Shown here one piece after another: positions 1 to 64,000 of a DNA stretch of 64,000 bases. A program made the translations under genes and the position numbers. The stretch comes from Rheinheimera riviphila. GTDB taxonomy: Bacteria > Pseudomonadota > Gammaproteobacteria > Enterobacterales > Alteromonadaceae. Location: contig NZ_SACS01000014.1 of assembly GCF_004005945.1 (NCBI RefSeq), forward strand, positions 62,001 through 126,000. The letters are read 5' to 3'. Each line of letters begins with the position of its first letter. Position 1 is the stretch's first letter. Under the pieces are notes generated by a model. That model did no database searches. It saw only the letters and a program-made list of their open reading frames with translations, and was not told the DNA's origin.

Positions 1-99
1 AGAGTTTGAGTGCATTTTTCCGGCAGACGCGGTTTAGCCTTCACTGCGTGCATATGGGCGGGATCAGATTTTCAGAAAAGCAAAAAGGATATTCCCGGC

Positions 100-522
100 A
101 TGAGCTTATCATTTCATCTCAACTTCAACGGCCAGTGTGAGGAAGCGTTTCACTTCTACGCCGATCACCTTGGCGGCAGCATTGGCACCATGTTGCGGCT
201 GAAAGATTCTCCGGTCCCGCTATCTCGTCTGACTGCAGATGCGGGTGCTGAAGATCGTGGGCAACAAATTTTGCACGCCAATATCTGCATCGAGGGTGTT
301 GAAATTGCCGGTGCGGATGTTGCCCCGGATCAATACCAAACACCTACCGGCTTTTGTGTGTTGCTTGGTGTTGATTCAAAAGCCAGAGTCGAAGCTATTT
401 TTAATGCGCTGCAAGCGGGTGGTCAGGTGATCCTGGCGCCGCAGCAGACCTTTTGGTCACCTTGTTACGCCATTGTGGTTGACCGGTTTGGCGTGCCGTG
501 GAAGATTAATTGTGTGGCCTGA
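100..522 (+). CDS. VOC family protein (PhnB-like)
   Basis: This 140-residue protein belongs to the vicinal-oxygen-chelate fold (glyoxalase / bleomycin resistance), in the PhnB/YjdN-like branch. The N-terminus (SLSFHLNFNGQCEEAFHFY) and the C-terminal PCYAIVVDRFGVPWKIN are typical of that branch. Members are small cytoplasmic dimers and many have no known substrate; none can be assigned here. The frame is open from position 10, but the ATG at 100 follows an AAGGA-type site at about 84-89 and matches the family start, so I use it. A second, divergent member of the same branch lies at 25911-26333. No operon partner is evident, since the next gene starts 160 bp later. Confidence 0.85.
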   Translation: MSLSFHLNFNGQCEEAFHFYADHLGGSIGTMLRLKDSPVPLSRLTADAGAEDRGQQILHANICIEGVEIAGADVAPDQYQTPTGFCVLLGVDSKARVEAIFNALQAGGQVILAPQQTFWSPCYAIVVDRFGVPWKINCVA

Positions 523-682
523 TGTTTCAGCCACCGCTGTCCGGCTGCGGTTGTCTTTTTTTCCAGCTTCCAGTTTTGAGCTAGGATTATCCAACGGTGT
601 GCCAGCATTTGAATATTATCTTTTCGCCAAAGGGGTTCTCACGAACTGCCAATGCGTTTAAAAAGTGGTGAAGGAGCCTTCG

Positions 683-1096
683 ATGCCAGAAAATAAAACC
701 AAAGCCACCGATGCCAGCATTGATGCCTACATCGCCTCACGCGCCAATGTGCAGCAGGCTGCGGATTGTCAGGTGTTGCTGGCGCTGCTGGAAAGGCTAA
801 CCCAACAACCACCGAAGATGTGGGGTCCCAGTATTGTCGGTTTTGACTCCTACCGGTACACCTACGACAGCGGCCGCAGTGGCGAGGCACCGCTGGCAGG
901 CTTTGCGATCCGTGGTCGCGAGCTGGTGGTTTATCTGAGTTGTGAGAATGACGACGAGCCGTTGTTTGCCAGGCTCGGTAAGCACAAGATGAGTAAATCC
1001 TGCTTGTACTTTAAACAACTGGCCGACCTTGATATGGCCGTGTTGGAGCAGTTGATTGTGAATTCGATGCAAAGTGTCAAACGGCGATACGGGTAA
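683..1096 (+). CDS. DUF1801 domain protein
   Basis: This 137-residue cytoplasmic protein resembles the DUF1801 family, with the motifs PKMWGPSIVGFDSYRY, GFAIRGRELVVYL and HKMSKSCLYFKQLADLD. The fold is related to frataxin/YdhG-like proteins and no biochemical function is established. The ATG at 683 sits behind AAGGAG at 671-676, so the in-frame start at 665 is not needed. The following DUF5655 gene starts 8 bp after the stop, so the two are probably cotranscribed. Confidence 0.85.
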   Translation: MPENKTKATDASIDAYIASRANVQQAADCQVLLALLERLTQQPPKMWGPSIVGFDSYRYTYDSGRSGEAPLAGFAIRGRELVVYLSCENDDEPLFARLGKHKMSKSCLYFKQLADLDMAVLEQLIVNSMQSVKRRYG

Positions 1097-1104
1097 CCCG
1101 CCAA

Positions 1105-1518
1105 ATGACTCCGTCACAGTGGCAGTGTCCACAATGCAGCCGGGAGTTTAGCCGCAAAAATCAGCGGCACGCCTGTGATGCGGGCAATTCTGCGGACGTC
1201 ATTCGGGATCGGCCGCAATCGGTGGTCGAGGTTTATCAGGCGATTGCCGACTTTGTGAACAAACTTGGCAAAGTTGAAACTATTGCCAAAGATCGCTATG
1301 TGCTGTTTCGTAGCGTGCGCATATTTGCTGATCTATCAATCATGAAAGACGTGGTGCGGGTGGCGATCCATATTGGACGGAGGATCGATAATCCGATCTT
1401 TATCAAGGTCGTTGACGATGGCCGGCAATTTACCCATGTGGCTAAAATTGGCAGCCTGCATGAACTGAAAGAAATAGAAACACTGCTTAGCGAAGCCTAT
1501 GAGTTTTCGTTATTTTAA
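1105..1518 (+). CDS. DUF5655 domain protein with N-terminal zinc-ribbon motif
   Basis: The protein has 137 residues. Residues 8-24 carry a C-x2-C...H-x-C pattern (CPQCSREF...RHAC) that looks like a small zinc-binding module. The rest matches DUF5655 (PQSVVEVYQAIADFV, VARDRYVLFRS-like segment, VRVAIHIGRRIDNP, THVAKIGSLHEL). This family is often annotated as predicted transport-associated, but no function is proven. It starts 8 bp after the DUF1801 stop and probably shares its transcript. No signal peptide or membrane segment is visible. Confidence 0.8.
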   Translation: MTPSQWQCPQCSREFSRKNQRHACDAGNSADVIRDRPQSVVEVYQAIADFVNKLGKVETIAKDRYVLFRSVRIFADLSIMKDVVRVAIHIGRRIDNPIFIKVVDDGRQFTHVAKIGSLHELKEIETLLSEAYEFSLF

Positions 1519-1714
1519 GTTTGCGTTATCTTAAGTTTGTGTTGGTTGGAGTTTGATTGGCCGGGGTTTTCATGCCCTTGCGTGATGAGCTGCTGCTGGA
1601 TAATCACTCGATAGCACAGTTGCCAACTTGTAGAAAAAATAGTTAAATTGGCGTAAAAATAGACAAAATCGGTCAACAGTCCGCCACTGTTGAGTTAAAG
1701 CAGAGGATAGCGTG

Positions 1715-1921
1715 ATGTCAGCAACGGAAAAAGTAACAGGTCCCGCCAGCTATTTCCCTTCCATCGAAACTAAGTATGGTCAACCCATTCAGTATTGGAT
1801 TTCGATTGTGGAAACGAACCGGGCAATGAAGCATATGGAAATTGTGAACCTGCTGAAATCGGCGCATGGCATGGGGCACGGCCATGCAAATGCAGTGGTT
1901 GCGCACGTACTTTCCAAATAG
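1715..1921 (+). CDS. DUF4287 domain protein
   Basis: This 68-residue protein is a near-textbook DUF4287 domain, with VTGPASYFPSIETKYGQP near the start, KHMEIVNLLKSAHGMGHGHANAVVAH at the end, and nothing else. These proteins are small, cytoplasmic and uncharacterised; they are often found beside DUF1801/DUF5655-type or SRPBCC genes, as here. A GTG lies immediately before the ATG at 1715; I use the ATG because AGAGGA at 1702-1707 fits it. It is separated from its neighbours by about 200-300 bp and probably has its own promoter. Confidence 0.85.
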   Translation: MSATEKVTGPASYFPSIETKYGQPIQYWISIVETNRAMKHMEIVNLLKSAHGMGHGHANAVVAHVLSK

Positions 1922-2217
1922 ACATTTGGTGTGCTAATTAAAGAACGGCAGCTGTAACCGAATTGTTGATTTTCCGGACCTTTTTCGGACCTTTTTCGGA
2001 ACAACAGCTGCTGTCTTGACCTCGTTCAACTCCTTCAGCAATACGCAAAAACTATGCAATAGCTGTCAGCTTTTTTTGCATTTTTATGACGCTCAAAGTT
2101 GGCTAAAAAATAAACACCCTCATTTTGTTGCAGATTTTGCATTTGGTTTAGTTTTTGCTTATGTACTCCCCGAAACAGTGCCCGGCTTGGGCGCTGAAAC
2201 AGCAAGGTGGAGGAGCT
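1922..2217. other. Intergenic region, no gene seen
   Basis: This stretch separates the DUF4287 gene from the next exported-protein gene. It contains a short direct duplication of GGACCTTTTTC around 1976-1998 and AT-rich sequence that probably carries the promoter of the gene at 2218. I see no convincing coding potential or RNA gene in it. Confidence 0.5.
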
Positions 2218-3261
2218 ATGTTAATCACTCGTAAGGGTTTTTGGCTGGCTATCCTGAGTTTTGCAGTCACAGGTAGCCTGACATTTCCGGCCAAGGCCGG
2301 AGTCATTTCGCAATTTACTGAAATCAGCAGTTACCAACGAAGTTGTCCTGGTCTGGCCGATCCCAATTTCAGTAGCAATTGGGGCGCAGCTATCAAAACT
2401 ATTTATGAAGTGGAAAGTTTTGGTACTGACATCGCCTGCCATTTTAACGGGTCTTTTCAGCGAAATTTTTACAACGCGGACGGCAGTCCTAAACGTCCCG
2501 GGCTGCCAGCTGGCGTGCCTTACACCTTAGCCGAAGTTGGAACCACGGAGGCCGCAATCGCCTTTGGTGCCAACAATGCAGAAATCGGTAGTATCGATGG
2601 CGATTTTTACGGCAAAGTAACGCTGGATGCGGACAATCTTGGCCTGCCGGAAATCAAAATAAAATCATCATCAGACGCGCTGGAACGCAATTCGGTCAAT
2701 GGTTTTGCTGCGACAGAGTACCAATGGCTGGGCGCGGCACAAACGCTGAGTTACAGCGTCAATTTTGACTTTTTTAATTCGTATGCGCTGTGGGGGATCC
2801 CGGGGGCAACAGAGGTGCATGACTATTCGCTGGGGCTGACGTTTGGGGTGAGTCAGGACATGGAATTCTCGTATGACGTGCCGTTTAACTTTGACTTTGG
2901 TAACGTACAGACGACGGCAGCCTTCATGAGCCATATGTTGGAGATGATTGACTCCGATTTAGAAAATCCATTTATGGGCTCCCTGACCATCAACTTCGAC
3001 GTGGATACCGGTGACAAGTTCTGGTTATGGACGCAAGTACAGGCTTTTGGTTTAAATGGCGGTTTTATTGATGCCACCCATACCGTAACGTCGGCGCTGG
3101 CGGTGGAAGGGCTGAGTCAGGAGGAAAGCAAGCGGCTATTCGCCACCGATTTACGGCAGGTTCCAAACCAGATCCCACTTCCTTCTGGTTTGGTGTGGTG
3201 GTTTACCGCCTTGCTGTTGTTGTGTTGGAAACGGCGAAAAATCGCAATCAGACGGCGGTAA
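2218..3261 (+). CDS. Exported protein with PEP-CTERM-like C-terminus
   Basis: This 347-residue protein has a clear signal peptide (GFWLAILSFAVTGSLTFPAKA). The mature domain is beta-rich and I recognise no family in it. The C-terminus has the three-part layout of PEP-CTERM sorting signals: a short proline motif (QIPLPSG), a hydrophobic helix (LVWWFTALLLLCW) and a basic tail (KRRKIAIRRR). In that system exosortase/archaeosortase-type enzymes cut and transfer the protein during envelope or exopolysaccharide sorting. The motif here is PLPSG rather than VPEP, so the match is a variant. The ATG at 2218 follows GGTGGAGGAG; the upstream in-frame start at 2155 lacks such a site. A hairpin terminator follows at 3294. 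No exosortase gene is in the window. Confidence 0.7.
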   Translation: MLITRKGFWLAILSFAVTGSLTFPAKAGVISQFTEISSYQRSCPGLADPNFSSNWGAAIKTIYEVESFGTDIACHFNGSFQRNFYNADGSPKRPGLPAGVPYTLAEVGTTEAAIAFGANNAEIGSIDGDFYGKVTLDADNLGLPEIKIKSSSDALERNSVNGFAATEYQWLGAAQTLSYSVNFDFFNSYALWGIPGATEVHDYSLGLTFGVSQDMEFSYDVPFNFDFGNVQTTAAFMSHMLEMIDSDLENPFMGSLTINFDVDTGDKFWLWTQVQAFGLNGGFIDATHTVTSALAVEGLSQEESKRLFATDLRQVPNQIPLPSGLVWWFTALLLLCWKRRKIAIRRR

Positions 3262-3293
3262 GCCGTTATTAAATGACTCGCTTTTGAAATTTA

Positions 3294-3317
3294 GGCCGGT
3301 ATCGCACCGGCCTTTAT
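3294..3317. terminator. Convergent hairpin terminator
   Basis: A perfect 7-bp stem (GGCCGGT / ACCGGCC) with a 5-base loop is followed by TTTAT. It lies between the exported-protein gene on the plus strand and the lipase gene on the minus strand, and probably serves both. Confidence 0.7.
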
Positions 3318-3321
3318 GCCT

Positions 3322-4035
3322 TCACTTTATCAGCTCGTACTGTGTGGCCGCAGTATCTGTTTGCAGACCAAAATGCCCCAGCGCATAGGTATAAGTAGCG
3401 TTCTGCCCCCAGATGCTGCTGCTATGGACACCATAGACCAAACAAGATCCGCTTGAGCACACCACCTGATCGATATTGCTTTTTATCGAATACACTCTGC
3501 TGCCAAATCGAACGCCGTATAGTCCATCCAAAAATGGGTTGCCAACTGATAACCCAGCGCTGCCGCAGGTGCTGGTGAGCACATTAAACGGATACACACC
3601 GCAACTTAACAAGCCACGAAAGGCTCCGGCCACACCAACAAAAGCGTCAACCTGACTTTGGATACCCAGTTTAGTAATTTGCTGCGCTGCCAGCGTCGCG
3701 CCCATCGAATGACCAATCACATCAATTTTGCCGGTGCAGGAACTGGCCAGCGCATTCTGGATCGCAGTTCGTACCGGCGTTTCTTCACTACCATTGTGGT
3801 CGTTGCATGCAGCACAACTACTACTGCCCCAAGCCGGACGCTGAATTTGCGCTGCGGTATAACCTTTGGTAAGCAGCAAATTGTAAGTATTATTCCAGCT
3901 CGATGGCGCCGCTGTATTGCCATGCACTAACACGACCGCATCTAAGCAGGCGGCCAGAGCGGCAGGACTGCAAAGCAGCAGGCAGATAACGGAGCGCATT
4001 AGTAACACGCGGTTGAGCATTGTTTTAGTTTTCAT
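3322..4035 (-). CDS. Secreted lipase / esterase (alpha/beta hydrolase)
   Basis: This 237-residue exported protein has a signal peptide (about residues 1-27, ending PAALAAC) and an alpha/beta-hydrolase core. The oxyanion region is VVLVHGNTAAPSSW and the nucleophile elbow is GHSMGA; a late ALGHFGLQ supplies the likely catalytic His. The pattern is that of class-2-type lipases/EstA relatives, which hydrolyse acyl esters in the periplasm or outside the cell. Several cysteines (SSSCAACNDH, SGSC) suggest disulfides, in line with export. The frame is open to 4161, but the ATG at 4035 is preceded by AAGGAT and begins a proper signal peptide. The substrate cannot be told from sequence. Confidence 0.8.
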   Translation of the reverse strand: MKTKTMLNRVLLMRSVICLLLCSPAALAACLDAVVLVHGNTAAPSSWNNTYNLLLTKGYTAAQIQRPAWGSSSCAACNDHNGSEETPVRTAIQNALASSCTGKIDVIGHSMGATLAAQQITKLGIQSQVDAFVGVAGAFRGLLSCGVYPFNVLTSTCGSAGLSVGNPFLDGLYGVRFGSRVYSIKSNIDQVVCSSGSCLVYGVHSSSIWGQNATYTYALGHFGLQTDTAATQYELIK

Positions 4036-4350
4036 ATCGTATCCTTGGTTAGCAGGCTGTTCAACCATAGTGAGGTGATTGAAAAATAGACATAACACTT
4101 TGGTGCAGTGCCCCCTGGATAATGTAACTAGACAGTACATTGCAGTGGCAATTGCCAGCACTTATAGAAAGTGGGTTTTTGTTATCAAATGGTTTTTTCG
4201 GTGTTAGCATGTTTGGAGCCTGCAAGGGGCGGCGGTGACGGTCGGGAACATTGAATTGACGTTGCAGCCGAAGGCCTGGAATTGTTGACAGCAGTCGTTG
4301 CTGAAGTTTACCGCCGGGTTTTATATGCTAAGCACTAACAAGGATTTCTG
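4036..4350. other. Divergent intergenic region
   Basis: These 315 bp separate the divergently transcribed lipase and GNAT genes, and must hold both promoters. I see no RNA gene or coding sequence. GTTAGCAT near 4204 and ATGCTAAGCACTAAC near 4326 form a loose inverted pair, but the orientation is opposite to that of an integron attC site. Confidence 0.5.
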
Positions 4351-4857
4351 ATGTCGCTTGAAATTTGTCAACACACTGATGAACACCAGGCAGTGATTTG
4401 GAATGTTTTTCAATACTATTGCTACGATACCTCGGTGGAAGATGGTTACGATCTGAAAGAAGATGGCCGGTATTCGCTCTGTGCTGAATACTTTTCGCAG
4501 TACTGGACCAACCCGAAGTGGCGTGCGCATTTGCTACGATGGAATGGCGCTATTGCCGGTTTTGCTTTGCTTGAAGAGTCAGATGCGCTTATTGGGGCGC
4601 AGGAAATTGCCGATTTGTTCGTGATGAAACGGTTTCGAAGGCATGGCATTGCACGCAAAGTCGTCCAGCATTTTATGACGCAGCGCGTCGAGCCATGGAC
4701 AGTCGTGGTATTTGATGAAGCGACTGAAGCACAGCTTTTCTGGCAAAGTATCTTTCAAAATCCACAATTTAAACCAGATCGGCTGGTGGCGGATCCGGAT
4801 GATCGAGCCGTGACTGTTTACGTTTTGGAGCCAAATGTTCAGCACGAGCTGGCGTAA
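4351..4857 (+). CDS. GNAT family N-acetyltransferase
   Basis: This 168-residue cytoplasmic protein has the GNAT acetyl-CoA binding loop as IADLFVMKRFRRHGIARKVV (about residues 89-108), the Q/RxxGxG/A region. The N-terminal part (YDTSVEDGYDLKEDGRYSL) is found in GNAT members annotated as predicted acetyltransferases of unknown substrate. The start is the ATG at 4351, 8 nt downstream of AAGGA. It appears to be a single-gene unit. Confidence 0.8.
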   Translation: MSLEICQHTDEHQAVIWNVFQYYCYDTSVEDGYDLKEDGRYSLCAEYFSQYWTNPKWRAHLLRWNGAIAGFALLEESDALIGAQEIADLFVMKRFRRHGIARKVVQHFMTQRVEPWTVVVFDEATEAQLFWQSIFQNPQFKPDRLVADPDDRAVTVYVLEPNVQHELA

Positions 4858-4997
4858 TGCAGGTCGTGACACGCGGCGCAAAGCTGCTCTGATCTGCAGC
4901 TGTAAAAATTTCTGGCCGCTGTCGAATTTGCAGCATGGCTTTCGACTATGGCGGTTGCTGCTGATTTTCATCAGGCAAAATTTGCTAGCACATCATC

Positions 4998-5027
4998 CGC
5001 GAGCAGGCTGCTCTGGGTCTGCTCGCG
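4998..5027 (+). promoter_or_regulatory. Hairpin in the leader of the SRPBCC gene
   Basis: A perfect 9-bp stem (CGCGAGCAG / CTGCTCGCG) with a 12-base loop lies 32 bp before the SRPBCC start codon. No T-tract follows, so it is not a standard terminator. It may be a leader structure or a dispersed palindrome. Confidence 0.4.
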
Positions 5028-5058
5028 AAGGTCAATTTGTCACAATATGGAGCACAAA

Positions 5059-5517
5059 ATGTCGAATGAAACAGGTACAGTGCGGTTACATCGGGTATTA
5101 AAAGCACCAGCGGCGCGGGTTTACAAAGCTTTTACTGATAAAGGCGCGCTGGAGCGTTGGATCCCGCCTTATGGATTTATCGGAACTATCCATGAGATGG
5201 ATGTCCGGGTTGGTGGTGGTTATCGCATGTCTTTTACCAACTTTGGTACCGGTAGTAGCCATTCGTTTGCGGTGACTTACCTCGAGCTTATTCCGGATAC
5301 GCTTATTCGTCATACCGATGTGTTCGACGATACCAATTTGCCGGGTGAAATGCAGGTGACTGTCGAGCTGAAACCGGTGCTTTGTGGCACTGAACTCAGC
5401 ATCGTACAACAAGGGATCCCGGCCGTGATCCCAACCGAAATGTGTTATTTAGGCTGGCAGGAGTCGTTGGAGCAATTGGCGAAACTGGTAGAGCCGACGA
5501 TACCGGATCATGGCTGA
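5059..5517 (+). CDS. SRPBCC / AHSA1 domain protein
   Basis: This 152-residue protein carries an AHSA1-type START-like fold: VRLHRVLKAPAARVYKAFTDKGALERWIPP, then GGYRMSFTNF and the C-terminal CYLGWQESLEQLAKLVE. Such proteins bind hydrophobic ligands in a deep pocket; most bacterial members have no known ligand. The frame is open from 4948 but the upstream part is not conserved-looking. The ATG at 5059 has GGAG at 5049-5052, so I use it. An alternative ATG at 5047 would add four residues. Confidence 0.85.
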   Translation: MSNETGTVRLHRVLKAPAARVYKAFTDKGALERWIPPYGFIGTIHEMDVRVGGGYRMSFTNFGTGSSHSFAVTYLELIPDTLIRHTDVFDDTNLPGEMQVTVELKPVLCGTELSIVQQGIPAVIPTEMCYLGWQESLEQLAKLVEPTIPDHG

Positions 5518-5593
5518 GGCGGTGATTGCGATTTGCCGGGCTGTTGGCCTTGAATTGACCTGACAATCTCGTCATGACCTAAAGGAGCGACAA

Positions 5594-5971
5594 ATGTACC
5601 AGGGCAGTTGTTTATGCGGACAAATTCGTTACCAGCTAATAGCGCCAATTCGCGCCTCGCACTGTCATTGCCGGATGTGTCAGAAGCAGCATGGTGCGGC
5701 TTTTGCCACTTATGTCAGTGTGCAACTTAGCGATTTTCAGTTGCTAAGTGGCGAAGATCTGCTGGTGCAGTTTCAATCATCGCCCGGAATTTACCGTGGA
5801 TTTTGTCATTGTTGTGGCTCCAGCCTGTTTTGGCGCGACAGCAGCAGTGATGAAATTGCTGCGGCACTAGCAAGTTTTGATACCCCTTATGTACCCGAGC
5901 AAATCCCGGATATTTATAGCCAAAGCCATGCACTTTGGTGTCCGGCTGCGCAGCAGGATAGATCCAGCTAA
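5594..5971 (+). CDS. GFA / CENP-V family zinc protein
   Basis: This 125-residue protein is a Gfa-like (Mss4-fold) zinc protein. The first site is GSCLCGQIRY, the second HCHCRMCQKQHG, and the third FCHCCGSSLFW. The type member (glutathione-dependent formaldehyde-activating enzyme) acts on S-hydroxymethylglutathione, but most small homologues are unproven and may simply bind zinc. The AAAGGAG site lies 7 nt before the ATG. Two related genes sit nearby (7329-7733 and the DUF6151 gene at 16992). Confidence 0.88.
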   Translation: MYQGSCLCGQIRYQLIAPIRASHCHCRMCQKQHGAAFATYVSVQLSDFQLLSGEDLLVQFQSSPGIYRGFCHCCGSSLFWRDSSSDEIAAALASFDTPYVPEQIPDIYSQSHALWCPAAQQDRSS

Positions 5972-6044
5972 TTCTGCTCCTTGCTGTGATCATCTTCAAT
6001 CGCCAGTAGGGTAGCCGACATCGTCAACTTAAAGGAACGCTTTG

Positions 6045-6557
6045 ATGCAAAAGCTATTTTTATTGATATTACCGCTATTAACGCTGCCACTTTCCTGCGT
6101 TGCGGCAGAAAAATCTGCAGAAGAAACGGTGGCCACGCTATGGAACGCGATATCCAACGACGCCGGTGCCACCGCAGATACGGCAACTTTGCAACGGATT
6201 TTTCATCAGGACGCGGTGATATTTGGCGGACGTTACCAAGATGGCAAGCCGGTGGTGCAGCGCAGTATGCTGGACGATTTTCTAAAGCCATTGGCCAGGG
6301 TGCAGGAAAAGGGTTTTTACGAGTGTGAAATTTCCAGAGTTGTTCAGACGTACGACCGTTTTGCCGTGGCCTACAGTGTGGTTGAATCCAGAACCGAAAA
6401 AACCGCCACCAAGCCGGATTTTGTGGGGGTGAACAGTGTGCAGCTCTATAAACAAGGTGATTCGTGGCAGATTTTGTCGTTGTATTATCATGTAGAAAAA
6501 CCTGATTTGCCGATTGCAGCTCCCAATGCTGTATCCGGTCGCTGCCTGAATCACTGA
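6045..6557 (+). CDS. Exported NTF2/SnoaL-like protein
   Basis: This 170-residue protein starts with a signal peptide (MQKLFLLILPLLTLPLSCVAA). The mature part has the cone-shaped NTF2-like pattern: ETVATLWNAISN...DTATLQRIFHQDAVIFGG early, and SVQLYKQGDSWQILSLYYHVE at the end. The fold serves as a ligand-binding or enzymatic pocket in many unrelated families, so no activity is proposed. The ATG at 6045 is 8 nt behind AAAGGA; a TTG immediately upstream is less likely. Confidence 0.72.
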   Translation: MQKLFLLILPLLTLPLSCVAAEKSAEETVATLWNAISNDAGATADTATLQRIFHQDAVIFGGRYQDGKPVVQRSMLDDFLKPLARVQEKGFYECEISRVVQTYDRFAVAYSVVESRTEKTATKPDFVGVNSVQLYKQGDSWQILSLYYHVEKPDLPIAAPNAVSGRCLNH

Positions 6558-6744
6558 TGCTCACCCCTTCAAACCGATTGAACACAGCAATTTATTGCAT
6601 TTAGGTACATTTGTCTTTATTGTAAATGTTGTACTATTTATGTATCGCAAATTTATTGTGCTGCATTAGTATTTCCGCGCTGACATCATGCAAATGAGCG
6701 ATGCGGGTGGCGCAAACTTTTTTAATTAAAATGCAGGAGTATGT

Positions 6745-7101
6745 ATGAAAAGGAAATTATGTGCCGTGATGGTGGTTTTATTATTGTCGGCTTGCGCCTC
6801 AACCACCGAGGAACTTCGGATAAATGGCAGTTCGGCGCTGACCACGGAGCGGGGGATCGCGGCGATGAAACGCCAGCTCAAGAAGGAAGATCGTCTGCCA
6901 TTCAGTGCGGCTATCATGACCATTCAGTTCTCTGAGTTATCGAGCGCAGTGGATATGACCGACAAAGAGAAGTTAACAACCACAGACATGACCGTTGTTG
7001 GCAAAAAAATTCACGGCATGACTTATCAGGAAATTCTGGCGCTGGCGGCAGCATCGCCGAACAAAGTCACCATTGAACGTCACTCGCGGGTTCGTTACTG
7101 A
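6745..7101 (+). CDS. Small lipoprotein (DUF6694-like)
   Basis: This 118-residue protein has a lipoprotein signal peptide with lipobox LSAC at residue 16. The mature part (LRINGSSALTTERGIAAMKRQL...FSAAIMTIQFSEL...GMTYQEILALA) resembles DUF6694-type lipoproteins, whose function is unknown. An AGGAG site precedes the start. The likely location is the periplasmic face of the inner or outer membrane. An ERIC element begins 8 bp after the stop. Confidence 0.7.
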   Translation: MKRKLCAVMVVLLLSACASTTEELRINGSSALTTERGIAAMKRQLKKEDRLPFSAAIMTIQFSELSSAVDMTDKEKLTTTDMTVVGKKIHGMTYQEILALAAASPNKVTIERHSRVRY

Positions 7102-7109
7102 TCTGCTGG

Positions 7110-7239
7110 TATATACCCAAAATCATTGAAGATTCGGGTAGGCGACAAGTGAGTACGACCCCAGGAGCATAGCTGTTCTATGTGACTGGGGCGGACGAGC
7201 GAAGGCAACAACCCCGAATCTTCAAGGATGACGGGTATA
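7110..7239 (-). repeat. ERIC element, full copy 1
   Basis: This 130-bp imperfect palindrome begins TATATACCC and ends GGGTATA. Its central block (CCCCAGGAGCATAGC... GTGACTGGGG) matches the conserved core of enterobacterial repetitive intergenic consensus (ERIC/IRU) elements. It lies between a lipoprotein gene and a GFA gene, and is in the opposite orientation to copies 3 and 4. Confidence 0.85.
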
Positions 7240-7328
7240 GGTCGATGATTCGAGTTGGTGCCTTGGTGAGACGGATTGATAGGGTCAGTGTAACCCACTG
7301 ACCACGAACCAGTTATAAGAAGAACATC

Positions 7329-7733
7329 ATGTATTTAGGAAGCTGTCTTTGTGGGGGAGTTACTTTAGAAATCACTGGCCCCATTGATTCGATTATTCAC
7401 TGCCACTGCTCGAAATGTCGTAAAAGTAGTGGCACTGCTTACGCCACCAATGGCTTTGTCGCGGCGAATGCATTCAAAATTACCGCAGGCGAGCCGTTAT
7501 TGGCCAGTTACGAAAGTGCCCCTGGCAAACGTCGCCATTTCTGTAAAATCTGTGCATGTCCGGTTTACAGTAGCAATGCTGCTAACCCGGAGCGAATTCG
7601 GTTGCGGTTAGGAATTTTGGACTCAGCCATCAGCGAGCGGCCCATTTCGCATAACTTTGTGTCATCAAAAGCAAACTGGGATGATTTGGATGCGCAGCTG
7701 CCACGCTCCGATAGTTATGAGCCAGGGCGTTAG
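7329..7733 (+). CDS. GFA family zinc protein
   Basis: This 134-residue Gfa-like protein has zinc-binding motifs GSCLCGGVTLE, HCHCSKCRKSSG and FCKICACPVY. It differs clearly from the GFA gene at 5594, so it is a separate family member, not a recent duplicate. Function in formaldehyde handling is possible but unproven for this size class. The start is the ATG at 7329; the GC-rich signal before it is a weak AAGAAG. The gene stands alone just downstream of an ERIC element. Confidence 0.87.
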   Translation: MYLGSCLCGGVTLEITGPIDSIIHCHCSKCRKSSGTAYATNGFVAANAFKITAGEPLLASYESAPGKRRHFCKICACPVYSSNAANPERIRLRLGILDSAISERPISHNFVSSKANWDDLDAQLPRSDSYEPGR

Positions 7734-7908
7734 TCTTGTATAAGGATTTTTTTGCTGATTGTCGCGGCAATTTTATGGGGGGTGATGTGGCCTGGTGCAT
7801 GCAGTGCCGGGCGAGCGTTAGTTGTTACGCCGGTTGTTTCAGCGATATCTTGCCGCATCTGTCTGGCAGTATGCTGATGGCCTAAGCAGGGCAGGTTATC
7901 CTTTAGTT

Positions 7909-9222
7909 TTACCCCTCTTGCTCTGCTGCAGCATTTGAAGCAGGCGCTTGTTCTGCTGTCGTATCCGATCCCACCGGCAGCCGCAACCTTGCGATAGCAC
8001 CGCATTCGGGCCGATCAAGCCGGATAAACTCGCCACCGTGTTGATGGGCGACTCTGGAAACAATCGCCAGCCCAATGCCATGGTGCGAGACGCCATCAGT
8101 GTGTCCCTGATTGGCTGAACTTGTTGCCAGATTGACCGGATTTGCTGGATAAGCTGCGCTGCTTTCTTTTACCGGTGGCTGTTGCCAGCCACTGCCATCA
8201 TCACAAATATCTATAAAAATATCAGTGCCTTGAATACTGAGTTCAATCCAGACTTTATCGCGGCAATAGCGCAGCGCATTACTGAGTAAATTCGAAAGTG
8301 CCCGTTGTAATAGTTTTTGGTCGGCCTGGATCATCAGCGTTGGGCCTGGCAACAACGCCAGTTGATGTTCGGAATTGGCGGCGAATTTATCAATCAGTTC
8401 TTGCACCAGGGCGGGTAAATGAAGCTGACTGAGCTGTAAATCGGCGCGAAAATCCTGTTGTGCCAGTCGTAGGTAATCGTACACATTGTCTTCAATTTCC
8501 TGCAGATTACGCTGAACTTGGGCGTAATGTGCCGGGCTGACGTTCGCTTCGATGCTCAGCATAATAAAACGTAGCCGCGCCAACGGCGTTTTGATGTCAT
8601 GACAAACGGTGTCTGCCATTTCCCGTTGTAGCGAATTTAAGTCAGTAATACGTTGATTCATCCGGCTTAATGAGCGTGCCAGCGGTTGCAAATAGGATTT
8701 GGCGCTCAAGCGAAACGCCGGTAAATGACCAAGTTTTATTTCCTGCAACGCGCTTTGGCGCAGCGTTTCGACATCCCGGAATACATTGCGGCTGAGCCAA
8801 AACAAACACAACAACAACAGCAGAATAAATACATGAGCAAGATCAATACTAAAATCGGTGCCGTCAGGCAGATTGAGCTGACTTAGACACAACAGTTCGC
8901 CACCGGCCACTTCGCTGCACATTGAGGCGTGGCCGTTGGCATCGCGCATCACTTCAATGGCGTAATAAAAACCCGCTTGCGGCTGCCACATGCCGGACGG
9001 ATAAGTCACAAATAACGCATCCAGACAATCGTCGGTATCAGAAATGCGGCAACTAAGCCGGTGCTGCAAGGTGTATTCATTGACGTGCAGCAGCATACTT
9101 TGAGCGGCATCGGCAATATCATCACGCTGATAGACCCAGCTGTAGAGCTGATTCAGACTGAAAAACAGCAGCAGCACCACCAACACAATACCCAGATAAA
9201 ACCGTAGCAGGGTTGATCTCAT
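7909..9222 (-). CDS. Sensor histidine kinase
   Basis: This 437-residue kinase has TM1 at about residues 8-28, a periplasmic sensor loop of about 100 residues containing four cysteines (positions near 58, 66, 102, 112), and TM2 at about 127-147. A HAMP-like linker follows, then the H-box MADTVCHDIKTPLARL with phospho-acceptor His208. The N-box (LSNALRY), DDGSGW and GIGLAIV complete the ATPase. The start overlaps the response regulator stop by 4 nt (ATGA), so the genes are translationally coupled. The operon order DUF3019-regulator-kinase resembles Shewanella-type loci. The signal sensed is unknown; the cysteines could be disulfides or metal ligands. Confidence 0.92.
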   Translation of the reverse strand: MRSTLLRFYLGIVLVVLLLFFSLNQLYSWVYQRDDIADAAQSMLLHVNEYTLQHRLSCRISDTDDCLDALFVTYPSGMWQPQAGFYYAIEVMRDANGHASMCSEVAGGELLCLSQLNLPDGTDFSIDLAHVFILLLLLCLFWLSRNVFRDVETLRQSALQEIKLGHLPAFRLSAKSYLQPLARSLSRMNQRITDLNSLQREMADTVCHDIKTPLARLRFIMLSIEANVSPAHYAQVQRNLQEIEDNVYDYLRLAQQDFRADLQLSQLHLPALVQELIDKFAANSEHQLALLPGPTLMIQADQKLLQRALSNLLSNALRYCRDKVWIELSIQGTDIFIDICDDGSGWQQPPVKESSAAYPANPVNLATSSANQGHTDGVSHHGIGLAIVSRVAHQHGGEFIRLDRPECGAIARLRLPVGSDTTAEQAPASNAAAEQEG

Positions 9223-9926
9223 TGGCTAGTCACCGTATCAGTGGGCGGGACATCGGCATAACTGATGCTATAGCCCTGGCCCCACATCACCCGGATATTC
9301 CAATGCGGATCAACGGCTTGTAATTTACGTCTTAGTCTAGAGGCGCGGCCGTCCATGGTGCGGTCTTCGCCGTCATATTCACGGCCGAGTTGTTCGCGAA
9401 ACAGCCGCTCGCGACTAATCGCCATGCCGTAATTGTCCAGCAGCGCCAGCAATAACTGATGTTCGGCGTTGGTCAGACAAATATTCTGCCCGGCCATACT
9501 GACCTGGCCGCTCAGCCGGTCGACCGTCAGATTGTGATGTTCCAGCACAGTGCTGATTTGCGCAGGCTCGGTGGCGCTTAAAAATATCTTGATTTTGGCC
9601 AGTAAAATGCGTGGATCCAGCGGTTTTAACAGATAATCCTGCGCGCCCAACGCCAGCCCCTGCAGCTGCGCGCCGACCGAGGTTTGCGCCGTCATAAACA
9701 AAATTGGCCCTTTAAATTGCTGGCGGATTTGCCGCACTAAATCAAAACCGCTGCTGCCTGGTAGCATCACATCACAGACAATCAAATCAAAACGTTGCGC
9801 TAACAACAGCTTTTTGGCTTTTTGCGCATTACCGCAGCTGGTCACTTTGTAGCCTTCACTTTGCAGGAAATCGGCGACTAACTTTGCCAGTTCTAAATCA
9901 TCTTCAATCAACAATAACTGGTGCAT
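9219..9926 (-). CDS. OmpR-family response regulator
   Basis: This 235-residue regulator has a receiver domain with the acidic pocket at IEDD and phospho-acceptor Asp52 (LIVCDVMLPG), the switch Lys in YLLKPLD, and a C-terminal winged helix (NAEHQLLLALLDNYG, RLRRKLQA, WGQGYSISY). It is the partner of the histidine kinase at 7909-9222, which overlaps its stop codon. Its own ATG shares one base with the upstream DUF3019 stop. Likely targets are its own operon and possibly the adjacent TonB receptor, but I could not define an operator. Confidence 0.92.
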   Translation of the reverse strand: MHQLLLIEDDLELAKLVADFLQSEGYKVTSCGNAQKAKKLLLAQRFDLIVCDVMLPGSSGFDLVRQIRQQFKGPILFMTAQTSVGAQLQGLALGAQDYLLKPLDPRILLAKIKIFLSATEPAQISTVLEHHNLTVDRLSGQVSMAGQNICLTNAEHQLLLALLDNYGMAISRERLFREQLGREYDGEDRTMDGRASRLRRKLQAVDPHWNIRVMWGQGYSISYADVPPTDTVTSQ

Positions 9927-10315
9927 TATGGGTTGCCCCAGCTGGCGCGACTGCGTTTTAACAGCTGATCACCGGCATTTAAATCGACCTGCAGCACCCG
10001 CACCAAGCGTGAATCGAGCAGGGTGCCGTCTTGTTGCGAGCGCAGTTCTAACTGGGTGTTGGCGGATAAATTTAGTGTGAGTAGCTGCTCTTTGCCATCA
10101 CCACAGAGTAGTGGCTGCTGCCCGGCTTTTTGGTATAAACAAGCCGGCTCCTGTTGTTGCCAGCTGACCTTGACCTTGAGTTCACACTGTTGTTGTGGAT
10201 AGTGCAGGCACAATCGGGGTTGCAATTTAAACTCAGCGGCTGCAAGCGGCTGGCTGAAACAACCAAGCACCAACCACAGGCCAGCCGAAAGTACCATCAA
10301 CAACCTGCCAATCAT
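9926..10315 (-). CDS. DUF3019 domain exported protein
   Basis: This 129-residue protein has a signal peptide (LLMVLSAGLWLVLGCFSQPLAAA) and matches the DUF3019 family: FKLQPRLCLHYPQQQCELKVKVSW with paired cysteines, then CLYQKAGQQPLLC. The family is known mainly from Shewanella-like bacteria and lies upstream of two-component systems, as here. It could be a periplasmic accessory that modulates the kinase, but this is inference from gene order only. CAGGAG precedes the ATG. It is the first gene of the three-gene minus-strand operon. Confidence 0.8.
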   Translation of the reverse strand: MIGRLLMVLSAGLWLVLGCFSQPLAAAEFKLQPRLCLHYPQQQCELKVKVSWQQQEPACLYQKAGQQPLLCGDGKEQLLTLNLSANTQLELRSQQDGTLLDSRLVRVLQVDLNAGDQLLKRSRASWGNP

Positions 10316-10336
10316 GGTTTGCTCCTGTGTTCAGTG

Positions 10337-10355
10337 GCCCGGCATCACACCGGGC
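10337..10355. terminator. Hairpin between TonB receptor and DUF3019 operon
   Basis: A 6-bp stem (GCCCGG / CCGGGC) with a 7-base loop lies about 80 bp downstream of the receptor stop and just upstream of the DUF3019 gene. It is a modest candidate: the T-tract (TTT) is on the plus side, not on the strand being transcribed. Confidence 0.35.
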
Positions 10356-10437
10356 TTTGCCTGTAACAGATACTGCCGTGTTCCTTGCCAGAGGTAAAGC
10401 TCGGCAAAGCACCACAATTCGGGTCACACAATTGGGG

Positions 10438-13044
10438 TCAGAACTGATACCGCACCTCAGCACCATAAGTCCGCGGCGGATTAAGTGAAGTGATAGGGGT
10501 GCCCAACACATCCGCCGCCCAGCCACCGATACCACCGGTGGTTTCACTGTCGGTCAGGTTTTTGCCCCACAGCGCCAGCTCCCATTGTTGGTCGGCGCTG
10601 GTCCAGCTCACTCTGGCATTCAGGCTTTTACTGTCGGCAAAATAGGCCGGAATGGTTTTGGCCACTTCCAGTAAATCCGGGTCGTCGGCACGGGTATTTT
10701 CTTCATACACATAATCCATGTGGAGCTTGATATCACCTGCCAGCCATTGCTGGGCAGGGGTCCAGTCGGCGCTCGCAGTGTAAGAATCGGCGGTAGAAGA
10801 CTTTTCAACATCGGTCACTAAATTACCTTCGGCGTTGTAGAACTGCTGCCATTTCGATTCAGTGCTGCGATATTCGGTCACCAGCCCCAGTTTCAGGGTG
10901 TCGGTGGCTTGATAATCAAGGATCATTTCCACGCCATTGATATCCTGATCACCGTTGATCACCACCGGCACCGCGACACCAGCGCCAGGCTCTTTGCTAT
11001 TGACCGAGCGTTGGCGGTTGGTTAAGTCCATCTGAAAACCAACCAGTTGCAGCCGCACCTTGCCCCATAAATCAGCTTTGTAACCCAGTTCTAAGTTACC
11101 AACTTCTTCCGGCGCAAAGGGGGTGAACGCTGAACGTGGATCTAACGAATCGTAACCACCTGATTTATAACCGGTTGAATAAGACAGATACAGCATGCTG
11201 TCTTCATCGAGGTGATAACGGGTCACCGCGCGGCCAGTGAGTTTACTCCAGCTGTGGCCGGCATCGAGGCGTGGCATCACCGGAAATAAAAAGTCGGTTA
11301 GGCCAGGCATCGCCGCGCCAAACGAGCGTTCTTTAATTTCCCAGCTGAAGTCTTTGTCATCGCGACTATAACGTAGGCCTGCGGTGAAGCCCCATTGGTC
11401 GTTGAACTGATAATCAACGTCGGAATAGACACCATAAGAGGTAAATTTGCCGCTGTTGATAATATCTTCTGCCCAGAGTTTGCCGGCATTGGACGGGCCA
11501 AAAATCTCATTGATCCCAAGACCGGCGCCGATTGCCTGATAGGTTAAGTCGCCGGTGGCCGCGATTGCGCCTACCAGTTCCGGGCTAAAAGGTGCAGCGC
11601 CTAGCATTTGCAATAAGTCGCCGACGCTGGGGTCAACCATCGCCATTACACTTAAAATGCTGGCCCAGTCTTGTGGGTTCCACAGGTGATCGGCCGGCAA
11701 ACCCATTTGCGCGATCATTTCATCTGGCAAGCCAGCGCCTTGTAAAGCGCCGATCAGCATGCCATTCAGATTGGCGGTGGTAAGCCTGGCGACAGTGTCG
11801 GCCATAATATTCAGGCTGGTTTTCTGGTAGACATTTTCGGTGCTGTAGGTGACACCGCCGACATAGCTAAACCTTTCTTTTTGGTAGTTAATTTGCAGCT
11901 CGTTATAGAAAATATCGGAGTCTTCAAAGTTGATGGTATCCAGATAACGGGTTTTATCGGCAGTGCCGTCCGAATCATCGCGGCCTGAAACTTCCCATTG
12001 CCGCTTACTGCTAATCAGTTTTCCCGACCAGTCGTCGTTAAAATCGTGGGTGATTTTCAGCGACAACGCGCTCATATCCCGCCGTTCATGGCCGTCTATC
12101 ACATCGTTTTCGATGGTGCGATCAAGTGGATTGGTGCTGTAGGCAAAAGGGCTGACGCCAATCGACGGTGCGTAACCCTGATTGACGTCGTCCCAGTCAT
12201 AGCTCAATTGCACTTTGGTGGCGGAACTTGGTTGCCACAACGCGGCCAATCGCGCCGCCTGATGATCGGTGTTGCCAAGCTCTTCGCCCTGATAATCGGG
12301 ATAGACGTTATTTAAAAATGAATCACGCTGATTGCTCATTAAATTCAGCCGCAGCGCAAATTCATCACTGAGTGCAGTATTGGCCATCGCCTCATACCGG
12401 CGCAGCGCATAGTTGCTAACAGTGGCTTTTAAAAAGGCTTCGTCTTCTTGCGACGGCGCATTTGGGATCATGTTCACCACGCCAGCGGCGGCATTTTTAC
12501 CAAACAGGGTGCCTTGCGGGCCTTTCAGGATTTCAATGCGCTGCATATCAGAAAACATCACACTTTGCGCCGCGCGTGGCAGGTAAAAATCGTCAAAAAA
12601 AATCGCGACTGATGGGTCGCCGCCGGTGCTGATATTGCTGCTGGAAATACCGCGCATGGTAGCACTGGCCTGGACCACCGCGTCTTTGCTGAATTTAAAG
12701 CCCGGGGTGTAATCGGCGATATCGCCGAGCAGCACTGAGCTGGTTTCTTTTAAATCGGTGGCAGAAATGCTGTCGATGGCCACCGGCACATCCATTACAT
12801 TTTGCACCCGTTTTTGCGCGGTGACGGTGATGGTTTCGATGGCCTGATCTTTCGCTGCTGTCTCTGTTTTATCCTGTGCCAGCAACGGGTTGTTGTAGCC
12901 AGCGAGCAGCAGGGTGATGCAAAGGGCTAATGGTTGCGCTTTAAAGGTTAACGGGTGGCTGGTTGTTTGATGACTGATTGTTTGAAAAAGGGGGTGCTTG
13001 GACTTGGTTGGCGCAGCGCTTTTGGACTTAGCTGTTGTTGACAT
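10438..13044 (-). CDS. TonB-dependent outer-membrane receptor
   Basis: This 868-residue receptor has an extended N-terminus with signal peptide (LALCITLLLAGYNNPLLAQ) and a TonB-box-like IETITVTAQKR. The plug includes VPVAIDSISATDL, ATMRGISSSNIS and RIEILKGPQGTLFGKNAAAGVVN. The 22-strand barrel ends in the C-terminal aromatic motif TYGAEVRYQF. It imports a ligand across the outer membrane using TonB/ExbBD energy. The plug type is common among receptors for carbohydrates or other organic compounds, but the substrate is not readable here. A hydrophobic Met/Pro-rich stretch (about residues 440-530) looks like an unusually long extracellular loop. The upstream region holds a repeated CCGG-T-rich motif. 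Confidence 0.9.
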   Translation of the reverse strand: MSTTAKSKSAAPTKSKHPLFQTISHQTTSHPLTFKAQPLALCITLLLAGYNNPLLAQDKTETAAKDQAIETITVTAQKRVQNVMDVPVAIDSISATDLKETSSVLLGDIADYTPGFKFSKDAVVQASATMRGISSSNISTGGDPSVAIFFDDFYLPRAAQSVMFSDMQRIEILKGPQGTLFGKNAAAGVVNMIPNAPSQEDEAFLKATVSNYALRRYEAMANTALSDEFALRLNLMSNQRDSFLNNVYPDYQGEELGNTDHQAARLAALWQPSSATKVQLSYDWDDVNQGYAPSIGVSPFAYSTNPLDRTIENDVIDGHERRDMSALSLKITHDFNDDWSGKLISSKRQWEVSGRDDSDGTADKTRYLDTINFEDSDIFYNELQINYQKERFSYVGGVTYSTENVYQKTSLNIMADTVARLTTANLNGMLIGALQGAGLPDEMIAQMGLPADHLWNPQDWASILSVMAMVDPSVGDLLQMLGAAPFSPELVGAIAATGDLTYQAIGAGLGINEIFGPSNAGKLWAEDIINSGKFTSYGVYSDVDYQFNDQWGFTAGLRYSRDDKDFSWEIKERSFGAAMPGLTDFLFPVMPRLDAGHSWSKLTGRAVTRYHLDEDSMLYLSYSTGYKSGGYDSLDPRSAFTPFAPEEVGNLELGYKADLWGKVRLQLVGFQMDLTNRQRSVNSKEPGAGVAVPVVINGDQDINGVEMILDYQATDTLKLGLVTEYRSTESKWQQFYNAEGNLVTDVEKSSTADSYTASADWTPAQQWLAGDIKLHMDYVYEENTRADDPDLLEVAKTIPAYFADSKSLNARVSWTSADQQWELALWGKNLTDSETTGGIGGWAADVLGTPITSLNPPRTYGAEVRYQF

Positions 13045-13350
13045 CGCTCTCTCCGTTTTTTGTACCGGTTTTTGTGCCGGTTTTTTGGCCGGTTATAGTA
13101 CCGTTTGTTGTAATTATTGTTTGTTGTTGGCCCGGGATCTGAAAATCGCTCTGCGTATTCGCAACCTGCTTTTCGCAACCAGCTTTTGCAACCACTCAGA
13201 AAGGGTCCTAGTCGCATTGATAGTAACAATGCAAAGCGCTAAATAAAGCCAACTGGACAATTTTGCACACTTTTCGGTTTGAACCTTGAGTCCCAAGAAA
13301 GCAAGCTACAGCCCATGTCCACCGCAATGAGCAGCCACTGCTGAAGCCTG
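13045..13350. other. Divergent intergenic region with CCGGTTTTT repeats
   Basis: These 306 bp separate the TonB receptor (minus) from the cytochrome operon (plus). Three spaced copies of a T-run followed by CCGG lie at about 13053-13093. The rest must hold two divergent promoters. No coding sequence or RNA gene is supported. Confidence 0.45.
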
Positions 13351-13989
13351 ATGCGAAAATTAAAAACATTAAAAAAATCGTCCAGTGCATTGTTTTTATT
13401 AAGTTTACTGTTGTTACTCCCTGTGCAATGGGCTGTGGCGGCGACTGCCGATACGTGCAACGCTTGTCATGCCGCAGCTGTACGTAAGGCGAGTAAAGCG
13501 CCACAACTGGCCGGTCAGTCCGCTTCGTACCTTAAAAAGCAACTTTTGCAGTTTCAATTGGGCGAACGTGGGGCAGCTGCTAATGACATGACAGGGCAGC
13601 AAATGGCAGTGATGGCGAAAACGCTGACGGCGGCGGAGATTGAAACACTGGCGATTTTTTATAGTCAGCAAACGGCTGTCGCTGAACCCGTTACCGGATC
13701 CAATGCCAGTAACGATGCTGTGCAACTTGATCAAGGCCGTCGATTGTATATTGGTTCTTGCGGTGCTTGTCATGGTGCCAAAGCGGAAGGAAATCCTGCG
13801 TTAAATGCGCCGGTACTGCAGATGCTCGGCAAAGATTATCTGCAACTGCAGGTGCGGCATTTTCGTGATGGAGTGCGCGGCGTTAGCAAAACCGATAAAC
13901 CGGGACGGCAAATGGCACTGATGAGTCGTGAGCTTTCCGATGCCGATATTGAGGCCGTGGCAGCTTACATTGGAGCTGAATTACCATGA
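13351..13989 (+). CDS. Diheme cytochrome c (c4-like)
   Basis: This 212-residue exported protein has a signal peptide (residues ~1-31) and two c-type heme sites, CNACH at 36-40 and CGACH at 137-141. Each domain has a downstream Met as likely axial ligand (GQQMAVM, GRQMALM). The tandem layout, length and Q-L-x-x-Q-L helices match cytochrome c4-type periplasmic electron carriers. It overlaps the following peroxidase by 4 nt (ATGA), so it probably passes electrons to or from that enzyme. The start is the ATG at 13351; the ribosome site is weak. Confidence 0.88.
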   Translation: MRKLKTLKKSSSALFLLSLLLLLPVQWAVAATADTCNACHAAAVRKASKAPQLAGQSASYLKKQLLQFQLGERGAAANDMTGQQMAVMAKTLTAAEIETLAIFYSQQTAVAEPVTGSNASNDAVQLDQGRRLYIGSCGACHGAKAEGNPALNAPVLQMLGKDYLQLQVRHFRDGVRGVSKTDKPGRQMALMSRELSDADIEAVAAYIGAELP

Positions 13990-15353
13990 TGCTGACTTTG
14001 CTGTTGGCGCTGGCCACATCTGTTGTTGATGCGACGCCAATGACCCTGAATGCCAACTGTCCACCCAGTTTTGAGCGAACTGCGGCCAACACCTGTCAGC
14101 TGGTCACCCGTTATGATGCTTATGATTCGTTGCAAAACAAAGGCGTTGGCGGCACTCAAACTGCTTTGCCCAAAGCGCGGGATGGCTTTAGTCCGCAGCA
14201 AATTGATTTAGGCCGTTATCTGTTTTTTGATCCGTTGCTGTCCGGTAATCACCGGCAGGCTTGCGCCAGTTGCCATCAGCCAGCACAAGGTTTTGCCGAT
14301 GGTAAAGCTTTGAGTACCGGCACTCATGGCGATATCGGAACCCGCAGCGCACCTGGTTTATGGAATGTTGCTTTTCAAAAAAAACTATTCTGGGATGCCC
14401 GCGCCGATTCGCTGGAGCAACAAGCGCTTATTCCATTATTTGCCCCGCATGAAATGGCTAATACCGCCGAGCAGTTATTGGCTGATTTAGCGGCGAGTCG
14501 TGAATATCCGGCGTTATTTGCGCAGGCTTTTCCGGAATCATCTCAGTTTGAGTTGTCGCAGGTCGCGTCGGCGCTGGCGGCGTTTCAAAGCTCGTTGATT
14601 TCACTCAATAGCCGGTATGACCAATATGCCCATGGTTATCACGAAGCGCTGAATGAGGAAGAAATCAAAGGTATGAATGTGTTTCGATCTTTTGTTGCGC
14701 GCTGTGCGGAATGCCATACGCCACCACTTTTTACCAATCAACAAATTGCGGTGATTGGCACGCCGGAGCCGGACGGTATGCCGTTTGATAGCGGTGCTGG
14801 CAATAGCAGCGATAAATCCAAGCTACGTGGTGCTTTTAAAGTACCAAGCCTGCGTAATGTCGCCCGCACCGCGCCTTATATGCATTCCGGCCGTTTCGCC
14901 ACTTTGGCAGAAGCGGCCGAGTTTTATACCAAAGGCCGTGGTCATGCGGTGGCCGATCAAAAACTGCTGTTGCACTGGCATATCTGGGAGCCAAAACTGA
15001 CCCCGGAAGAAATTGGGCAAATCAGCAAATTTCTACACAGCTTAACTGATGAAAGCCTGATGCCGGCGGTACCAAATAGGCTGCCTTCGGGGTTGCCGTT
15101 GCCTGCTGAATTACGGACACCCACTGCTGAATTACGTGAATTACGGACACCCACAGATCTAAACACCAAAACAGTTAAATTGCGGACACCCATAGATCTA
15201 AACACTAATGCTGAATTACGGACACCCATAGATCTAAACACCAAAACCAAGGCTGAATCGCGGACACCCATAGATTTGAAATCCCAAATCAACACAGAAA
15301 ACAACTCAGAAAAAATAACAACACCATCCAACACCCAGGGGACCCAACCATGA
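13986..15353 (+). CDS. MauG/CcpA-type diheme peroxidase with REP-encoded tail
   Basis: This 455-residue periplasmic protein has a signal peptide and two heme sites, CASCH at 93-97 and CAECH at 240-244. Other family motifs are FFDPLLSGNHRQACASC, LWNVAFQKKLFWDARADSLE and SLRNVARTAPYMHSGRFATL. The family reduces H2O2 or performs oxidative protein or small-molecule chemistry. The enzyme proper ends near residue 370. About 80 extra residues follow, made of repeated (E/K)LRTPxDLNT units encoded by five REP-like sequences. The frame stays open and the TGA overlaps the next ATG, so coupling is kept. Homologues are usually near 350-400 residues without such a tail. Confidence 0.88.
   Translation: MMLTLLLALATSVVDATPMTLNANCPPSFERTAANTCQLVTRYDAYDSLQNKGVGGTQTALPKARDGFSPQQIDLGRYLFFDPLLSGNHRQACASCHQPAQGFADGKALSTGTHGDIGTRSAPGLWNVAFQKKLFWDARADSLEQQALIPLFAPHEMANTAEQLLADLAASREYPALFAQAFPESSQFELSQVASALAAFQSSLISLNSRYDQYAHGYHEALNEEEIKGMNVFRSFVARCAECHTPPLFTNQQIAVIGTPEPDGMPFDSGAGNSSDKSKLRGAFKVPSLRNVARTAPYMHSGRFATLAEAAEFYTKGRGHAVADQKLLLHWHIWEPKLTPEEIGQISKFLHSLTDESLMPAVPNRLPSGLPLPAELRTPTAELRELRTPTDLNTKTVKLRTPIDLNTNAELRTPIDLNTKTKAESRTPIDLKSQINTENNSEKITTPSNTQGTQP
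15108..15275 (+). repeat. Five REP-like units inside the peroxidase gene
   Basis: Units with the core AATTRCGGACACCCAY lie at about 15108, 15139, 15178, 15214 and 15256; the later ones extend into ATAGAT. They are the reverse complement of the GTGGGTGTCCGCAATT units next to the RAYT transposase gene at 21.09-21.20 kb. All five are read in one frame, giving LRTP/SRTP-type peptides. Confidence 0.8.
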
Positions 15354-16846
15354 GAAAAACTACCATAGCGCTGGCGTTGCTGGTGCCTGCTGCATTTTTT
15401 GCCGGCCAATTTTTAAGTGCCAAAACACCGGTTGCGCCCAGTTACGCACCGGAAGTCAGTTACAATGCTAGCGGTGCTGCAAAGTCAGGTAACGTGAAAA
15501 AGTCGGTGATAAACGCCGCACCGACCGGCAAAGTGCATCAGGTGAAAGATGGTCAGCTGATTATGGACGCGGTAAAGGCAGCCAATCCCGGTGATGTGAT
15601 TGAGGTCTGGCCCGGCACTTACACCGAAACCGTGTATATCGATAAAAACAATATCCGGTTAAGTGGGGTGATTGTTGAAGGTAAAAGGCCAAAACTGTTT
15701 GGCGACGGTCACTTAAATGACGCCATTTTGTATTCGGGCAATAATATCGTGGTCGAGAATTTTCTAATCACCAAATACAAAGGCAATGGCATTATGGGCC
15801 AGGCCGGTAACAACTTTGAGATCCGCAATAACATCATCGAAGACACCGGCGTGTACGGCATTTTCCCGCAACTGGGCGAAAATGGCATCGTCGAACACAA
15901 CGTGGTGTCGGGCATTGAAGACGCCGCGATTTATGTGGGTATGAGCGATTATATTCATGTTGCCAACAATGAAGTGTTTGATAGCGTGGCCGGTATCGAA
16001 ATTGAAAACAGCCGCCATGCGGTGGTTGAAAACAACTTCGTCCATCACAACACCGGCGGCATTTTGGCCTTTGTGACCCCGGGGTTGCCAATCAAAGACA
16101 CTGTGGATGTGATTATCCGCAACAACTGGATCAGCGACAACAACACCAAAAACTTTGGCGCGCCAGGCAGTATGGTAGCGGGTATTCCGGCCGGTACCGG
16201 CATTCTGATTATGGCGGCAGATAAGGTCATCGTTGAAGACAACCTGATCCTCAATAATAAAACCGCCGGTATTATTATTACCGACCATCAAAATGCGCCG
16301 AATACCACTTTGGATCCAGGGTCTGATCCAACGCCTGATGAAATTATGATTTTAAATAACCTGATGTATAACAACGGGTATGACACCATTGCCGAAGCGA
16401 AAGTGCTGCTCACCACCGAGCTAAAACAAGGTAACCCGGACATCGTGCGGGTCGGTAATACCAATAACAGCTGTATCAATAATGCTCAGCAATATGTGAC
16501 GGTTGGCGTCAGCAGCTGGCCAGCCTGTAGTTTTAGCAATACCGATTCTGTGGTCAGTTATTTGCTCGATACCCCAGCCGCACCACGTTCAGTAGCGGCG
16601 GAAGATAAAGGCAAATATGCCTACCTTGGCATCTGCACCGGTTGTCACGCCTACACCGGTCGTCTGATTGGCCCGCCAGTGCAAGTGATCCAATCACTGT
16701 ACATGGACGACCCACAAGCACTGGCCGATTACATCGCCAACCCGTTGAAAAAACGCGAAGACTATCCGCACATGCCAAAACAAGATTATCTCGACGCCGA
16801 AACCCGGCTGGCAGTGGCGAAGTATTTGTTGGAAGTGAAAAACTAA
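15350..16846 (+). CDS. Parallel beta-helix protein fused to cytochrome c
   Basis: This 498-residue protein has an N-terminal signal/anchor (TIALALLVPAAFFAGQFL). A right-handed parallel beta-helix domain covers about residues 60-400, with NosD/pectate-lyase-like rungs such as NNIVVENFLITKYKGNGI and NNFEIRNNIIEDTGVYGI. A C-terminal monoheme cytochrome c domain carries CTGCH at 429-433 and a likely axial Met in YPHMPKQDYL. A beta-helix joined to a cytochrome suggests redox chemistry on, or electron transfer to, an extended or polymeric ligand; no substrate is known. It overlaps the peroxidase by 4 nt, and AGGGGA precedes the ATG. Confidence 0.85.
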   Translation: MRKTTIALALLVPAAFFAGQFLSAKTPVAPSYAPEVSYNASGAAKSGNVKKSVINAAPTGKVHQVKDGQLIMDAVKAANPGDVIEVWPGTYTETVYIDKNNIRLSGVIVEGKRPKLFGDGHLNDAILYSGNNIVVENFLITKYKGNGIMGQAGNNFEIRNNIIEDTGVYGIFPQLGENGIVEHNVVSGIEDAAIYVGMSDYIHVANNEVFDSVAGIEIENSRHAVVENNFVHHNTGGILAFVTPGLPIKDTVDVIIRNNWISDNNTKNFGAPGSMVAGIPAGTGILIMAADKVIVEDNLILNNKTAGIIITDHQNAPNTTLDPGSDPTPDEIMILNNLMYNNGYDTIAEAKVLLTTELKQGNPDIVRVGNTNNSCINNAQQYVTVGVSSWPACSFSNTDSVVSYLLDTPAAPRSVAAEDKGKYAYLGICTGCHAYTGRLIGPPVQVIQSLYMDDPQALADYIANPLKKREDYPHMPKQDYLDAETRLAVAKYLLEVKN

Positions 16847-16855
16847 GTGGATTGA

Positions 16856-16891
16856 GGCCGATGGCGACTTGAGTTAGTGACGCCATCGGCC
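16856..16891 (+). terminator. Strong hairpin after the cytochrome operon
   Basis: A perfect 11-bp stem (GGCCGATGGCG / CGCCATCGGCC) with a 14-base loop lies 9 bp after the stop codon. There is no long T-tract, so it may act as an mRNA-stabilising or Rho-coupled structure. The stem arm CGCCATCGGCC recurs at 21370-21380, so this is also a dispersed palindrome. Confidence 0.6.
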
Positions 16892-16991
16892 ACCAAATGT
16901 TTCTGCTTTAGCGAAATAAATTGATGACAACGAATGCTGTATTCATTAAATTATCGTTAACATCGGCAAGCTTAATGAATAAAGGCCAATC

Positions 16992-17606
16992 ATGCATCCA
17001 TTACAGTGTCAATGTGGTTTGGTTCGCGCCGAGGTCGATTGTCGTGGCACACACAACCGGCTGATTTGTTATTGCACCGATTGTCAGGCGTTTGGCCGTT
17101 TTGTGACTGGTTTATGCGAACCGGCTGCGAACTCAGGCTCAGACCACCCGATACTGGATGCACAAGGCGGTACAGAACTTATCCAGGTAGCGCAATCAAA
17201 ACTCAGGTTCCTGCAAGGTGAAGACCAGCTGCTGGCAGTGCGGCTCAGTGAACAAGGCATGATCCGCTGGTACACCCGCTGTTGTCAGACGCCGATTGGT
17301 AATACGATGGCAAGTCGTGGTGGTGCTTTTATTGGCGTTATTCACAGTTGCCTTAATCGCCTGCAGCTCAACGCCGATTTTGGCGAGCAAGTGGCACAAC
17401 TCAATACCAACACCGCATTGGGTACACCAAAGCCACCGCAACATGGTTTATTCCGGGTGATCAGTAGCTTTTTGTGGTTGCTTATCTCTGAGCGGGTAAG
17501 TGGCAGGTATCTTCAATCCCCGTTATTTAACCCTGACGGTTCGCCAAGATCGGTACCGCTGGTGTTGAGTGCAGCTGAGCTTGCAGCATTGAAAACGCTA
17601 GGTTGA
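16992..17606 (+). CDS. DUF6151 family protein (GFA-like)
   Basis: This 204-residue protein fits DUF6151: an N-terminal CQCGLVRAEV, then CYCTDCQAF, and later WYTRCCQTPIGN, which is a GFA-like arrangement of zinc cysteines. The C-terminal half (FLWLLISERVSGRYLQSPLFNPDGSP) is characteristic of this family. Function is unknown, presumably a zinc protein related to the Gfa/CENP-V fold. The start is the ATG at 16992 with AAAGG about 9 nt upstream. Confidence 0.78.
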   Translation: MHPLQCQCGLVRAEVDCRGTHNRLICYCTDCQAFGRFVTGLCEPAANSGSDHPILDAQGGTELIQVAQSKLRFLQGEDQLLAVRLSEQGMIRWYTRCCQTPIGNTMASRGGAFIGVIHSCLNRLQLNADFGEQVAQLNTNTALGTPKPPQHGLFRVISSFLWLLISERVSGRYLQSPLFNPDGSPRSVPLVLSAAELAALKTLG

Positions 17607-17608
17607 AC

Positions 17609-17656
17609 ATGAAAAAACTGCTGGCACAGTGTGTTGCTCTCATATGCTTGCGCTAG
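17609..17656 (+). pseudogene. Possible signal-peptide remnant (15 codons)
   Basis: An ATG behind AGGTTGA starts MKKLLAQCVALICLR and then hits a TAG. This looks like the first half of a signal peptide whose gene body is gone. It could also be chance, or a leader peptide for the GNAT gene at 17705. Confidence 0.25.
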
Positions 17657-17704
17657 CCTGCGAAAGCGGTTTTAAGTACCTAAGCGACCTAGGAAAAAAT
17701 AACA

Positions 17705-18244
17705 GTGCTGTTAAAACCGATCCCTGACAACCTTGTGCTGCAAAGCGAAAGATTAACCCTGCGACGGTTTACCAGCGAGGACGTCGAGGTATTTTTCCGT
17801 ATTAATTCCGAACCCGACCTAGTGCAATATACCACCAGAGCGGCGTTAACTTCGTTGGATGAGGCCGCGACGACGCTGGAAAGTACTCATTTTCGCGCTG
17901 ATGAAAGCGTTGGTCTTGGCCGCTTTGCTTGTGTTGAAAAATCGACCGGGCTGGTGGTTGGCATTGCCGGATTAAGACCTGCGCCGGAGCACGATAGTTT
18001 TGCTTTTGGTTATCGGATTTTGCCGGAATACTGGGGGCGGGGCTTTGCGACAGAAGCGGCAACGACGCTGCTGCAATATGGTTATGGCATGCTCCAACTC
18101 GACAAGATAGTTGCCACGGTTTTTCCGAAAAATTTGGCCTCGCAGCGGGTGCTGGAAAAACTCGGTTTGGTGTTTGAAAAAGAAGTGATATTGGCAGATA
18201 GCCCGCAAATTTTGTGGTTGTATCAGCCGCCGGCATCAGCCTAA
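17705..18244 (+). CDS. GNAT family acetyltransferase (RimJ/RimL type)
   Basis: This 179-residue protein belongs to the Acetyltransf_3 group: LQSERLTLRRFTSEDVEVFFRI at the start, FGYRILPEYWGRGFATEAA as the acetyl-CoA loop, and VFPKNLASQRVLEKLGLVFEKE near the end. Members acetylate ribosomal protein N-termini or small molecules; the substrate here is not known. The start is a GTG at 17705 behind AGGAAAA. The IS/REP array begins only 10 bp after the stop. Confidence 0.85.
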   Translation: MLLKPIPDNLVLQSERLTLRRFTSEDVEVFFRINSEPDLVQYTTRAALTSLDEAATTLESTHFRADESVGLGRFACVEKSTGLVVGIAGLRPAPEHDSFAFGYRILPEYWGRGFATEAATTLLQYGYGMLQLDKIVATVFPKNLASQRVLEKLGLVFEKEVILADSPQILWLYQPPASA

Positions 18245-18253
18245 TCTATTGCC

Positions 18254-18319
18254 GGAGAAAAAAGGACATCCGGAGAAAAAAGGACATCCACTAATTAGAG
18301 AACGGAGAAAAAAGGACAT
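18254..18319 (+). repeat. REP-like tandem units, left of the IS
   Basis: Three units start with GGAGAAAAAAGGACAT, at 18254, 18272 and 18304. The second continues as CCACTAATTAGAGAAC. The third is interrupted by the insertion sequence right after GGACAT; its continuation CCACTAATTAG is found at 19780, on the other side of the element. Confidence 0.8.
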
Positions 18320-18339
18320 ATATGGACGCTCCCATGCTT

Positions 18340-18666
18340 GTCAAGTAAACCAACCTGCCAGCAAGCGTTTGTTTGCTGGTTTTCTTTTATATACTCCCAA
18401 ACTGTTTTGCTGACGCTGCAGGCTTTACAGATAAAGTTCTGTCCTGACATATATTCGGGCTATCTTTTTACCGATGCCCCGCATGAGCTCTGGACCAAAA
18501 CGCCGTTAAAAATCATCCACTCGGGTTTATACCCTTGTCCTTAGCTGGCTTGGTTTTGGTGAGTTGCCTCTTGCCTCATCATTTTCAACAGATTGGTTAA
18601 AATGGCATGCCGCCTAAACATCCACTCGGGCTCAGGGCCCTTGTCCTAACCAGGCTGGCATGCCGG
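18340..18666 (-). ncRNA. Candidate bridge RNA / seekRNA of the IS
   Basis: This non-coding flank lies downstream of the transposase gene, where IS1111-type elements keep their guide RNA. Read on the plus strand for position, three loops share a CGGG...CCC(G) inner hairpin. Loops 2 (18514-18542) and 3 (18619-18649) each have CATCCACT on one side and TTGTCCT on the other. CATCCACT equals the right half of the target and TGTCCT is the complement of its left half. Loop 2 is closed by an 8-bp stem at 18494-18501/18553-18560, and loop 3 by one at 18604-18611/18657-18664. The inner hairpins differ by compensating changes (GGGT/ACCC versus GGGC/GCCC). Loop 1 (18448-18487) has CATATAT and ATGAG, which partly match the circle junction. 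The RNA itself is inferred. Confidence 0.65.
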
Positions 18667-19698
18667 TCAACACTTGGCGCATACAGCCTGAGCTGGCTGC
18701 GCTTGATATAAACTATTACGGCTTAATAACACCCACATCAGCCGGGCGAGCCGATGGGCAATCGCCACTACCACGCAATTCACATGCTTGCGACAACGTA
18801 AATTCGTGATCCACTGATTCAGTGCATCCGGTTTGTGCTCGGCGCGCCGCAGCAACGTCCGCGCCCCGTGAATGATTTGTTTACGCAGATAGCTATCCCC
18901 GCGTTTGCTGATCCCCTCCATCTTCGACCGGTTACCAGAAGCCGATTGCTTAGGCGTTAATCCTAACCAGACAGCGAAGTCCTTTGCGCTTTTAAAGGCT
19001 TGTGCTTTATCAACCGACGCAGCAACGGCTGAAGCGATAATAGGGCCAACGCCAGGTAGACTTAGTAAAATCTGCGCTGCTGAGCTTTCGCTAATAAAGT
19101 GCTTCAGCTGCGTTTCAATCTGTGCTTGCTGCTCACGTAAGTGTTTGTAATCATCTAAAGATTGTTGAATAACAAAACGCTTGGTGGCACTGAGTTCGGT
19201 ATCCAGTAGCAAAGTGAGACCTTCAAAAAATGCTTTATGGCCTTTATTGAACACCAAACCAAAATCCGTTAATAAACCGCGAGTTTGATTACTCAGTTCG
19301 ATGCGCTGCTTGGTGAGACGTTCACGAATATTGTGCAACATCAGAATTTCTTGCTGGTACTCAGTTTTAACCGGCACCGGGCGAATAAAAGGTCGCTGAC
19401 TCGCCTCAAAAATAGCCAGAGAATCATTGCGGTCATTTTTATTGCCACGCACAAATGGCGTGACATGCTGTGCCGGGATCAGTTGAACGTGATAACCCAG
19501 CTGCTGCAATTCACGACCCCAATAATGGGCGGAGTAACAAGCCTCCATGACAACTTTGCAAGGCGGATGGTTTTTAATAAATTGATGAAAAGCTGCACGA
19601 CTAAGCCTTCTTTCCTGCTGAACTTTGTGTTGTTCATCAAACATCATCAATTGAAAAACACTTTTTGCCAGATCGATAGAGATGGTGCTAATTTTCAT
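18667..19698 (-). CDS. IS110-family transposase
   Basis: This 343-residue DEDD recombinase has the RuvC-like residues Asp9 (SIDLAKS), Glu52 (VVMEACYSAHYW), Asp89 and Asp92 (NDRND). The C-terminal Tnp20 domain has LLSLPGVGPIIASAVAASV and the serine region KQSASGNRSKMEGISKRGDSYLRK. This family recombines donor and target with a guide RNA and a RuvC-like/serine composite active site. The frame is open to 19779, but the ATG at 19698 begins the normal MKIST N-terminus. The gene looks intact, so the element may be active. Confidence 0.93.
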   Translation of the reverse strand: MKISTISIDLAKSVFQLMMFDEQHKVQQERRLSRAAFHQFIKNHPPCKVVMEACYSAHYWGRELQQLGYHVQLIPAQHVTPFVRGNKNDRNDSLAIFEASQRPFIRPVPVKTEYQQEILMLHNIRERLTKQRIELSNQTRGLLTDFGLVFNKGHKAFFEGLTLLLDTELSATKRFVIQQSLDDYKHLREQQAQIETQLKHFISESSAAQILLSLPGVGPIIASAVAASVDKAQAFKSAKDFAVWLGLTPKQSASGNRSKMEGISKRGDSYLRKQIIHGARTLLRRAEHKPDALNQWITNLRCRKHVNCVVVAIAHRLARLMWVLLSRNSLYQAQPAQAVCAKC

Positions 19699-19779
19699 AT
19701 CGGACGCTCCTGTGTAACTGAATGTGTTCAACATCAGTTTGGCGCATTGACGCCGGATCGGGAGCGTCCATCTCATCAT

Positions 19780-19842
19780 CCACTAATTAGAGAAAAAAGG
19801 ACATCCACTAATTAGAGAAAAAAGGGCATCCACTAATTAGGC
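19780..19842 (+). repeat. REP-like tandem units, right of the IS
   Basis: CCACTAATTAG at 19780 completes the unit interrupted by the IS. It is followed by two more AGAAAAAAGG(A/G)CAT-CCACTAATTAG units. Reverse-complemented, the core is CTAATTAGTGGATGTCC, a relative of the AATTGGTGGGTGTCC units beyond the RAYT gene. Confidence 0.8.
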
Positions 19843-20045
19843 AAGTACAAAAAAATATTCTTTAAAAGTGGATTTACGGCAAGGACTATTTAAGTTTGTG
19901 GTTAATTCGCAAGGAGCGATTGTCTAATCTGATATTGAAACTGTACTTTTTTTGAGTAAAACCGAAAAAAGTTCAGCATTGTGTGCCGGGTATGGAGTTC
20001 GGAAGCAAAAATCTCAGAAGATGAAGTGGCCTGATTAAATAATGC
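19843..20045. other. Intergenic region between REP array and RAYT gene
   Basis: This AT-rich stretch lies downstream of the minus-strand RAYT transposase gene. I see no gene or clear terminator hairpin. GCAAGTACAAAAAAATA and ACTGTACTTTTTTTGAG face each other near 19841 and 19939 and could form a long-range pairing around GTAC. Confidence 0.4.
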
Positions 20046-21017
20046 TCAGCCAAAACTGCGCTGACAGGCGGTTTGACCGTGAAGCCAGCGCAGACCAAGC
20101 TTTTGACAGAATTGTTTGAGCGAGCTGATAGAGCCAATGGCTTGGTGAAAAATGGTTTCAAGTTTTTTGCAATTCTGCAGCCAGCAATCCGCTGAAATCC
20201 CCAGACGAGCCAGGATGGGTGGTAAAGAACTGTCGATAGCACCGCGTTTGTCTTCCCGGATTTGGCGACCTGTCCAATCAACAAGTTCAATGTAATCAAT
20301 AAGGCTGTAAGGGATATTGTGCTGAGCGTTTTCTTGATGGCTATTCCCAGCAAATGGCAGCAGCTCGCCATGAAAAGCACAATGAATAGCTTTACCAAGC
20401 CGTTGCTGGATGCTGGTATAGTCAGAAGATTCTGGTGTCAAAGCCACCTGTGCGCGAATTGGATTTAAATCAACGTAAACCATACCGGTTAGCAGGGCTT
20501 TGACGTCCAGCAGCGCTTGTGATTTAAACCTGCCTTCCCAGAATCGACCGGTGCACTTGTCTTCAAAATTCGCGAGCCTGGCAATATGTTCATTCAAACA
20601 GCGCATAAACCAACTGATATCACAGAGTCTCGCCCGCCAGTTTTCAATCATGGTTTCAGTGACTTGGTTTTCGGCTTCACCGCTTGAGTCACCACTGAGA
20701 TACCGTTCAACCAGTACAGGTAAACGGAACAGCATCTGCCAGCGCTCAGTGATATCTTTTGCGCTCCAGGCTGCAGCTTTTGCCGCATCTACCCGCACTA
20801 CCAAGTGGTAATGATTGGACATGAGAGCAAAAGCAGCGATATCGATGGCAAACATTTGGGTCAGCAGTTTCAGGCGCTCCAGAATCCAGTCACGGCGATG
20901 TTCAAAGTTATAAGTTTCTGTAATACCACACAAAAATGCCCGCCGTACGCAGCGGCTGACTAAGTGGTAATAAGGTGTTTCGGTCACACTGATTTGTTGC
21001 TTGCGTGGTTTTGGCAT
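20046..21017 (-). CDS. REP-associated tyrosine transposase (RAYT, Y1/IS200-like)
   Basis: This 323-residue protein is of the Y1_Tnp type found as single-copy RAYTs. It has PYYHLVSRCVRRAFLCG near the N-terminus and the HUH metal motif HYH at 69-71 in LMSNHYHLVV. FWEGRFKSQALLD and MVYVDLNPIRA, which carry the candidate catalytic Tyr, are also present. RAYTs bind and nick single-stranded REP hairpins and are thought to spread REP sequences. No IS200/IS605 ends are visible; instead REP units of two related types flank the gene, GTGGATGTCC units downstream and GTGGGTGTCC units upstream. The ATG is at 21017. Confidence 0.87.
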   Translation of the reverse strand: MPKPRKQQISVTETPYYHLVSRCVRRAFLCGITETYNFEHRRDWILERLKLLTQMFAIDIAAFALMSNHYHLVVRVDAAKAAAWSAKDITERWQMLFRLPVLVERYLSGDSSGEAENQVTETMIENWRARLCDISWFMRCLNEHIARLANFEDKCTGRFWEGRFKSQALLDVKALLTGMVYVDLNPIRAQVALTPESSDYTSIQQRLGKAIHCAFHGELLPFAGNSHQENAQHNIPYSLIDYIELVDWTGRQIREDKRGAIDSSLPPILARLGISADCWLQNCKKLETIFHQAIGSISSLKQFCQKLGLRWLHGQTACQRSFG

Positions 21018-21091
21018 GATGTCATCCTGACAGTTGAAAATCGATAGGCTTTAAATTTGGTTGCAAATAAGTTAATGTCAAGTTTTTATAG

Positions 21092-21204
21092 AATTGGTGG
21101 GTGTCCGCAATGGTGCTGCAATTGGCTTGTCAATTGCCTGGCACATTATAGAATAGGTGGGTGTCCGCAATTGGCTAGGCTCGAATTGGTGGGTGTCCGC
21201 AATT
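21092..21204 (+). repeat. Three REP units upstream of the RAYT gene
   Basis: Units of the form (A)AT(T/A)GGTGGGTGTCCGCAAT lie at 21092, 21152 and 21184, each bounded by AATT/TATAGAAT-type sequence. The reverse complement, AATTGCGGACACCCA, is the same core as the five units in the peroxidase gene at 15.1-15.3 kb. Confidence 0.8.
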
Positions 21205-21270
21205 GGCTCAATTGGCTCGATAAAGGTTTAGATGCACTTATCTACTGAAACAAAACACGAGCCAATGTTC

Positions 21271-21425
21271 GATGGCGTTGCGCTTATCAAACCTACGGTT
21301 TTTGATGTGAGTTTGGTAGGGTCCAATTCGTTAAATTTTAAAACAAATGGTAGGGCCGATAAGCGCAACGCCATCGGCCTTGAAGGTTAAAAACACAATA
21401 CAGCTTATCGAACCTACGGTTTTTG
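21271..21425. repeat. Palindromic dispersed repeat before the amidohydrolase gene end
   Basis: A perfect 18-bp inverted repeat (GATGGCGTTGCGCTTATC at 21271-21288, its complement at 21358-21375) surrounds 69 bp. A direct repeat CTTATC(A/G)AACCTACGG occurs after the first arm and again at 21403-21419. The amidohydrolase stop codon lies inside the second copy. The arm end CGCCATCGGCC is shared with the hairpin at 16881-16891. Confidence 0.7.
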
Positions 21426-23039
21426 CTCTGCAAGTTTCGCCTGCTCAACCATTTTCCTGACATCACTCAACAACTGCTGCGCATCATAAACTACACCGTC
21501 TTTAATGGTGTACCGCACGCCTTTAGAGCGCTCTGGCTGGTTGTTGGCGTTGAGCTGATAATGGCCGGTGCCGTATAACACTTTAAAATTGGCCAGCGGG
21601 TTTTCGGCGACAATCAGCATATCGGCTTTTTTTCCGGGTAGCAGGCTACCAATCTCATCGGCTAAACCCAGCGCCTGCGCGCCGTTGAGCGTGGCTGCCT
21701 GAACAACTTCCAGCGGATTAAACCCGGCTTCCCGCAATAGCTCTAATTCCTGAATATAGGCAAAACCATAAATTTTATAGATATAACCGGCGTCTGAGCC
21801 AGCGGTGATGCGGCCGCCGTGGTTTTTATAGTCGTTTAAAAACTGCATCCATAACCGGTAATTTTCGCGCCAGGCGATTTCCTGATCGGTGGTCCAGTCA
21901 AACCAGAACGAACCATGGGCGTAGCGGTTTGGTTTAAAGAAATTACTCAAAGTCGGCAGGGTATATTCCTGATGCCAGCTGGCGTTCCGCTGTGCTTCGG
22001 CGTCGCGGGTGGCTTCATAAATAGTCAGCGTCGGGTTGATGGTAAAATCGAGTTGGATCAGTTCATCCCGCACCGCATTCCAGCGCTCGGAACCCGGCGC
22101 TGCGGCCTGTTTCCACAGCTCGCCTGCTGCGCCAAACCGGTCTTGTTCATTCTGATAATTGTAGTGTGCCGGATAATTCTGAATGGTCTGTCCGGTATAA
22201 AGCGCCTCTGGCAAGCCATACCAGTGTTCCATTGAGGTTAAACCCAAGCGTGCGCTGTCGAGCGCGTTGGTGCCAAGCACATTCAGCTGCGCGTGGTGCA
22301 TCATGGTGCCGAGCTTTTGTAGTTTGGCTTCAGCCAGCGCCGCAGCAATAATGGCCGGTGGTGCGCCAAAAAACTTAATGCCGGAGGCGCCGGCTTTTTT
22401 AATCTCTTTTACCCATTTGCGTGCCTGATCCGGGCTGAACACCGGTTTGCTTAAACCCTGACCAAAACCGACATAAGGCACAATTCGCGGCGCGACAATT
22501 TTATTGTCAGCAGCCGCTTTAACATGGCGCATCGTCCATTCGACACCATTAAAACTGCCGGGCTCGCGCACTGTGGTAATGCCGTGCGCTAGCCATAGCT
22601 TAAACACGTATTCGGCTGGAATGCCGGTAGCAGAGCCGCCAATATGACCGTGCATATCAATAAAACCAGGCAGAATATACATGCCACTGACGTCAAGTTC
22701 CTGATCGCCTTGGGCAGCTTTGGGTCTGCCTTCAGGTAAAATCGGCACCTCAGGATTACCCACAGCAGTGATTTCCACGATGCGGTCGTTTTCAATCACG
22801 ATATCGACCGGCCCGAGCGGCGGCGCGCCTTCACCACTGATATAAGTGCCACCACGCAAAATTAACCGCGCGTAAGGGCCTTCGCCACGATCGCGCTCTG
22901 GCGCTGATGTCGTTCGTTCCGGTTTTTTCGCCGGGCTGGCACTCTCCACACGGTCAGCAGTATCGCTTAAAGCCAGCACCGGACTGGCCTGGGTGAACAA
23001 TACCAGCAAACAACAACTCAGCAATGCGCGTTTGAACAT
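21414..23039 (-). CDS. Secreted amidohydrolase (imidazolonepropionase-like)
   Basis: This 541-residue protein has a signal peptide (LLSCCLLVLFTQASPVLA) and an amidohydrolase TIM barrel. The first metal motif is LPGFIDMHGHIGG, followed by MMHHAQLN, LTSMEHWYGLPEAL and the distal acid in ITAGSDAGYIY; a terminal beta-sandwich includes ADMLIVAENPLANFKVLYGTG. Exported members of this group include Xaa-Pro / Xaa-Arg dipeptidases and other cyclic-amide hydrolases. Given the peptidase-rich neighbourhood a peptide-derived substrate is plausible but unproven. Its last codons and stop lie in a dispersed palindromic repeat. Confidence 0.85.
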   Translation of the reverse strand: MFKRALLSCCLLVLFTQASPVLALSDTADRVESASPAKKPERTTSAPERDRGEGPYARLILRGGTYISGEGAPPLGPVDIVIENDRIVEITAVGNPEVPILPEGRPKAAQGDQELDVSGMYILPGFIDMHGHIGGSATGIPAEYVFKLWLAHGITTVREPGSFNGVEWTMRHVKAAADNKIVAPRIVPYVGFGQGLSKPVFSPDQARKWVKEIKKAGASGIKFFGAPPAIIAAALAEAKLQKLGTMMHHAQLNVLGTNALDSARLGLTSMEHWYGLPEALYTGQTIQNYPAHYNYQNEQDRFGAAGELWKQAAAPGSERWNAVRDELIQLDFTINPTLTIYEATRDAEAQRNASWHQEYTLPTLSNFFKPNRYAHGSFWFDWTTDQEIAWRENYRLWMQFLNDYKNHGGRITAGSDAGYIYKIYGFAYIQELELLREAGFNPLEVVQAATLNGAQALGLADEIGSLLPGKKADMLIVAENPLANFKVLYGTGHYQLNANNQPERSKGVRYTIKDGVVYDAQQLLSDVRKMVEQAKLAEQKP

Positions 23040-23267
23040 GATTTTTCCCGTTTTTTATTATTGTGAAGATCTGATAACTCAGTGTCGCAAGCAACCGCAC
23101 AAGCTGCAACTGGATCCGTTTAATGGCGAGGTTAAAGCGGTAAAACGGGGTTAGCATCTGAATGCTTTACTGCTGCCCCAGCAAAGATTGTATTCGTGGT
23201 AACGAGCGAGTAAATTGCCGGTTAATGAATAACTTATCGATATTTCTATCTTCAGGAGTACAGCTAC

Positions 23268-23693
23268 GTGCTACACCATATTTCGTTTGGCGTGACAGAT
23301 TTGCATCGTTCGGTGCGGTTTTATGATGCGGTGCTGACCTGCCTTGGTTATCAGCGGGTGTGGACAGATTTTGATGAAGGTGATCCGGACGCCGCTGTGG
23401 GCTACGGCCATGCCGGTGGTGGCGATAAATTCGCATTAAAACTGCGCGCCGGGCAGCAAGTGGTGGCGGGTGCCGGTTTTCATCTGGCCTTTGCTGCGCC
23501 AAGTCAGGCGGCTGTCGATGCATTTTACGCCGCTGCACTGGCCAATGGTGGCTTCGACAACGGCCCGGCTGGGTTAAGGCCGGATTATGGCGATCACTAT
23601 TACGCGGCTTTTGTGCTGGATCCGGACGGTTATCGGATTGAAGCGGTGCTGAATCAGCCGGATGGGGAAACGCCGTCTGGCTGTCAGTGCTGA
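23268..23693 (+). CDS. VOC family protein (glyoxalase-like)
   Basis: This 141-residue VOC protein has the metal-binding-type N-terminus LHHISFGVTDLHRSVRFYDAVL and the C-terminal YYAAFVLDPDGYRIEAVLNQ. The members most like it are annotated as glyoxalase/bleomycin-resistance proteins without known substrate. The start is a GTG at 23268, 9 nt after CAGGAG. It is unlike the PhnB-type genes at 100 and 25911. Confidence 0.85.
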   Translation: MLHHISFGVTDLHRSVRFYDAVLTCLGYQRVWTDFDEGDPDAAVGYGHAGGGDKFALKLRAGQQVVAGAGFHLAFAAPSQAAVDAFYAAALANGGFDNGPAGLRPDYGDHYYAAFVLDPDGYRIEAVLNQPDGETPSGCQC

Positions 23694-23886
23694 TCCACGT
23701 AACTACACCACAACTAGGCACCACAACAACACACCACAACGACAACAAATGCTACCAATCCACAACCAAGCGCTACCATTGACCGGTTGACTCTCTTGCG
23801 GACGTCCGGCACTGCCTGCACTATGGATGACCTTTATGAAACCGGACTGCCGGTTTTTGTTTATCAAATTCAAAAGGATCTGCCTT

Positions 23887-25782
23887 GTGCGATATTCATT
23901 ATTAGCGTTAAGTCTGGCCACCGTGCTGGCGGGTTGTCAGCCTGCTTCAACACCTGAAGCGGCTGTGCTGGCTGCTGCCCCGGAAACAGCAGTTGCTCCG
24001 GTAACCGTTGCAGCTGAGTCGGAATCAGCAAAGTTAAATCAATGGTTTGAAGCTAAATATGAAGAGCAATTGCAGATGAGTCCGCTGCAACTGACAGCGC
24101 AAGGGCGCAAAGACCAATACGATCAGATTGATGATGTGACCGCTGAAGCGGAAGCAAAACAACTGGCCTGGCTGGCAGCGACAGTTGAGCAGCTAAAAAG
24201 CCAGTTTGATTACAGCAAACTCGATGTTGAAGCCAAAACTTCATACGATTTATGGATTTATCAATATCAGCGTAGTGTGGAAGCTGCGAAATTCCGTGAT
24301 CACAATTATTGGTTTAATCAAATGCGCGGCATGCATTCGATGTTGCCACAGATGCTAATGAATTTTCATAAAGTTGATGAAGTTGCTGATTTAGAAGCCT
24401 ATATCAAACGGATTGGTGGTATTGCCAAAGCCATTGCTGATTTACAGCAACGCGCAGCAAAATCAGCCGAACTAGGCGTGCGGCCTCCGCGTTTTGCTTA
24501 TGAAGGCGTGATTGTGCAGCTGAATAATTTGCTGAGCGGTCAGCCTTTTACTACTGAAGGCAAAGCAGGGGCAGACGAAAAAGAAGCGCCGCTGTGGACT
24601 GACGTCAACAAAAAAATCGATGCGCTGATCAAGGCTGATAAGCTGACCGACGCGCAGGCGACCCAATTACGCAATGACGCTAAAACTGCTTTAACCAGCC
24701 AGTTCCAGCCCGCTTATGCCGCACTTCGGGATTTTTTACAGGCTGAGCTCGCTTTTACCAGTGCACAAGCGCAGGGCGCCTCAGCCCTGCCAAACGGCGT
24801 TGAGTTTTACAATTTACGCTTAAAACAGTCGACAACCACCGCGCTAACTGCCGATGAAATTCATCAGATTGGCTTGGATGAAGTCGCCCGGTTGACCCAG
24901 GAAATGATTGCGATCAAAGATAAAGTCGGGTTTAAAGGCGACTTAGCGGCGTTTTTCCAATTTATTAAAACCGATCCGCAGTTTTTCTACCCGGATACCG
25001 ATGAAGGTCGTCAGGCCTATATCACGGACTCAGAAGCGTATTTAGCGGTAATTGCCGACAAACTCCCGCAGTATTTTGGCATTTTGCCCAAATCAAAACT
25101 GGTGGTGAAACGGGTCGAAGCGTTTCGTGAACAGCCAGGTGCGGCGCAGCATTATTCGTCTGGGACTGCCGATGGTTCGCGCCCAGGTGTTTATTACGCG
25201 CATTTGTCTGATATGAAAGCCATGCCAAAAAATGAAATGGAAGCCATTGCTTATCATGAAGGCAGCCCTGGTCATCATATGCAAATTTCGATTGCGCAGG
25301 AGCTGACCGCCGTACCTAAATTCAGAACTCAGGCGCGTTTTACCGCTTATTCTGAAGGTTGGGGTTTGTATTCGGAAATTCTGGCCAAAGAAATGGGCGG
25401 TTATCAAAGCCCGTACAGTGATTTTGGCCGGCTGATCACCGAAATGTGGCGCGCGGTGCGTTTGGTGGTCGACACCGGTATGCACGCTAAAGGTTGGACT
25501 GAACAACAAGCCATTGATTATTTTCTGGAAAAAACACCTGTTGCTAAAACTGCAGTGATTTCCGAAGTGCGCCGTTATTTGGTAACTCCGGGTCAGGCCA
25601 CGTCTTATAAAATTGGCATGCTGAAAATTCTGGAAATCCGCGCCAAAGCGCGTGAGCAACTTGGTGACAAGTTTGATATCCGTGGTTTCCATGACACGGT
25701 GTTAAATGGCGGTGCGTTGCCATTGGAATTGCTGGAAAAACGGGTGCAACAGTGGGTTGATACCGTCAAAAGCGCAAGCTAA
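23887..25782 (+). CDS. DUF885 family lipoprotein (putative metallopeptidase)
   Basis: This 631-residue protein starts with a lipoprotein signal peptide (LLALSLATVLAGC). The DUF885 domain fills the rest, with the HEGSPGHHMQ zinc motif at residue 457 and the downstream acidic ARFTAYSEGWGLYSE. The family resembles M2/M3-type gluzincins and is thought to cleave peptides; biochemical proof is scarce. The frame is open from 23827 with an ATG, but that would put an unlikely stretch before the signal peptide. The GTG at 23887, with AAAAGGA about 9 nt upstream, gives a normal lipoprotein, so I prefer it. Confidence 0.85.
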   Translation: MRYSLLALSLATVLAGCQPASTPEAAVLAAAPETAVAPVTVAAESESAKLNQWFEAKYEEQLQMSPLQLTAQGRKDQYDQIDDVTAEAEAKQLAWLAATVEQLKSQFDYSKLDVEAKTSYDLWIYQYQRSVEAAKFRDHNYWFNQMRGMHSMLPQMLMNFHKVDEVADLEAYIKRIGGIAKAIADLQQRAAKSAELGVRPPRFAYEGVIVQLNNLLSGQPFTTEGKAGADEKEAPLWTDVNKKIDALIKADKLTDAQATQLRNDAKTALTSQFQPAYAALRDFLQAELAFTSAQAQGASALPNGVEFYNLRLKQSTTTALTADEIHQIGLDEVARLTQEMIAIKDKVGFKGDLAAFFQFIKTDPQFFYPDTDEGRQAYITDSEAYLAVIADKLPQYFGILPKSKLVVKRVEAFREQPGAAQHYSSGTADGSRPGVYYAHLSDMKAMPKNEMEAIAYHEGSPGHHMQISIAQELTAVPKFRTQARFTAYSEGWGLYSEILAKEMGGYQSPYSDFGRLITEMWRAVRLVVDTGMHAKGWTEQQAIDYFLEKTPVAKTAVISEVRRYLVTPGQATSYKIGMLKILEIRAKAREQLGDKFDIRGFHDTVLNGGALPLELLEKRVQQWVDTVKSAS

Positions 25783-25910
25783 AGTTGAGGCAGGACACCA
25801 GTTCTGATTAACCACAAAAACGAAGTTAAAAGCTGCAGTTGTATCGCAATTGTGGCTTTTTGTTTTCTGGGCTGATGTGATGAACATAACGATAAAGCGG
25901 AGAAAACCCG

Positions 25911-26333
25911 ATGCAATTATCTGTTTATGCGTTGTTTGACGGCCAGTGTCACAGCGCGATGAGCTTTTACCAGCAAGTGTTTGGTGGTGAGCTGAGTCTT
26001 ATCAAAGTGAAAGATTCACCAATGCAACCGATGTTTCCGGAAGCATTGCAGGAGCAGGTGCTCAATGCCAGATTGACTTCAGCCGAAGTGGATATCTCAG
26101 CGTCAGATTGGTTACATCCGACTGAACAACCAACACCGGGCAACATGTTGTGCCTGTATTTGCGAGGTGGCAGTGTCAGCCGGACCCGTGAGGTTTTTGC
26201 TTTGCTGTCAGCACAGGCCACAGTAACCGATCCGTTAACAGAGCAGCCTTTTGGTCTGTATGGCGCACTCAACGACAACTTTGGTGTGCGCTGGATGTTT
26301 CATGCCAGTGTGGTATATACCCAAAATCATTGA
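25911..26333 (+). CDS. VOC family protein (PhnB-like), 3' end in ERIC
   Basis: This 140-residue VOC/PhnB-like protein (SVYALFDGQCHSAMSFYQQVFGG...FGLYGALNDNFGVRWMFH) resembles the gene at 100 in layout. The last six codons and the stop (VVYTQNH) come from an ERIC element that starts at 26314, so the original 3' end may have been replaced. The core domain is complete to the usual RWMF end, so function is probably kept. AAAGCGGAG precedes the ATG at 25911. Ligand unknown. Confidence 0.83.
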   Translation: MQLSVYALFDGQCHSAMSFYQQVFGGELSLIKVKDSPMQPMFPEALQEQVLNARLTSAEVDISASDWLHPTEQPTPGNMLCLYLRGGSVSRTREVFALLSAQATVTDPLTEQPFGLYGALNDNFGVRWMFHASVVYTQNH

Positions 26334-26443
26334 AGATTCGGGTAGGCGACAAGTGAGTGAGACCCCAGGAGCATAGTTGTCCTATGTGACTGGGGCGAGC
26401 GAGCGAAGGCAACAACCCCGCATCTTCAAGGATGACGGGTATA
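26314..26443 (-). repeat. ERIC element, full copy 2
   Basis: This 130-bp ERIC-type palindrome has the same orientation as copy 1, with about ten differences from it. Its left end forms the last codons and stop of the VOC gene. Confidence 0.85.
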
Positions 26444-26594
26444 GGGATGGCGGACAGCAGTGCTGAATACATTTTATAAATACCAACAAACTCAATGCAC
26501 TCGCCATTGTGCTAATGGTAAATTGTTACCTTCTGACGGTGCGAAGCAATAGTTCTACTGCTCTGCCATCGCTGTAACTTTGAAGGAACATAAG

Positions 26595-26954
26595 GTGGAA
26601 AAACACCCACACACTGAATTTTTGTTTTCATACGGCACCTTGCAACAACTGCAGGTACAGCTGGATACTTTTGGCCGGGCGCTTAGCGGCAAAGCGGATG
26701 CATTGGTCGGCTATCAGCTGGCGCAAGTGCGGATCACTGATCCAGCCGTTCTGGCGAGCAGCGGTCAGGAATATCACCCGATTTTGCGCTACAGCGGCGA
26801 GCCATCCGATCAGGTCACAGGCACAGTGTTTGTGTTGAGCGCGGCCGAACTTGCCGCAGCGGATAGCTATGAAGTTGATGATTATCAACGGGTTGCTGTT
26901 ACTTTGTTGTCTGGCCAAGCCGCCTGGGTTTATGTTGCAGCCGGGAAAAATTAA
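26595..26954 (+). CDS. Gamma-glutamylcyclotransferase / AIG2-like protein
   Basis: This 119-residue protein has the GGCT fold signature FLFSYGTLQQLQVQLDTFGR, the substrate-loop FSYGTL, and the late acidic AADSYEVDDYQRVAVTLLSG. Family members cyclise gamma-glutamyl peptides or amines to 5-oxoproline; the exact substrate here is open. The start is a GTG at 26595, 6 nt after AAGGAA; the TTG at 26580 would put the ribosome site inside the gene. A cupin gene follows 49 bp later. Confidence 0.82.
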   Translation: MEKHPHTEFLFSYGTLQQLQVQLDTFGRALSGKADALVGYQLAQVRITDPAVLASSGQEYHPILRYSGEPSDQVTGTVFVLSAAELAAADSYEVDDYQRVAVTLLSGQAAWVYVAAGKN

Positions 26955-27003
26955 CACCACCCGGCTTTAGCAACTGTGACATAAGTAAAAGTGTGGGGTG
27001 TTG

Positions 27004-27411
27004 ATGCAAGTTTCTCAAATCACAGAGCATTATTTACAGCTTTCGGCTGAAGGTCAGTTTGGCGCTTTGCTCCCGGCGGGCACATTCTGGCAAGAACTTG
27101 CGTCGGGCCAACATCCGCAATTAGAACAAGGTTTGTTATGCTCGGCTTTTAGTTTTGATGCGCCATGGCCAACTTGGGAACGTCATCCGGCCGGAGCTGA
27201 ACTGGTGTTATTACTCAAAGGCGCAGCCACGTTGATCCTGGAACAAGATGGCGTCGAATCGCAACAATTGTTGCAACAAACCGGAGATTTTGTGTTGGTA
27301 CCGGCGGGGGTCTGGCATACTGCAGACCCGATTTTAGAGCACAACGACCTTTGTACGTTGTTATTTTTTACCCCTGGCGCCGGAACTGAACACAAAGCAC
27401 GGTCGCTGTAG
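27004..27411 (+). CDS. Cupin domain protein
   Basis: This 135-residue small cupin has ERHPAGAELVLLLKGAATLIL as the first cupin motif and GDFVLVPAGVWHTADP as the second, with metal-type residues His and Glu present. Its role is not known; single-domain cupins can be sugar isomerases, dioxygenases or sensors. The ATG at 27004 is used; an upstream GTG/TTG is possible. The next gene begins 26 bp after the stop, so the two are probably cotranscribed. Confidence 0.78.
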   Translation: MQVSQITEHYLQLSAEGQFGALLPAGTFWQELASGQHPQLEQGLLCSAFSFDAPWPTWERHPAGAELVLLLKGAATLILEQDGVESQQLLQQTGDFVLVPAGVWHTADPILEHNDLCTLLFFTPGAGTEHKARSL

Positions 27412-27436
27412 GTATTTGATTTACAGGAATAACCCG

Positions 27437-27673
27437 ATGAATTTACCTTCGTATATCTCGATTCAAGCCGTTGTCATGCTGATCCTGTTTGGTACCAGCG
27501 TCAGTTATTTGTTGGGGCGGCGTAAAACCAAGCGGCCTTTTTTAATGGCGCTGGTCGGTGGTGTGCTGGCAGTGATGCCGCCGTTATTTGTCATTTATCT
27601 GGTACTGTTTCTGCTGAAAAAAGATCTGCCATCTGCAGCTGCTGCGGCTAATATCGACGAACCAAAACCCTAG
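27437..27673 (+). CDS. Small membrane protein
   Basis: This 78-residue protein has two hydrophobic segments (IQAVVMLILFGTSVSYLLG and FLMALVGGVLAVMPPLFVIYLVLFLL) with a basic RRKTKR loop between them, so it is probably a two-pass inner-membrane protein. I do not recognise the family. CAGGAAT precedes the ATG at 27437. It probably shares a transcript with the cupin gene. Confidence 0.65.
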   Translation: MNLPSYISIQAVVMLILFGTSVSYLLGRRKTKRPFLMALVGGVLAVMPPLFVIYLVLFLLKKDLPSAAAAANIDEPKP

Positions 27674-27674
27674 C

Positions 27675-27708
27675 TATACCCGCATCTTCAAGGATGATAG
27701 GTATATAC
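27675..27708. repeat. Joined-ends ERIC remnant
   Basis: Only the outer ERIC sequences remain: TATACCCGCATCTTCAAGG followed by ATGATAGGTATATAC. The core is deleted. It sits 1 bp after the stop of the small membrane protein and may act as a terminator hairpin. Confidence 0.65.
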
Positions 27709-27853
27709 GCAAAACTTGCTTAAATTGAACAGTAGTGCGGACTGACCGGGTTCGCCGTCATGCAAAGCAATATCAAATCACCATTCGGCGTACTGCCGCT
27801 GCCGCGGCGAGTAGCGCCATACAGTAAGTATCTGATTATATTTGGAAAAGTAG

Positions 27854-27881
27854 GGCGGACTCAGCCTTAGGCTAGTCCGCC
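27854..27881 (-). terminator. Hairpin after the TonB receptor gene; dispersed palindrome
   Basis: The stem pairs GGCGGACT with AGTCCGCC and AGCC with GGCT around a TTA loop. On the minus strand it is followed by CTACTTTTCC, so it can terminate the receptor transcript. Nearly the same palindrome occurs at 37242-37274. Confidence 0.7.
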
Positions 27882-27901
27882 ACTATTGGATCTCAGTTTA
27901 A

Positions 27902-30877
27902 TCAGAACTGATAACGCACTACCAATGACATGGTGCGGTTTTTCTGCAGTCGGCTGGCGACGCCCCAATCCGGATTGGCGGCGAAACTGCCATTGGTGTT
28001 GGTGATCTGTGCAATTTCGTTCACCCGTAGCGGTGTGTCGAAGTTAAACAGGTTGTAGATGGTGCCTTTGACGGTCAAATCACCACCGGCGACGCTGGTC
28101 AGGTACGTCAGCGACAAATCGACTTCGTATAACCAGTCCAGATTACCGGCCGAACCGCGAGGTGCTGGTTTACCATCCCAATCATAGAATGACGCTTGGT
28201 CATACCATTGGCTGGCACACCAATCGGCCCACAAGCTTGGTGCTTTACAGGTATCGACGCCGGTTGGGTGGATACTGAAACGGTTCAGTGGCTGGCCAGA
28301 GGTGGCACGGGTCACCAAACCAAGTTTCCAGTCGTCGTTCAAATCGTAAATACCACTGAGTTTTAACACGTGGCGACGATCGTTTGGCAGATTACCGGCA
28401 CCGTGATCCATCAAATCGGCATAATCGTAAGACGTGGTCCAGCCCGGATCGGCCTGGCCATTATCGGTACGTACCAAACCTTCGGTCATGCCCCAGCTGT
28501 GTGACCAAACGTAAGATCCAAATATCTGCAAATCTTCGGTTGGGCGGCCTTCCAGAGTAAATTCCCATGCCAGATAACGGCGTTTTGGATCCGGTAACGC
28601 CAGATCGGCAGCGCTTAACTGCACATGCTCTTTTTTGCCATCCAAATCAAAATCGTAGAAAAAGTTAACGTCTTTGCCTGGGTTAATCAGGGTGTAGAAG
28701 TAACTTTCATTGACCTTGTTCTGCACTTTGTTCGTTGCGAGCCACTGTGCCACCACCGGGCCTAAGTCCGAGTCTTCAATCGATTGTTTTAAATCACGAT
28801 AGACAAAACGCACACCACCTTTGAGTTGGTCACCAAGTTCCTGCTCGTAACCTAAAGTCCATTCGTCTGAGTACATTGGGCCTAAGTTATCAGAGGCAAT
28901 CCGTTCCACATCGACGGCGCCACTTTGCACTGTGTTAGTCGCAACCAAAGCGCCAATATCCGGCGAGCCGTCAGGTTTAAGTACCGGACTGCCATTGGCG
29001 GCCAGTTGGCCTGGCTTGTAATAAAAATGCAGATCTTTTTGACCACTGGCTTGTTTGATGTTCATGTTGGCGGCAATTGGCTGGAAATAACGGCCAACAG
29101 TGGCAAACACTTTTTTGTCACCATTGCCGGTAGGATCCCAAATCAGCTGTAAGCGAGGTGCCAGCTGGCTTTTGAGCTCAGCATAGGTTTCGCCGGTGGT
29201 CGCGGTATTTTCAAAATTGCTGTAACGAATGCCGGCATTCAGTACCAACGAGTCGGTCATTTGCCAGCTGTCTTGCAAATAAACAGCTTCTGAATTTACT
29301 TCTGTCTCGCCGCCGGTATCGCGTTGCCGTTGGCGAATATAGGTACCGCCTGGCAGATTAATCCGCGGGATGGCGGTATAAGTCCGGTATTCCCACCAAC
29401 CACGGGCCGAGTCCACCCCATTTTGATATTCCAGGTAATCGACGCTCAGTTTTTCGCTGTCGACCCCAAATTGCAGGGTGTGAGAGTCCAGCTGCCAGGT
29501 TAAATCAACACGCGCCTGATCCCGCTGATAGGTCTCGCTGATCAGGTTGCTGGTGGTCCAGTCGCCGATGCGCTGGCCGTTCAGATTGACGTGATCCCAG
29601 ACGCCAGGTAAGGCATTGGTTGGTACTGTATCACGTTGGTCTTCTACCCGGCCGATGGTCGCGGAAACCGATAAATCATCGGTTAAAAAGCCCTGATAGC
29701 GTGCTGAATACATATTGCCGCCGGCCGTGCCTAAAGTGGTGCCGGTATGGTCGCCAGTGCCTTTTTCAGAGTTCCATTTGTAGCTCTGCCAACTTTCTTC
29801 AGCACTATTATCCAAAGCGGTTACTGTAAGCGTGTGATCTTCGGTGATATACCAATCCAGATTGACGAACCAGCGGTCTTCTTTTTTCTCATACTCAGTA
29901 AAAGCCGTAGCAGCTGAGTTGGCATACTCAGAGTTGTACCGTCTTGGATTGAGCAGCGCATAGAAAAACGCCTTATCTTCTAAAATCGGGCCGCTGAGCC
30001 AGACGTTGGCTTCACGGAAGTTTTCGTCAGCATCCTGATTGTTGATCGACAGGCTGCCATTGGGGTTGTAAACGCTATTTTGGCTGCTGTAAAACGCCGA
30101 TGGATCCAGCCGCACTTCACCGCCATAACGGAATTCATTGGTGCCCGATTGCGACACTGCGTTGACCACACCCCCGATAAAACGGTCATATTCAGCGGAA
30201 ATACCGCCGGTTTTAACCTGGGTCTGAGCGATTGCTTCCCACGGCAAATTGATCGAACCGATACCGGTGCGCAGCGCACTGATATTCATGCCGTTTAAGA
30301 AATAGCCGTTTTCAGCGGCAGAAGCGCCACCAAAGCTGGACGCATCAAACTGCGCGCTTCTGGCGACGCCAGGGGTCAATAAAGCGACGTTTTCAAAACC
30401 GGTATTCACCGGCATTAAATCCAGCGTGTCAGCATCAAAAGTTAAGCCTGCGGTGGAATCGCCGGTATCGATTTGCCGCATTGCTGCCGCAGTTACGCCA
30501 ATCCGTTCGATATCGCCGCTGTCCGGCAATACCGGGGTAAACACCTGCGACTGACCGAGGCTGATTTGCAGCTGCTGTAATTCTACTGGCGCTTGTCCGT
30601 TGCGACTGGCCAGCACCTGATAGCGGCCAACCGGTAAACCACGCAACACGTATTCACCTTTGCTGTTGGTTTGCACCGAACGGCTAAAGCCTTGTTCCAG
30701 ATGTTTGACGGTGATGGTGACGTTGGAAAGTTGTTGGCCGCTGGTGGAGCTGACCACACCGCGCAGCAGGCCTGAAGTATTGTCTTGTGCCAATACCGGC
30801 GCTGAGTGCAGCGCAACGGTCAGCGCAGTTGCCAGTAGGGACAAACGTAAGCTGTTGATTTGGTGACTGTGTTTCAC
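27902..30877 (-). CDS. TonB-dependent receptor, Oar-like
   Basis: This 991-residue protein has a signal peptide (LSLLATALTVALHSAPVLA). Next comes a carboxypeptidase-regulatory-like beta-sandwich (LLRGVVSSTSGQQLSNVTITV...VLRGLPVGRYQVLAS, residues ~35-110), then a plug and barrel of the Oar type (YFLNGMNISALRTGIGSINLPWEAIAQTQVKTGGISAEYDR). The barrel ends SLVVRYQF. Oar-like receptors are linked to uptake or export of proteins or peptides, which fits the many secreted peptidases nearby; the ligand is unknown. The start is a GTG at 30877 with AAGGAA about 8 nt upstream. ATTGTAT direct repeats lie just upstream of the gene. Confidence 0.9.
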   Translation of the reverse strand: MKHSHQINSLRLSLLATALTVALHSAPVLAQDNTSGLLRGVVSSTSGQQLSNVTITVKHLEQGFSRSVQTNSKGEYVLRGLPVGRYQVLASRNGQAPVELQQLQISLGQSQVFTPVLPDSGDIERIGVTAAAMRQIDTGDSTAGLTFDADTLDLMPVNTGFENVALLTPGVARSAQFDASSFGGASAAENGYFLNGMNISALRTGIGSINLPWEAIAQTQVKTGGISAEYDRFIGGVVNAVSQSGTNEFRYGGEVRLDPSAFYSSQNSVYNPNGSLSINNQDADENFREANVWLSGPILEDKAFFYALLNPRRYNSEYANSAATAFTEYEKKEDRWFVNLDWYITEDHTLTVTALDNSAEESWQSYKWNSEKGTGDHTGTTLGTAGGNMYSARYQGFLTDDLSVSATIGRVEDQRDTVPTNALPGVWDHVNLNGQRIGDWTTSNLISETYQRDQARVDLTWQLDSHTLQFGVDSEKLSVDYLEYQNGVDSARGWWEYRTYTAIPRINLPGGTYIRQRQRDTGGETEVNSEAVYLQDSWQMTDSLVLNAGIRYSNFENTATTGETYAELKSQLAPRLQLIWDPTGNGDKKVFATVGRYFQPIAANMNIKQASGQKDLHFYYKPGQLAANGSPVLKPDGSPDIGALVATNTVQSGAVDVERIASDNLGPMYSDEWTLGYEQELGDQLKGGVRFVYRDLKQSIEDSDLGPVVAQWLATNKVQNKVNESYFYTLINPGKDVNFFYDFDLDGKKEHVQLSAADLALPDPKRRYLAWEFTLEGRPTEDLQIFGSYVWSHSWGMTEGLVRTDNGQADPGWTTSYDYADLMDHGAGNLPNDRRHVLKLSGIYDLNDDWKLGLVTRATSGQPLNRFSIHPTGVDTCKAPSLWADWCASQWYDQASFYDWDGKPAPRGSAGNLDWLYEVDLSLTYLTSVAGGDLTVKGTIYNLFNFDTPLRVNEIAQITNTNGSFAANPDWGVASRLQKNRTMSLVVRYQF

Positions 30878-31253
30878 TCTACATTCCTTATTATATTGTA
30901 TGTAATATATTGTATACCATTTAAGGTGGAGACCATCCTAGATTAAAAATTCAGCAGTTGTAAAGGGGCAATTTTCGAAATGGGGAGCAGGAATGAGTCT
31001 GAGGATTGGCTGGGGCTGGTGTTGAACTGGCTGCCTGGGCTGCAGTTTGTTGTTGAGTTTTAGGTTAAATCAAATTTAATCAATGACATATCGCATTGAT
31101 TGTCACTATCGTATTCACCGGAAACTGCAACGATAGCAGCGAAATCATGCTGGTCAGATGAGGTTGTGATCCGGCGAGTCAGCGCAGCGCTTTTGCTGAA
31201 AAGCGACTGTGCTGACTGCCTGTGGCGTGAATGGAGGGAAAGTCGGTGGCCAG
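30878..31253. other. Intergenic region upstream of the Oar-like receptor
   Basis: These 376 bp hold no supported gene. ATTGTAT occurs twice with a 14-bp spacing (30895-30901 and 30909-30915), within 40 bp of the receptor start. A 7-bp inverted repeat (ATCAATG at 31079-31085, CATTGAT at 31094-31100) is a second operator-like candidate. Confidence 0.45.
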
Positions 31254-32126
31254 TTAAAACGGGCAGGCCGGATATTGTTGCAGGCTGGCTGAAGCTTGCT
31301 GGGCTAAACGTTGTTGTACCGACGCCGGTAGCCCAAGATCAGCGATGTATGGCAATTGATCGGCCGGATTACCGGTAATCACCTGATAAAACAGCATCGC
31401 AGTGAGCACCGAACCTGCCTGATTCGCATGGTTTCCGTCATTCATATGCAGCGGAATATCGACCCACTGCGCCAGGCTGCTTTCCCAGGCTTGTGGCACC
31501 GGAGCCAGACAAGCGGCTTCGCGCTGCATTATGCTCTGATGTAACTGATACACTCTGGCTCCTTCGGTTTTATGACCGCTGGTCGCATGCTCGGGGAACA
31601 GGATCGGAGTAGCCTGCTGTGATTTTGCCAATGCGACCCAATACAACGCGGCATCGATGGGATAATAATAAAGTCCGCTGGTCGAGTATTTCTGACCTTG
31701 CAGGATCACATGGCTCCAGCTTTGTTGCGTCAACAACGGCAACGTGACTTTGTCGTTGAGCCGTTCGTCCAGATAACCGGCACCACCAGCCGTCTGCGTA
31801 TGTACTCTGGCTTGCGGCCGGCCGGTTTGCAGCAGATGTTTTAACAGTCCGGCTAAATTATTGTAAGCCACATGACTATTGCCCAGCAGCACGACCCGGA
31901 ATTCACTGACGGTGCGATTGTCTGGCACAGCAAGATTTGCCGGTGGCATTGACGGCGGTGGCGGAGCAGGCGGCGGATTTTGCGGTACGGTTTGCACTGG
32001 CGGCGGATTAACGGCTATATCGGCATTGTCTGAGCCGCCACAGCCGTTTAAAGCAATGCCGAATAACCATATAAAAAGTGTGGCCAGCCGCTGGTTGCGG
32101 CCTGTCGTGCTCGATTGGTGGTGCAT
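31254..32126 (-). CDS. SGNH-hydrolase-like lipoprotein
   Basis: This 290-residue lipoprotein has a signal peptide with lipobox LNGC, then a proline-rich linker (PPPVQTVPQNPPPAPPPP). The folded domain has the SGNH-type elements VVLLGNSHVAYNN as block I and a late DGNHANQAGSVLTAML as block V, including the Asp-x-x-His pair. The block I residue is GNSH rather than GDSL, which is seen in some acetyl-ester hydrolase branches. It may deacylate envelope or diet polysaccharides; this is inference. The frame runs to 32162, but the ATG at 32126 gives the normal signal peptide. Confidence 0.72.
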   Translation of the reverse strand: MHHQSSTTGRNQRLATLFIWLFGIALNGCGGSDNADIAVNPPPVQTVPQNPPPAPPPPSMPPANLAVPDNRTVSEFRVVLLGNSHVAYNNLAGLLKHLLQTGRPQARVHTQTAGGAGYLDERLNDKVTLPLLTQQSWSHVILQGQKYSTSGLYYYPIDAALYWVALAKSQQATPILFPEHATSGHKTEGARVYQLHQSIMQREAACLAPVPQAWESSLAQWVDIPLHMNDGNHANQAGSVLTAMLFYQVITGNPADQLPYIADLGLPASVQQRLAQQASASLQQYPACPF

Positions 32127-32367
32127 AGTGGAAATACCCGTTATGCGGAAAATTGATACCATTGAGCCTAACCACAGCGATAATCGACGACCAGTAACAG
32201 TGACTGATGAATAAACGACATTTAACTTACCAAAAGCTTATTGGACCTTTTCTGCCTGCTGCGTGCCGTTAAATCAGGGTTATTGGTCGCGACAAAATTG
32301 TGTTGTTGCCATCAGCGCTGTAGCTTGTTTAGCATGCTAAAAATAAGAAATCACTGAAGGGCTTTTG

Positions 32368-34455
32368 ATGAAACCAACTTTTCACTCCCGGCGTTTATGC
32401 CAGCTGGCTGCCGTCTTATTCTGTAGCCAGTTACCGCTTGCACTGCAGGCAAATACTGCGGGCACAGCGCTAAGTGGCAATACAGCTGCGAACTACTTTA
32501 ACGCCGAAGACATTTTTGCACTGGAATATGCCAGTGAACCGCAAGTGTCACCTGATGGTAAATCGGTGGTTTATGTGCGTAATAGCAACGACATTATGAC
32601 CGACGGTACTCATAGCACTTTATGGCTAGTTGACGTTAAATCCGGTCAGCAGACGCCGTTATTTGTCGACCAATATAATTACAGTCAGCCAAGCTGGTCG
32701 CCAGATGGCAGCAAAATTGCCTTTATTTCTGACCGTTCAGGTTCAAGACAAATTCATTTGCATTGGCTCTCGGAAAATCGCACGGCGCTATTAAGTGCCT
32801 TGCCAAAAAGCCCGGCCAATCTCACCTGGTCACCGGATGGTGAACAGCTTGCCTTTAGTATGAGCGTTCCGGCAGCCGGTGCCAAACTTGCACAGCTGAC
32901 CAAAATGCCGAAAAAACCAAACGGCGCCAAATGGGCGGAGCCGGTCGTAGTGATCGACCGCGCGCAATATCAAGCCGACGGTCAGGGCTTTTTGAAACCC
33001 GAATTCCGGCAAATTTTTGTGTTACCAGCGATGGGTGGTAAAGAGCGTCAGCTCACCCAAGGCGAGCGCCATCATGGTGCTGACTTAACGTTCACCCCGG
33101 ATGGCAAAGGTTTGGTATTTTCCGCCAATCTGGATCCAGAATGGGAATATCAACCACGGGATAAAAACCTGTATCAGCTGAATTTGCAAACTGGCGCTTT
33201 GAATGCGTTGACGACACTTGCCGGGCAAGAAGAATCGGCGCAGTTTTCCCCTGATGGCAGTAAGTTGGCGTTTATCTGGGGCAATAATGCCAAGGTGCCT
33301 TTTACCAATGGCAAGCTCAAAGTACTGGATCTGAAAAGCGGCGCTATTGCCGATGTGGCGAAAGAGCTGGATTTAGATCTAGTTTCGCCACAGTGGCTAA
33401 ATAATTCCGAGCTGGTGGTGCAGTATGACGAACGTGGCCTGCGCAAACTGGCGCAAATGAACTTAAAAGGCCAGCATAAAGAGCTGACGGCCAGCCTTTC
33501 CGGCACTGCTTTACCGCAACCTTATTTAAGTGGCGATTATCATTTAAGCAACGGCGTCATCAGTTATACCCACGGCACCAGCCAACGTCCGGCCGATATT
33601 GCAGTGATTAGCCAGGGCAAAAGCCGGGTATTAACGGCACTGAATGAAGATTTATTAGCGCATAAAAAACTGGCGCAAGTTCAGGAAATTAACTATCAGT
33701 CATCGTTTGATAAGGAACCAATGCAAGGCTGGTATTTAACCCCACCGGATTTTGATCCGGCGAAAAAATATCCGCTTATTCTGGAAATTCACGGTGGCCC
33801 GCATCTGGCGTACGGTCCGCATTTCAGTGCTGAAATGCAGCGTTATGCCGCCGCTGGTTATGTGGTGTTTTATGATAACCACCGCGGTAGCACCAGCTAT
33901 GGTGAACGATTTGCCATGCTGCTGAACGGCAAATACAGCTCAGAAGAAGATTATGCCGACCACGATTCTGGCGTCAATGCCATGATTAAACTGGGGTTTG
34001 TCGATGAAAATAACCTGTTTATCGCCGGTGGTTCCGCCGGAGGTATTGCCACGTCTTATGCGGTTGGCTTGACCGACCGCTATAAAGCCGCAGCGGTGAT
34101 TAAGCCAATTATCAACTGGCTCAGTAAAGTGCTGACCGGCGATAGTTACCTGTATCAAACTTATCACCAGTTCCCTGGGGTGCCTTGGGAAAACGTTGAG
34201 CATTATTGGAAACGCTCGCCATTGTCGCTGGCTGGCAACGTCAAAACACCGACTCTGCTGATGACAGGTGAAGAAGACCGCCGCACGCCGATTAGCGAAT
34301 CAGAACAGTTTTATCAAGCATTAAAACTGCGCAAAGTCGATACTGTATTAGTGCGGGTGCCGGGTGCGCCGCATGGCATTTCCAATAAACCCAGTCGGAT
34401 GATTGCCAAAGTGGAAACGATGTTGGCCTGGTTTGAGATGTACCGGACGAAATAA
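32368..34455 (+). CDS. S9 family peptidase (prolyl oligopeptidase type)
   Basis: This 695-residue exported serine peptidase has a signal peptide (residues ~1-27). An N-terminal beta-propeller carries WD40-like repeats (SWSPDGSKIAFISDRSG, AQFSPDGSKLAFIWG), and a C-terminal alpha/beta hydrolase follows. The nucleophile is Ser556 in IAGGSAGGIATSY; the acid is in TGEEDRRTP and the His in GAPHGIS. Members are dipeptidyl or acylaminoacyl peptidases in the periplasm. The start is the ATG at 32368 after GAAGGG; a TTG directly precedes it. A strong terminator follows. Confidence 0.9.
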   Translation: MKPTFHSRRLCQLAAVLFCSQLPLALQANTAGTALSGNTAANYFNAEDIFALEYASEPQVSPDGKSVVYVRNSNDIMTDGTHSTLWLVDVKSGQQTPLFVDQYNYSQPSWSPDGSKIAFISDRSGSRQIHLHWLSENRTALLSALPKSPANLTWSPDGEQLAFSMSVPAAGAKLAQLTKMPKKPNGAKWAEPVVVIDRAQYQADGQGFLKPEFRQIFVLPAMGGKERQLTQGERHHGADLTFTPDGKGLVFSANLDPEWEYQPRDKNLYQLNLQTGALNALTTLAGQEESAQFSPDGSKLAFIWGNNAKVPFTNGKLKVLDLKSGAIADVAKELDLDLVSPQWLNNSELVVQYDERGLRKLAQMNLKGQHKELTASLSGTALPQPYLSGDYHLSNGVISYTHGTSQRPADIAVISQGKSRVLTALNEDLLAHKKLAQVQEINYQSSFDKEPMQGWYLTPPDFDPAKKYPLILEIHGGPHLAYGPHFSAEMQRYAAAGYVVFYDNHRGSTSYGERFAMLLNGKYSSEEDYADHDSGVNAMIKLGFVDENNLFIAGGSAGGIATSYAVGLTDRYKAAAVIKPIINWLSKVLTGDSYLYQTYHQFPGVPWENVEHYWKRSPLSLAGNVKTPTLLMTGEEDRRTPISESEQFYQALKLRKVDTVLVRVPGAPHGISNKPSRMIAKVETMLAWFEMYRTK

Positions 34456-34502
34456 ATCGAGTCACTTAGCAGACGCTAACAACCAGCGTGACAACAACAA
34501 AA

Positions 34503-34540
34503 AACCAAAGGCCGGCGCCACAACGCCGGCCATTTTGGTT
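34503..34540 (+). terminator. Rho-independent terminator after S9 peptidase
   Basis: The stem GGCCGGCG / CGCCGGCC with a 6-base loop is extended by AACCAAA / TTTTGGTT. A T-rich stretch follows. It ends the S9 peptidase transcript. Confidence 0.8.
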
Positions 34541-34651
34541 ATTTATTTGACTGTGTGGCGAAACCAGTAATGCTTAGACCAAGAGGGTTAAAATTAAACT
34601 GGGATAGTTGCGTTGACTGAGTCGGAAGTGCCACGACAGCGAACGAAAAAG

Positions 34652-36193
34652 ATGCGGATCGGCTTTTTGGAAAAACCGAAACGTCAGCCGCTGTCTGTAC
34701 TGTTGTTGTTGATGTTTTGTTTGTATCTGGGCCTTGCGCTCATCACCATGTTTATCTTCGAAACCATCACCGTCTGGCCATCAACCGGCGTTGCGCTGGC
34801 GGCGTTTTTGCTCTGTGGTAAGCGCATTTGGCCTGCTATCTTTGCCGCGTCGCTGGCGGTGCTCCTGATTTATTTTTTCAGCCTCGGTCAGCCTTTTTCG
34901 ATGACGCAAAGCTTATTGATCATGCTGGCAACCGCCAGCGGTAACACCCTGTCGGCGATGCTGGCGTTGTATTTTTGTGGTCGGGTCAGCTCGTTACAAC
35001 AATCCTTTGGCGATTTGCTGTGGGTGCTGAAACGGTTTTTACCGGCGACCGCGATTTGTGGCGCAGTAGCCTCAGTGTTTGGGATCGGCGTGTATTGGCT
35101 GTTAGGTCTGTCGTGGGTGGAGCACTATGTCACCGGTATCGCCAACTGGAGTGTCAGCAATATGGTCGGGGCCTTAATTGGCACACCCTTATTGATCAGT
35201 TGTTTTTTACAACCGGGCTGGCGGCGAATGCTGGATAAAGTGCGCTGGAAGTATCAGGCGGTATTTTGTCTGCTGTTGCTGGCGTTTTTTTTATTTGGCC
35301 CTGGCCAGATTTGGTTGCCACCGGGTTTCCAGCAACCCGCCTTATTGCTGATGCCGCTGCTGTTTGTGGCGCTCACCGCCAATCAGAGTTTTATCTTTAT
35401 TTTTCAAGGTCTGACATTTTTGCTGGTGTGGGTCGGTACCACCATGGGTTATGGACCTTTTATCACCGGGCATGCCGCCGAAACCGCCACTGCCATGCAG
35501 CTGTTTTGTGGTTTTCTGGCAGCAGTGGTACTGATTATTCAGGCGTTATTGTGTGAGCAGCGTAAGCTTCGTAAATTATGGACTTCAGATTTACTCAGCA
35601 GCAATCGCAAATTAGAGCAGCGCGTGCAGGAGCGCACGCGGCAGTTGTCGGAAGCCAACCGGCAATTGGCACAACTGAGTGTTACCGACGGTTTAACCCA
35701 GCTCGCTAACCGGCGGCGTTTTGATGAATATCTGCAGGCCGAATGGCAAAGAGCCAGTCGCTTACAGCAGCCGCTGGGACTGATGATGCTGGATGTGGAC
35801 TGGTTTAAAAATTACAACGACTGTTATGGCCATTTGCAGGGCGACGAAGCCTTGCGCCAGGTCGGCCAGTTATTGCGGCTTGGTGCCAGACGCACCACCG
35901 ATTTAGCGGCGCGTTATGGCGGTGAAGAATTTGCGTTGGTGGTGCCGCTGGCCGATGCCAATTATCTGAAACAACAAGCTGACCTGTTACGACTGGCTTT
36001 TGCCTCACTCAATATCGCTCATCAAACCTCACCACTTGGCCGGTTGACGGTCAGTATTGGTATTGCCGTGCTGGTGCCGCAAGCGCATGAAACCAGCATG
36101 GTGTTGATTGAAAAAGCCGATCAGGCTTTATATCTGGCAAAAAACAATGGTCGTAATCAAGTGGTTATAGCGCAAAGTACCCCACTGCAATAA
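34652..36193 (+). CDS. MASE1-GGDEF diguanylate cyclase
   Basis: An N-terminal MASE1-type membrane sensor spans about residues 10-300 with eight or so hydrophobic segments (SVLLLLMFCLYLGLALI, WPSTGVALAAFLLCG). A short coiled segment follows (SNRKLEQRVQERTRQL), then a GGDEF domain. The active site is intact (ARYGGEEFALVVPL), and an RTTD inhibitory site sits exactly five residues before it. The protein should make c-di-GMP with product inhibition. The frame opens at a TTG at 34613 behind a weak GGGA; the ATG at 34652 lacks a clear site, so the start is uncertain. An HD-GYP phosphodiesterase for the same messenger lies at 56993. Confidence 0.9.
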   Translation: MRIGFLEKPKRQPLSVLLLLMFCLYLGLALITMFIFETITVWPSTGVALAAFLLCGKRIWPAIFAASLAVLLIYFFSLGQPFSMTQSLLIMLATASGNTLSAMLALYFCGRVSSLQQSFGDLLWVLKRFLPATAICGAVASVFGIGVYWLLGLSWVEHYVTGIANWSVSNMVGALIGTPLLISCFLQPGWRRMLDKVRWKYQAVFCLLLLAFFLFGPGQIWLPPGFQQPALLLMPLLFVALTANQSFIFIFQGLTFLLVWVGTTMGYGPFITGHAAETATAMQLFCGFLAAVVLIIQALLCEQRKLRKLWTSDLLSSNRKLEQRVQERTRQLSEANRQLAQLSVTDGLTQLANRRRFDEYLQAEWQRASRLQQPLGLMMLDVDWFKNYNDCYGHLQGDEALRQVGQLLRLGARRTTDLAARYGGEEFALVVPLADANYLKQQADLLRLAFASLNIAHQTSPLGRLTVSIGIAVLVPQAHETSMVLIEKADQALYLAKNNGRNQVVIAQSTPLQ

Positions 36194-36196
36194 ACT

Positions 36197-36235
36197 GAAG
36201 GCGGCCAACAACCCCGAATCTTCCAGGATGACGGC
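36197..36235 (-). repeat. ERIC half copy
   Basis: About 39 bp match one end of the ERIC elements (GCGGCCAACAACCCCGAATC and the following bases), then the match stops. It is placed between the GGDEF stop and the RluA-type gene, and it supplies the first in-frame ATG of that reading frame. Confidence 0.7.
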
Positions 36236-36314
36236 TAGCCAGCATGGCTGCCATCATGCCGCCTATGCTATGCTGCGCGCCATTCAAGCCTGTTGTAAAA
36301 GTCCGGTTATCGTC

Positions 36315-37262
36315 ATGGCCATTGCCAATCGTCCTTCTGAAATTACCTTGCCAGCCAACAATCAGGGCTGGGCCAATTTGTATGAATTTTTATGCTGGCA
36401 GTTTCCGCGGATTGACTCAGCAATCTGGTTAGAGCGATTGCAGGACGGCAAGGTGTTTTGGTTTGACGGCGACAAAGTCACACCGGACACGCCGTTTAGC
36501 CCGAGTCGAAGGTTGTGTTATTTTCGGGAAGTCAGCGCCGAGCCGCACATTCCGTTTAGTGAAGAATTGGTGTATCAGGACGAACATCTGCTGATTGCCT
36601 GCAAGCCGCATTTTCTACCGGTGATCCCGGGTGGTGAATATATCAACGAATGTTTGTTGGAGCGGTTACGACAAAAGTACCATGCGCCTGATTTAGTGGC
36701 GGTGCACCGGCTGGATCGGGAAACCGCCGGGCTGGTGCTGTTTAGCAAACAAGTGCCAAGCCGCGCTGATTATTATCAACTATTCGCCAGCGGTCAGATT
36801 GAAAAAAGTTATCTGGCAGTGGCGCATATTGCCGAGCATATTCCGGCCGAACCTGGACAGCAATGGCAAGTGCAGAACCGGCTGGAAAAATCTCAGCCGC
36901 GGTTTTTAATGCAGCAGGTGGAAGGTGAAGTGAATGCCCGATCGAGCATCGAATTGTTGCAACGGCAGGGTGATTTGGGCTTGTTTAAGCTGACGCCACA
37001 CACCGGCAAAACCCATCAGCTACGCGTGCACATGCTGGGGCTTGGCATGCCGTTGTTACATGACAAATATTACCCGCAGTTGCAGCCAAAAACAGCGCTC
37101 GATTTTAGCCAGCCGTTGCAATTATTGGCGGCTGAGCTGAGCTTTATTGACCCATTGAGCGGTGAAAAACGTGCGTTTCGCAGTAATCGGCAATTAGCCG
37201 GTTGGCCGGAAAATTTAAAAGAGGGCGACATGTACCGCTCCGGCGGACTAGCCTTCGGCTGA
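36315..37262 (+). CDS. RluA-family pseudouridine synthase
   Basis: This protein of about 315 residues isomerises uridine to pseudouridine in rRNA or tRNA. The catalytic Asp is in HRLDRETAGLVLFSK; other motifs are YQDEHLLIACKPHFLPVIPGGEY and FKLTPHTGKTHQLRVHMLGLGMPLLHD. The RNA target cannot be set from sequence. The frame is open from 36228, but those residues derive partly from an ERIC fragment. ATG 36315 begins next to the conserved PSEITLP segment, so I choose it; ATG 36270 is possible. The last codons form part of a palindromic repeat. Confidence 0.88.
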   Translation: MAIANRPSEITLPANNQGWANLYEFLCWQFPRIDSAIWLERLQDGKVFWFDGDKVTPDTPFSPSRRLCYFREVSAEPHIPFSEELVYQDEHLLIACKPHFLPVIPGGEYINECLLERLRQKYHAPDLVAVHRLDRETAGLVLFSKQVPSRADYYQLFASGQIEKSYLAVAHIAEHIPAEPGQQWQVQNRLEKSQPRFLMQQVEGEVNARSSIELLQRQGDLGLFKLTPHTGKTHQLRVHMLGLGMPLLHDKYYPQLQPKTALDFSQPLQLLAAELSFIDPLSGEKRAFRSNRQLAGWPENLKEGDMYRSGGLAFG

Positions 37263-37274
37263 GTCACGCCCTAC
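37242..37274. repeat. Dispersed palindrome overlapping the RluA-type stop
   Basis: GGCGGACTAGCC...GGCTGAGTCACGCC pairs imperfectly and is followed by CTAC. It is the same family as the hairpin at 27854-27881. The TGA stop of the pseudouridine synthase gene (37260-37262) is inside it. A GTAGGGCGTCACT stretch at 37310-37322 repeats its complement. Confidence 0.65.
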
Positions 37275-37351
37275 TGTTTGTGATGACTGATATGAGATTG
37301 ATCTGCCAGCGTAGGGCGTCACTCACCGCGTTAGCGGTAGTGCGCCGGTAC

Positions 37352-37981
37352 TTAGCGTTGCCGCTGTTGTTGTTCCACTTGCGAATACGCATGTTCCGCC
37401 TGATACAGCTGCACCTGTAAGCGACCAACTTCGGTATTGAGCTGATCAAGCTCGGCGCCTAAATGGTCATTGCGATATAACAATTGCGCCCGGACGTCCG
37501 GGTTTTGTTCCCGCACCAGCCGTTGGTTGTTGTTATATATCAATTCGCGGTTTTGCTGGATCTGCCGAAAACGTTGTTCCAGTTCGAACTGCAGATTATC
37601 CACCGCCGCTTTTACCTGATACCAACGATGACCGCGCTCATACCCTTGCCGGAACTGCTGCTCTAACCTGCCACTGCAAGCGGTGTTGTAGGAAGCTCCG
37701 GAGCGACCGTGCGCTTCGCCGTGGGCAAAGTCACAATAGAACACCAGACCTTGCTCGTACCCCTGCTGATAACGTGGATAGTCAGCTTGAATACCGTGGC
37801 TGGCGCATTCCTTTTGATATTTGCGATATTGTTTGCTGTCCGCACCGGCTTTACCGTCGTTGACGCCAATACTGTACCAGTCGCCAATCTCGCATTCCTG
37901 CTGGCTGATACTGCTGCAACTACAGAGTACCAATGCCAGTGCGACCAACCGCAGTAGTTGAAAAATCCTGGTGAAGTGCAT
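37352..37981 (-). CDS. DUF2799 lipoprotein
   Basis: This 209-residue lipoprotein has lipobox CSC (LALVLCSCSS). The DUF2799 core (GDWYSIGVNDGKAGADSKQYRKYQKECASHG... YQQGYEQGLVFYCDFAHGEAHG) precedes a long glutamine-rich coiled coil (about residues 120-205). The family is known from gammaproteobacteria and has no assigned role; a periplasmic structural or binding role is possible. ATG at 37981. It faces the RluA-type gene. Confidence 0.8.
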   Translation of the reverse strand: MHFTRIFQLLRLVALALVLCSCSSISQQECEIGDWYSIGVNDGKAGADSKQYRKYQKECASHGIQADYPRYQQGYEQGLVFYCDFAHGEAHGRSGASYNTACSGRLEQQFRQGYERGHRWYQVKAAVDNLQFELEQRFRQIQQNRELIYNNNQRLVREQNPDVRAQLLYRNDHLGAELDQLNTEVGRLQVQLYQAEHAYSQVEQQQRQR

Positions 37982-38100
37982 TAAAAAAATCCTGTGACAG
38001 CCTTGGGTTGTTGCTGCGTATGCTAATACCTGGCCAGGTTGCTGCCAAGTGAATTGTCGGCGCTGATTCTATTGACTATAGTCGGTGCAGGGACTTCGCC

Positions 38101-38152
38101 GCAATTCGCAATAACTCGCAACTACTCGCAACCACTCGCAACTACTCGCAAC
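38101..38152 (+). repeat. 10-bp tandem repeat before the TorT-like gene
   Basis: Four exact-length units of ACNACTCGCA-type sequence run from 38111 to 38150, preceded by GCAATTCGCA. They end 16 bp before the TorT-like ATG, immediately upstream of its AAGGAAGG ribosome site, so copy number could change expression. Confidence 0.8.
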
Positions 38153-38167
38153 GAAAAGGAAGGTGTT

Positions 38168-39205
38168 ATGGGCAAATTGATTGCAGTGCTGTTGGTATGG
38201 TGGCCGTTCATGGCGTCCAGCGACAACTGGTTTCCGGTGACAGTGCAGGCCGATGGGGTGACGCAGCCATATCAGCCACTGGCGAAAGCCAACAAAATCT
38301 GGCGGATTTGCGCTTTATTGCCGCACGGTAAAGATCATTATTGGTGGGGCGTGGCCTGGGGGCTGTCCGAGGAAGCCAGCCGTTTGGGGGTGATGCTCGG
38401 CATTTATGAAGCCGGCGGTTATGATCAACCCGACAAACAACGCGCGCAATTACAGCAGTGCCGGCAGAAAAAAGCTGATGCCTATATTATCGCCGCCATT
38501 GCTGCCGATGGTCTTAGTCCCGAGCTGCAACAGCTGGTACAAGCCGGTATTCCGGTGATTGATTTAATCAATGGTATTGATGGCGATAACGTTACCAGCC
38601 ATTCGGTGGTGTCGTTTACCGATATGTCAGCCACCGCGCTGCGTTATATTTTGCAGCAATCAACAAAACCCATCCGGCTCGGCTGGTTCCCTGGCCCCAA
38701 AGGTGCGGCCTGGGTGCGTGATGCCGACCTTGGCGTGCAAAGCCTGATCCAAAACGGCAATATTACTTTATTAAATGCCGGTTACGGCCCTCCTGACGCC
38801 TTTCATCAAGCCGGATTAACGCGGCAGTTTTATCAGGATCACCACGCCGTGGATTTTGTGCTGGCCAATGCTGTTGCCGCCAAAGCGGTGGCGCAATTTC
38901 AGCTTCGGAATCCGGTCAGCCAAAGCCCGATCGTGGCTTATTACGCCAATCCGGCAGTGATTGAAATGTTGCAAATGCAGCAGCTTGCGGCAGCTGTGAC
39001 CGATTCACCGGTACTGCAGGCGCGGATTGCGGTGGATTTAGCGGTGCGCAGTTTACAACGCGAAAAGGTGCCCAAACGGGTATCACCACAAATTGAAGTC
39101 CTGACCCCAGCGAACCTGGCCGATTTTGATTTAAGTCGGTTATTGCCGCCGGATGAGCAATGGATTATCCGCCGTGAGTTGCTGGATATTCCGGCACAGG
39201 ATTAA
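38168..39205 (+). CDS. torT: TorT-like periplasmic binding protein
   Basis: This 345-residue protein matches TorT, the periplasmic TMAO-binding partner of the TorS kinase: ICALLPHGKDHYWWGVAWGLSEEASRLGVMLGIYEAGGY, QQCRQKKADAYIIAAI and GWFPGPKGAAWVRDADLG. It has a signal peptide and a two-lobed type-1 periplasmic fold. In known systems TorT binds TMAO and signals via TorS/TorR to torCAD. None of these is in the window, so its output is unclear. The ATG at 38168 is behind AAGGAAGG; the longer frame to 38039 includes the tandem repeat and is rejected. Confidence 0.8.
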   Translation: MGKLIAVLLVWWPFMASSDNWFPVTVQADGVTQPYQPLAKANKIWRICALLPHGKDHYWWGVAWGLSEEASRLGVMLGIYEAGGYDQPDKQRAQLQQCRQKKADAYIIAAIAADGLSPELQQLVQAGIPVIDLINGIDGDNVTSHSVVSFTDMSATALRYILQQSTKPIRLGWFPGPKGAAWVRDADLGVQSLIQNGNITLLNAGYGPPDAFHQAGLTRQFYQDHHAVDFVLANAVAAKAVAQFQLRNPVSQSPIVAYYANPAVIEMLQMQQLAAAVTDSPVLQARIAVDLAVRSLQREKVPKRVSPQIEVLTPANLADFDLSRLLPPDEQWIIRRELLDIPAQD

Positions 39206-39350
39206 AACCATGCTGCAACCTGGCAGATGAGCCGTCGCCAGCAGGCAAGTTTTTAGCCAATCGCTGAGCTAGCCCGGCGCCACTATTTCCTCTATGCTGA
39301 ATTAATGAGACGGTGGATGTGGTTTTTGCACAGTGCTGCGATTTAACACA

Positions 39351-40280
39351 ATGAATCGATTAACAAGAACGGATGTAGTGCGTTGGCTGCTGTTGATCCT
39401 GATTGCGGCTTTAAGCTGCAAAACGCTGGCGGCAGATCAGGTGCAGTATATTCATACGCTCGGTCAGCAATCGGTGCAGGAAGCCAGCCATGCTTATTAT
39501 CAGGATTTGCTGGCGTTAGTCCTGAAAAACACCGAAGCCGAGTTTGGCAAAGCCGAAATTCGTGAATTAAAACCGCCTGCGCAAGGCGATATGCACTACC
39601 TGTTGATGAAAGGTAATTTCATCGATTTACATCGTTTTGGCACCGATTTAAAAGTAGAGCAAGATTTGCTACCCATTCGGGTGCCGTTGCTGGCCGGCGG
39701 CCTTGGCTGGCGCGGCTTGATGATCCGTAAAGCCGATGCCGTGGCCTTTAGTCAGCTCGATAGTTTGTCACAACTGAAAAACCTCACTGCCTGTCAGGGC
39801 CACATCTGGCCGGATTCGACCATTTTGGAATATGCCGGGTTAAAAGTGCTGCGTGTTGACGGTTATGACCAAATGCTGCAAATGCTCAGTAAAAAACGTT
39901 GTGACTATTTCCCGCGCAGCATTTTTGAAGGCCCTGCCGAAGTGAAGCAGTTCAGCAAATATTATCCGGATCTGTATTTTGATACCGGCATTTTATTAAA
40001 GTACCCCTATGCCATGTATTTCTTTGTCAAAAAAGACAATCTGGCATTGGCTGCCAGGCTGGAACGGGGATTATCGGAACTGGCATTGTCAGGGAAACTG
40101 CAGCAGTTTATGCAACAACATCCGGTGACCCGCCATGTGTTCCCGTTGAGCCAATTTAATGACTCCTTGGTGTTTAATCTGGTGAATCCGATTTTGCCGG
40201 AAAAAACACCGGTCAACCAACCGGCGTACTGGCTGCAATTGCCTTCGGCGGCGCGGGTGATTAGCGTGAAGCCCAAATAG
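39351..40280 (+). CDS. Periplasmic substrate-binding-like protein
   Basis: This 309-residue exported protein has a signal peptide (LLLILIAALSCKTLAA) and the shape of a type-2 periplasmic binding protein: IRVPLLAGGLGWRGLMIRK, LTACQGHIWPDSTILEYAGLKVLRVDGYDQMLQMLSKKRCDYFPRS, and FFVKKDNLALAARLERGLSEL. No permease or ATPase adjoins it. Such orphans are common in Shewanella-like genomes near signalling proteins. The function is not known. The ATG at 39351 is preferred over a GTG at 39333; neither has a good ribosome site. Confidence 0.75.
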   Translation: MNRLTRTDVVRWLLLILIAALSCKTLAADQVQYIHTLGQQSVQEASHAYYQDLLALVLKNTEAEFGKAEIRELKPPAQGDMHYLLMKGNFIDLHRFGTDLKVEQDLLPIRVPLLAGGLGWRGLMIRKADAVAFSQLDSLSQLKNLTACQGHIWPDSTILEYAGLKVLRVDGYDQMLQMLSKKRCDYFPRSIFEGPAEVKQFSKYYPDLYFDTGILLKYPYAMYFFVKKDNLALAARLERGLSELALSGKLQQFMQQHPVTRHVFPLSQFNDSLVFNLVNPILPEKTPVNQPAYWLQLPSAARVISVKPK

Positions 40281-40338
40281 GTGAAAGTCTTTGTTATAAT
40301 GCGGCACTTTTTCTAAGTTCGATGCCCCGAGACTGCCG

Positions 40339-41643
40339 ATGACTGCTGCGATACCAACTTCTCAAACTGACGTTCAAAGCAACGTTCAAAGCAACGTTCA
40401 AACTGACGTTCAAATTAACACCGAAGCTGATCCGAAGCTTTTGCAATTCTTGCAACTGCTGACGGATGCTTTTCAAAACGGGCAATTGGTGCGGTTGGTA
40501 TTATCAAAGTATCAGGGGGATGATCCGGAATTGCAGCGTTTGGTGATCCGGCCGGTGCTGCTCAAAAATGAGTTGCAGCTGTTGTTTTTAAGCCAAAACC
40601 GCACCTTTGATCAAACCCATAACTATTTATTCCCTGAAGCGTTATCGCTGTTAAAACAGCAGCTTGGCCAGCAGTTTTTCAGCGCCCATTTACAAACATC
40701 CAGCCATGAACTGCAGCTAAGCTTCAGTAAAAAAGGCAAAGTTCTGCTGAGTAAACATCCGGTGAAAACGGCGGTAGCTACTGTGGAAACCTCGGTCGAT
40801 TTGACGCATAACAAAGCCAAACAACGTTATGTTGAACAAAGCCGACCTTATTTACAGGCGCTGGGCATTACCGACGCTAAAGGCGACATCATTCCGGCGA
40901 TGTCCAAAAAATGGAAGCAAATCAATAAATTTATTGAAGTTCTGGCTAAAGCTATTCAGCAAACCGGACTTATGCAGCCCCAATCGCAATCGCAATCGCA
41001 ATCGCAACAGCTGCATGTGGCAGATTTTGGTTCGGGTAAAGCCTATCTGACCTTCGCAGTTTTTGATTATCTGACCAGCACGCTGGGGCTTTCGGCTAAA
41101 GTCACAGGGGTAGAACTGCGCCAGCCGCTGGTTGATTTATGCAACGAAGCGGCGACAAGATTACAGCTCAGCGGCTTGCAGTTTGAACAGGGGGATGTCA
41201 AACATTTTAAAACCCGTGGCATCAATGTGATGATTGCGCTGCACGCCTGTGATATCGCCACCGATTACGCCATCGACATGGGTATTCGCACCGGCGCCGA
41301 GATTATTATGTGTTCGCCTTGTTGCCACAAAGAGCTCCGCCCGCAACTACAAAGCCCGGCCGTGTTGTCGCCGCTGTTAATCCACGGCATTCATTTAGGG
41401 CAGGAAGCAGAAATGCTGACCGATGGCCTGCGCGCTTTGTTGCTGGAAGCCCACGGCTACGACACCCAGGTGTTTGAATTTATTTCGCTGGAACACACCA
41501 GCAAAAACAAAATGATCCTGGCGCAAAAACGAAAAAAAGCCGGTGATAACAGTGCAGTGTTGCAGCAAATAGCTGCGTTAAAAGCTTTTTATGGCATTAA
41601 GCAGCATACGCTGGAAACGTTATTGGCCAATTCAGAGCAATAA
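40339..41643 (+). CDS. SAM-dependent methyltransferase (Methyltransf_32 type)
   Basis: This 434-residue protein has a C-terminal class I methyltransferase fold: VADFGSGKAYLTFAVFDYL as motif I, GVELRQPLVDLC as the acidic strand, and INVMIALHACDIATDYAI plus IIMCSPCCHKEL, the latter typical of the Methyltransf_32 group. The substrate is unknown, perhaps RNA or protein. Two in-frame repeats stand out: a 12-bp unit near the N-terminus (QSNVQSNVQTDVQ) and a (CAATCG)4 run giving QSQSQSQSQ just before motif I. Both keep the frame. A thioesterase gene follows after 46 bp. Confidence 0.83.
   Translation: MTAAIPTSQTDVQSNVQSNVQTDVQINTEADPKLLQFLQLLTDAFQNGQLVRLVLSKYQGDDPELQRLVIRPVLLKNELQLLFLSQNRTFDQTHNYLFPEALSLLKQQLGQQFFSAHLQTSSHELQLSFSKKGKVLLSKHPVKTAVATVETSVDLTHNKAKQRYVEQSRPYLQALGITDAKGDIIPAMSKKWKQINKFIEVLAKAIQQTGLMQPQSQSQSQSQQLHVADFGSGKAYLTFAVFDYLTSTLGLSAKVTGVELRQPLVDLCNEAATRLQLSGLQFEQGDVKHFKTRGINVMIALHACDIATDYAIDMGIRTGAEIIMCSPCCHKELRPQLQSPAVLSPLLIHGIHLGQEAEMLTDGLRALLLEAHGYDTQVFEFISLEHTSKNKMILAQKRKKAGDNSAVLQQIAALKAFYGIKQHTLETLLANSEQ
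40366..40413 (+). repeat. 12-bp in-frame tandem repeat
   Basis: Four units of 12 bp, ACTGACGTTCAA or AGCAACGTTCAA, lie in the 5' part of the methyltransferase gene and encode TDVQ/SNVQ peptides. Confidence 0.85.
40981..41004 (+). repeat. 6-bp in-frame tandem repeat
   Basis: Four perfect CAATCG units in the methyltransferase gene encode alternating Gln-Ser in the linker before motif I. Confidence 0.85.
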
Positions 41644-41689
41644 ATACAACAAAGTAGTGTCGTCAACAAGCCAAGCGAGGGATCAAACA

Positions 41690-42082
41690 TTGTTTAGTGT
41701 GGAATTTAAAGTGCGTGATTATGAATGTGACATGCAGGGCATCGTGAACAACGCAGTGTATTTTAATTACTTAGAACACGCCCGCCACGAATTTTTACAC
41801 AGCCGTGGTGTCGATTTTACCGCTTTGGCGCGTGATAAAGTGAATCTGGTGGTGGTGCGCAGCGAGATGGACTACAAAAACTCGCTGACCAGTGGCGATA
41901 AATTTGAAGTGACGGTCGCTTTTGAAGCTATTTCCAAACTCAGATTTGGCTTTCGCCAGCAAGTCATTCGCCAACCCGATGGCGCTGTGATGCTACAAGC
42001 GCTGGTGATTGGCACCGCGCTGAACGCCAAAGGCCGGCCTTTTGTGCCTGCGGAATTGGGGTTATTGGCGGAGCCGGTCTAA
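41690..42082 (+). CDS. Acyl-CoA thioesterase (4HBT, YbgC-like)
   Basis: This 130-residue hot-dog-fold thioesterase has the 4-hydroxybenzoyl-CoA thioesterase signature FKVRDYECDMQGIVNNAVYFNYLEHARHEFL, with the catalytic Asp in DMQGIVN. It hydrolyses acyl-CoA or acyl-ACP thioesters in the cytoplasm. The frame is open to 41591, overlapping the previous gene. I choose the TTG at 41690: it has a strong GCGAGGGA ribosome site at 41675-41682, and the protein then begins MFSVEFKVRDYE, as family members do. Confidence 0.87.
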   Translation: MFSVEFKVRDYECDMQGIVNNAVYFNYLEHARHEFLHSRGVDFTALARDKVNLVVVRSEMDYKNSLTSGDKFEVTVAFEAISKLRFGFRQQVIRQPDGAVMLQALVIGTALNAKGRPFVPAELGLLAEPV

Positions 42083-42113
42083 CTGCCTGCAGGAACTGCA
42101 AACATCAAAAGGC

Positions 42114-42626
42114 TTAAAACCACTGTGGATTGAGCATTGGAATTAACGCCAGCAACAAGGCTTGTTGATACACCGACGACCGGCTCAGCCGGTTGTGGGT
42201 TAACAACCCAATAGCGCCACCGGCTTGCTTGATATTGTCGGTGCCAAACAGCTGATCCATCACATCCCCAAGTTCCAGCCCTTGCTTGATTAAATCCAGC
42301 GCTGCTGGCGGCAACATCAGACTGGCCGAGCGCGCCATCCCTTGTTGGCCATGATGTTCAATCAACATCCAGGCAAAGGTAAAAGCACCGTCTAAACCCG
42401 CTTCAATACTGACGTAAACATCGGCTTGTTGCTGTTGCTTTAGCGCTTCGATGCGATTTTTTGCGCCTTGCAGTGTTTCATTACTACACATCGGCTGCGC
42501 CGCCACGCCTGAAGGGACAGCGTAACCTGTGACCTGAATGGCCTGGTCAGGGAAAGTGTCACTAAAACACTGACGCACGGCATTAATTTTCGCCGGATTG
42601 GCCGACGCAACGGCAATAGTCCACAT
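42114..42626 (-). CDS. yjjX: Inosine/xanthosine triphosphatase YjjX
   Basis: This 170-residue protein is a DUF84/YjjX NTPase: VASANPAKINAVRQCF at the start, VSIEAGLDG in the middle, and GGAIGLLTHNRLSRSSVYQQALLLALIPMLN at the end. It hydrolyses non-canonical ITP and XTP and so cleans the nucleotide pool. The ATG at 42626 has CAGGAGATG-type sequence upstream. It lies downstream of the YebC-like gene in the same direction, but a strong terminator lies between them. Confidence 0.9.
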   Translation of the reverse strand: MWTIAVASANPAKINAVRQCFSDTFPDQAIQVTGYAVPSGVAAQPMCSNETLQGAKNRIEALKQQQQADVYVSIEAGLDGAFTFAWMLIEHHGQQGMARSASLMLPPAALDLIKQGLELGDVMDQLFGTDNIKQAGGAIGLLTHNRLSRSSVYQQALLLALIPMLNPQWF

Positions 42627-42656
42627 CAGTCACATCTCCTGAGCAGGAAAAAAATG

Positions 42657-42676
42657 AAGGCAGCCGTAGCTGCCTT
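42657..42676 (-). terminator. Rho-independent terminator of the yebC-like gene
   Basis: A perfect 8-bp stem (AAGGCAGC / GCTGCCTT) with a CGTA loop is followed on the minus strand by CATTTTTTT. Confidence 0.85.
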
Positions 42677-42702
42677 GGATCGGTATTGCTGGAAAGCTGT
42701 GA

Positions 42703-43404
42703 TTAGCCAGCTAGTCCGACGTATACATGTTGCACGTCGTCATCACCGTCAATCGCATCTAAAAACGCTTCGACTTCTGCGCGGGCGGCATCGTCCAGCG
42801 TTACCGGGTTTTTCGGCTTATAAATCAGTCGGGCAGAACTGACGCTAAAACCAAACTCAGGTAAGGCTTTTTGCACTAAATCCAAATCAGTTGGTTCAGT
42901 GTAAAACACCACGCCACCTTCTTCGTCCTGCTCAAAATCCTGGGCTCCGGCTTCAATGGCGGCAACTTCAACGTCGGCATCTTTGGTTAAAGCAGTGGCT
43001 TCAATGGCACCTAAATAGTCAAAATCCCAGGACACTGCGCCTGAACTACCTAATTGACCTTTGCGGAATAACACGCGGATACTTTGCGCTGAACGGTTTT
43101 TATTGTCGGTCAGACATTCAACAATTACCGGCACCTGATGCGGCGCAAAACCTTCATAAACCACGTGCTCATAGTTGACCGGGCCGTCCAGTAAACCGGC
43201 ACCTTTTTTAATCGCGCGTTCCAGCGTGTCTTTTGGCATCGATGCTTTACGCGCTGTTTCAATCGCCAGCCGTAATTTCGAGTTCATCGACGGATCAGCG
43301 CCATTTTTGGCGGCAACCATAATTTCTTTAGCCAGCTTGGTAAAAATCTTACCTTTGGCGGCGGCGGTATCGCTTTTGTGTTTATTTTTCCATTGTGCGC
43401 CCAT
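42703..43404 (-). CDS. YebC/PmpR family protein
   Basis: This 233-residue protein belongs to the YebC/TACO1 family: [54 protein letters not shown] and [28 protein letters not shown]. Such proteins act as DNA-binding regulators (PmpR) and, by recent work on the family, as ribosome-associated factors easing polyproline stalls. It is of the shorter YeeN/YebC-II-like kind and is monocistronic, ending in a strong terminator. Confidence 0.9.
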
Positions 43405-43559
43405 GGCTGCAGTCTCGCTATATGCTGAAAATTGTCTGAAGAAATAGAATGAGAAAACCGCCGTAGTCTAGCCAATGGCCTGCGCTGGCGCAACTGCCTG
43501 GCCGGACCTTGCGCCAATTATGTTAGACTATGCGCCTTTTCAAAGGTATTGGTGCAAAT

Positions 43560-43994
43560 ATGACGTTGTTGAAGGATCTAAGTCTGATTTTATTGCTGCT
43601 GTGCGGCGCAGTGCAGTTTTCTGGTAAGACTTATGCTGAAGAGCCGGTGCCAACGGTGATAGCCAGCACTGATGTTGAAGCCACCATGAAAGCGATGGCT
43701 TTTGCCTATAAAAAAGCGATGACAGCCGCTGATGTACCGCAGATGCAGCAGCAGATCAGCGAATTACAACAACTGGTTGCCTCGGTGCAGTTAGTGCAAT
43801 TTTCACCGGAAAAACAGGTCAAATTTCAACAAGGACTAACAGAAGTGCAGTTGCAACTGGATTTGGTACAAGCTAGTCTGGTAGCGAACAACCATGAACA
43901 AGCCAAACAACAGCTGCAACAGGTTGATATCCTTAAAAAACAATATCATAAAGAACGTAGCCCCAGTTTCTGGCAATTGTTGTTCGGGAATTAA
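43560..43994 (+). CDS. Cytochrome b562-like protein
   Basis: This 144-residue exported protein has a signal peptide (SLILLLLCGAVQFSGKTYA) and a four-helix bundle predicted over the rest. Cytochrome b562 uses an early Met and a late His to bind heme b; here MKAMAFAYKKAM and VDILKKQYHKERSPSFW supply matching residues. It may be a periplasmic electron carrier, or a heme-free relative. The ATG at 43560 follows AAAGG. A bidirectional terminator follows. Confidence 0.72.
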   Translation: MTLLKDLSLILLLLCGAVQFSGKTYAEEPVPTVIASTDVEATMKAMAFAYKKAMTAADVPQMQQQISELQQLVASVQLVQFSPEKQVKFQQGLTEVQLQLDLVQASLVANNHEQAKQQLQQVDILKKQYHKERSPSFWQLLFGN

Positions 43995-44014
43995 CTGATC
44001 AATACGTGAAAAAA

Positions 44015-44040
44015 AGGCAGCTCATTCAGCTGCCTTGTTC
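44015..44040. terminator. Bidirectional terminator
   Basis: A 9-bp stem (AAGGCAGCT / AGCTGCCTT) with A-run before and T-rich sequence after serves both the cytochrome b562-like gene and rraB. Confidence 0.8.
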
Positions 44041-44055
44041 ATTTTACGGTGAGGA

Positions 44056-44451
44056 TTAATGGTGATGCCCGCAATGGTCATCACAATCATGGTCGTGCTC
44101 GTCGGCAAACTCGTCGTCGCCGTCCTGATTTTGCATCACGCCCCAACCATCGTTATGACCACCAAATTTCTTAGCAAACTTATCCAGTTCAGCTTCTTTG
44201 GCGGTTACCGTAGCGTGCTCTGGCACCATGGTCAGGCTGACAATCAGCTCCCACTGCTCCAGATCGTTAAAATTCAGTTCTACTTCACCAGGTTGGTCTA
44301 AGGCTGTCAGCGCGTTTAATGCCATTTCGGCTTTGTCGCGGTTTGGAAACACCAGATAAAAATCCAGCGCCAGACTTTGAGTTAAATCGAGGCCGGCATC
44401 GGCCATTGCTTGCAACATATCACCGTTGCCATCATCCGGAAATTGACTCAT
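44056..44451 (-). CDS. rraB: Ribonuclease E inhibitor RraB
   Basis: This 131-residue protein matches RraB: DGNGDMLQAMADAGLDLTQSLALDFYLVFPNRDKAEMAL, then WELIVSLTMVPEHATVTAKEAELDKFAKKFGGHNDGWGVMQ. It ends in a His/Asp-rich tail (DEHDHDCDDHCGHHH) that may bind metal. RraB binds RNase E's C-terminal scaffold and slows mRNA decay. The ATG at 44451 has GGGAG 9 nt upstream; the frame extends nine codons further without a better site. Confidence 0.88.
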   Translation of the reverse strand: MSQFPDDGNGDMLQAMADAGLDLTQSLALDFYLVFPNRDKAEMALNALTALDQPGEVELNFNDLEQWELIVSLTMVPEHATVTAKEAELDKFAKKFGGHNDGWGVMQNQDGDDEFADEHDHDCDDHCGHHH

Positions 44452-44504
44452 AAAAAAGCTCCCGTCGTGAAAAATCAAAGGCGCTAGTTTAGCAAGCTTC
44501 TGCG

Positions 44505-45058
44505 TTATCGGGCAGGATTTTCTGCGGTTAACCAGCGCTGTTGCTGCACATGCTGTTGTAATCGCGGGAAAAACTGCAAAAACAACTGCTCAAGCTCAAC
44601 GTAATGCGCCTGGATATCCTCTATAGAACCGGCAAATTGATTGGCAAAACGGATGCGCTGCGCCACCCGATCCAGTGCCAAGCCTAATTGGTTGATGTCG
44701 GTATAACTTAAAAACCAATCCTGACGAATAATGGCGCTCACCGTTGGCTGCATCGAAGCGGGCATCTGCGGCAGGTCGGTCTGAAGTTTTTGATACAGCT
44801 GCTTGGTATATAAATCAAAAGGTTGTGGATGAAAGGTCGACCAATGCCGGATCAAAAAATGGTCAAACAACATATCGATGGCGATACCAGAAAAACGGCG
44901 GCGCTCTGCTGAAAAGTATTGTTTGGCGGCCAGCACTTCTGCACTGTGATCGGTAAAAACATCGACCGCCCGGTGTTGGCGCAGCCCTAGTTGCACAGCC
45001 TCGGGTAGACTTTTGATATCCACACCACGGCAAAAAATAAGTGCGCCAGGTAATTCAT
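44505..45058 (-). pseudogene. acpH: Broken acyl-carrier-protein phosphodiesterase gene (acpH-like)
   Basis: The natural start at 45058 overlaps the upstream gene's stop (ATGA) and encodes the family N-terminus MNYLAHLFFA. The rest of the family sequence (RGVDIKSLPEAVQLGLRQHRAVDVFTDHS onward, through HFLIRHWS and WFLSYTDI) continues in a different frame. The conserved middle piece, which should read like LLGNLLGDF and contains a catalytic Asp, is missing. An internal deletion of roughly 15 codons, not a multiple of three, best explains this. The remaining 172-codon frame could restart at a GTG at 45023 but would lack the active-site segment. The intact enzyme removes phosphopantetheine from ACP. 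Confidence 0.75.
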
Positions 45059-45813
45059 GGTTGTGGCAGGCTGCGGGCTAAATACAGACAACGGTGTTTT
45101 TGGGCAAATTGGGTAATTGCCTGCTGCATCGCGGCCTGATGTTTTGATTGCGCTGATACAATATAAAAAGTATCGATACTGGTGATGGGCTTGCGCTGTA
45201 ACTCTTTGAGCAATTCGGGCTGCGATTTACTGAGAAAGCTGCGAAAGGGGCCATCATAAGTGATCAAATGTTGACTGCGCTGGTGTAGAAAAAACTGGCT
45301 GGCGCTGACGCTATCGGGCAAGTCGACAAAGATATAGCCCCGCTGCAGTAACTGCTGCCGTTGCCCCTGATAGTCAAAAGCGCGGATCGCCGCCACACTA
45401 TCATCACGCGGTGCATCGCTGCTGTGGTTGTGACTGTAAAGCACTAACTGCAGTTTTGAATAAGGCGGCTCGACCGGCAGATGCTGGCGCGATAGTTTTA
45501 GGGTGCTTTTGATATTGATGGAAAAATCGATGTCGCCGCTGTCGAGCAACAAGTACATCCGGGCTGGCGTAATGCAGCGGGGTTCCACCTGCATGCCAGC
45601 CGCTTCGAAAATATCCCGGCTGAGTTCAAGACCAGGCCCGCCGCAACTGCCATCAGCATTGACTACGATATCCGGCGGAAAATTGTGGACGCCCATTTTC
45701 AGCACCACCGGCGCTGCCTGTGCATAAAACAGCGGTGCACAAAACAACTGTGAACAAAACAGTAGGCTGCTGATGCGCAAGAGGTTTGGGCACCATAAGT
45801 TTGCTCGCGCCAT
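45055..45813 (-). CDS. Periplasmic amino-acid-binding-like protein
   Basis: This 252-residue protein has a signal peptide (SSLLFCSQLFCAPLFYAQA) and an SBP_bac_3-like core: LKMGVHNFPPDIVVNADGSCGGPGLELSRDIFEAAGMQVEPRCITPARMYLLLDSGDIDFSI. There is no transporter beside it, so it may be an orphan binding or sensor-linked protein. Three cysteines near the ligand site (SCGGPG, RCITP) stand out. The frame is open to 45930 but overlaps the EamA gene; the ATG at 45813 begins the signal peptide. It is coupled to the broken acpH gene. Confidence 0.75.
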   Translation of the reverse strand: MARANLWCPNLLRISSLLFCSQLFCAPLFYAQAAPVVLKMGVHNFPPDIVVNADGSCGGPGLELSRDIFEAAGMQVEPRCITPARMYLLLDSGDIDFSINIKSTLKLSRQHLPVEPPYSKLQLVLYSHNHSSDAPRDDSVAAIRAFDYQGQRQQLLQRGYIFVDLPDSVSASQFFLHQRSQHLITYDGPFRSFLSKSQPELLKELQRKPITSIDTFYIVSAQSKHQAAMQQAITQFAQKHRCLYLARSLPQP

Positions 45814-45856
45814 CGGTCGGCCCGTCTTTGAAATACTCGCTACAGTATGCAAAGGC

Positions 45857-46744
45857 TTAGCCGGTCTGGCAACTGGTAGCATTGGCGGTTGAAGGTGAGG
45901 GGCGGGCAAGGGCTGCTTGCGCCACACCACAAGCTACAATCAGCAGCACGCCAGCCAGCTGCACCGGCACTAACACTTCCTGAAATAACCACCAACCAGC
46001 CAAGATCACCGTCACCGGTTCGATATAAGCCAAGGTGCCGAACACCCGTACCGGCAAATGCTGCAGCGCGACAACCGCGCCAACAATCGCCAGAAAGCCG
46101 GGGAAAATACCAGCCAGTAAAATCCACGGCAATTCTTTCAGCGGCGGCAAACTGCTGTCGGTTAAAAACGGCAATACACAACAAGCACCCATCAATAGCT
46201 GATAAAAACTGCGTTGATAAGGGGATTGGTCAGGCTGCGGTTTGCGGTTGAGCAATAAAAAACCGGCATAGGTGAAAAGCGATAACAAGGCAAACCCAAA
46301 ACCAGGCAATTGCGCTGGCGTCAGGGCTAAATCGAGCTTAAATTGCTGCAGCATGGCAAAACCCAGCACCGATAAAGCAATAAATAACAAACTGAGCAGG
46401 GTCAGCTTTTCGCCATAAATAAAATGGGCGACGACCGCGGTCAGCGGAGGTGCCAGATAGACCAGCATAATGGCATTGGCCAGACTAATGCTTTGGATCG
46501 CCTGTAAAAAGCCCAGCATAAAACTGGCCAGCAAAATGCCGTTGATGACCACAATCCGGTCGGGCCGGCGTTGAAGCTGTTGGCCTTGGCGGCTGGCAAG
46601 CAAAAACAAGCCCAGACATAAAGCGCCAACCGCTAACCGGCAAAACGTTAATTCGGCTGCCGATAATTGGCTATAACGGGCAATAATACCGCTACTCGCC
46701 ATACAAACCGCCGAGAACAACGCTAACAACAAATACCGGTTCAA
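45857..46744 (-). CDS. EamA/DMT family transporter
   Basis: This 295-residue inner-membrane protein has ten predicted helices in two EamA repeats (LLLALFSAVCMASSGIIARYSQLSAAELTFCRLAVG and FALLSLFTYAGFLLLNRK...GTLAYIEPVTVILAGWWLFQE). Such proteins export metabolites or amino acids; the substrate is unknown. I choose the TTG at 46744 because CAGGAG sits 5-6 nt upstream; the frame continues to 46774 over a hairpin. Confidence 0.85.
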   Translation of the reverse strand: MNRYLLLALFSAVCMASSGIIARYSQLSAAELTFCRLAVGALCLGLFLLASRQGQQLQRRPDRIVVINGILLASFMLGFLQAIQSISLANAIMLVYLAPPLTAVVAHFIYGEKLTLLSLLFIALSVLGFAMLQQFKLDLALTPAQLPGFGFALLSLFTYAGFLLLNRKPQPDQSPYQRSFYQLLMGACCVLPFLTDSSLPPLKELPWILLAGIFPGFLAIVGAVVALQHLPVRVFGTLAYIEPVTVILAGWWLFQEVLVPVQLAGVLLIVACGVAQAALARPSPSTANATSCQTG

Positions 46745-46765
46745 AACATCTCCTGCGGGCGAATG

Positions 46766-46800
46766 GCCAACCACAGCTCAGGATATGCGCTGTGGTTGGC
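46766..46800 (-). terminator. 12-bp hairpin between glycosidase and EamA genes
   Basis: A perfect 12-bp stem (GCCAACCACAGC / GCTGTGGTTGGC) with an 11-base loop lies after the glycosidase-like gene. No T-tract follows on the minus strand, so it may only attenuate reading into the EamA gene. Confidence 0.55.
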
Positions 46801-46852
46801 TTTAGCCGTATCTATCATTTTATGCTGACTCGTTCCTTGGCAGATGTCGCAA

Positions 46853-49411
46853 TTACACGGCCGGAACTATGCTGACCGCGTGGATCACCGCCTGATTTAA
46901 CGGACCACTGCGTCCACCTTTGCCGCCGGTATAAAGCTCAAAATGCTGCAGGTAACTCATATTAAAACCATCTTTGATGGTGATGCTGCACTGTTGGCCG
47001 ACAGTCGCCTGAAATTCCAGCTGCGATGAAACCCCTTGTTCAGTGGCAATCGACAGGTGCGGCATCACCAGCGTGCCTTGTTGCGGTTTTGCCTCAGCAC
47101 ATTGCACCTGGGCCGTTTTCACCACAGCGGTAATGCCGGTATTAATCGGCCCGTTGTCGATAAAATACTGCAGTTGCAAGCGGTGCGGGCCCGTGTGCGT
47201 GGCGGTAAAGTTCAGCTGCAGTTGTTGCTCCGGCAACCCCCAGTTTTTATATACATCCAGGCCCAGATGTTTGCTGGCGGCAAGGTCCGGGCTTTGTAAA
47301 CCCTGACCTGCGACAAAGATTTGTTGGCCCGGCGTGGTACAGAGGGTTTTGCTTGGCAATGAGGTTAAATTGCTCTGGTGCGGTTTACTCTGATAACTCT
47401 GTACCAACGCATAACACTGACTGACCTTGCTGCGATCGGTATCGGTGTAATCAGTTTTTCCCCGTTTCAGCGTTACCTTGCTGCCATTTTTATACAAGGT
47501 GAAGCGGGTTTTTTCTTCGCCGTTGCTATCGAAGGTCAGTTCAGTCTGGCCTTTGCTGTTTTGTGTAAGGCTCAGCAGCGGCTCTTTTGGTGCAAATAAG
47601 GTGTATTGCTCGGTGGCGGTGAGCTTGGCCGGATTAGCAGCTTTTTGCAGCGTCAGGTTTTGGCGTGGCATGTCAACCGCAGTCAGTTCAAGCTCCAGCT
47701 CGTTTTGCTCACCGGATAAATCATCCACTTGCAGCGTCAGCTGATGTGCAGCGGTTAATGCAGTTTCAACGCCGTTCAGCAGCGCTTTTTGCAAGCGGTA
47801 ACTTTGGGCGCGGCTGGCGTTGCCATTGAGTTTCAGCGTGACATTTAAGCGGCCTGAAGCAACGGGTAATTGCTGTAATTTCAGCTCTTTACCCAGTTGC
47901 AACGCTTGTTGGGTCAAGGCCGGAATAAAGGGGTTGATCTGAATCTCGCGGGCGTTAATGTCAATCCCAAACAAACTGTTGGCGACAAAATCATGATAAG
48001 CCGCTACGGACCAGAGTTGACGCTCGGAATTAATCACCGGCCCCGATAATTCACCATCATCGACATGTTCTTGTTGGGTCAGCCATTCCAGGTTCTCCAT
48101 ATTCGACAGGTTAAAAGCGGTACCCTGAAATAGCGACATGGCAATTAAATGAAACAGCTCAGTATGTTGCTGCTGTTTGGCCGCGCGCAGCGCATAGCTG
48201 CTGACAAAAGGCCAGATAGCGCGGTTATGGTAAATCGGGATCTGTTGCCGTGCCGGGAAGATCACTGGTGGCCCTGCTGGGGTCAGTGGGTAATTGGCCA
48301 GAATTTGGCTGGCCTGGGCACTATTTGCCACCTGATGGGTGATGGCCAAGGAAAGGCCAAGTAAATCAAATTGTTGTACCGGAAGAGGGTTATATTCTTC
48401 GCCAATATAACTGGCATATAACCCTTGGTCGGCCAGCCAGAATGACTGATTAATGGAAATTTTAAGGGCAGCTGCCCACTGACTGAATTGTGCGGCCAGC
48501 GCCGGTTCCAGTATTTTCGCGGCAGCTGCAGTACGTTCCAGCGCGACATAATGCAGCACGTTGGTCGAAAGTGCATAAGATTCAGCCAGATACAGCGTAT
48601 CTTTCGCGGTCCAGCCTGGATAGGTTTGCTCGCGCCAGTCTAAAAATGAGGTTTCACCGCGGTATAAACCGAGTTTGTTGCTGAAAATATGCTGGCGGTC
48701 TTGCAACAAGGTTTGCTTGGCAATGGGGTACCATTTTTCCAACCAGGCTTGTTGCGCATCACTGCTGGAACCTTCAGCTGCCGCTTTGGCGGTTAAGTTA
48801 CTGGCGGCTAACACCCAAACCACCCTGTCCGAACTCACCGGCCAGCTGCCGCCGGAGCCGGTGTCCTGCAACGCGACTTCGGTCGGCGCCACACCACGAG
48901 CAATTAGTTCTGGCCGGACTTTGGAGGTTTTAAATAACAAAGAATTGCTGGCGCGTTCCGGGTCAAGATAACCCAAGCCTAAATCCAAACTGTAGGATAA
49001 ATCGCGGGTCCAGACATAATGCCACTTGGCACCAGTTTCAAAACAAGGGCAGGGCACCGGTTGTTGATCGTTAAAGCCCCAGTCGGTAATTTCGCTGACG
49101 CTGTTTTGGGCGCGTTCCTGCTGGGTGAGGCTAAACAGGGCATCAAATAATGCATTGTTGCTATGAACCTGCAGCTGCGTGGCATCGACATTGATGGTTT
49201 TCTGTTTACCGGCGGTTTGCAATTTAAATTCGCGCTGACCGTCGGCTTGTTGCAAAGCTTCAATCGAGACCTTACCAAACTGATGGGCATATTGGCGTTG
49301 TTGCAAACTGCCTTCGCTATTGGCCAGCAGTGGTGCGGAGAAAAACATCGCTACACTTGTAGTCACAGATAAGCCGGTAGCGGATTTTGGTAAGAAGAAG
49401 GCAGCGCGCAT
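46853..49411 (-). CDS. Exported six-hairpin glycosidase-like protein
   Basis: This 852-residue protein has a signal peptide (GLSVTTSVAMFFSAPLLA). A large (alpha/alpha)6 barrel follows, with motifs of the glycogen-debranching / GH63-like group: WHYVWTRDLSYSLDLGLGYLDPERASNSL, DTGSGGSWPVSSDRVVWVLAA, FLDWREQTYPGW and HVDDGELSGPVINSERQLWSVAAYHDFV. A C-terminal beta region, perhaps carbohydrate binding, covers the last 300 residues. It probably trims alpha-glucans or other alpha-glycosides in the periplasm. The frame runs to 49516; the ATG at 49411 has AAGGAT upstream and starts the signal peptide. Confidence 0.78.
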   Translation of the reverse strand: MRAAFFLPKSATGLSVTTSVAMFFSAPLLANSEGSLQQRQYAHQFGKVSIEALQQADGQREFKLQTAGKQKTINVDATQLQVHSNNALFDALFSLTQQERAQNSVSEITDWGFNDQQPVPCPCFETGAKWHYVWTRDLSYSLDLGLGYLDPERASNSLLFKTSKVRPELIARGVAPTEVALQDTGSGGSWPVSSDRVVWVLAASNLTAKAAAEGSSSDAQQAWLEKWYPIAKQTLLQDRQHIFSNKLGLYRGETSFLDWREQTYPGWTAKDTLYLAESYALSTNVLHYVALERTAAAAKILEPALAAQFSQWAAALKISINQSFWLADQGLYASYIGEEYNPLPVQQFDLLGLSLAITHQVANSAQASQILANYPLTPAGPPVIFPARQQIPIYHNRAIWPFVSSYALRAAKQQQHTELFHLIAMSLFQGTAFNLSNMENLEWLTQQEHVDDGELSGPVINSERQLWSVAAYHDFVANSLFGIDINAREIQINPFIPALTQQALQLGKELKLQQLPVASGRLNVTLKLNGNASRAQSYRLQKALLNGVETALTAAHQLTLQVDDLSGEQNELELELTAVDMPRQNLTLQKAANPAKLTATEQYTLFAPKEPLLSLTQNSKGQTELTFDSNGEEKTRFTLYKNGSKVTLKRGKTDYTDTDRSKVSQCYALVQSYQSKPHQSNLTSLPSKTLCTTPGQQIFVAGQGLQSPDLAASKHLGLDVYKNWGLPEQQLQLNFTATHTGPHRLQLQYFIDNGPINTGITAVVKTAQVQCAEAKPQQGTLVMPHLSIATEQGVSSQLEFQATVGQQCSITIKDGFNMSYLQHFELYTGGKGGRSGPLNQAVIHAVSIVPAV

Positions 49412-49554
49412 CACAATAGAGATCCTTGTCCACAAAGTCGGGTTGAGTTTAACAGTGTCTGGTGCCGGAGTGTAGCGGCGATGGCCAGTCTGTTGCGAAA
49501 GCACGACCAGTTGCAATCGTATGCAGCTATTCTTTTGTCAAAACCTTTCGTGAA

Positions 49555-49682
49555 TATACCCTGCATCCTTGAAGATTCGGGGTTGTTGGCCGCCTTCACT
49601 CACCCCAGTCACATAGAACAGCTATGCTCCTGGGGATTCGTTCAGTTGCCGCCTACCCGAATCTTCAATGATTTTGGGTATA
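49555..49682 (+). repeat. ERIC element, full copy 3
   Basis: This 128-bp palindrome, TATACCC to GGGTATA, has the ERIC core CACCCCAGTCACATAG / GCTCCTGGGGATTC. It is identical base for base with the copy at 60827-60954. It lies between the dnaE2 3' end and the glycosidase-like gene. Confidence 0.88.
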
Positions 49683-49710
49683 AACACCAACCGTTAATGA
49701 AAACCTTCTG

Positions 49711-52700
49711 CTAATGAAAGTTACGGCTGGCACTTTGCAGCTGGGGCAGCAGGTGATCCAGACTTTGCAACTGGCCGGCGATCACGTGAATGACCTCACC
49801 TTCGCGTTGTAACATGCCATGCACCCATAAAATTCTGGCGGTTAAAAAGGGTGTTTTTTGGGCGATGGCTGTGGCGCGCCACACCAGTAAATTGACATTG
49901 CCGGTCTCATCTTCCAGCGTTACAAAAGTGACACCACCGGCAGTGCCGGGGCTTTGCCGCGCAGTCACCAATCCCGCCACCTGGACTGCGGTTTTATCAT
50001 TCAGGTTATTAAGTTGCGCTGCTGTTTTCACCTTGTGTGGTAAACCCGTCTGGCGCAGCAATGCCATCGGATGTTGATGAAGACTTAACCCCAGCCTGGC
50101 GTAATCTTCAATTAAATCATCAATAGGCGCTGGTGCTGGCAGGGTAAAGGCTGCTGAATCTAAGTCCGGTGGCGGTTCCGGATCTTCGGTGAGCAGTTGC
50201 AGGTCCCCGGCTTTGTGCTGATGCGGCAATGGAGCCGCAGATTTTGGTTCTGTAAGCAGTTCCAGCTGTTTGCTGTGGCGATAAGCGGCTGCTGCTTGTG
50301 CGACAGCTGCCTGTTCCGTGTTAGCAAATAATGGTAAATCGGTCAGACTGTCCTGTAACTGCCAGCGGCTTTGATAACGATGGCCACTCAACAGTTGCAA
50401 AGCACCGCTGCTGGCCAATAAGGCTAAATCGTCCTTGCGCATGCCACTGTGGCTTAATGCCGCGAGGTTGGTAAAACCATCAGCGGGCCGCATCGCCACC
50501 ATGTGCTGGCAACGTTGCTGATTGAGCCCTTTAATTTGCCGAAATCCCAGTCGTAATGCCCGGTCGCTGGTCATTGTTTGGCTGGCATCGGGTGAATGGC
50601 ACGCTGGCAAATGTTCTATCTGATGATCCCAGGCCGAATGTTGGATACAGACCGGCAGAATATGCAGCTGCTGGCGGGTGGCGTCTTGCACCAGCTGCGA
50701 TGCCGAGTAAAAACCCATTGGTAAGCTATTGAGCAAACATGTAAAAAATTCCAGCGGATAATAATATTTCAGCCATGCCGAGGCATAAGCCAACAGCGCA
50801 AAACTTGCCGAATGCGATTCCGGAAAACCATATTCACCAAATCCACAAATTTGCTGAAAAATCTGCTTGGCGTAGGCTTCGGTGTAACCGCGCGCCAGCA
50901 TGCCTTGTTGCAGCTTGGGCCAGAACTGGGTCAGCTCGCCGGTTTTTTTCCAGCTGGCCATCGCCCGGCGCAATTGATCCGCTTCGCCGCCACTAAAACC
51001 GGCGGCGACCATCGCCAGTTTAATCACCTGCTCCTGAAAAATCGGCACGCCCATGGTGCGACCCAAAACTTCCTTTAGAGCGAGCGAAGGATAACTAATC
51101 GCTTCCAGGCCACTGCGCCGACGTAAAAACGGATGCACCATGCCGCCTTGAATGGGTCCCGGCCGGACAATCGCAATCTGGATCACCAAATCATAAAAGC
51201 AGGCTGGTTTGAGCCTCGGCAACATACTCATTTGCGCCCGCGATTCAATTTGAAATAGCCCCACTGTGTTGGCATGCTGGATCATTTGGTACACCGCCGG
51301 ATCGTCACCCATCCGGCTGATGTCAGCCAGTTGCAGCGGCCGCTGCTGCTCAGTGGCCACCAGCTGCAGAGTTTTGCGCAGGGCAGTGAGCATGCCAAGC
51401 GCCAGAATATCGACTTTTAATAAACCCAGGGTTTCCAAGTCGTCCTTGTCCCATTGGATCACAGTGCGCTCTGCCATTGCCGCATTTTCGACCGGTACCA
51501 GTTCGTACAAAGGGCCGGCAGAGATCACAAAGCCACCGACATGCTGCGACAAATGCCTTGGAAAACCACGGATTTGGTTCACCAGTTGAATAAATTGCTG
51601 CGCCATTGCCGATTGCAAATCGAAGCCGACTGCAGCCAGCTGCTGATACCAGGGCTGATGGGGATCCCGGCGGTTGATTTGCTGCAAAAAGTGTTCGAGC
51701 TGAGTTGGGTGAAAACCGAGCGCTTTACCCACATCGCGCACACTGCTGCGCAGCCGGTAACTAATCACAGTGGCCGCCAGCGCCGCACGTTGCCGGCCAT
51801 ATTTTTGGTAAATGTACTGAATAATTTCTTCGCGCCGTTCATGCTCAAAATCGACGTCAATATCTGGCGGCTCAGCACGTTCTCTGGAGATAAACCGCTC
51901 GAACAACACCGAAATTTGCCGAGGATCCACCGCAGTAATTTCCAGGCAATAACAGACCACCGAATTAGCGGCAGAGCCGCGACCCTGATACAAAATCTGC
52001 TGGCTTTGGGCAAAACGGACAACGTCGGCGATGGTCAGAAAAAAATAGGCGTAATGAAGTTCTTCGATGAGTTGCAACTCTTTGGTAATTAGTTGCTGAA
52101 TATCCTCCGGCACCCCGGTTTTAAAACGTCGCAGGCAACCTTCAGCCACCAATTGTTTTAAATACTGGATGGCGCTTAGTCCTTCAGGCACCAATTCGGC
52201 CGGATACTCATATTGCAGTGAGTCCAAATTAAAATGGCAGCTATCGGCGATAGCAGCACTTTGTTCCAGCAATGCTTTTGAAAATAAAGGTTGCAGCTTG
52301 GCAATCGGTCTTAAGCTGCGCTCTGCATTGGCTTCCAGCGCTAAACCAGCTGCTGCAACGGTGGTGCCCAGCCGAATAGCGGTCAGCACATGCTGTAGTG
52401 GTAATTGTGCGCTGTCATGCATCAGCACCGCACCCACAGCGCAGCTTTTGAGGTTAAAACTGTGGCCAAGTTGCTGCAGATAAAGTTGGCTGGCAGCATC
52501 ATCGGCTTTGAGTAAGCGTTGCTGCGCCAGATACAGCCGTTGGCCAACCTGTTTTTGCAGCCACTCGCCCCAGTGGTGGTCGGTTGCGGTTTCACCGGAG
52601 GGTAGCCAAAGTACCAGGCAGTGGCGGCAACTTTTTAAATCCCATAATTCCAGCAGATACTGACCTTTTACCGCGCGGCTACGGGCTTTAGTAATAATGC

Positions 52701-52974
52701 GGCACAATTCGGCGTAGGCCGTGCGATCCGGGCATAACAACACCAGTTGCAAGGTACTTTGGTATTGGAAAAAAGCGCCGACAATTAATTTGATTGGCAG
52801 TTGCTGCTCTTTGATTTGTCGATGTGCCCGAACCACGCCAGCCACCGAGCACTCGTCCGTCAACGCCAGCGCCTGATAGCCCAGACTAGCCGCAGTGCTG
52901 ACCAGTTGCTCCGGGCTGGAAGCGCCGGTTAAAAAGGAGAAGTTGCTCTGACAAAACAATTCGGCGTAGCGCAT
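49711..52974 (-). CDS. dnaE2: Error-prone DNA polymerase III alpha (DnaE2/ImuC)
   Basis: This 1087-residue C-family polymerase has an N-terminal PHP domain (AELFCQSNFSFLTGASSPEQLV). The palm holds PPDIDVDFEHERREEIIQYIY, LGLLKVDILALGMLTAL and GRTMGVPIFQEQVIKLAM; fingers, a helix-hairpin-helix and an OB-fold (VQVAGLVTARQSPGTAGGVTFVTLEDETG) follow. DnaE2 performs mutagenic translesion synthesis with ImuA and ImuB after DNA damage. Its ATG shares one base with the imuB stop (TGATG). It is the last gene of the LexA-controlled operon. Confidence 0.95.
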   Translation of the reverse strand: MRYAELFCQSNFSFLTGASSPEQLVSTAASLGYQALALTDECSVAGVVRAHRQIKEQQLPIKLIVGAFFQYQSTLQLVLLCPDRTAYAELCRIITKARSRAVKGQYLLELWDLKSCRHCLVLWLPSGETATDHHWGEWLQKQVGQRLYLAQQRLLKADDAASQLYLQQLGHSFNLKSCAVGAVLMHDSAQLPLQHVLTAIRLGTTVAAAGLALEANAERSLRPIAKLQPLFSKALLEQSAAIADSCHFNLDSLQYEYPAELVPEGLSAIQYLKQLVAEGCLRRFKTGVPEDIQQLITKELQLIEELHYAYFFLTIADVVRFAQSQQILYQGRGSAANSVVCYCLEITAVDPRQISVLFERFISRERAEPPDIDVDFEHERREEIIQYIYQKYGRQRAALAATVISYRLRSSVRDVGKALGFHPTQLEHFLQQINRRDPHQPWYQQLAAVGFDLQSAMAQQFIQLVNQIRGFPRHLSQHVGGFVISAGPLYELVPVENAAMAERTVIQWDKDDLETLGLLKVDILALGMLTALRKTLQLVATEQQRPLQLADISRMGDDPAVYQMIQHANTVGLFQIESRAQMSMLPRLKPACFYDLVIQIAIVRPGPIQGGMVHPFLRRRSGLEAISYPSLALKEVLGRTMGVPIFQEQVIKLAMVAAGFSGGEADQLRRAMASWKKTGELTQFWPKLQQGMLARGYTEAYAKQIFQQICGFGEYGFPESHSASFALLAYASAWLKYYYPLEFFTCLLNSLPMGFYSASQLVQDATRQQLHILPVCIQHSAWDHQIEHLPACHSPDASQTMTSDRALRLGFRQIKGLNQQRCQHMVAMRPADGFTNLAALSHSGMRKDDLALLASSGALQLLSGHRYQSRWQLQDSLTDLPLFANTEQAAVAQAAAAYRHSKQLELLTEPKSAAPLPHQHKAGDLQLLTEDPEPPPDLDSAAFTLPAPAPIDDLIEDYARLGLSLHQHPMALLRQTGLPHKVKTAAQLNNLNDKTAVQVAGLVTARQSPGTAGGVTFVTLEDETGNVNLLVWRATAIAQKTPFLTARILWVHGMLQREGEVIHVIAGQLQSLDHLLPQLQSASRNFH

Positions 52975-54569
52975 CAGGCAAAGTACCCCTGTAAATACCA
53001 GCCACTGGCATTTTTAAACGCCCAGCACCATTGGCCATCTTCATTACGGCCAATGTAATAATCGCGTTGGATTGGCTTTTGATCCCACCAGCCGGTCGTG
53101 ATCCGTTCCAATCCGGGTTGTAATTGCAACTGCATCCGCAGTGGGATCGGCTGAATCAGCAGCAAGCCGGGTCTGAGCGGTAACAGTGAAAGGCTTGGTC
53201 GATGCGGTGGCCGATTGGCCCGATAATGACCATCTCCTTTGCCTGCGACCATCAGCAGCTCTGTTTGATGATAACTATTGGCCAGCTCTGGGCGATGATC
53301 GGCGTGTAGCGACGGCTGTTGTACCCGTTCCGCTCCAAGCTTGGCAGTTAGTAATGAGCGCAGGCGTAACGCATCAGCTGTGAGTACCGTTGTTGCCGTG
53401 CTCGCTGGGGTCGATTGCTGGTTAACTGCTTCTGCGCCGTCACGGGGCCGACTATCAAACAAAGGCAAATTATCGCCATCCCGGGCTGTGGTCTGACCGG
53501 CACTTAATTGCATTTTTAACAGGGGGGCCGGCAATTTCAGTTGTTGCAGCTTTAACTGAAATAACGTCAGCCAGCGTGCTTGTTGGTATTCACCACAAGC
53601 CGACTGCAGGTTCAGCAGCAGCGGCGGGTGATCGCGCAGTTCCAGCCGCAACTGTAGCTGGTAACAATGCTGGTCCCGCAGTTGTAGGTAGTTTTGCAGC
53701 AGCTGTAATAAATACCCTAACGGCGCCTGCATTTGCTGCGTATGTTCCAGCTGATACAGCAATTCCAATGACTGACAAAATTGTTCCGGTGGCTGGTAAA
53801 ACTGGCTCACTGTGGGCCTGTCACCCGCGACTTGGTCCAGCATCATGATGACTTCTGTACTAAATCGTCGGCTTAGTTCAGGCCTTGGAATAGCCAGCAA
53901 TTGGCCAAGGTTGTTGATGCCCATTGCCTGCAGTTGTTGCAGGATTTTCTGGCCAGTTGCTGTGGACTGCAACTGGCTGTGGTGTAGCGAACAATGATCC
54001 AAGGCTGCAGCAATCAATGCCGGATCGTCGCTAACAAACCCAGGCTGGCTAAAACATAATAATTGCGCCGCGGCCGCGCTATGGGCAACTGCTATTTGGG
54101 TCTGCAGCTGTAGTGCCGTTATGTGCTGTGACAAGGTGCCCAGGTAAGCCGCCAAACCACCGTACAGTGCCAACATGGGGTCAATTCGCAGCCATACAGC
54201 ACAAGGCGGATCCAGGGCAATATCGGCGCTGATTTGGTACAACAAGGCGGCAATTTGTTGTAAATATTGCAGTTCCTGCGCTGCCTGATAAGGCAGTACC
54301 TGCAGATCATGACAAAGGGCGCTGGCCATGCTTAGGGTCATCCCGGCTTGAATGCCTTGCTGTCGTGCGGCCGTATTGAGCTGCTTGATCAGGAAAGACC
54401 CAGGGTCTAGTAAGCACAGGGCTGGGGACGTTGGAGTTGGCGCTGGTGTTGATGCGGGCGCAGCCAATGGCGGCTGAGCCCCCTCCAGCGGGGCTGGCTG
54501 GTGCAGTGACTGAAATAGGCTGTCGAGCTGCAGCGCAGGGAAGTGTAGATAGACCCATAAAGAAGCCAT
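52974..54569 (-). CDS. imuB: Y-family polymerase-like protein ImuB
   Basis: This 531-residue protein begins LWVYLHFPALQLDS and has the Y-family layout with little-finger-type C-terminus, but lacks the usual catalytic acidic pair. It also carries proline-rich inserts (PLAAPASTPAPTPTSP). ImuB is the mutasome hub: it binds the beta clamp, ImuA and DnaE2 without making DNA. The terminal motif WWDQKPIQRDYYIGRNEDGQWCWAF is the conserved ImuB tail. The ATG at 54569 has GAGGAG 7 nt upstream; the frame's earlier ATG at 54590 would overlap imuA. Confidence 0.92.
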   Translation of the reverse strand: MASLWVYLHFPALQLDSLFQSLHQPAPLEGAQPPLAAPASTPAPTPTSPALCLLDPGSFLIKQLNTAARQQGIQAGMTLSMASALCHDLQVLPYQAAQELQYLQQIAALLYQISADIALDPPCAVWLRIDPMLALYGGLAAYLGTLSQHITALQLQTQIAVAHSAAAAQLLCFSQPGFVSDDPALIAAALDHCSLHHSQLQSTATGQKILQQLQAMGINNLGQLLAIPRPELSRRFSTEVIMMLDQVAGDRPTVSQFYQPPEQFCQSLELLYQLEHTQQMQAPLGYLLQLLQNYLQLRDQHCYQLQLRLELRDHPPLLLNLQSACGEYQQARWLTLFQLKLQQLKLPAPLLKMQLSAGQTTARDGDNLPLFDSRPRDGAEAVNQQSTPASTATTVLTADALRLRSLLTAKLGAERVQQPSLHADHRPELANSYHQTELLMVAGKGDGHYRANRPPHRPSLSLLPLRPGLLLIQPIPLRMQLQLQPGLERITTGWWDQKPIQRDYYIGRNEDGQWCWAFKNASGWYLQGYFA

Positions 54570-54582
54570 AACGTTGTTCTCC

Positions 54583-55257
54583 TCAGGCACTGTGGCTCAG
54601 AACCAGCGCAGAGTTAGCGGCTGTATTTTGCAGTGCCAACCTTGGCCAGCGCGCTGTCATATCAACCAGCATCGGCGCCATTGGCCTGCCACCACGGCGT
54701 TTAAGCACCTGAACTTTGAGCCCTTGTAATGCCGGACTGAGCTGAAGACTCAGTGCTATCGGCAGCGACAATTGCATTTGTTGCTGCCCGCGAAAAATAA
54801 ACAAATTGGCCATGCCATGCTGCGCGCACAGTTGCAGTCGTTTTAACTGGGCAATCGAAAGGGTTGATTGCCACAAAACCACGGCGCCACAACAACCGCT
54901 TTTCAGGCATTGTTCGGCCGCCCAGAGCGCATCCTGTGCGGTGGCTGGCTGCAACACCAACACCTGTTCCACCGCCAGACCGGCCGCTTGTAACATCTGA
55001 CTGCCAATCAGCAGCGGTGGATTAATAAATGTCAGGAGTTGCGCGTGAATAAGCGGTCTGGTTAAACAAGGCAACAACAGTCGCAGCTCGCCGATGCCAA
55101 TAGGACTGTGGATCTCGATCACGGTATTTGCTGGGAAACCACCGGCCAGCAGTTGGTCAAGCTCAGCAAATCCGGTACTCAATAAAGTGCCGGGACTGGC
55201 CTGATCATGCAGTGACCAGATTTGGCCACTGGCTTTAAGTTCGGACACTGTGCTCAT
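54583..55257 (-). CDS. imuA: ImuA (RecA-like mutasome subunit)
   Basis: This 224-residue RecA-fold protein has LLSTGFAELDQLLAGGFPANTVIEIHSPIGIGELRLLLPCL at the front, in which the Walker A is degenerate as usual for ImuA. Later come VEQVLVLQPATAQDALWAAEQCLKSG and the terminal PMAPMLVDMTARWP. ImuA helps load or regulate ImuB and DnaE2 at lesions. It is the first gene of the operon; a GAGG site precedes the ATG and a LexA box lies 24 bp upstream. Confidence 0.93.
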   Translation of the reverse strand: MSTVSELKASGQIWSLHDQASPGTLLSTGFAELDQLLAGGFPANTVIEIHSPIGIGELRLLLPCLTRPLIHAQLLTFINPPLLIGSQMLQAAGLAVEQVLVLQPATAQDALWAAEQCLKSGCCGAVVLWQSTLSIAQLKRLQLCAQHGMANLFIFRGQQQMQLSLPIALSLQLSPALQGLKVQVLKRRGGRPMAPMLVDMTARWPRLALQNTAANSALVLSHSA

Positions 55258-55667
55258 CAGCCATACCTCAATCCATAGAATACTGTAATTATATACAGTA
55301 TATAGCGTTGGTTTCAGGCAGCAAGCTCATTCCGGAAAATTGTGCATCAACCGGGTTAACCCCGCAAAAAGGCTGATGTTTTTTTTGTTGTTGTAACAGA
55401 AAATATGTTTCAGAAGCAGGTGTCTTAATAAAATGCACAGAAAATCAAAAGCTTAACCTATAAATCACTTCGTGTTCGCCGCAGAGTTGTTACAGCAGCA
55501 AATCTGGCATTTACAACCTTTTTTACCAAAAAGCGCACTATTAATTCAGACCTGCAAGCATCAGCTGCTGCAGACGGTGTCAGGCGGTATCCGACACTGT
55601 CCGGCGGCGATAAATGCCCACAGATCAGGCGCCCATCCGGCGATCTATCACTTTTGGAGATACAGTT
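55258..55667. other. Divergent intergenic region of imuA and the DUF3718 gene
   Basis: These 410 bp contain the LexA box at 55281-55300 near the imuA side. The remainder is AT-rich in the middle (around 55374-55450) and holds no supported gene. The promoter of the DUF3718 gene must lie toward 55600. Confidence 0.5.
55281..55300 (-). promoter_or_regulatory. LexA/SOS box upstream of imuA
   Basis: TACTGTAATTATATACAGTA matches the gammaproteobacterial LexA consensus (CTGT-N8-ACAG) fully at the conserved bases and lies 24 bp before the imuA start. It should place imuA-imuB-dnaE2 under SOS control. Confidence 0.9.
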
Positions 55668-56048
55668 ATGAAAAAATTTCAAATAGTTAGTTGTGCCGTC
55701 CTGCTGGTTCTTACTGCAACTACCGCAGCGCATGCTGTTGAATATGTTGCCGCTGACGATAGCCCGGCCAGTAAACTTTGTGTCAGTGCTGCCATGGACC
55801 GGCCGATCAAATTTCTGGTGGAAATGCGCGATACCGGTGTGTCAAAAAGATATGCCGCCAACCAAATCACCTGTAATGGCACGAATATCACCAGCTTTGC
55901 CCAACAAGCCGGTAATGACGGCAATTATAAGATGTTAAATCCTCATCGCCGTGGCCATGTCGAAATCAGTGATCTGGCGCAGTTGCCAACAGTCGACGGG
56001 CAGATCATGACTGTCAGTGGTCAGGTGAACGAAGCCGCCAGACCGTAG
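55668..56048 (+). CDS. Exported DUF3718-like protein
   Basis: This 126-residue protein has a signal peptide (QIVSCAVLLVLTATTAAHA). The mature part, EYVAADDSPASKLCVSAAMDRPIKFLVEMRDTGVSKRYAANQITCNGTNITSFAQQAG, resembles DUF3718 proteins, known from Shewanella and Rheinheimera-like bacteria, with two conserved cysteines. No function is known. GGAG lies 8 nt before the ATG at 55668. A terminator follows. Confidence 0.78.
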   Translation: MKKFQIVSCAVLLVLTATTAAHAVEYVAADDSPASKLCVSAAMDRPIKFLVEMRDTGVSKRYAANQITCNGTNITSFAQQAGNDGNYKMLNPHRRGHVEISDLAQLPTVDGQIMTVSGQVNEAARP

Positions 56049-56101
56049 TCAGTTATGATGTCAGGGCTTCACCGTAACCAACAGAGCCATTTACCGAAAG
56101 G

Positions 56102-56150
56102 GCAGCAGCCAGAGTGACACAATCCGTCAACGACTTCGGCTGCTGCTTTT
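56102..56150 (+). terminator. Terminator of the DUF3718 gene
   Basis: The stem GCAGCAGCC / GGCTGCTGC (9 bp) encloses about 27 bases and is followed by TTTT. Confidence 0.7.
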
Positions 56151-56273
56151 GCCTGTTATTGTGCGAACTTTATGGTTTTTAAAGCCTGAATAGTGTTTTT
56201 ACCGGAACGAACGGTTTTGGTTGATTTGCTATTGCTGCCAATGGGAAAGAATGTGCAATAATCGTCGCTAACG

Positions 56274-56891
56274 ATGGCTTTTCAGACGAACCTTCCAAAT
56301 CCGATGACAGTATTAGGCACGCACCAAGGTATTATTTTTGATCTGGATGGCACTTTAGTCGATTCCAGACTGGATTTCTCAGTGTTATGCCAGCGCTTAG
56401 GCTGGCCGGCGGGCACACCGATCCTGGAACATTTGGCCACTTTGACCGATCCGCTGGAAGTTGCCGTTGCCGCGCAGGTGATTGAACAATTTGAACTTGA
56501 AGGCGCGGCTAACGCCAGCTGGATGCCAGGCGCCGCAGCGTTATTACAGCAGCTGCAACAACAAAAAATTCCCACTGCAATTTTGACCCGTAACATCAAA
56601 TCGGCGACCGAACTTTGCATCAAAAATCTGCAGATTAACGTCGATCTGGTGTTAACCCGCGAGGATTGCGCACCAAAACCTGATCCGGCCGGTTTGTTTC
56701 ACATTGCTAAAAAGTGGCAACTGGATTGCCGGCAGTTGTTATTTGTCGGTGATTATCTGTTTGATTTACAAACGGCGACCAGAGCCGGCATGCCTTCTTG
56801 CTTGTACCGCACCGCTGACAACGCGCATTTTGCCGAGCTTGCCGATTTTATTATTGACGATTTTTCAGAGCTACAGCAGCACTACAGCTAA
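56274..56891 (+). CDS. HAD-superfamily phosphatase
   Basis: This protein of about 205 residues has all HAD motifs: GIIFDLDGTLVDSRL (nucleophile Asp in DLDGT), IPTAILTRNIKSA (motif II Thr), DCAPKPDPAG (motif III Lys) and LLFVGDYLFDLQTATRAGM (motif IV Asp). The cap is a small helical type, as in phosphoglycolate phosphatase and YrfG-like enzymes, so a small phosphorylated metabolite is the likely substrate. The start could be the ATG at 56274 or at 56304; neither has a good ribosome site. Confidence 0.87.
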   Translation: MAFQTNLPNPMTVLGTHQGIIFDLDGTLVDSRLDFSVLCQRLGWPAGTPILEHLATLTDPLEVAVAAQVIEQFELEGAANASWMPGAAALLQQLQQQKIPTAILTRNIKSATELCIKNLQINVDLVLTREDCAPKPDPAGLFHIAKKWQLDCRQLLFVGDYLFDLQTATRAGMPSCLYRTADNAHFAELADFIIDDFSELQQHYS

Positions 56892-56992
56892 TCCGGTTAA
56901 TTTCCAAACAGACAACTGCATGTGGTATTGCTAAACTAATCCGGCAGATCCATCAATTCGCTCTAACAGACCATTGATTTTAAAGGTGACGG

Positions 56993-58252
56993 GTGTCAGT
57001 AGCAAAAATAAGTCCAAGCCAGGTAAAAATCGGCTATTTCATCCAGTTACCGGTGAATTGGATGAAACATCCGTTTATTTCCAATAAATTTAAAGTCGAC
57101 AGTTACGAACAAATTGCCATTATCCAGACGTTGGATTTGGACTTCGTGTATTTTTTCCCCGATAAAAGCAGCATTGATCTGAACCAGGAACCGGAGCCGA
57201 ATGCAATTGATTTAAACCAGCAGGCGGCTCAGTTGAAGTATGAACTGGAACGGGAGAAAAACGCCCGCATTGAACAGGCGAAAGAGCAGCGCCGGCAAAT
57301 TCAGAAAACCGAAAAAGCTTTTGAACAGTCGATGGTGCAAGTGCGTAATGTGATGGCGAAAATTGGCAGTCGTCCATTGCAGGCGGTAGATGAAGCGACC
57401 GAACTGATTAATCGGATTGCTGATACCATCATCAATGCTGATGCTTTAGTACTGCATTTGATTTCTCAGGCAGGAAAAGATCAAGAAAGCCTGTATTATC
57501 ATGTATTAAACGTGTCTGTGTTATCCATGATGCTGGCAAAAAATCTTGGTTTTAGTGACGAAAAAATTAAGCTGGCCGGGCTTGGCGCGTTATTTCATGA
57601 TATGGGAAAACTGAAAATCCCAACGCAAATATTGCGTAAGACTGAACCATTAACGGCCCCCGAAGCCAATTTATTAAAATTGCATACCAAGTACGGCGTT
57701 GATTTACTGCGCCTGACCGAAGCATTTCCGGTTGCAGCTTTTCCGGTGATTTTGCAGCACCACGAAATGTTAGACGGTAGTGGTTACCCGGCGGGGCTTA
57801 AAAGTGATCAAATTGATGAGTTGGCCAAAGTGGTGGCGGTGGTCAACGAATTTGATAACTTATGCCATCCGGCTGATCCGACCAAAGCCCGTTCACCGCA
57901 CCATGCGATGTCTTTTTTGTTTAAAAGCATGAAGGGCAAATTAGGTGCGGCGCAAATGGGGCAACTGATTAAAATGATGGGCGTTTATCCGCCAGGCACT
58001 GTGGTAATGCTGACCGATCAGCGTGTCGCATTGGTGATGTCCGTCAATAGCGACAAACTATTGTACCCGAATGTGCTGGTTTACGATCCACAGATCCCAA
58101 GGCTGGAAGCGCCGGTCATTACGCTGGAAGAAGGCAAGCTTGCTATTGTCAAAGTACTGAAACCATCGGCATTGCCGCCTGCCATTTATGAGTACCTGAA
58201 CCCGCGGGCACAGGTCAGTTATTATGTGCAAAGTGATAAGCCAGGCAGTTAA
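56993..58252 (+). CDS. HD-GYP c-di-GMP phosphodiesterase with DUF3391
   Basis: This 419-residue protein has an N-terminal DUF3391 domain (KISPSQVKIGYFIQLPVNWMKHPFISNKFKV), a coiled coil (residues ~80-115) and an HD-GYP domain. The metal sites are present: LFHDMGKLKIP for HD and HHEMLDGSGYPAGL for the GYP signature. It should hydrolyse c-di-GMP to pGpG/GMP. The start is a GTG at 56993 after AAAGGTGA. It lies in the same window as the MASE1-GGDEF cyclase, but not in an operon with it. Confidence 0.9.
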   Translation: MSVAKISPSQVKIGYFIQLPVNWMKHPFISNKFKVDSYEQIAIIQTLDLDFVYFFPDKSSIDLNQEPEPNAIDLNQQAAQLKYELEREKNARIEQAKEQRRQIQKTEKAFEQSMVQVRNVMAKIGSRPLQAVDEATELINRIADTIINADALVLHLISQAGKDQESLYYHVLNVSVLSMMLAKNLGFSDEKIKLAGLGALFHDMGKLKIPTQILRKTEPLTAPEANLLKLHTKYGVDLLRLTEAFPVAAFPVILQHHEMLDGSGYPAGLKSDQIDELAKVVAVVNEFDNLCHPADPTKARSPHHAMSFLFKSMKGKLGAAQMGQLIKMMGVYPPGTVVMLTDQRVALVMSVNSDKLLYPNVLVYDPQIPRLEAPVITLEEGKLAIVKVLKPSALPPAIYEYLNPRAQVSYYVQSDKPGS

Positions 58253-58287
58253 ACAGGGTTATCTAACAACCTGCATTTCAACAAGTG

Positions 58288-58626
58288 CTAATACGTCAAT
58301 GCAAACAACAATTCAGCTAGGTCCGGTTGCCACTGCGACGTTTTCGCCACGCGCTGCCCCTGAAAAGTCACGCCTTCGCCTAACAACAAACTGCGCTGCA
58401 ATAATGCCTGTGGTGTCCCAGCCGCAAAAGCCAGCGTCAGATTGCTGCGCAGTACCCGATGCCAGGGCAAAGGCATTGATTCTGGAGCCATTCCCAGTGC
58501 TTTACCGACTAAGCGTGCGCGGCCAGGTAAGCCTGATAAATCAGCAATCTGACCATAGCTTGCCACTTTACCCGGTGGTATTTGCCGGACGGTTTGCCAG
58601 ATTTGCGTGTAATAAGCAGAAGACAT
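58288..58626 (-). CDS. atl: Alkyltransferase-like protein (ATL, MGMT-related)
   Basis: This 112-residue protein has the MGMT DNA-binding domain (IWQTVRQIPPGKVASYGQIADLSGLPGRARLVGKALG). At the active site it reads PWHRVLRS instead of PCHRV. Replacing the methyl-accepting Cys by Trp is the hallmark of ATL proteins, which bind O6-alkylguanine and hand lesions to nucleotide excision repair. The frame is open to 58815, but the ATG at 58626 gives the normal domain start. It is divergent from the next gene. Confidence 0.88.
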   Translation of the reverse strand: MSSAYYTQIWQTVRQIPPGKVASYGQIADLSGLPGRARLVGKALGMAPESMPLPWHRVLRSNLTLAFAAGTPQALLQRSLLLGEGVTFQGQRVAKTSQWQPDLAELLFALTY

Positions 58627-58692
58627 TCGCCCCACAGTCCCGTTAAAATAGCTTTCTTGCAGCATGCCATGAACAGAAGTGAAGCTCCAACC

Positions 58693-58878
58693 ATGTCGGT
58701 AAAAATCATCGAAAAACCCGAACCGCCCGCCAGTAATGAATGTTGTGGCAGTGGCAGCTGTTGCCCTTGTGTCTGGGATTATTACCGGGATCAACTGCAT
58801 ATCTGGCAACAGCAACAGCAGATGACGTCATTAGAGCTGAAGGTAAAAGAAGCCAGCCTTGCGTCACCGGCCGGTTAA
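58693..58878 (+). CDS. Oxidoreductase-like domain protein (cysteine-rich)
   Basis: This 61-residue protein carries the Oxidored-like signature ECCGSGSCCPCVWDYYRDQL with five cysteines in about 11 residues, then a short Gln-rich helix. Similar domains occur as small bacterial proteins and in eukaryotic mitochondrial proteins; the role is unknown, perhaps metal or cluster binding. The ATG at 58693 or 58669 may be used; the longer frame to 58582 overlaps atl on the other strand and is unlikely. Confidence 0.72.
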   Translation: MSVKIIEKPEPPASNECCGSGSCCPCVWDYYRDQLHIWQQQQQMTSLELKVKEASLASPAG

Positions 58879-58930
58879 ATCTTTGACTGAAATCAAATCT
58901 TTAATTGAAATCAAATCCTTGACTACAGTG
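58877..58930 (+). repeat. 18-bp tandem repeat
   Basis: Three 18-bp units start AAATC(T/C)TT; the first two end GAAATC, and the third drifts after 13 bases. The first unit contains the last base or two of the preceding stop codon. Confidence 0.7.
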
Positions 58931-59184
58931 AACTATCACCATTTTTGAGTCAGGATCGGTACAAGTGCAACTTCAGGCCGCAGATATCAATCTGGTGCCA
59001 GGCTAAAGTGGCTGGCCGAAACCGGCTGGAAATCGCCTGAAATCGGGCCGGGTCACTGGTTAAACCGAGCTGCAAAGGCGGCCAGCCTTGCTTTCAAAGC
59101 CAATATTCCATGGTATAGTCGGCTTCAGCTATATCTCTTATCCACCTAAACCATAACTAGAAAGACAACTAATTCAGGATTGCT
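58879..59184. other. Intergenic region before the peptide transporter
   Basis: These 306 bp begin with the 18-bp tandem repeat and end with an AT-rich promoter-like stretch before the POT transporter gene (about 59100-59184). No gene is supported. Confidence 0.5.
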
Positions 59185-60822
59185 ATGACGACTTCTACCT
59201 TTGTGGTTCCCAATCAACGGCAATGGCTTGGTCACCCGATCGGGCTTTATGTGTGTTTTTTTACCGAAATGTGGGAACGTTTTGCGTTCTACGGTTTAAA
59301 AGCACTGTTGTTTTTATATCTGACCCAACACCATTTATTCACCGATAAAAACGGTTATATCCTGCTGGGGACTTATGCCGGTCTGGCCTATGCGTTGCCG
59401 GTGGTCGGTGGTTTACTGGCTGATAAATATCTGGGGATGCGCAAAGCCGTTACGTTTGGCGGGGCTTTGATGGCTGTTGGTATGCTCGGCATGGCCTATA
59501 AAGGCACGCAGGCAACCGCAGAAGGCGGGGCTGATCAGCTGGCGTTACAGGTGATGTATGCATCATTAGCTTTGGTCGCAGTGGGCGTTGGTTTTTTAAA
59601 GCCGAATATTTCGACCATCGTTGGCCGTTTATACATCGATCAAGACCCACGACGTGATTCTGCTTTCACCTTGTTTTATATGGGTATTAATTTAGGCGCG
59701 GTTTTTTCCAGTTTATTTGTCGGCTGGATTGGTCAGGCTTATGGCTGGGAATACGGTTTTGGCTCGGCCGGTATTGGTTTGTTGCTGGGGCTGGTGGTGT
59801 TTATCAACGGCACTAAGTATTTGCATGGTCAGGCAGAGCCAGCCAAACCTGAACTACTGAAGGAAAAAGTTGCTGGGTTACCAAGGGAATGGCTGATTTA
59901 TATATTGGCGCTGATTGGTGTGGTGGCGGTGCAACAGATTTTGCAAACCACCATTAACTTCGGTGCCCTTGGCCAGATGTTGGGGATGGCGGAAGGGGCT
60001 GAAATTACCGCCACTGAAGTGGTCGCTGTGGTACTGACTATCGCGCTGTTAGTGTGGTGGTTCAAATTCGTGTTTATTGAATGTAATGTTTTAGAGCGCG
60101 CCAGCATGATCATGCTGATGGTGTTAACGGCCATTTCTGCGGTGTTCTGGGGCTTATATGAACAAACTTACGGTAGCTGGCTGGCCTATTCCGACCGGGT
60201 GATGAACAGTCCGACCTTTGATTTGGGTTTTGTTAGTTTTGCTTTTAACTCGTCACAGCTCACTTTTGTAGCATCGTTATTTATCATTATCCTTGCGATC
60301 CCATTTGCCTGGTTGTGGCCATGGCTGGATCGTAAAGGCTTAAACCCGTCATCACCGGTGAAATTTGGTTTTGCGTTATTGCTGGCCGGCTTAGCGCATT
60401 TTATTCTGCAATACGCAGCATTAAATCCGGAAGCGAATGGTCTGGCCGGGTTCTGGTGGTTTATCCTGGCGTATTTTGTGTTAGTGCTGGGCGAGATGGC
60501 ATTGTCGCCGATTGGCTTGTCGGCGGTGACGGCGTTATCAGTGCCAAGAGTAGTCAGTCTGATGATGGGCGTCTGGTTCCTGGCTTCGGCCTTTGGTGAA
60601 ATCATTGCCGGTCGGTTGGGCGCGCTGGCCTCAATGCCTGTCGGGACACCGGTACCTGACGCACTGGCGCTGTATGGCGAAGTGTTTGCTCTACTGGGTT
60701 GGGTTGGGGTGGGGACTGCGGTCTTTATGTTTGCGATTGGCCCGCTACTGAATCGACTGATCGTGCGGGCGCAACTGCAAACTCAGGCGCAAGTGCAGAC
60801 TACGACCACTGCGCCGGTTTAA
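59185..60822 (+). CDS. POT family proton-dependent peptide transporter
   Basis: This 545-residue protein has 14 predicted helices and the POT/PTR2 signatures FFTEMWERFAFYGLKALLFLYL (ExxERFxYY type, here ERFAFYG) and FYMGINLGAVFSSLFVGWIGQAYGW. It imports di- and tripeptides with protons across the inner membrane, like DtpA-D. With the secreted S9, S46 and DUF885 peptidases in this window it would complete a peptide-use route. ATG at 59185, monocistronic. Its terminator appears to lie beyond an ERIC copy, inside the next gene's 3' end. Confidence 0.92.
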   Translation: MTTSTFVVPNQRQWLGHPIGLYVCFFTEMWERFAFYGLKALLFLYLTQHHLFTDKNGYILLGTYAGLAYALPVVGGLLADKYLGMRKAVTFGGALMAVGMLGMAYKGTQATAEGGADQLALQVMYASLALVAVGVGFLKPNISTIVGRLYIDQDPRRDSAFTLFYMGINLGAVFSSLFVGWIGQAYGWEYGFGSAGIGLLLGLVVFINGTKYLHGQAEPAKPELLKEKVAGLPREWLIYILALIGVVAVQQILQTTINFGALGQMLGMAEGAEITATEVVAVVLTIALLVWWFKFVFIECNVLERASMIMLMVLTAISAVFWGLYEQTYGSWLAYSDRVMNSPTFDLGFVSFAFNSSQLTFVASLFIIILAIPFAWLWPWLDRKGLNPSSPVKFGFALLLAGLAHFILQYAALNPEANGLAGFWWFILAYFVLVLGEMALSPIGLSAVTALSVPRVVSLMMGVWFLASAFGEIIAGRLGALASMPVGTPVPDALALYGEVFALLGWVGVGTAVFMFAIGPLLNRLIVRAQLQTQAQVQTTTTAPV

Positions 60823-60826
60823 TCAA

Positions 60827-60954
60827 TATACCCTGCATCCTTGAAGATTCGGGGTTGTTGGCCGCCTTCACTCACCCCAGTCACATAGAACAGCTATGCT
60901 CCTGGGGATTCGTTCAGTTGCCGCCTACCCGAATCTTCAATGATTTTGGGTATA
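60827..60954 (+). repeat. ERIC element, full copy 4
   Basis: This 128-bp ERIC-type palindrome is identical to the copy at 49555-49682 and in the same orientation. It begins 4 bp after the peptide transporter stop codon. Confidence 0.88.
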
Positions 60955-60966
60955 TACCCGCTGCGA

Positions 60967-61986
60967 CTACGCCTGTGGCGGTGCCGAAGCTGGTAGGCGA
61001 TAGCCGACCGAACCACAAAGCCGGATCTGGTATTGATAACCAGATTCGGCTTTTTTATCCGGGGTGATCACCAATACTTCATAGTCATTGATATGGACCA
61101 GATGTTCTTGCCCTGACATCACACAACTCGAACGGCCCATACTTTCAATCTGATATAAAAAACCAGCCAGCGCGCGGTTCAGCCACGGAATGGTCGGGAT
61201 GGCACTGCCGAAATTGATTTCCACCTGATTGCTGCCTTTGGTGTTATGGCTGGCCGTTGCTTCATTATTGGCAGCGGCTATGGCGACGGTGTTTTCCGGT
61301 TTCACGGCTGCATCAGCCGCACTACGGGCATCGGCAGCACTGATAGCATCATCGTTGTTTTTTACCGAGATTAACGTTTGCTCGCCATTAAACAGATTGG
61401 TCAACTGCGAACTATCTCCGGTTAAATAGGCACTGGGCAACACCGCTAAACAACTCATAAAGACCGGTAAATAGATGATCCGCGCCAATAAAGTTTTCAC
61501 CGGATAGGCTTCATCACCGAGGATATGGCGACTGCGAACGCCGATTGGCCGCAGCAATAACAACATTATAATTTTGCCGGTATGCAGGATGGTGTATAAC
61601 GTCAGCACCACCAATGACAGGGTGAAACTCCAGATCGGTGCCAGCAATAACACGGTCAGATTGACGGTGTAAGGTACAACATCGGTGCGAATACCAATCA
61701 GATTGTTGACCTGACTTTCTGCCATCGCAAAGCAAAAATTACCTAATATCGCATAAAACACCACGATCACGGCTTTACCGGCCAGACTGTTCCAGATCCG
61801 TAAAAAGCCTTGCCACATATCCTGGGTTACCGCACAGAGTAACGCCAGCGCCATGCCATATAACAGCCATTGCTGGCTGCAAAAGCTCAGCAGCCATAAC
61901 ACTACACAGACAGTCGCCAACGCATAACCCCGTTGTGCCGGTTGTAGTTTTTGCCAGATCGGCTGAATTTTACTTGTTAACCACAT
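60967..61986 (-). CDS. Multi-pass membrane protein of unknown function
   Basis: This 339-residue protein has about six hydrophobic segments in the first 210 residues (LATVCVVLWLLSFCSQQWLL, YGMALALLCAV, AVIVVFYAILGNFCFAMA, VNLTVLLLAPIWSFTLSLVVLTLYTIL, KIIMLLLL, IYLPVFMSCLAVLPSAYL). A soluble, alanine-rich C-terminal domain of about 130 residues follows and is probably periplasmic. I do not recognise the family. Its 3' end overlaps a plus-strand terminator hairpin. ATG at 61986; AAGGACC lies 8 nt upstream. Confidence 0.7.
   Translation of the reverse strand: MWLTSKIQPIWQKLQPAQRGYALATVCVVLWLLSFCSQQWLLYGMALALLCAVTQDMWQGFLRIWNSLAGKAVIVVFYAILGNFCFAMAESQVNNLIGIRTDVVPYTVNLTVLLLAPIWSFTLSLVVLTLYTILHTGKIIMLLLLRPIGVRSRHILGDEAYPVKTLLARIIYLPVFMSCLAVLPSAYLTGDSSQLTNLFNGEQTLISVKNNDDAISAADARSAADAAVKPENTVAIAAANNEATASHNTKGSNQVEINFGSAIPTIPWLNRALAGFLYQIESMGRSSCVMSGQEHLVHINDYEVLVITPDKKAESGYQYQIRLCGSVGYRLPASAPPQA
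61017..61056 (+). terminator. Plus-strand terminator inside the next gene
   Basis: AAAGCCG and ATCTGGT pair with ACCAGAT and CGGCTTT to give a stem of about 14 bp with a 7-base loop, followed by TTTTTT. It reads as a Rho-independent terminator for the peptide transporter transcript, but lies within the coding region of the minus-strand membrane protein. Confidence 0.75.
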
Positions 61987-62160
61987 CAGAAGGTCCTTGC
62001 TTGCAATTTATTTACAGCATGGTAGGGGTTGGTTGCGGCGCGGTAAATCAATTTTTACCAATGGTCGAAGTTGAACGGGCATTAACCGCAAGCAGTTGCC
62101 TTTTACTGCCCACTGCAAGTAATCTGCAGCGCTATTTTTATTGATCCGTTTAGAGAAGCT

Positions 62161-64000
62161 ATGAAGTATCTTTTGTTAACCACAGCCATCATCGCCAGCC
62201 TTACAGCCACTGCTGATGAAGGCCAGTGGCAACCCCATCAACTTAAACAATTACAACCACAACTGGATGCCCGTGGCATTCAGCTGAGTGGTGAGCAACT
62301 GGCTGATTTAACACAATATCCAATGAACGCCATCGTCAGTCTTGGTTATTGTTCGGCGTCTTTTGTATCGGCTGAGGGTTTGGTGATCACCAACCACCAC
62401 TGTGGTTATGGCGCGATTCAGCAAAATTCCAGCACAGAGCGTAATTTAATGGCGCAGGGTTTCCTGGCCAAAACCAAAGCCGAAGAATTACCGGCTGGTC
62501 CACAAGAGCGGCTCTATATCACCGAGCAGGTGCTGGATGTTACCGCGAAAGTCAGTGGTGGGCTGGCGGCTGATCTAGCACCGTTAGCGCGTTACCAGGC
62601 AATTGAAAATAATCGTAAAACAATCATCAAAGACTGTGAAACGGACGCCAACTATCGCTGCAATGTGGTGAGCTTTCACCATGGTCTGGAATATTTTCTG
62701 ATCAAACAGCTGATGATCCAGGACGTACGTTTGGTGTACGCGCCACCAGAATCGGTTGGTAATTTTGGTGGTGATATCGATAATTACGAATATCCACGCC
62801 ATACCGGCGACTTTACCTTTTTACGTGGTTATGTAGCGAAAGACGGCAAACCTGCACCTTACTCTGTCGATAACGTGCCGTATCAGCCAAAAAACTTTCT
62901 GAAAGTAAATGCCAGTGGTGTGCGCTCAGGCGATGGTATTTTGCTGGCCGGTTATCCGGGGAAAACCAGCCGTTACCGCTTAGCCGAAGAAATCGACTTT
63001 GCAGCGAGCTGGGAATATCCGGCGAACATTCAGACTTATACCGAGTTGATTGGCACCATTGAACGGTTAGGCCAGCAAAATGCCGATTATCAGGTGAAAT
63101 ATGCCTCGGTAGTGAAAGGTCATCACAACCGGATGAAAAAGCTCAAAGGTTTGCTGGACGGTTTTAAGGCCACCGATATTCAGGGCATTAAACGCCAGCA
63201 ACAACAAGCACTGCAACAGTGGATTGCCAGCTCAGAAGTACCGGCCTATCAGCAGGCGGTGACGCAGCTTGGCGCCTTGGTTGCCAAAGAGCAGCAGTTT
63301 TTGCAGCAAACCTATTATTTTGATAATGCCAGACGCAGCGATTTACTGCAGACGGCCACTGATTTGTATCGGTTAGCGGTCGAGCAACAAAAACCAGATG
63401 CGGCGCGGGAAATAGGGTATCAGGACCGTGATCTGACGATGTTTCAGGGCAAGTTAAAACGGCTCGACACCCGGTTTGCCGCTGAAGTTGACCTGGCGTT
63501 ATGGTCGGAGCAACTGGAGGTGTATCTGGCGCAGCCTGAAGCTGTCCGCAGCACGGTGCTGGATCAGGCGTTACAGCTCAAACCTGGCCAAACTCAATCG
63601 CAAATCAGTACCTTACTGCAAGACTGGTATCAACGCAGCGATTTAACCAGTTTAAGTGGCAGGATGGCCTGGCTGGGTAAAACGCCAGCCCAATTTGCGC
63701 AAAGTGACGATCCTTTTATCAAGTTGGCAGTGGCGTTATTTGACACCCAAATGCAGCAAGAGCAGCAAAAAAATCAGCTGGCTGGTGAATTTTCAAGTTT
63801 AAGACCGGCGTATATGCAGGCGGTGATTGCGTACCACAAAACCTTAGGTCGCCCGGTCTATCCGGATGCGAACGGTACTTTACGTATCACTTATGGTCAT
63901 GTTGATGGCTATCCGGCGGCCGATGGGGTCTATAAAACGCCATTTACCACTGTGGCTGGTATGCTGGCAAAACAACAACAGAGCGCGCCATTTCTGGTGC
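62161..64000 (+). CDS. S46 family peptidase (DPP7/DPP11-like), partial
   Basis: This exported serine peptidase runs off the window end after about 613 residues; the family is near 720. It has a signal peptide (YLLLTTAIIASLTATA), the His of the triad in VITNHHCGYGAIQ (residue ~80), and the Asp region NFGGDIDNYEYPRHTGDFTFLRGYV. The catalytic Ser (GNSGSP region) lies past the window. DPP7/DPP11-type enzymes remove N-terminal dipeptides in the periplasm and help asaccharolytic bacteria use peptides. ATG at 62161 with GAGAAG 3-8 nt upstream. Confidence 0.9.
   Translation, partial: MKYLLLTTAIIASLTATADEGQWQPHQLKQLQPQLDARGIQLSGEQLADLTQYPMNAIVSLGYCSASFVSAEGLVITNHHCGYGAIQQNSSTERNLMAQGFLAKTKAEELPAGPQERLYITEQVLDVTAKVSGGLAADLAPLARYQAIENNRKTIIKDCETDANYRCNVVSFHHGLEYFLIKQLMIQDVRLVYAPPESVGNFGGDIDNYEYPRHTGDFTFLRGYVAKDGKPAPYSVDNVPYQPKNFLKVNASGVRSGDGILLAGYPGKTSRYRLAEEIDFAASWEYPANIQTYTELIGTIERLGQQNADYQVKYASVVKGHHNRMKKLKGLLDGFKATDIQGIKRQQQQALQQWIASSEVPAYQQAVTQLGALVAKEQQFLQQTYYFDNARRSDLLQTATDLYRLAVEQQKPDAAREIGYQDRDLTMFQGKLKRLDTRFAAEVDLALWSEQLEVYLAQPEAVRSTVLDQALQLKPGQTQSQISTLLQDWYQRSDLTSLSGRMAWLGKTPAQFAQSDDPFIKLAVALFDTQMQQEQQKNQLAGEFSSLRPAYMQAVIAYHKTLGRPVYPDANGTLRITYGHVDGYPAADGVYKTPFTTVAGMLAKQQQSAPFLV

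Follow-up and report, generated by a model that had tools for sequence, protein, structure and literature searches.

How does an insertion sequence come to lie exactly between the two halves of a short repeat, when the non-coding DNA behind its transposase gene carries matches to both of these halves? An element in the window, that is, the whole stretch of 64,000 nucleotides that was analysed, raises this question, and a preliminary description of the same DNA answered it with a guide RNA of the bridge RNA or seekRNA type. We consider it very probable that the element, an insertion sequence of the IS1111 type, is directed to its landing site by an RNA from its 3' non-coding region, and that the target loop of this RNA is doubled in the clade to which the element belongs. 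The body of the element consists of the following parts.

18319..19778, minus strand: whole IS1111-type element, 1,460 bp, with a 12-bp subterminal inverted repeat and extensions of 7 bp at the left end and 3 bp at the right end
19760..19771, minus strand: left-end subterminal inverted repeat ATGGACGCTCCC, with TGATGAG before it
18667..19698, minus strand: DEDD recombinase gene, 343 amino acids counted from MKIS, a start chosen from the alignment
18339..18344, minus strand: TTGACA box, 18 bases ahead of TATGAT across the joined ends, a candidate circle-junction promoter by consensus match
18322..18333, minus strand: right-end subterminal inverted repeat GGGAGCGTCCAT, followed by ATA

The right extension of IS1111 elements is one of 3 bp. 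The subterminal repeats of the window element are perfect over their 12 bp and, together with the 7-bp and 3-bp extensions, fix its limits at 18319-19778. Its recombinase matches both DEDD_Tnp_IS110 and Transposase_20 in Pfam, as a RuvC-like DEDD recombinase of the IS1111 group should, as well as NF033542 in NCBIfam (E 5e-90); the invariant residues are D12, E55, D92, D95 and S257 in the numbering of alignment A1. A long non-coding region (18319-18666) lies 3' of the gene. Subterminal repeats with terminal extensions (7 bp at the left end) and a long 3' non-coding region are also what the accessible portions of PMC11187229 describe for the IS1111-group seekRNA elements ISEc11, ISPa11 and ISKpn4. 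These portions further report that the top-strand match lies 5' of the bottom-strand match, that no target bases are duplicated and that a promoter arises at the joined ends; all three features recur here, the last one as sequence only. TTGACA-18-TATGAT is as expected from that published junction promoter, and a box resembling TTGACA is present in 31 of the 39 elements scanned. Nothing in Rfam matched the window at the gathering thresholds. Elsewhere in the window, a plus-strand gene at 13986-15353 encodes a protein with CxxCH motifs, the C-terminal tail of which is built of repeated RTPIDLNTK-like units; judged by eye, the motifs presumably resemble those of a di-haem peroxidase. A DUF6151 protein (Pfam E 5.3e-20) is encoded at 16992-17606, plus strand.

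The insertion target of the window element reads AGTGGA|TGTCCT. In the orientation of the window, its flanks are AAAAAAGGACA (ending at 18318) and TCCACTAATTAG (from 19779), and repeat units are found on both sides.

18271..18318, no strand assigned: target-repeat flank on the window-left side, holding one intact unit
19779..19840, no strand assigned: target-repeat flank on the window-right side, a half unit plus one intact unit and one variant unit (GGGCATCC)

When joined, the flanks repeat, letter for letter, the intact unit at 18271 over 32 bases and that at 19790 over 28 bases. Because the joined flanks equal the intact neighbouring units, no bases were duplicated on insertion, which is the habit of the IS1111 group. 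No orthologous empty site was found for the window element, and within the genus, 7 of 22 genomes match the DNA of its flanks.

The window genome carries a second copy (G000:C17), with 99% protein identity and likewise 1,460 bp long; it lies at AAAAAAGGACA/TCCACTTTTTAG (GGACA/TCCACT), while the DNA further out is unlike that around the window copy. The search for other genomic copies suggested in the preliminary description thus gives one that uses the same motif. At this second site, the motif is solitary and without a repeat array; no empty site for it was recovered among repeated flanks of the same genome, where the shared flank begins about 30 bases off the junction.

The element had also been thought to home to REP sequences, and this claim is weaker than first stated. 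The draft genome (114 contigs) has three occurrences of the strict motif AGTGGATGYCCTT, each adjoining the window copy, and this motif is not dispersed through that genome as a REP would be; the second copy, as noted above, uses a solitary motif. On the favourable side, a minus-strand gene adjoining the target repeat array (20046-21017) is a weak match to REP-associated tyrosine transposases (NF047646, E 3.4e-7; Y1_Tnp, E 0.0026; both below the cut-off), and a relative, that of genome G058, uses a repeated motif. Site-specific insertion in short extragenic repeats is shared with the REP-targeting elements ISPa11, ISPpu9 and ISPpu10, as far as the available text of PMC1525189 goes, and the target of ISPa11 is given as a REP in the available text of PMC11187229. 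Unlike the targets of these elements, the strict motif of the window genome forms a small local array. Beyond the weakly REP-transposase-like gene, three plus-strand copies of the repeat GGTGGGTGTCCGCAAT were noticed by eye at 21090-21210, and GTGGGTGTCC comes close to the targets seen in many relatives.

The 3' non-coding region of the window element holds three hairpins.

18604..18664, minus strand: target-binding loop 1 (TBL1), the extra, upstream loop, with guides TTAGGACA and AGTGGATG; covaries in relatives
18494..18560, minus strand: target-binding loop 2 (TBL2), in the canonical place adjoining the donor loop, with guides TAAGGACA and AGTGGATG; covaries in relatives
18446..18488, minus strand: donor-binding loop (DBL), GCTCATGC ... 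AATATATG plus the handshake bases TC

All three share one grammar, namely a first guide, one linker base, an apical stem-loop, one linker base and a second guide. The stem-loop sides named in the preliminary description, CATCCACT (18514-18521 and 18619-18626) and TTGTCCT (18535-18541 and 18641-18647), are indeed the two sides of two minus-strand hairpins. The internal-loop strands of TBL1 and TBL2 match both sides of the target: the top strand of AGTGGA|TGTCCT could be paired by the first guides and its bottom strand by the second guides, with an overlap at TG. Judged from the letters, each loop therefore matches both strands of the element's own target with the top-strand match placed 5', which is the guide order of the IS1111 seekRNAs in the accessible part of PMC11187229. 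The CAT at which the guides were said to meet corresponds to the core region, and its extra bases come from the ends of the insertion sequence itself.

As in seekRNAs and bridge RNAs, the donor loop is complementary to the element ends. It fits the joined ends ATATA|TGATGAG except for two core bases of its first guide, which reads CTCATGC in both genomic copies where the ends call for CTCATCA; either that strand can do without these core bases or both copies have by now lost their activity. The departure from the known RNAs is in the number of loops. Seek- and bridge RNAs have one target and one donor loop per RNA, and the IS1111-group seekRNAs have one target-match pair each in the accessible text of PMC11187229, whereas the window element has two target hairpins. 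Their guides are near-identical, and TBL2 matches the target by one base more. Within the 418-base region, there are two occurrences of the guide pair AGGACA ... AGTGGATG, and it is found even once in 5 of 100,000 dinucleotide shuffles and 32 of 200,000 mononucleotide shuffles; since the pattern was picked after the sequence had been seen, the independent evidence is that of the second copy and the relatives.

A single-protein query over named genomes gave no relative. An alignment query gave 111, and 80 of these loci were used. Ends were parsed for 70 of the 80, leaving out 10 short or partial loci, and 18 of the 70 were dropped for unclear ends; with five elements added (two from the window genome, three from other genomes), 57 were classified by hairpin grammar, the targets being unused. 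Among these, 22 are double-loop elements (window copies included), 17 are single-loop elements (counting L134, in which the alignment indicates a damaged TBL1) and 18 are neither, nine yielding no donor loop in the parse and nine having a donor loop and no target loop at the expected place. Further double elements stand outside these counts (L099, L107, L109, L202 and L203 and, by eye in the alignment, L096, L102, L104 and L173). Two target loops are found in the window element and in relatives sharing about 50% protein identity or more. A plasmid search gave at least 5,000 matches, all below 60% identity among the matches listed. In the double elements, TBL2 starts 52-69 nt ahead of the donor-loop stem and TBL1 161-199 nt ahead of it; the loop of the single elements starts 52-61 nt ahead (52-58 leaving out L134). 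TBL1 is the extra loop, because single-loop relatives keep their loop at the place of TBL2.

In the folds, outer and apical stems form separately in each target loop, with some variation, and the fold and covariance comparison suggested in the preliminary description shows that both covary in relatives, although two of the measures are weak. Over 18 rows, 93.2% of 265 cells are paired in TBL2, with 52 double-change cells versus 14.7 in shuffles, and at most 43% are paired when the partner is slid; the TBL1 values, also over 18 rows, are 92.8% of 180 cells, 31 versus 11.3, and at most 46%. Pairs changed on both sides are a weak measure, the observed value being reached in 43 of 500 shuffles for TBL2 and 72 of 500 for TBL1, and pair types are not in excess in TBL1 (492 of 500 shuffles). 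The mean z of the folding energy is -3.3 for TBL1, -2.5 for the single loops and -1.1 for TBL2 (-0.5 for TBL2 of the window), the TBL2 value being scarcely beyond that of shuffled sequence.

In a quick tree, a branch with a support of 69 separates the double-loop clade from the other rows, and two clades within it, of 13 and 10 rows, have supports of 97 and 98; the double label of this tree takes in L096, L099, L102, L109, L112 and L117, which are not double by the automatic parse, and the tree does not contain L134. A single origin of the doubling is possible. Two members of the tree's double group are without two intact loops: L112 (Grimontia) has no recognisable TBL1, and in L117 (3508-3803) a deletion fuses the first half of TBL1 to the second half of TBL2, leaving one chimeric loop. 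The damage in L134 is the loss of the first guide of TBL1.

The guides of the relatives were compared with their targets over 12 positions, excluding the TG core that had been used in detection. The 17 single-loop elements score 9.5 on their own targets versus 6.6 when permuted, a value that none of 20,000 permutations equalled. In the set of 19 distinct double-loop elements (that of the window included, three near-identical copies removed, the close kin L108 and L169 both retained), TBL1 scores 9.3 versus 7.6 permuted (0 of 20,000 as good) and TBL2 7.6 versus 7.1 (822 of 20,000); the permutations, like the shuffles above, ignore the relatedness of the elements, and so, these counts are not exact probabilities. 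Divided by guide, the left side of TBL2 is equalled in 204 of 20,000 permutations, and its right side does not track the targets of the 19 elements (7,314 of 20,000). The sharpest cases are L161 (AGTGAC|TGTCCTTT, 14 of 14 bases matched), L147 (TGGGGACT, 13 of 14), L098/L100 (TTTGGG) and L103 (GCC in the left half). TBL1 equals the target in 15-19 of the 19 elements at every position from -4 to +6, and TBL2 does so in 17, 18, 18 and 13 of them at -4, -3, -2 and -1 and in 12, 17, 12 and 7 at +3, +4, +5 and +6. Beyond +6, both loops match poorly (at +7, 4 of 19 for TBL1 and 7 of 19 for TBL2).

There are 85 positions at which the two loops of one element differ; TBL1 has the base of the target at 50 of them, TBL2 at 14 and neither loop at 21. 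By total score, TBL1 is better in 14 elements and TBL2 in three (L095, L172 and the window element), with ties in L106 and L113. The extra loop TBL1 is thus the one that mostly matches insertions, and TBL2, in the canonical place, stays folded and half-matched. The preliminary description was right to speak of stem-loops in the plural, but the doubling of the target loop escaped it, as did the differing guides in the two loops of relatives.

The handshake bases provide another line of evidence. In 48 rows, counting near-copies, the two bases that follow TG in the DBL are the same as the next two bases of the target at 92 of 96 positions (permuted mean 81.3 of 96, with none of 20,000 permutations as good). 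Where the target has GC, as in the four rows L116, L128 and the similar elements L106 and L167, the handshake is GC too, and L147, L097, L138 and L139 mismatch at one position each. In IS621, two donor-loop bases pair with the incoming target, according to the accessible text of PMC11208158, and the handshake matches support a reaction of the bridge type in these IS1111 elements.

Genome G058 offers many insertions. All 15 left ends terminate in TGG[GA] and all 15 right ends then read TGTC[CT][AT], and the genome has 109 TGGGTGTCYW sites versus 28 for the reversed control. These insertion sites do not discriminate between the two loops. Three element copies in this genome, L068-L070, stand in tandem 1,692 bases apart (G058:C1:984015-988919), and elsewhere two right ends are separated by 48 bases (G058:C1:3330887-3330957).

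The guide RNA proposed in the preliminary description is backed by the second copy, by the guide-target matching in relatives and by the IS1111 anatomy. For its transcription, its binding and the recombination reaction, we follow the work on ISEc11 and IS621. The element would circularise, and its joined ends would form a promoter driving a transcript of the recombinase gene and the RNA. One internal-loop strand of the target loop would pair with each DNA strand, on either side of the TG core of AGTGGA|TGTCCT; TBL1 would be the loop that does so, or, in the window element, TBL1 or TBL2. The donor loop would pair likewise with the joined element ends, its two extra handshake bases fitting the target, and the recombinase would then swap strands at TG, giving an insertion without duplicated bases.

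One could instead suppose that the guide-target matches are repeat debris or a selected coincidence, the target being chosen by the protein or by DNA structure. It is true that the target lies in a repeat array and that the first pattern was picked by eye, but guides track targets in two sets of relatives and the second copy has the motif without the array, and we find this explanation very hard to credit. What, then, is the second target loop for? We lean, tentatively, to TBL2 having been kept as a structural half of the RNA while its specificity relaxed, a scaffold or relic that was left when the upstream extra loop took over targeting, and that would form, together with the DBL, the fold bound by the recombinase. 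TBL2 sits where the single loop of relatives sits, and its right guide is uncorrelated with targets, yet its stems covary. This reading does not sit easily with the core-proximal bases of TBL2, which still equal the target in most of the 19 elements (the counts for -4 to -1 and for +4 given above), or with its left guide, which matches better than permutation would predict. A common GGG motif and shared ancestry could lie behind part of this core-proximal and left-side matching.

Close behind the scaffold reading, and possible, is a second address: TBL1 and TBL2 would both be used, each with its own target and with a shared donor loop, the two addresses being the same in the window element. 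TBL2 retains the loop grammar and the covariation, and its core-proximal bases are in step with TBL1, target and handshake in several elements (GAC in L161, GCC in L103, GGA in the window, TGGC in L106; TGGC is also common to both loops of L102), but the loops differ beside the core in L127/G325 (TGGG, TGGT) and G270 (TGGG, TGAG). L095 lies at a TBL2-like site, where the right side agrees at 7 of 8 bases versus 5 for TBL1; over all 19 elements, however, TBL1 is the better fit in the majority, as indicated above. The 13 complete copies of G058 fall into GTGG[GA]|TGTCC (seven) and ATGGG|TGTCT (five) with one exception, and these classes resemble the two guides of G058. They could equally reflect the repeat's own composition or wobble pairing, three of the seven GTGG[GA]|TGTCC copies are in tandem, and the +6 base of the guides is not favoured. 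Nor is the TBL2 consensus a dispersed repeat in 14 host genomes, where sites like it are rare (25 versus 9 for the reversed control), this consensus being distinct from each element's own TBL2. It would be more surprising if the two-target-loop RNA paired two repeat units and rearranged the DNA between them, besides moving the element, and we regard this as improbable. The two target loops do have a compatible core, programmed bridge systems excise and invert DNA (accessible text of PMC11208160), and the tandem run of three copies in G058 has repeated flanks, but homologous recombination also yields tandem copies.

The window element shares with the bridge recombinases of IS621 and ISCro4 (accessible portions of PMC11208160 and PMC11208158; PDB 8wt6, 9t56) a target and a donor loop, a dinucleotide core and handshake bases, as well as a DEDD plus serine recombinase (by a profile match that covers part of the protein, with E about 1e-11). 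In IS621 and ISCro4, as far as these portions go, the RNA is upstream of the gene and has one target and one donor loop, whereas the RNA region in the window is downstream and has two target loops. More than one guide unit is also a feature of the tandem guide arrays of TIGR-Tas (available text of PMC12045711), and there is a weak profile match to NF052498, below the cut-off; unlike TIGR-Tas, the system in the window is a transposon, with one donor and two target loops. The guide mechanism is the established one of seekRNAs and bridge RNAs, described in 2024 (available text of PMC11187229 and PMC11208160), and so, the arrangement of the guides is not new by itself. The new part is the doubled target loop. 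No description of two target loops in one element was found in the accessible text of the PubMed Central papers listed for seekRNA and bridge RNA, IS110/IS1111 and REP, a scope outside which figures, supplements, bioRxiv, subscription papers and ISfinder lie.

The RNA architecture reported here, which was not found described, belongs to a family that is already used for programmable recombination. It is also a case supplied by nature for testing whether a target loop has to adjoin the donor loop, since the loop that best matches the targets starts 161-199 nt upstream of the donor-loop stem, with a target-like loop between. The clade with two target loops and one donor loop may perhaps represent a natural two-address RNA, whose loops evolve separately and which sends the element to two kinds of site or joins two chromosomal repeats. 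If TBL2 is a second address, two targets would be carried on one RNA, and if TBL1 and TBL2 act jointly, repeats could be rearranged without the element moving.
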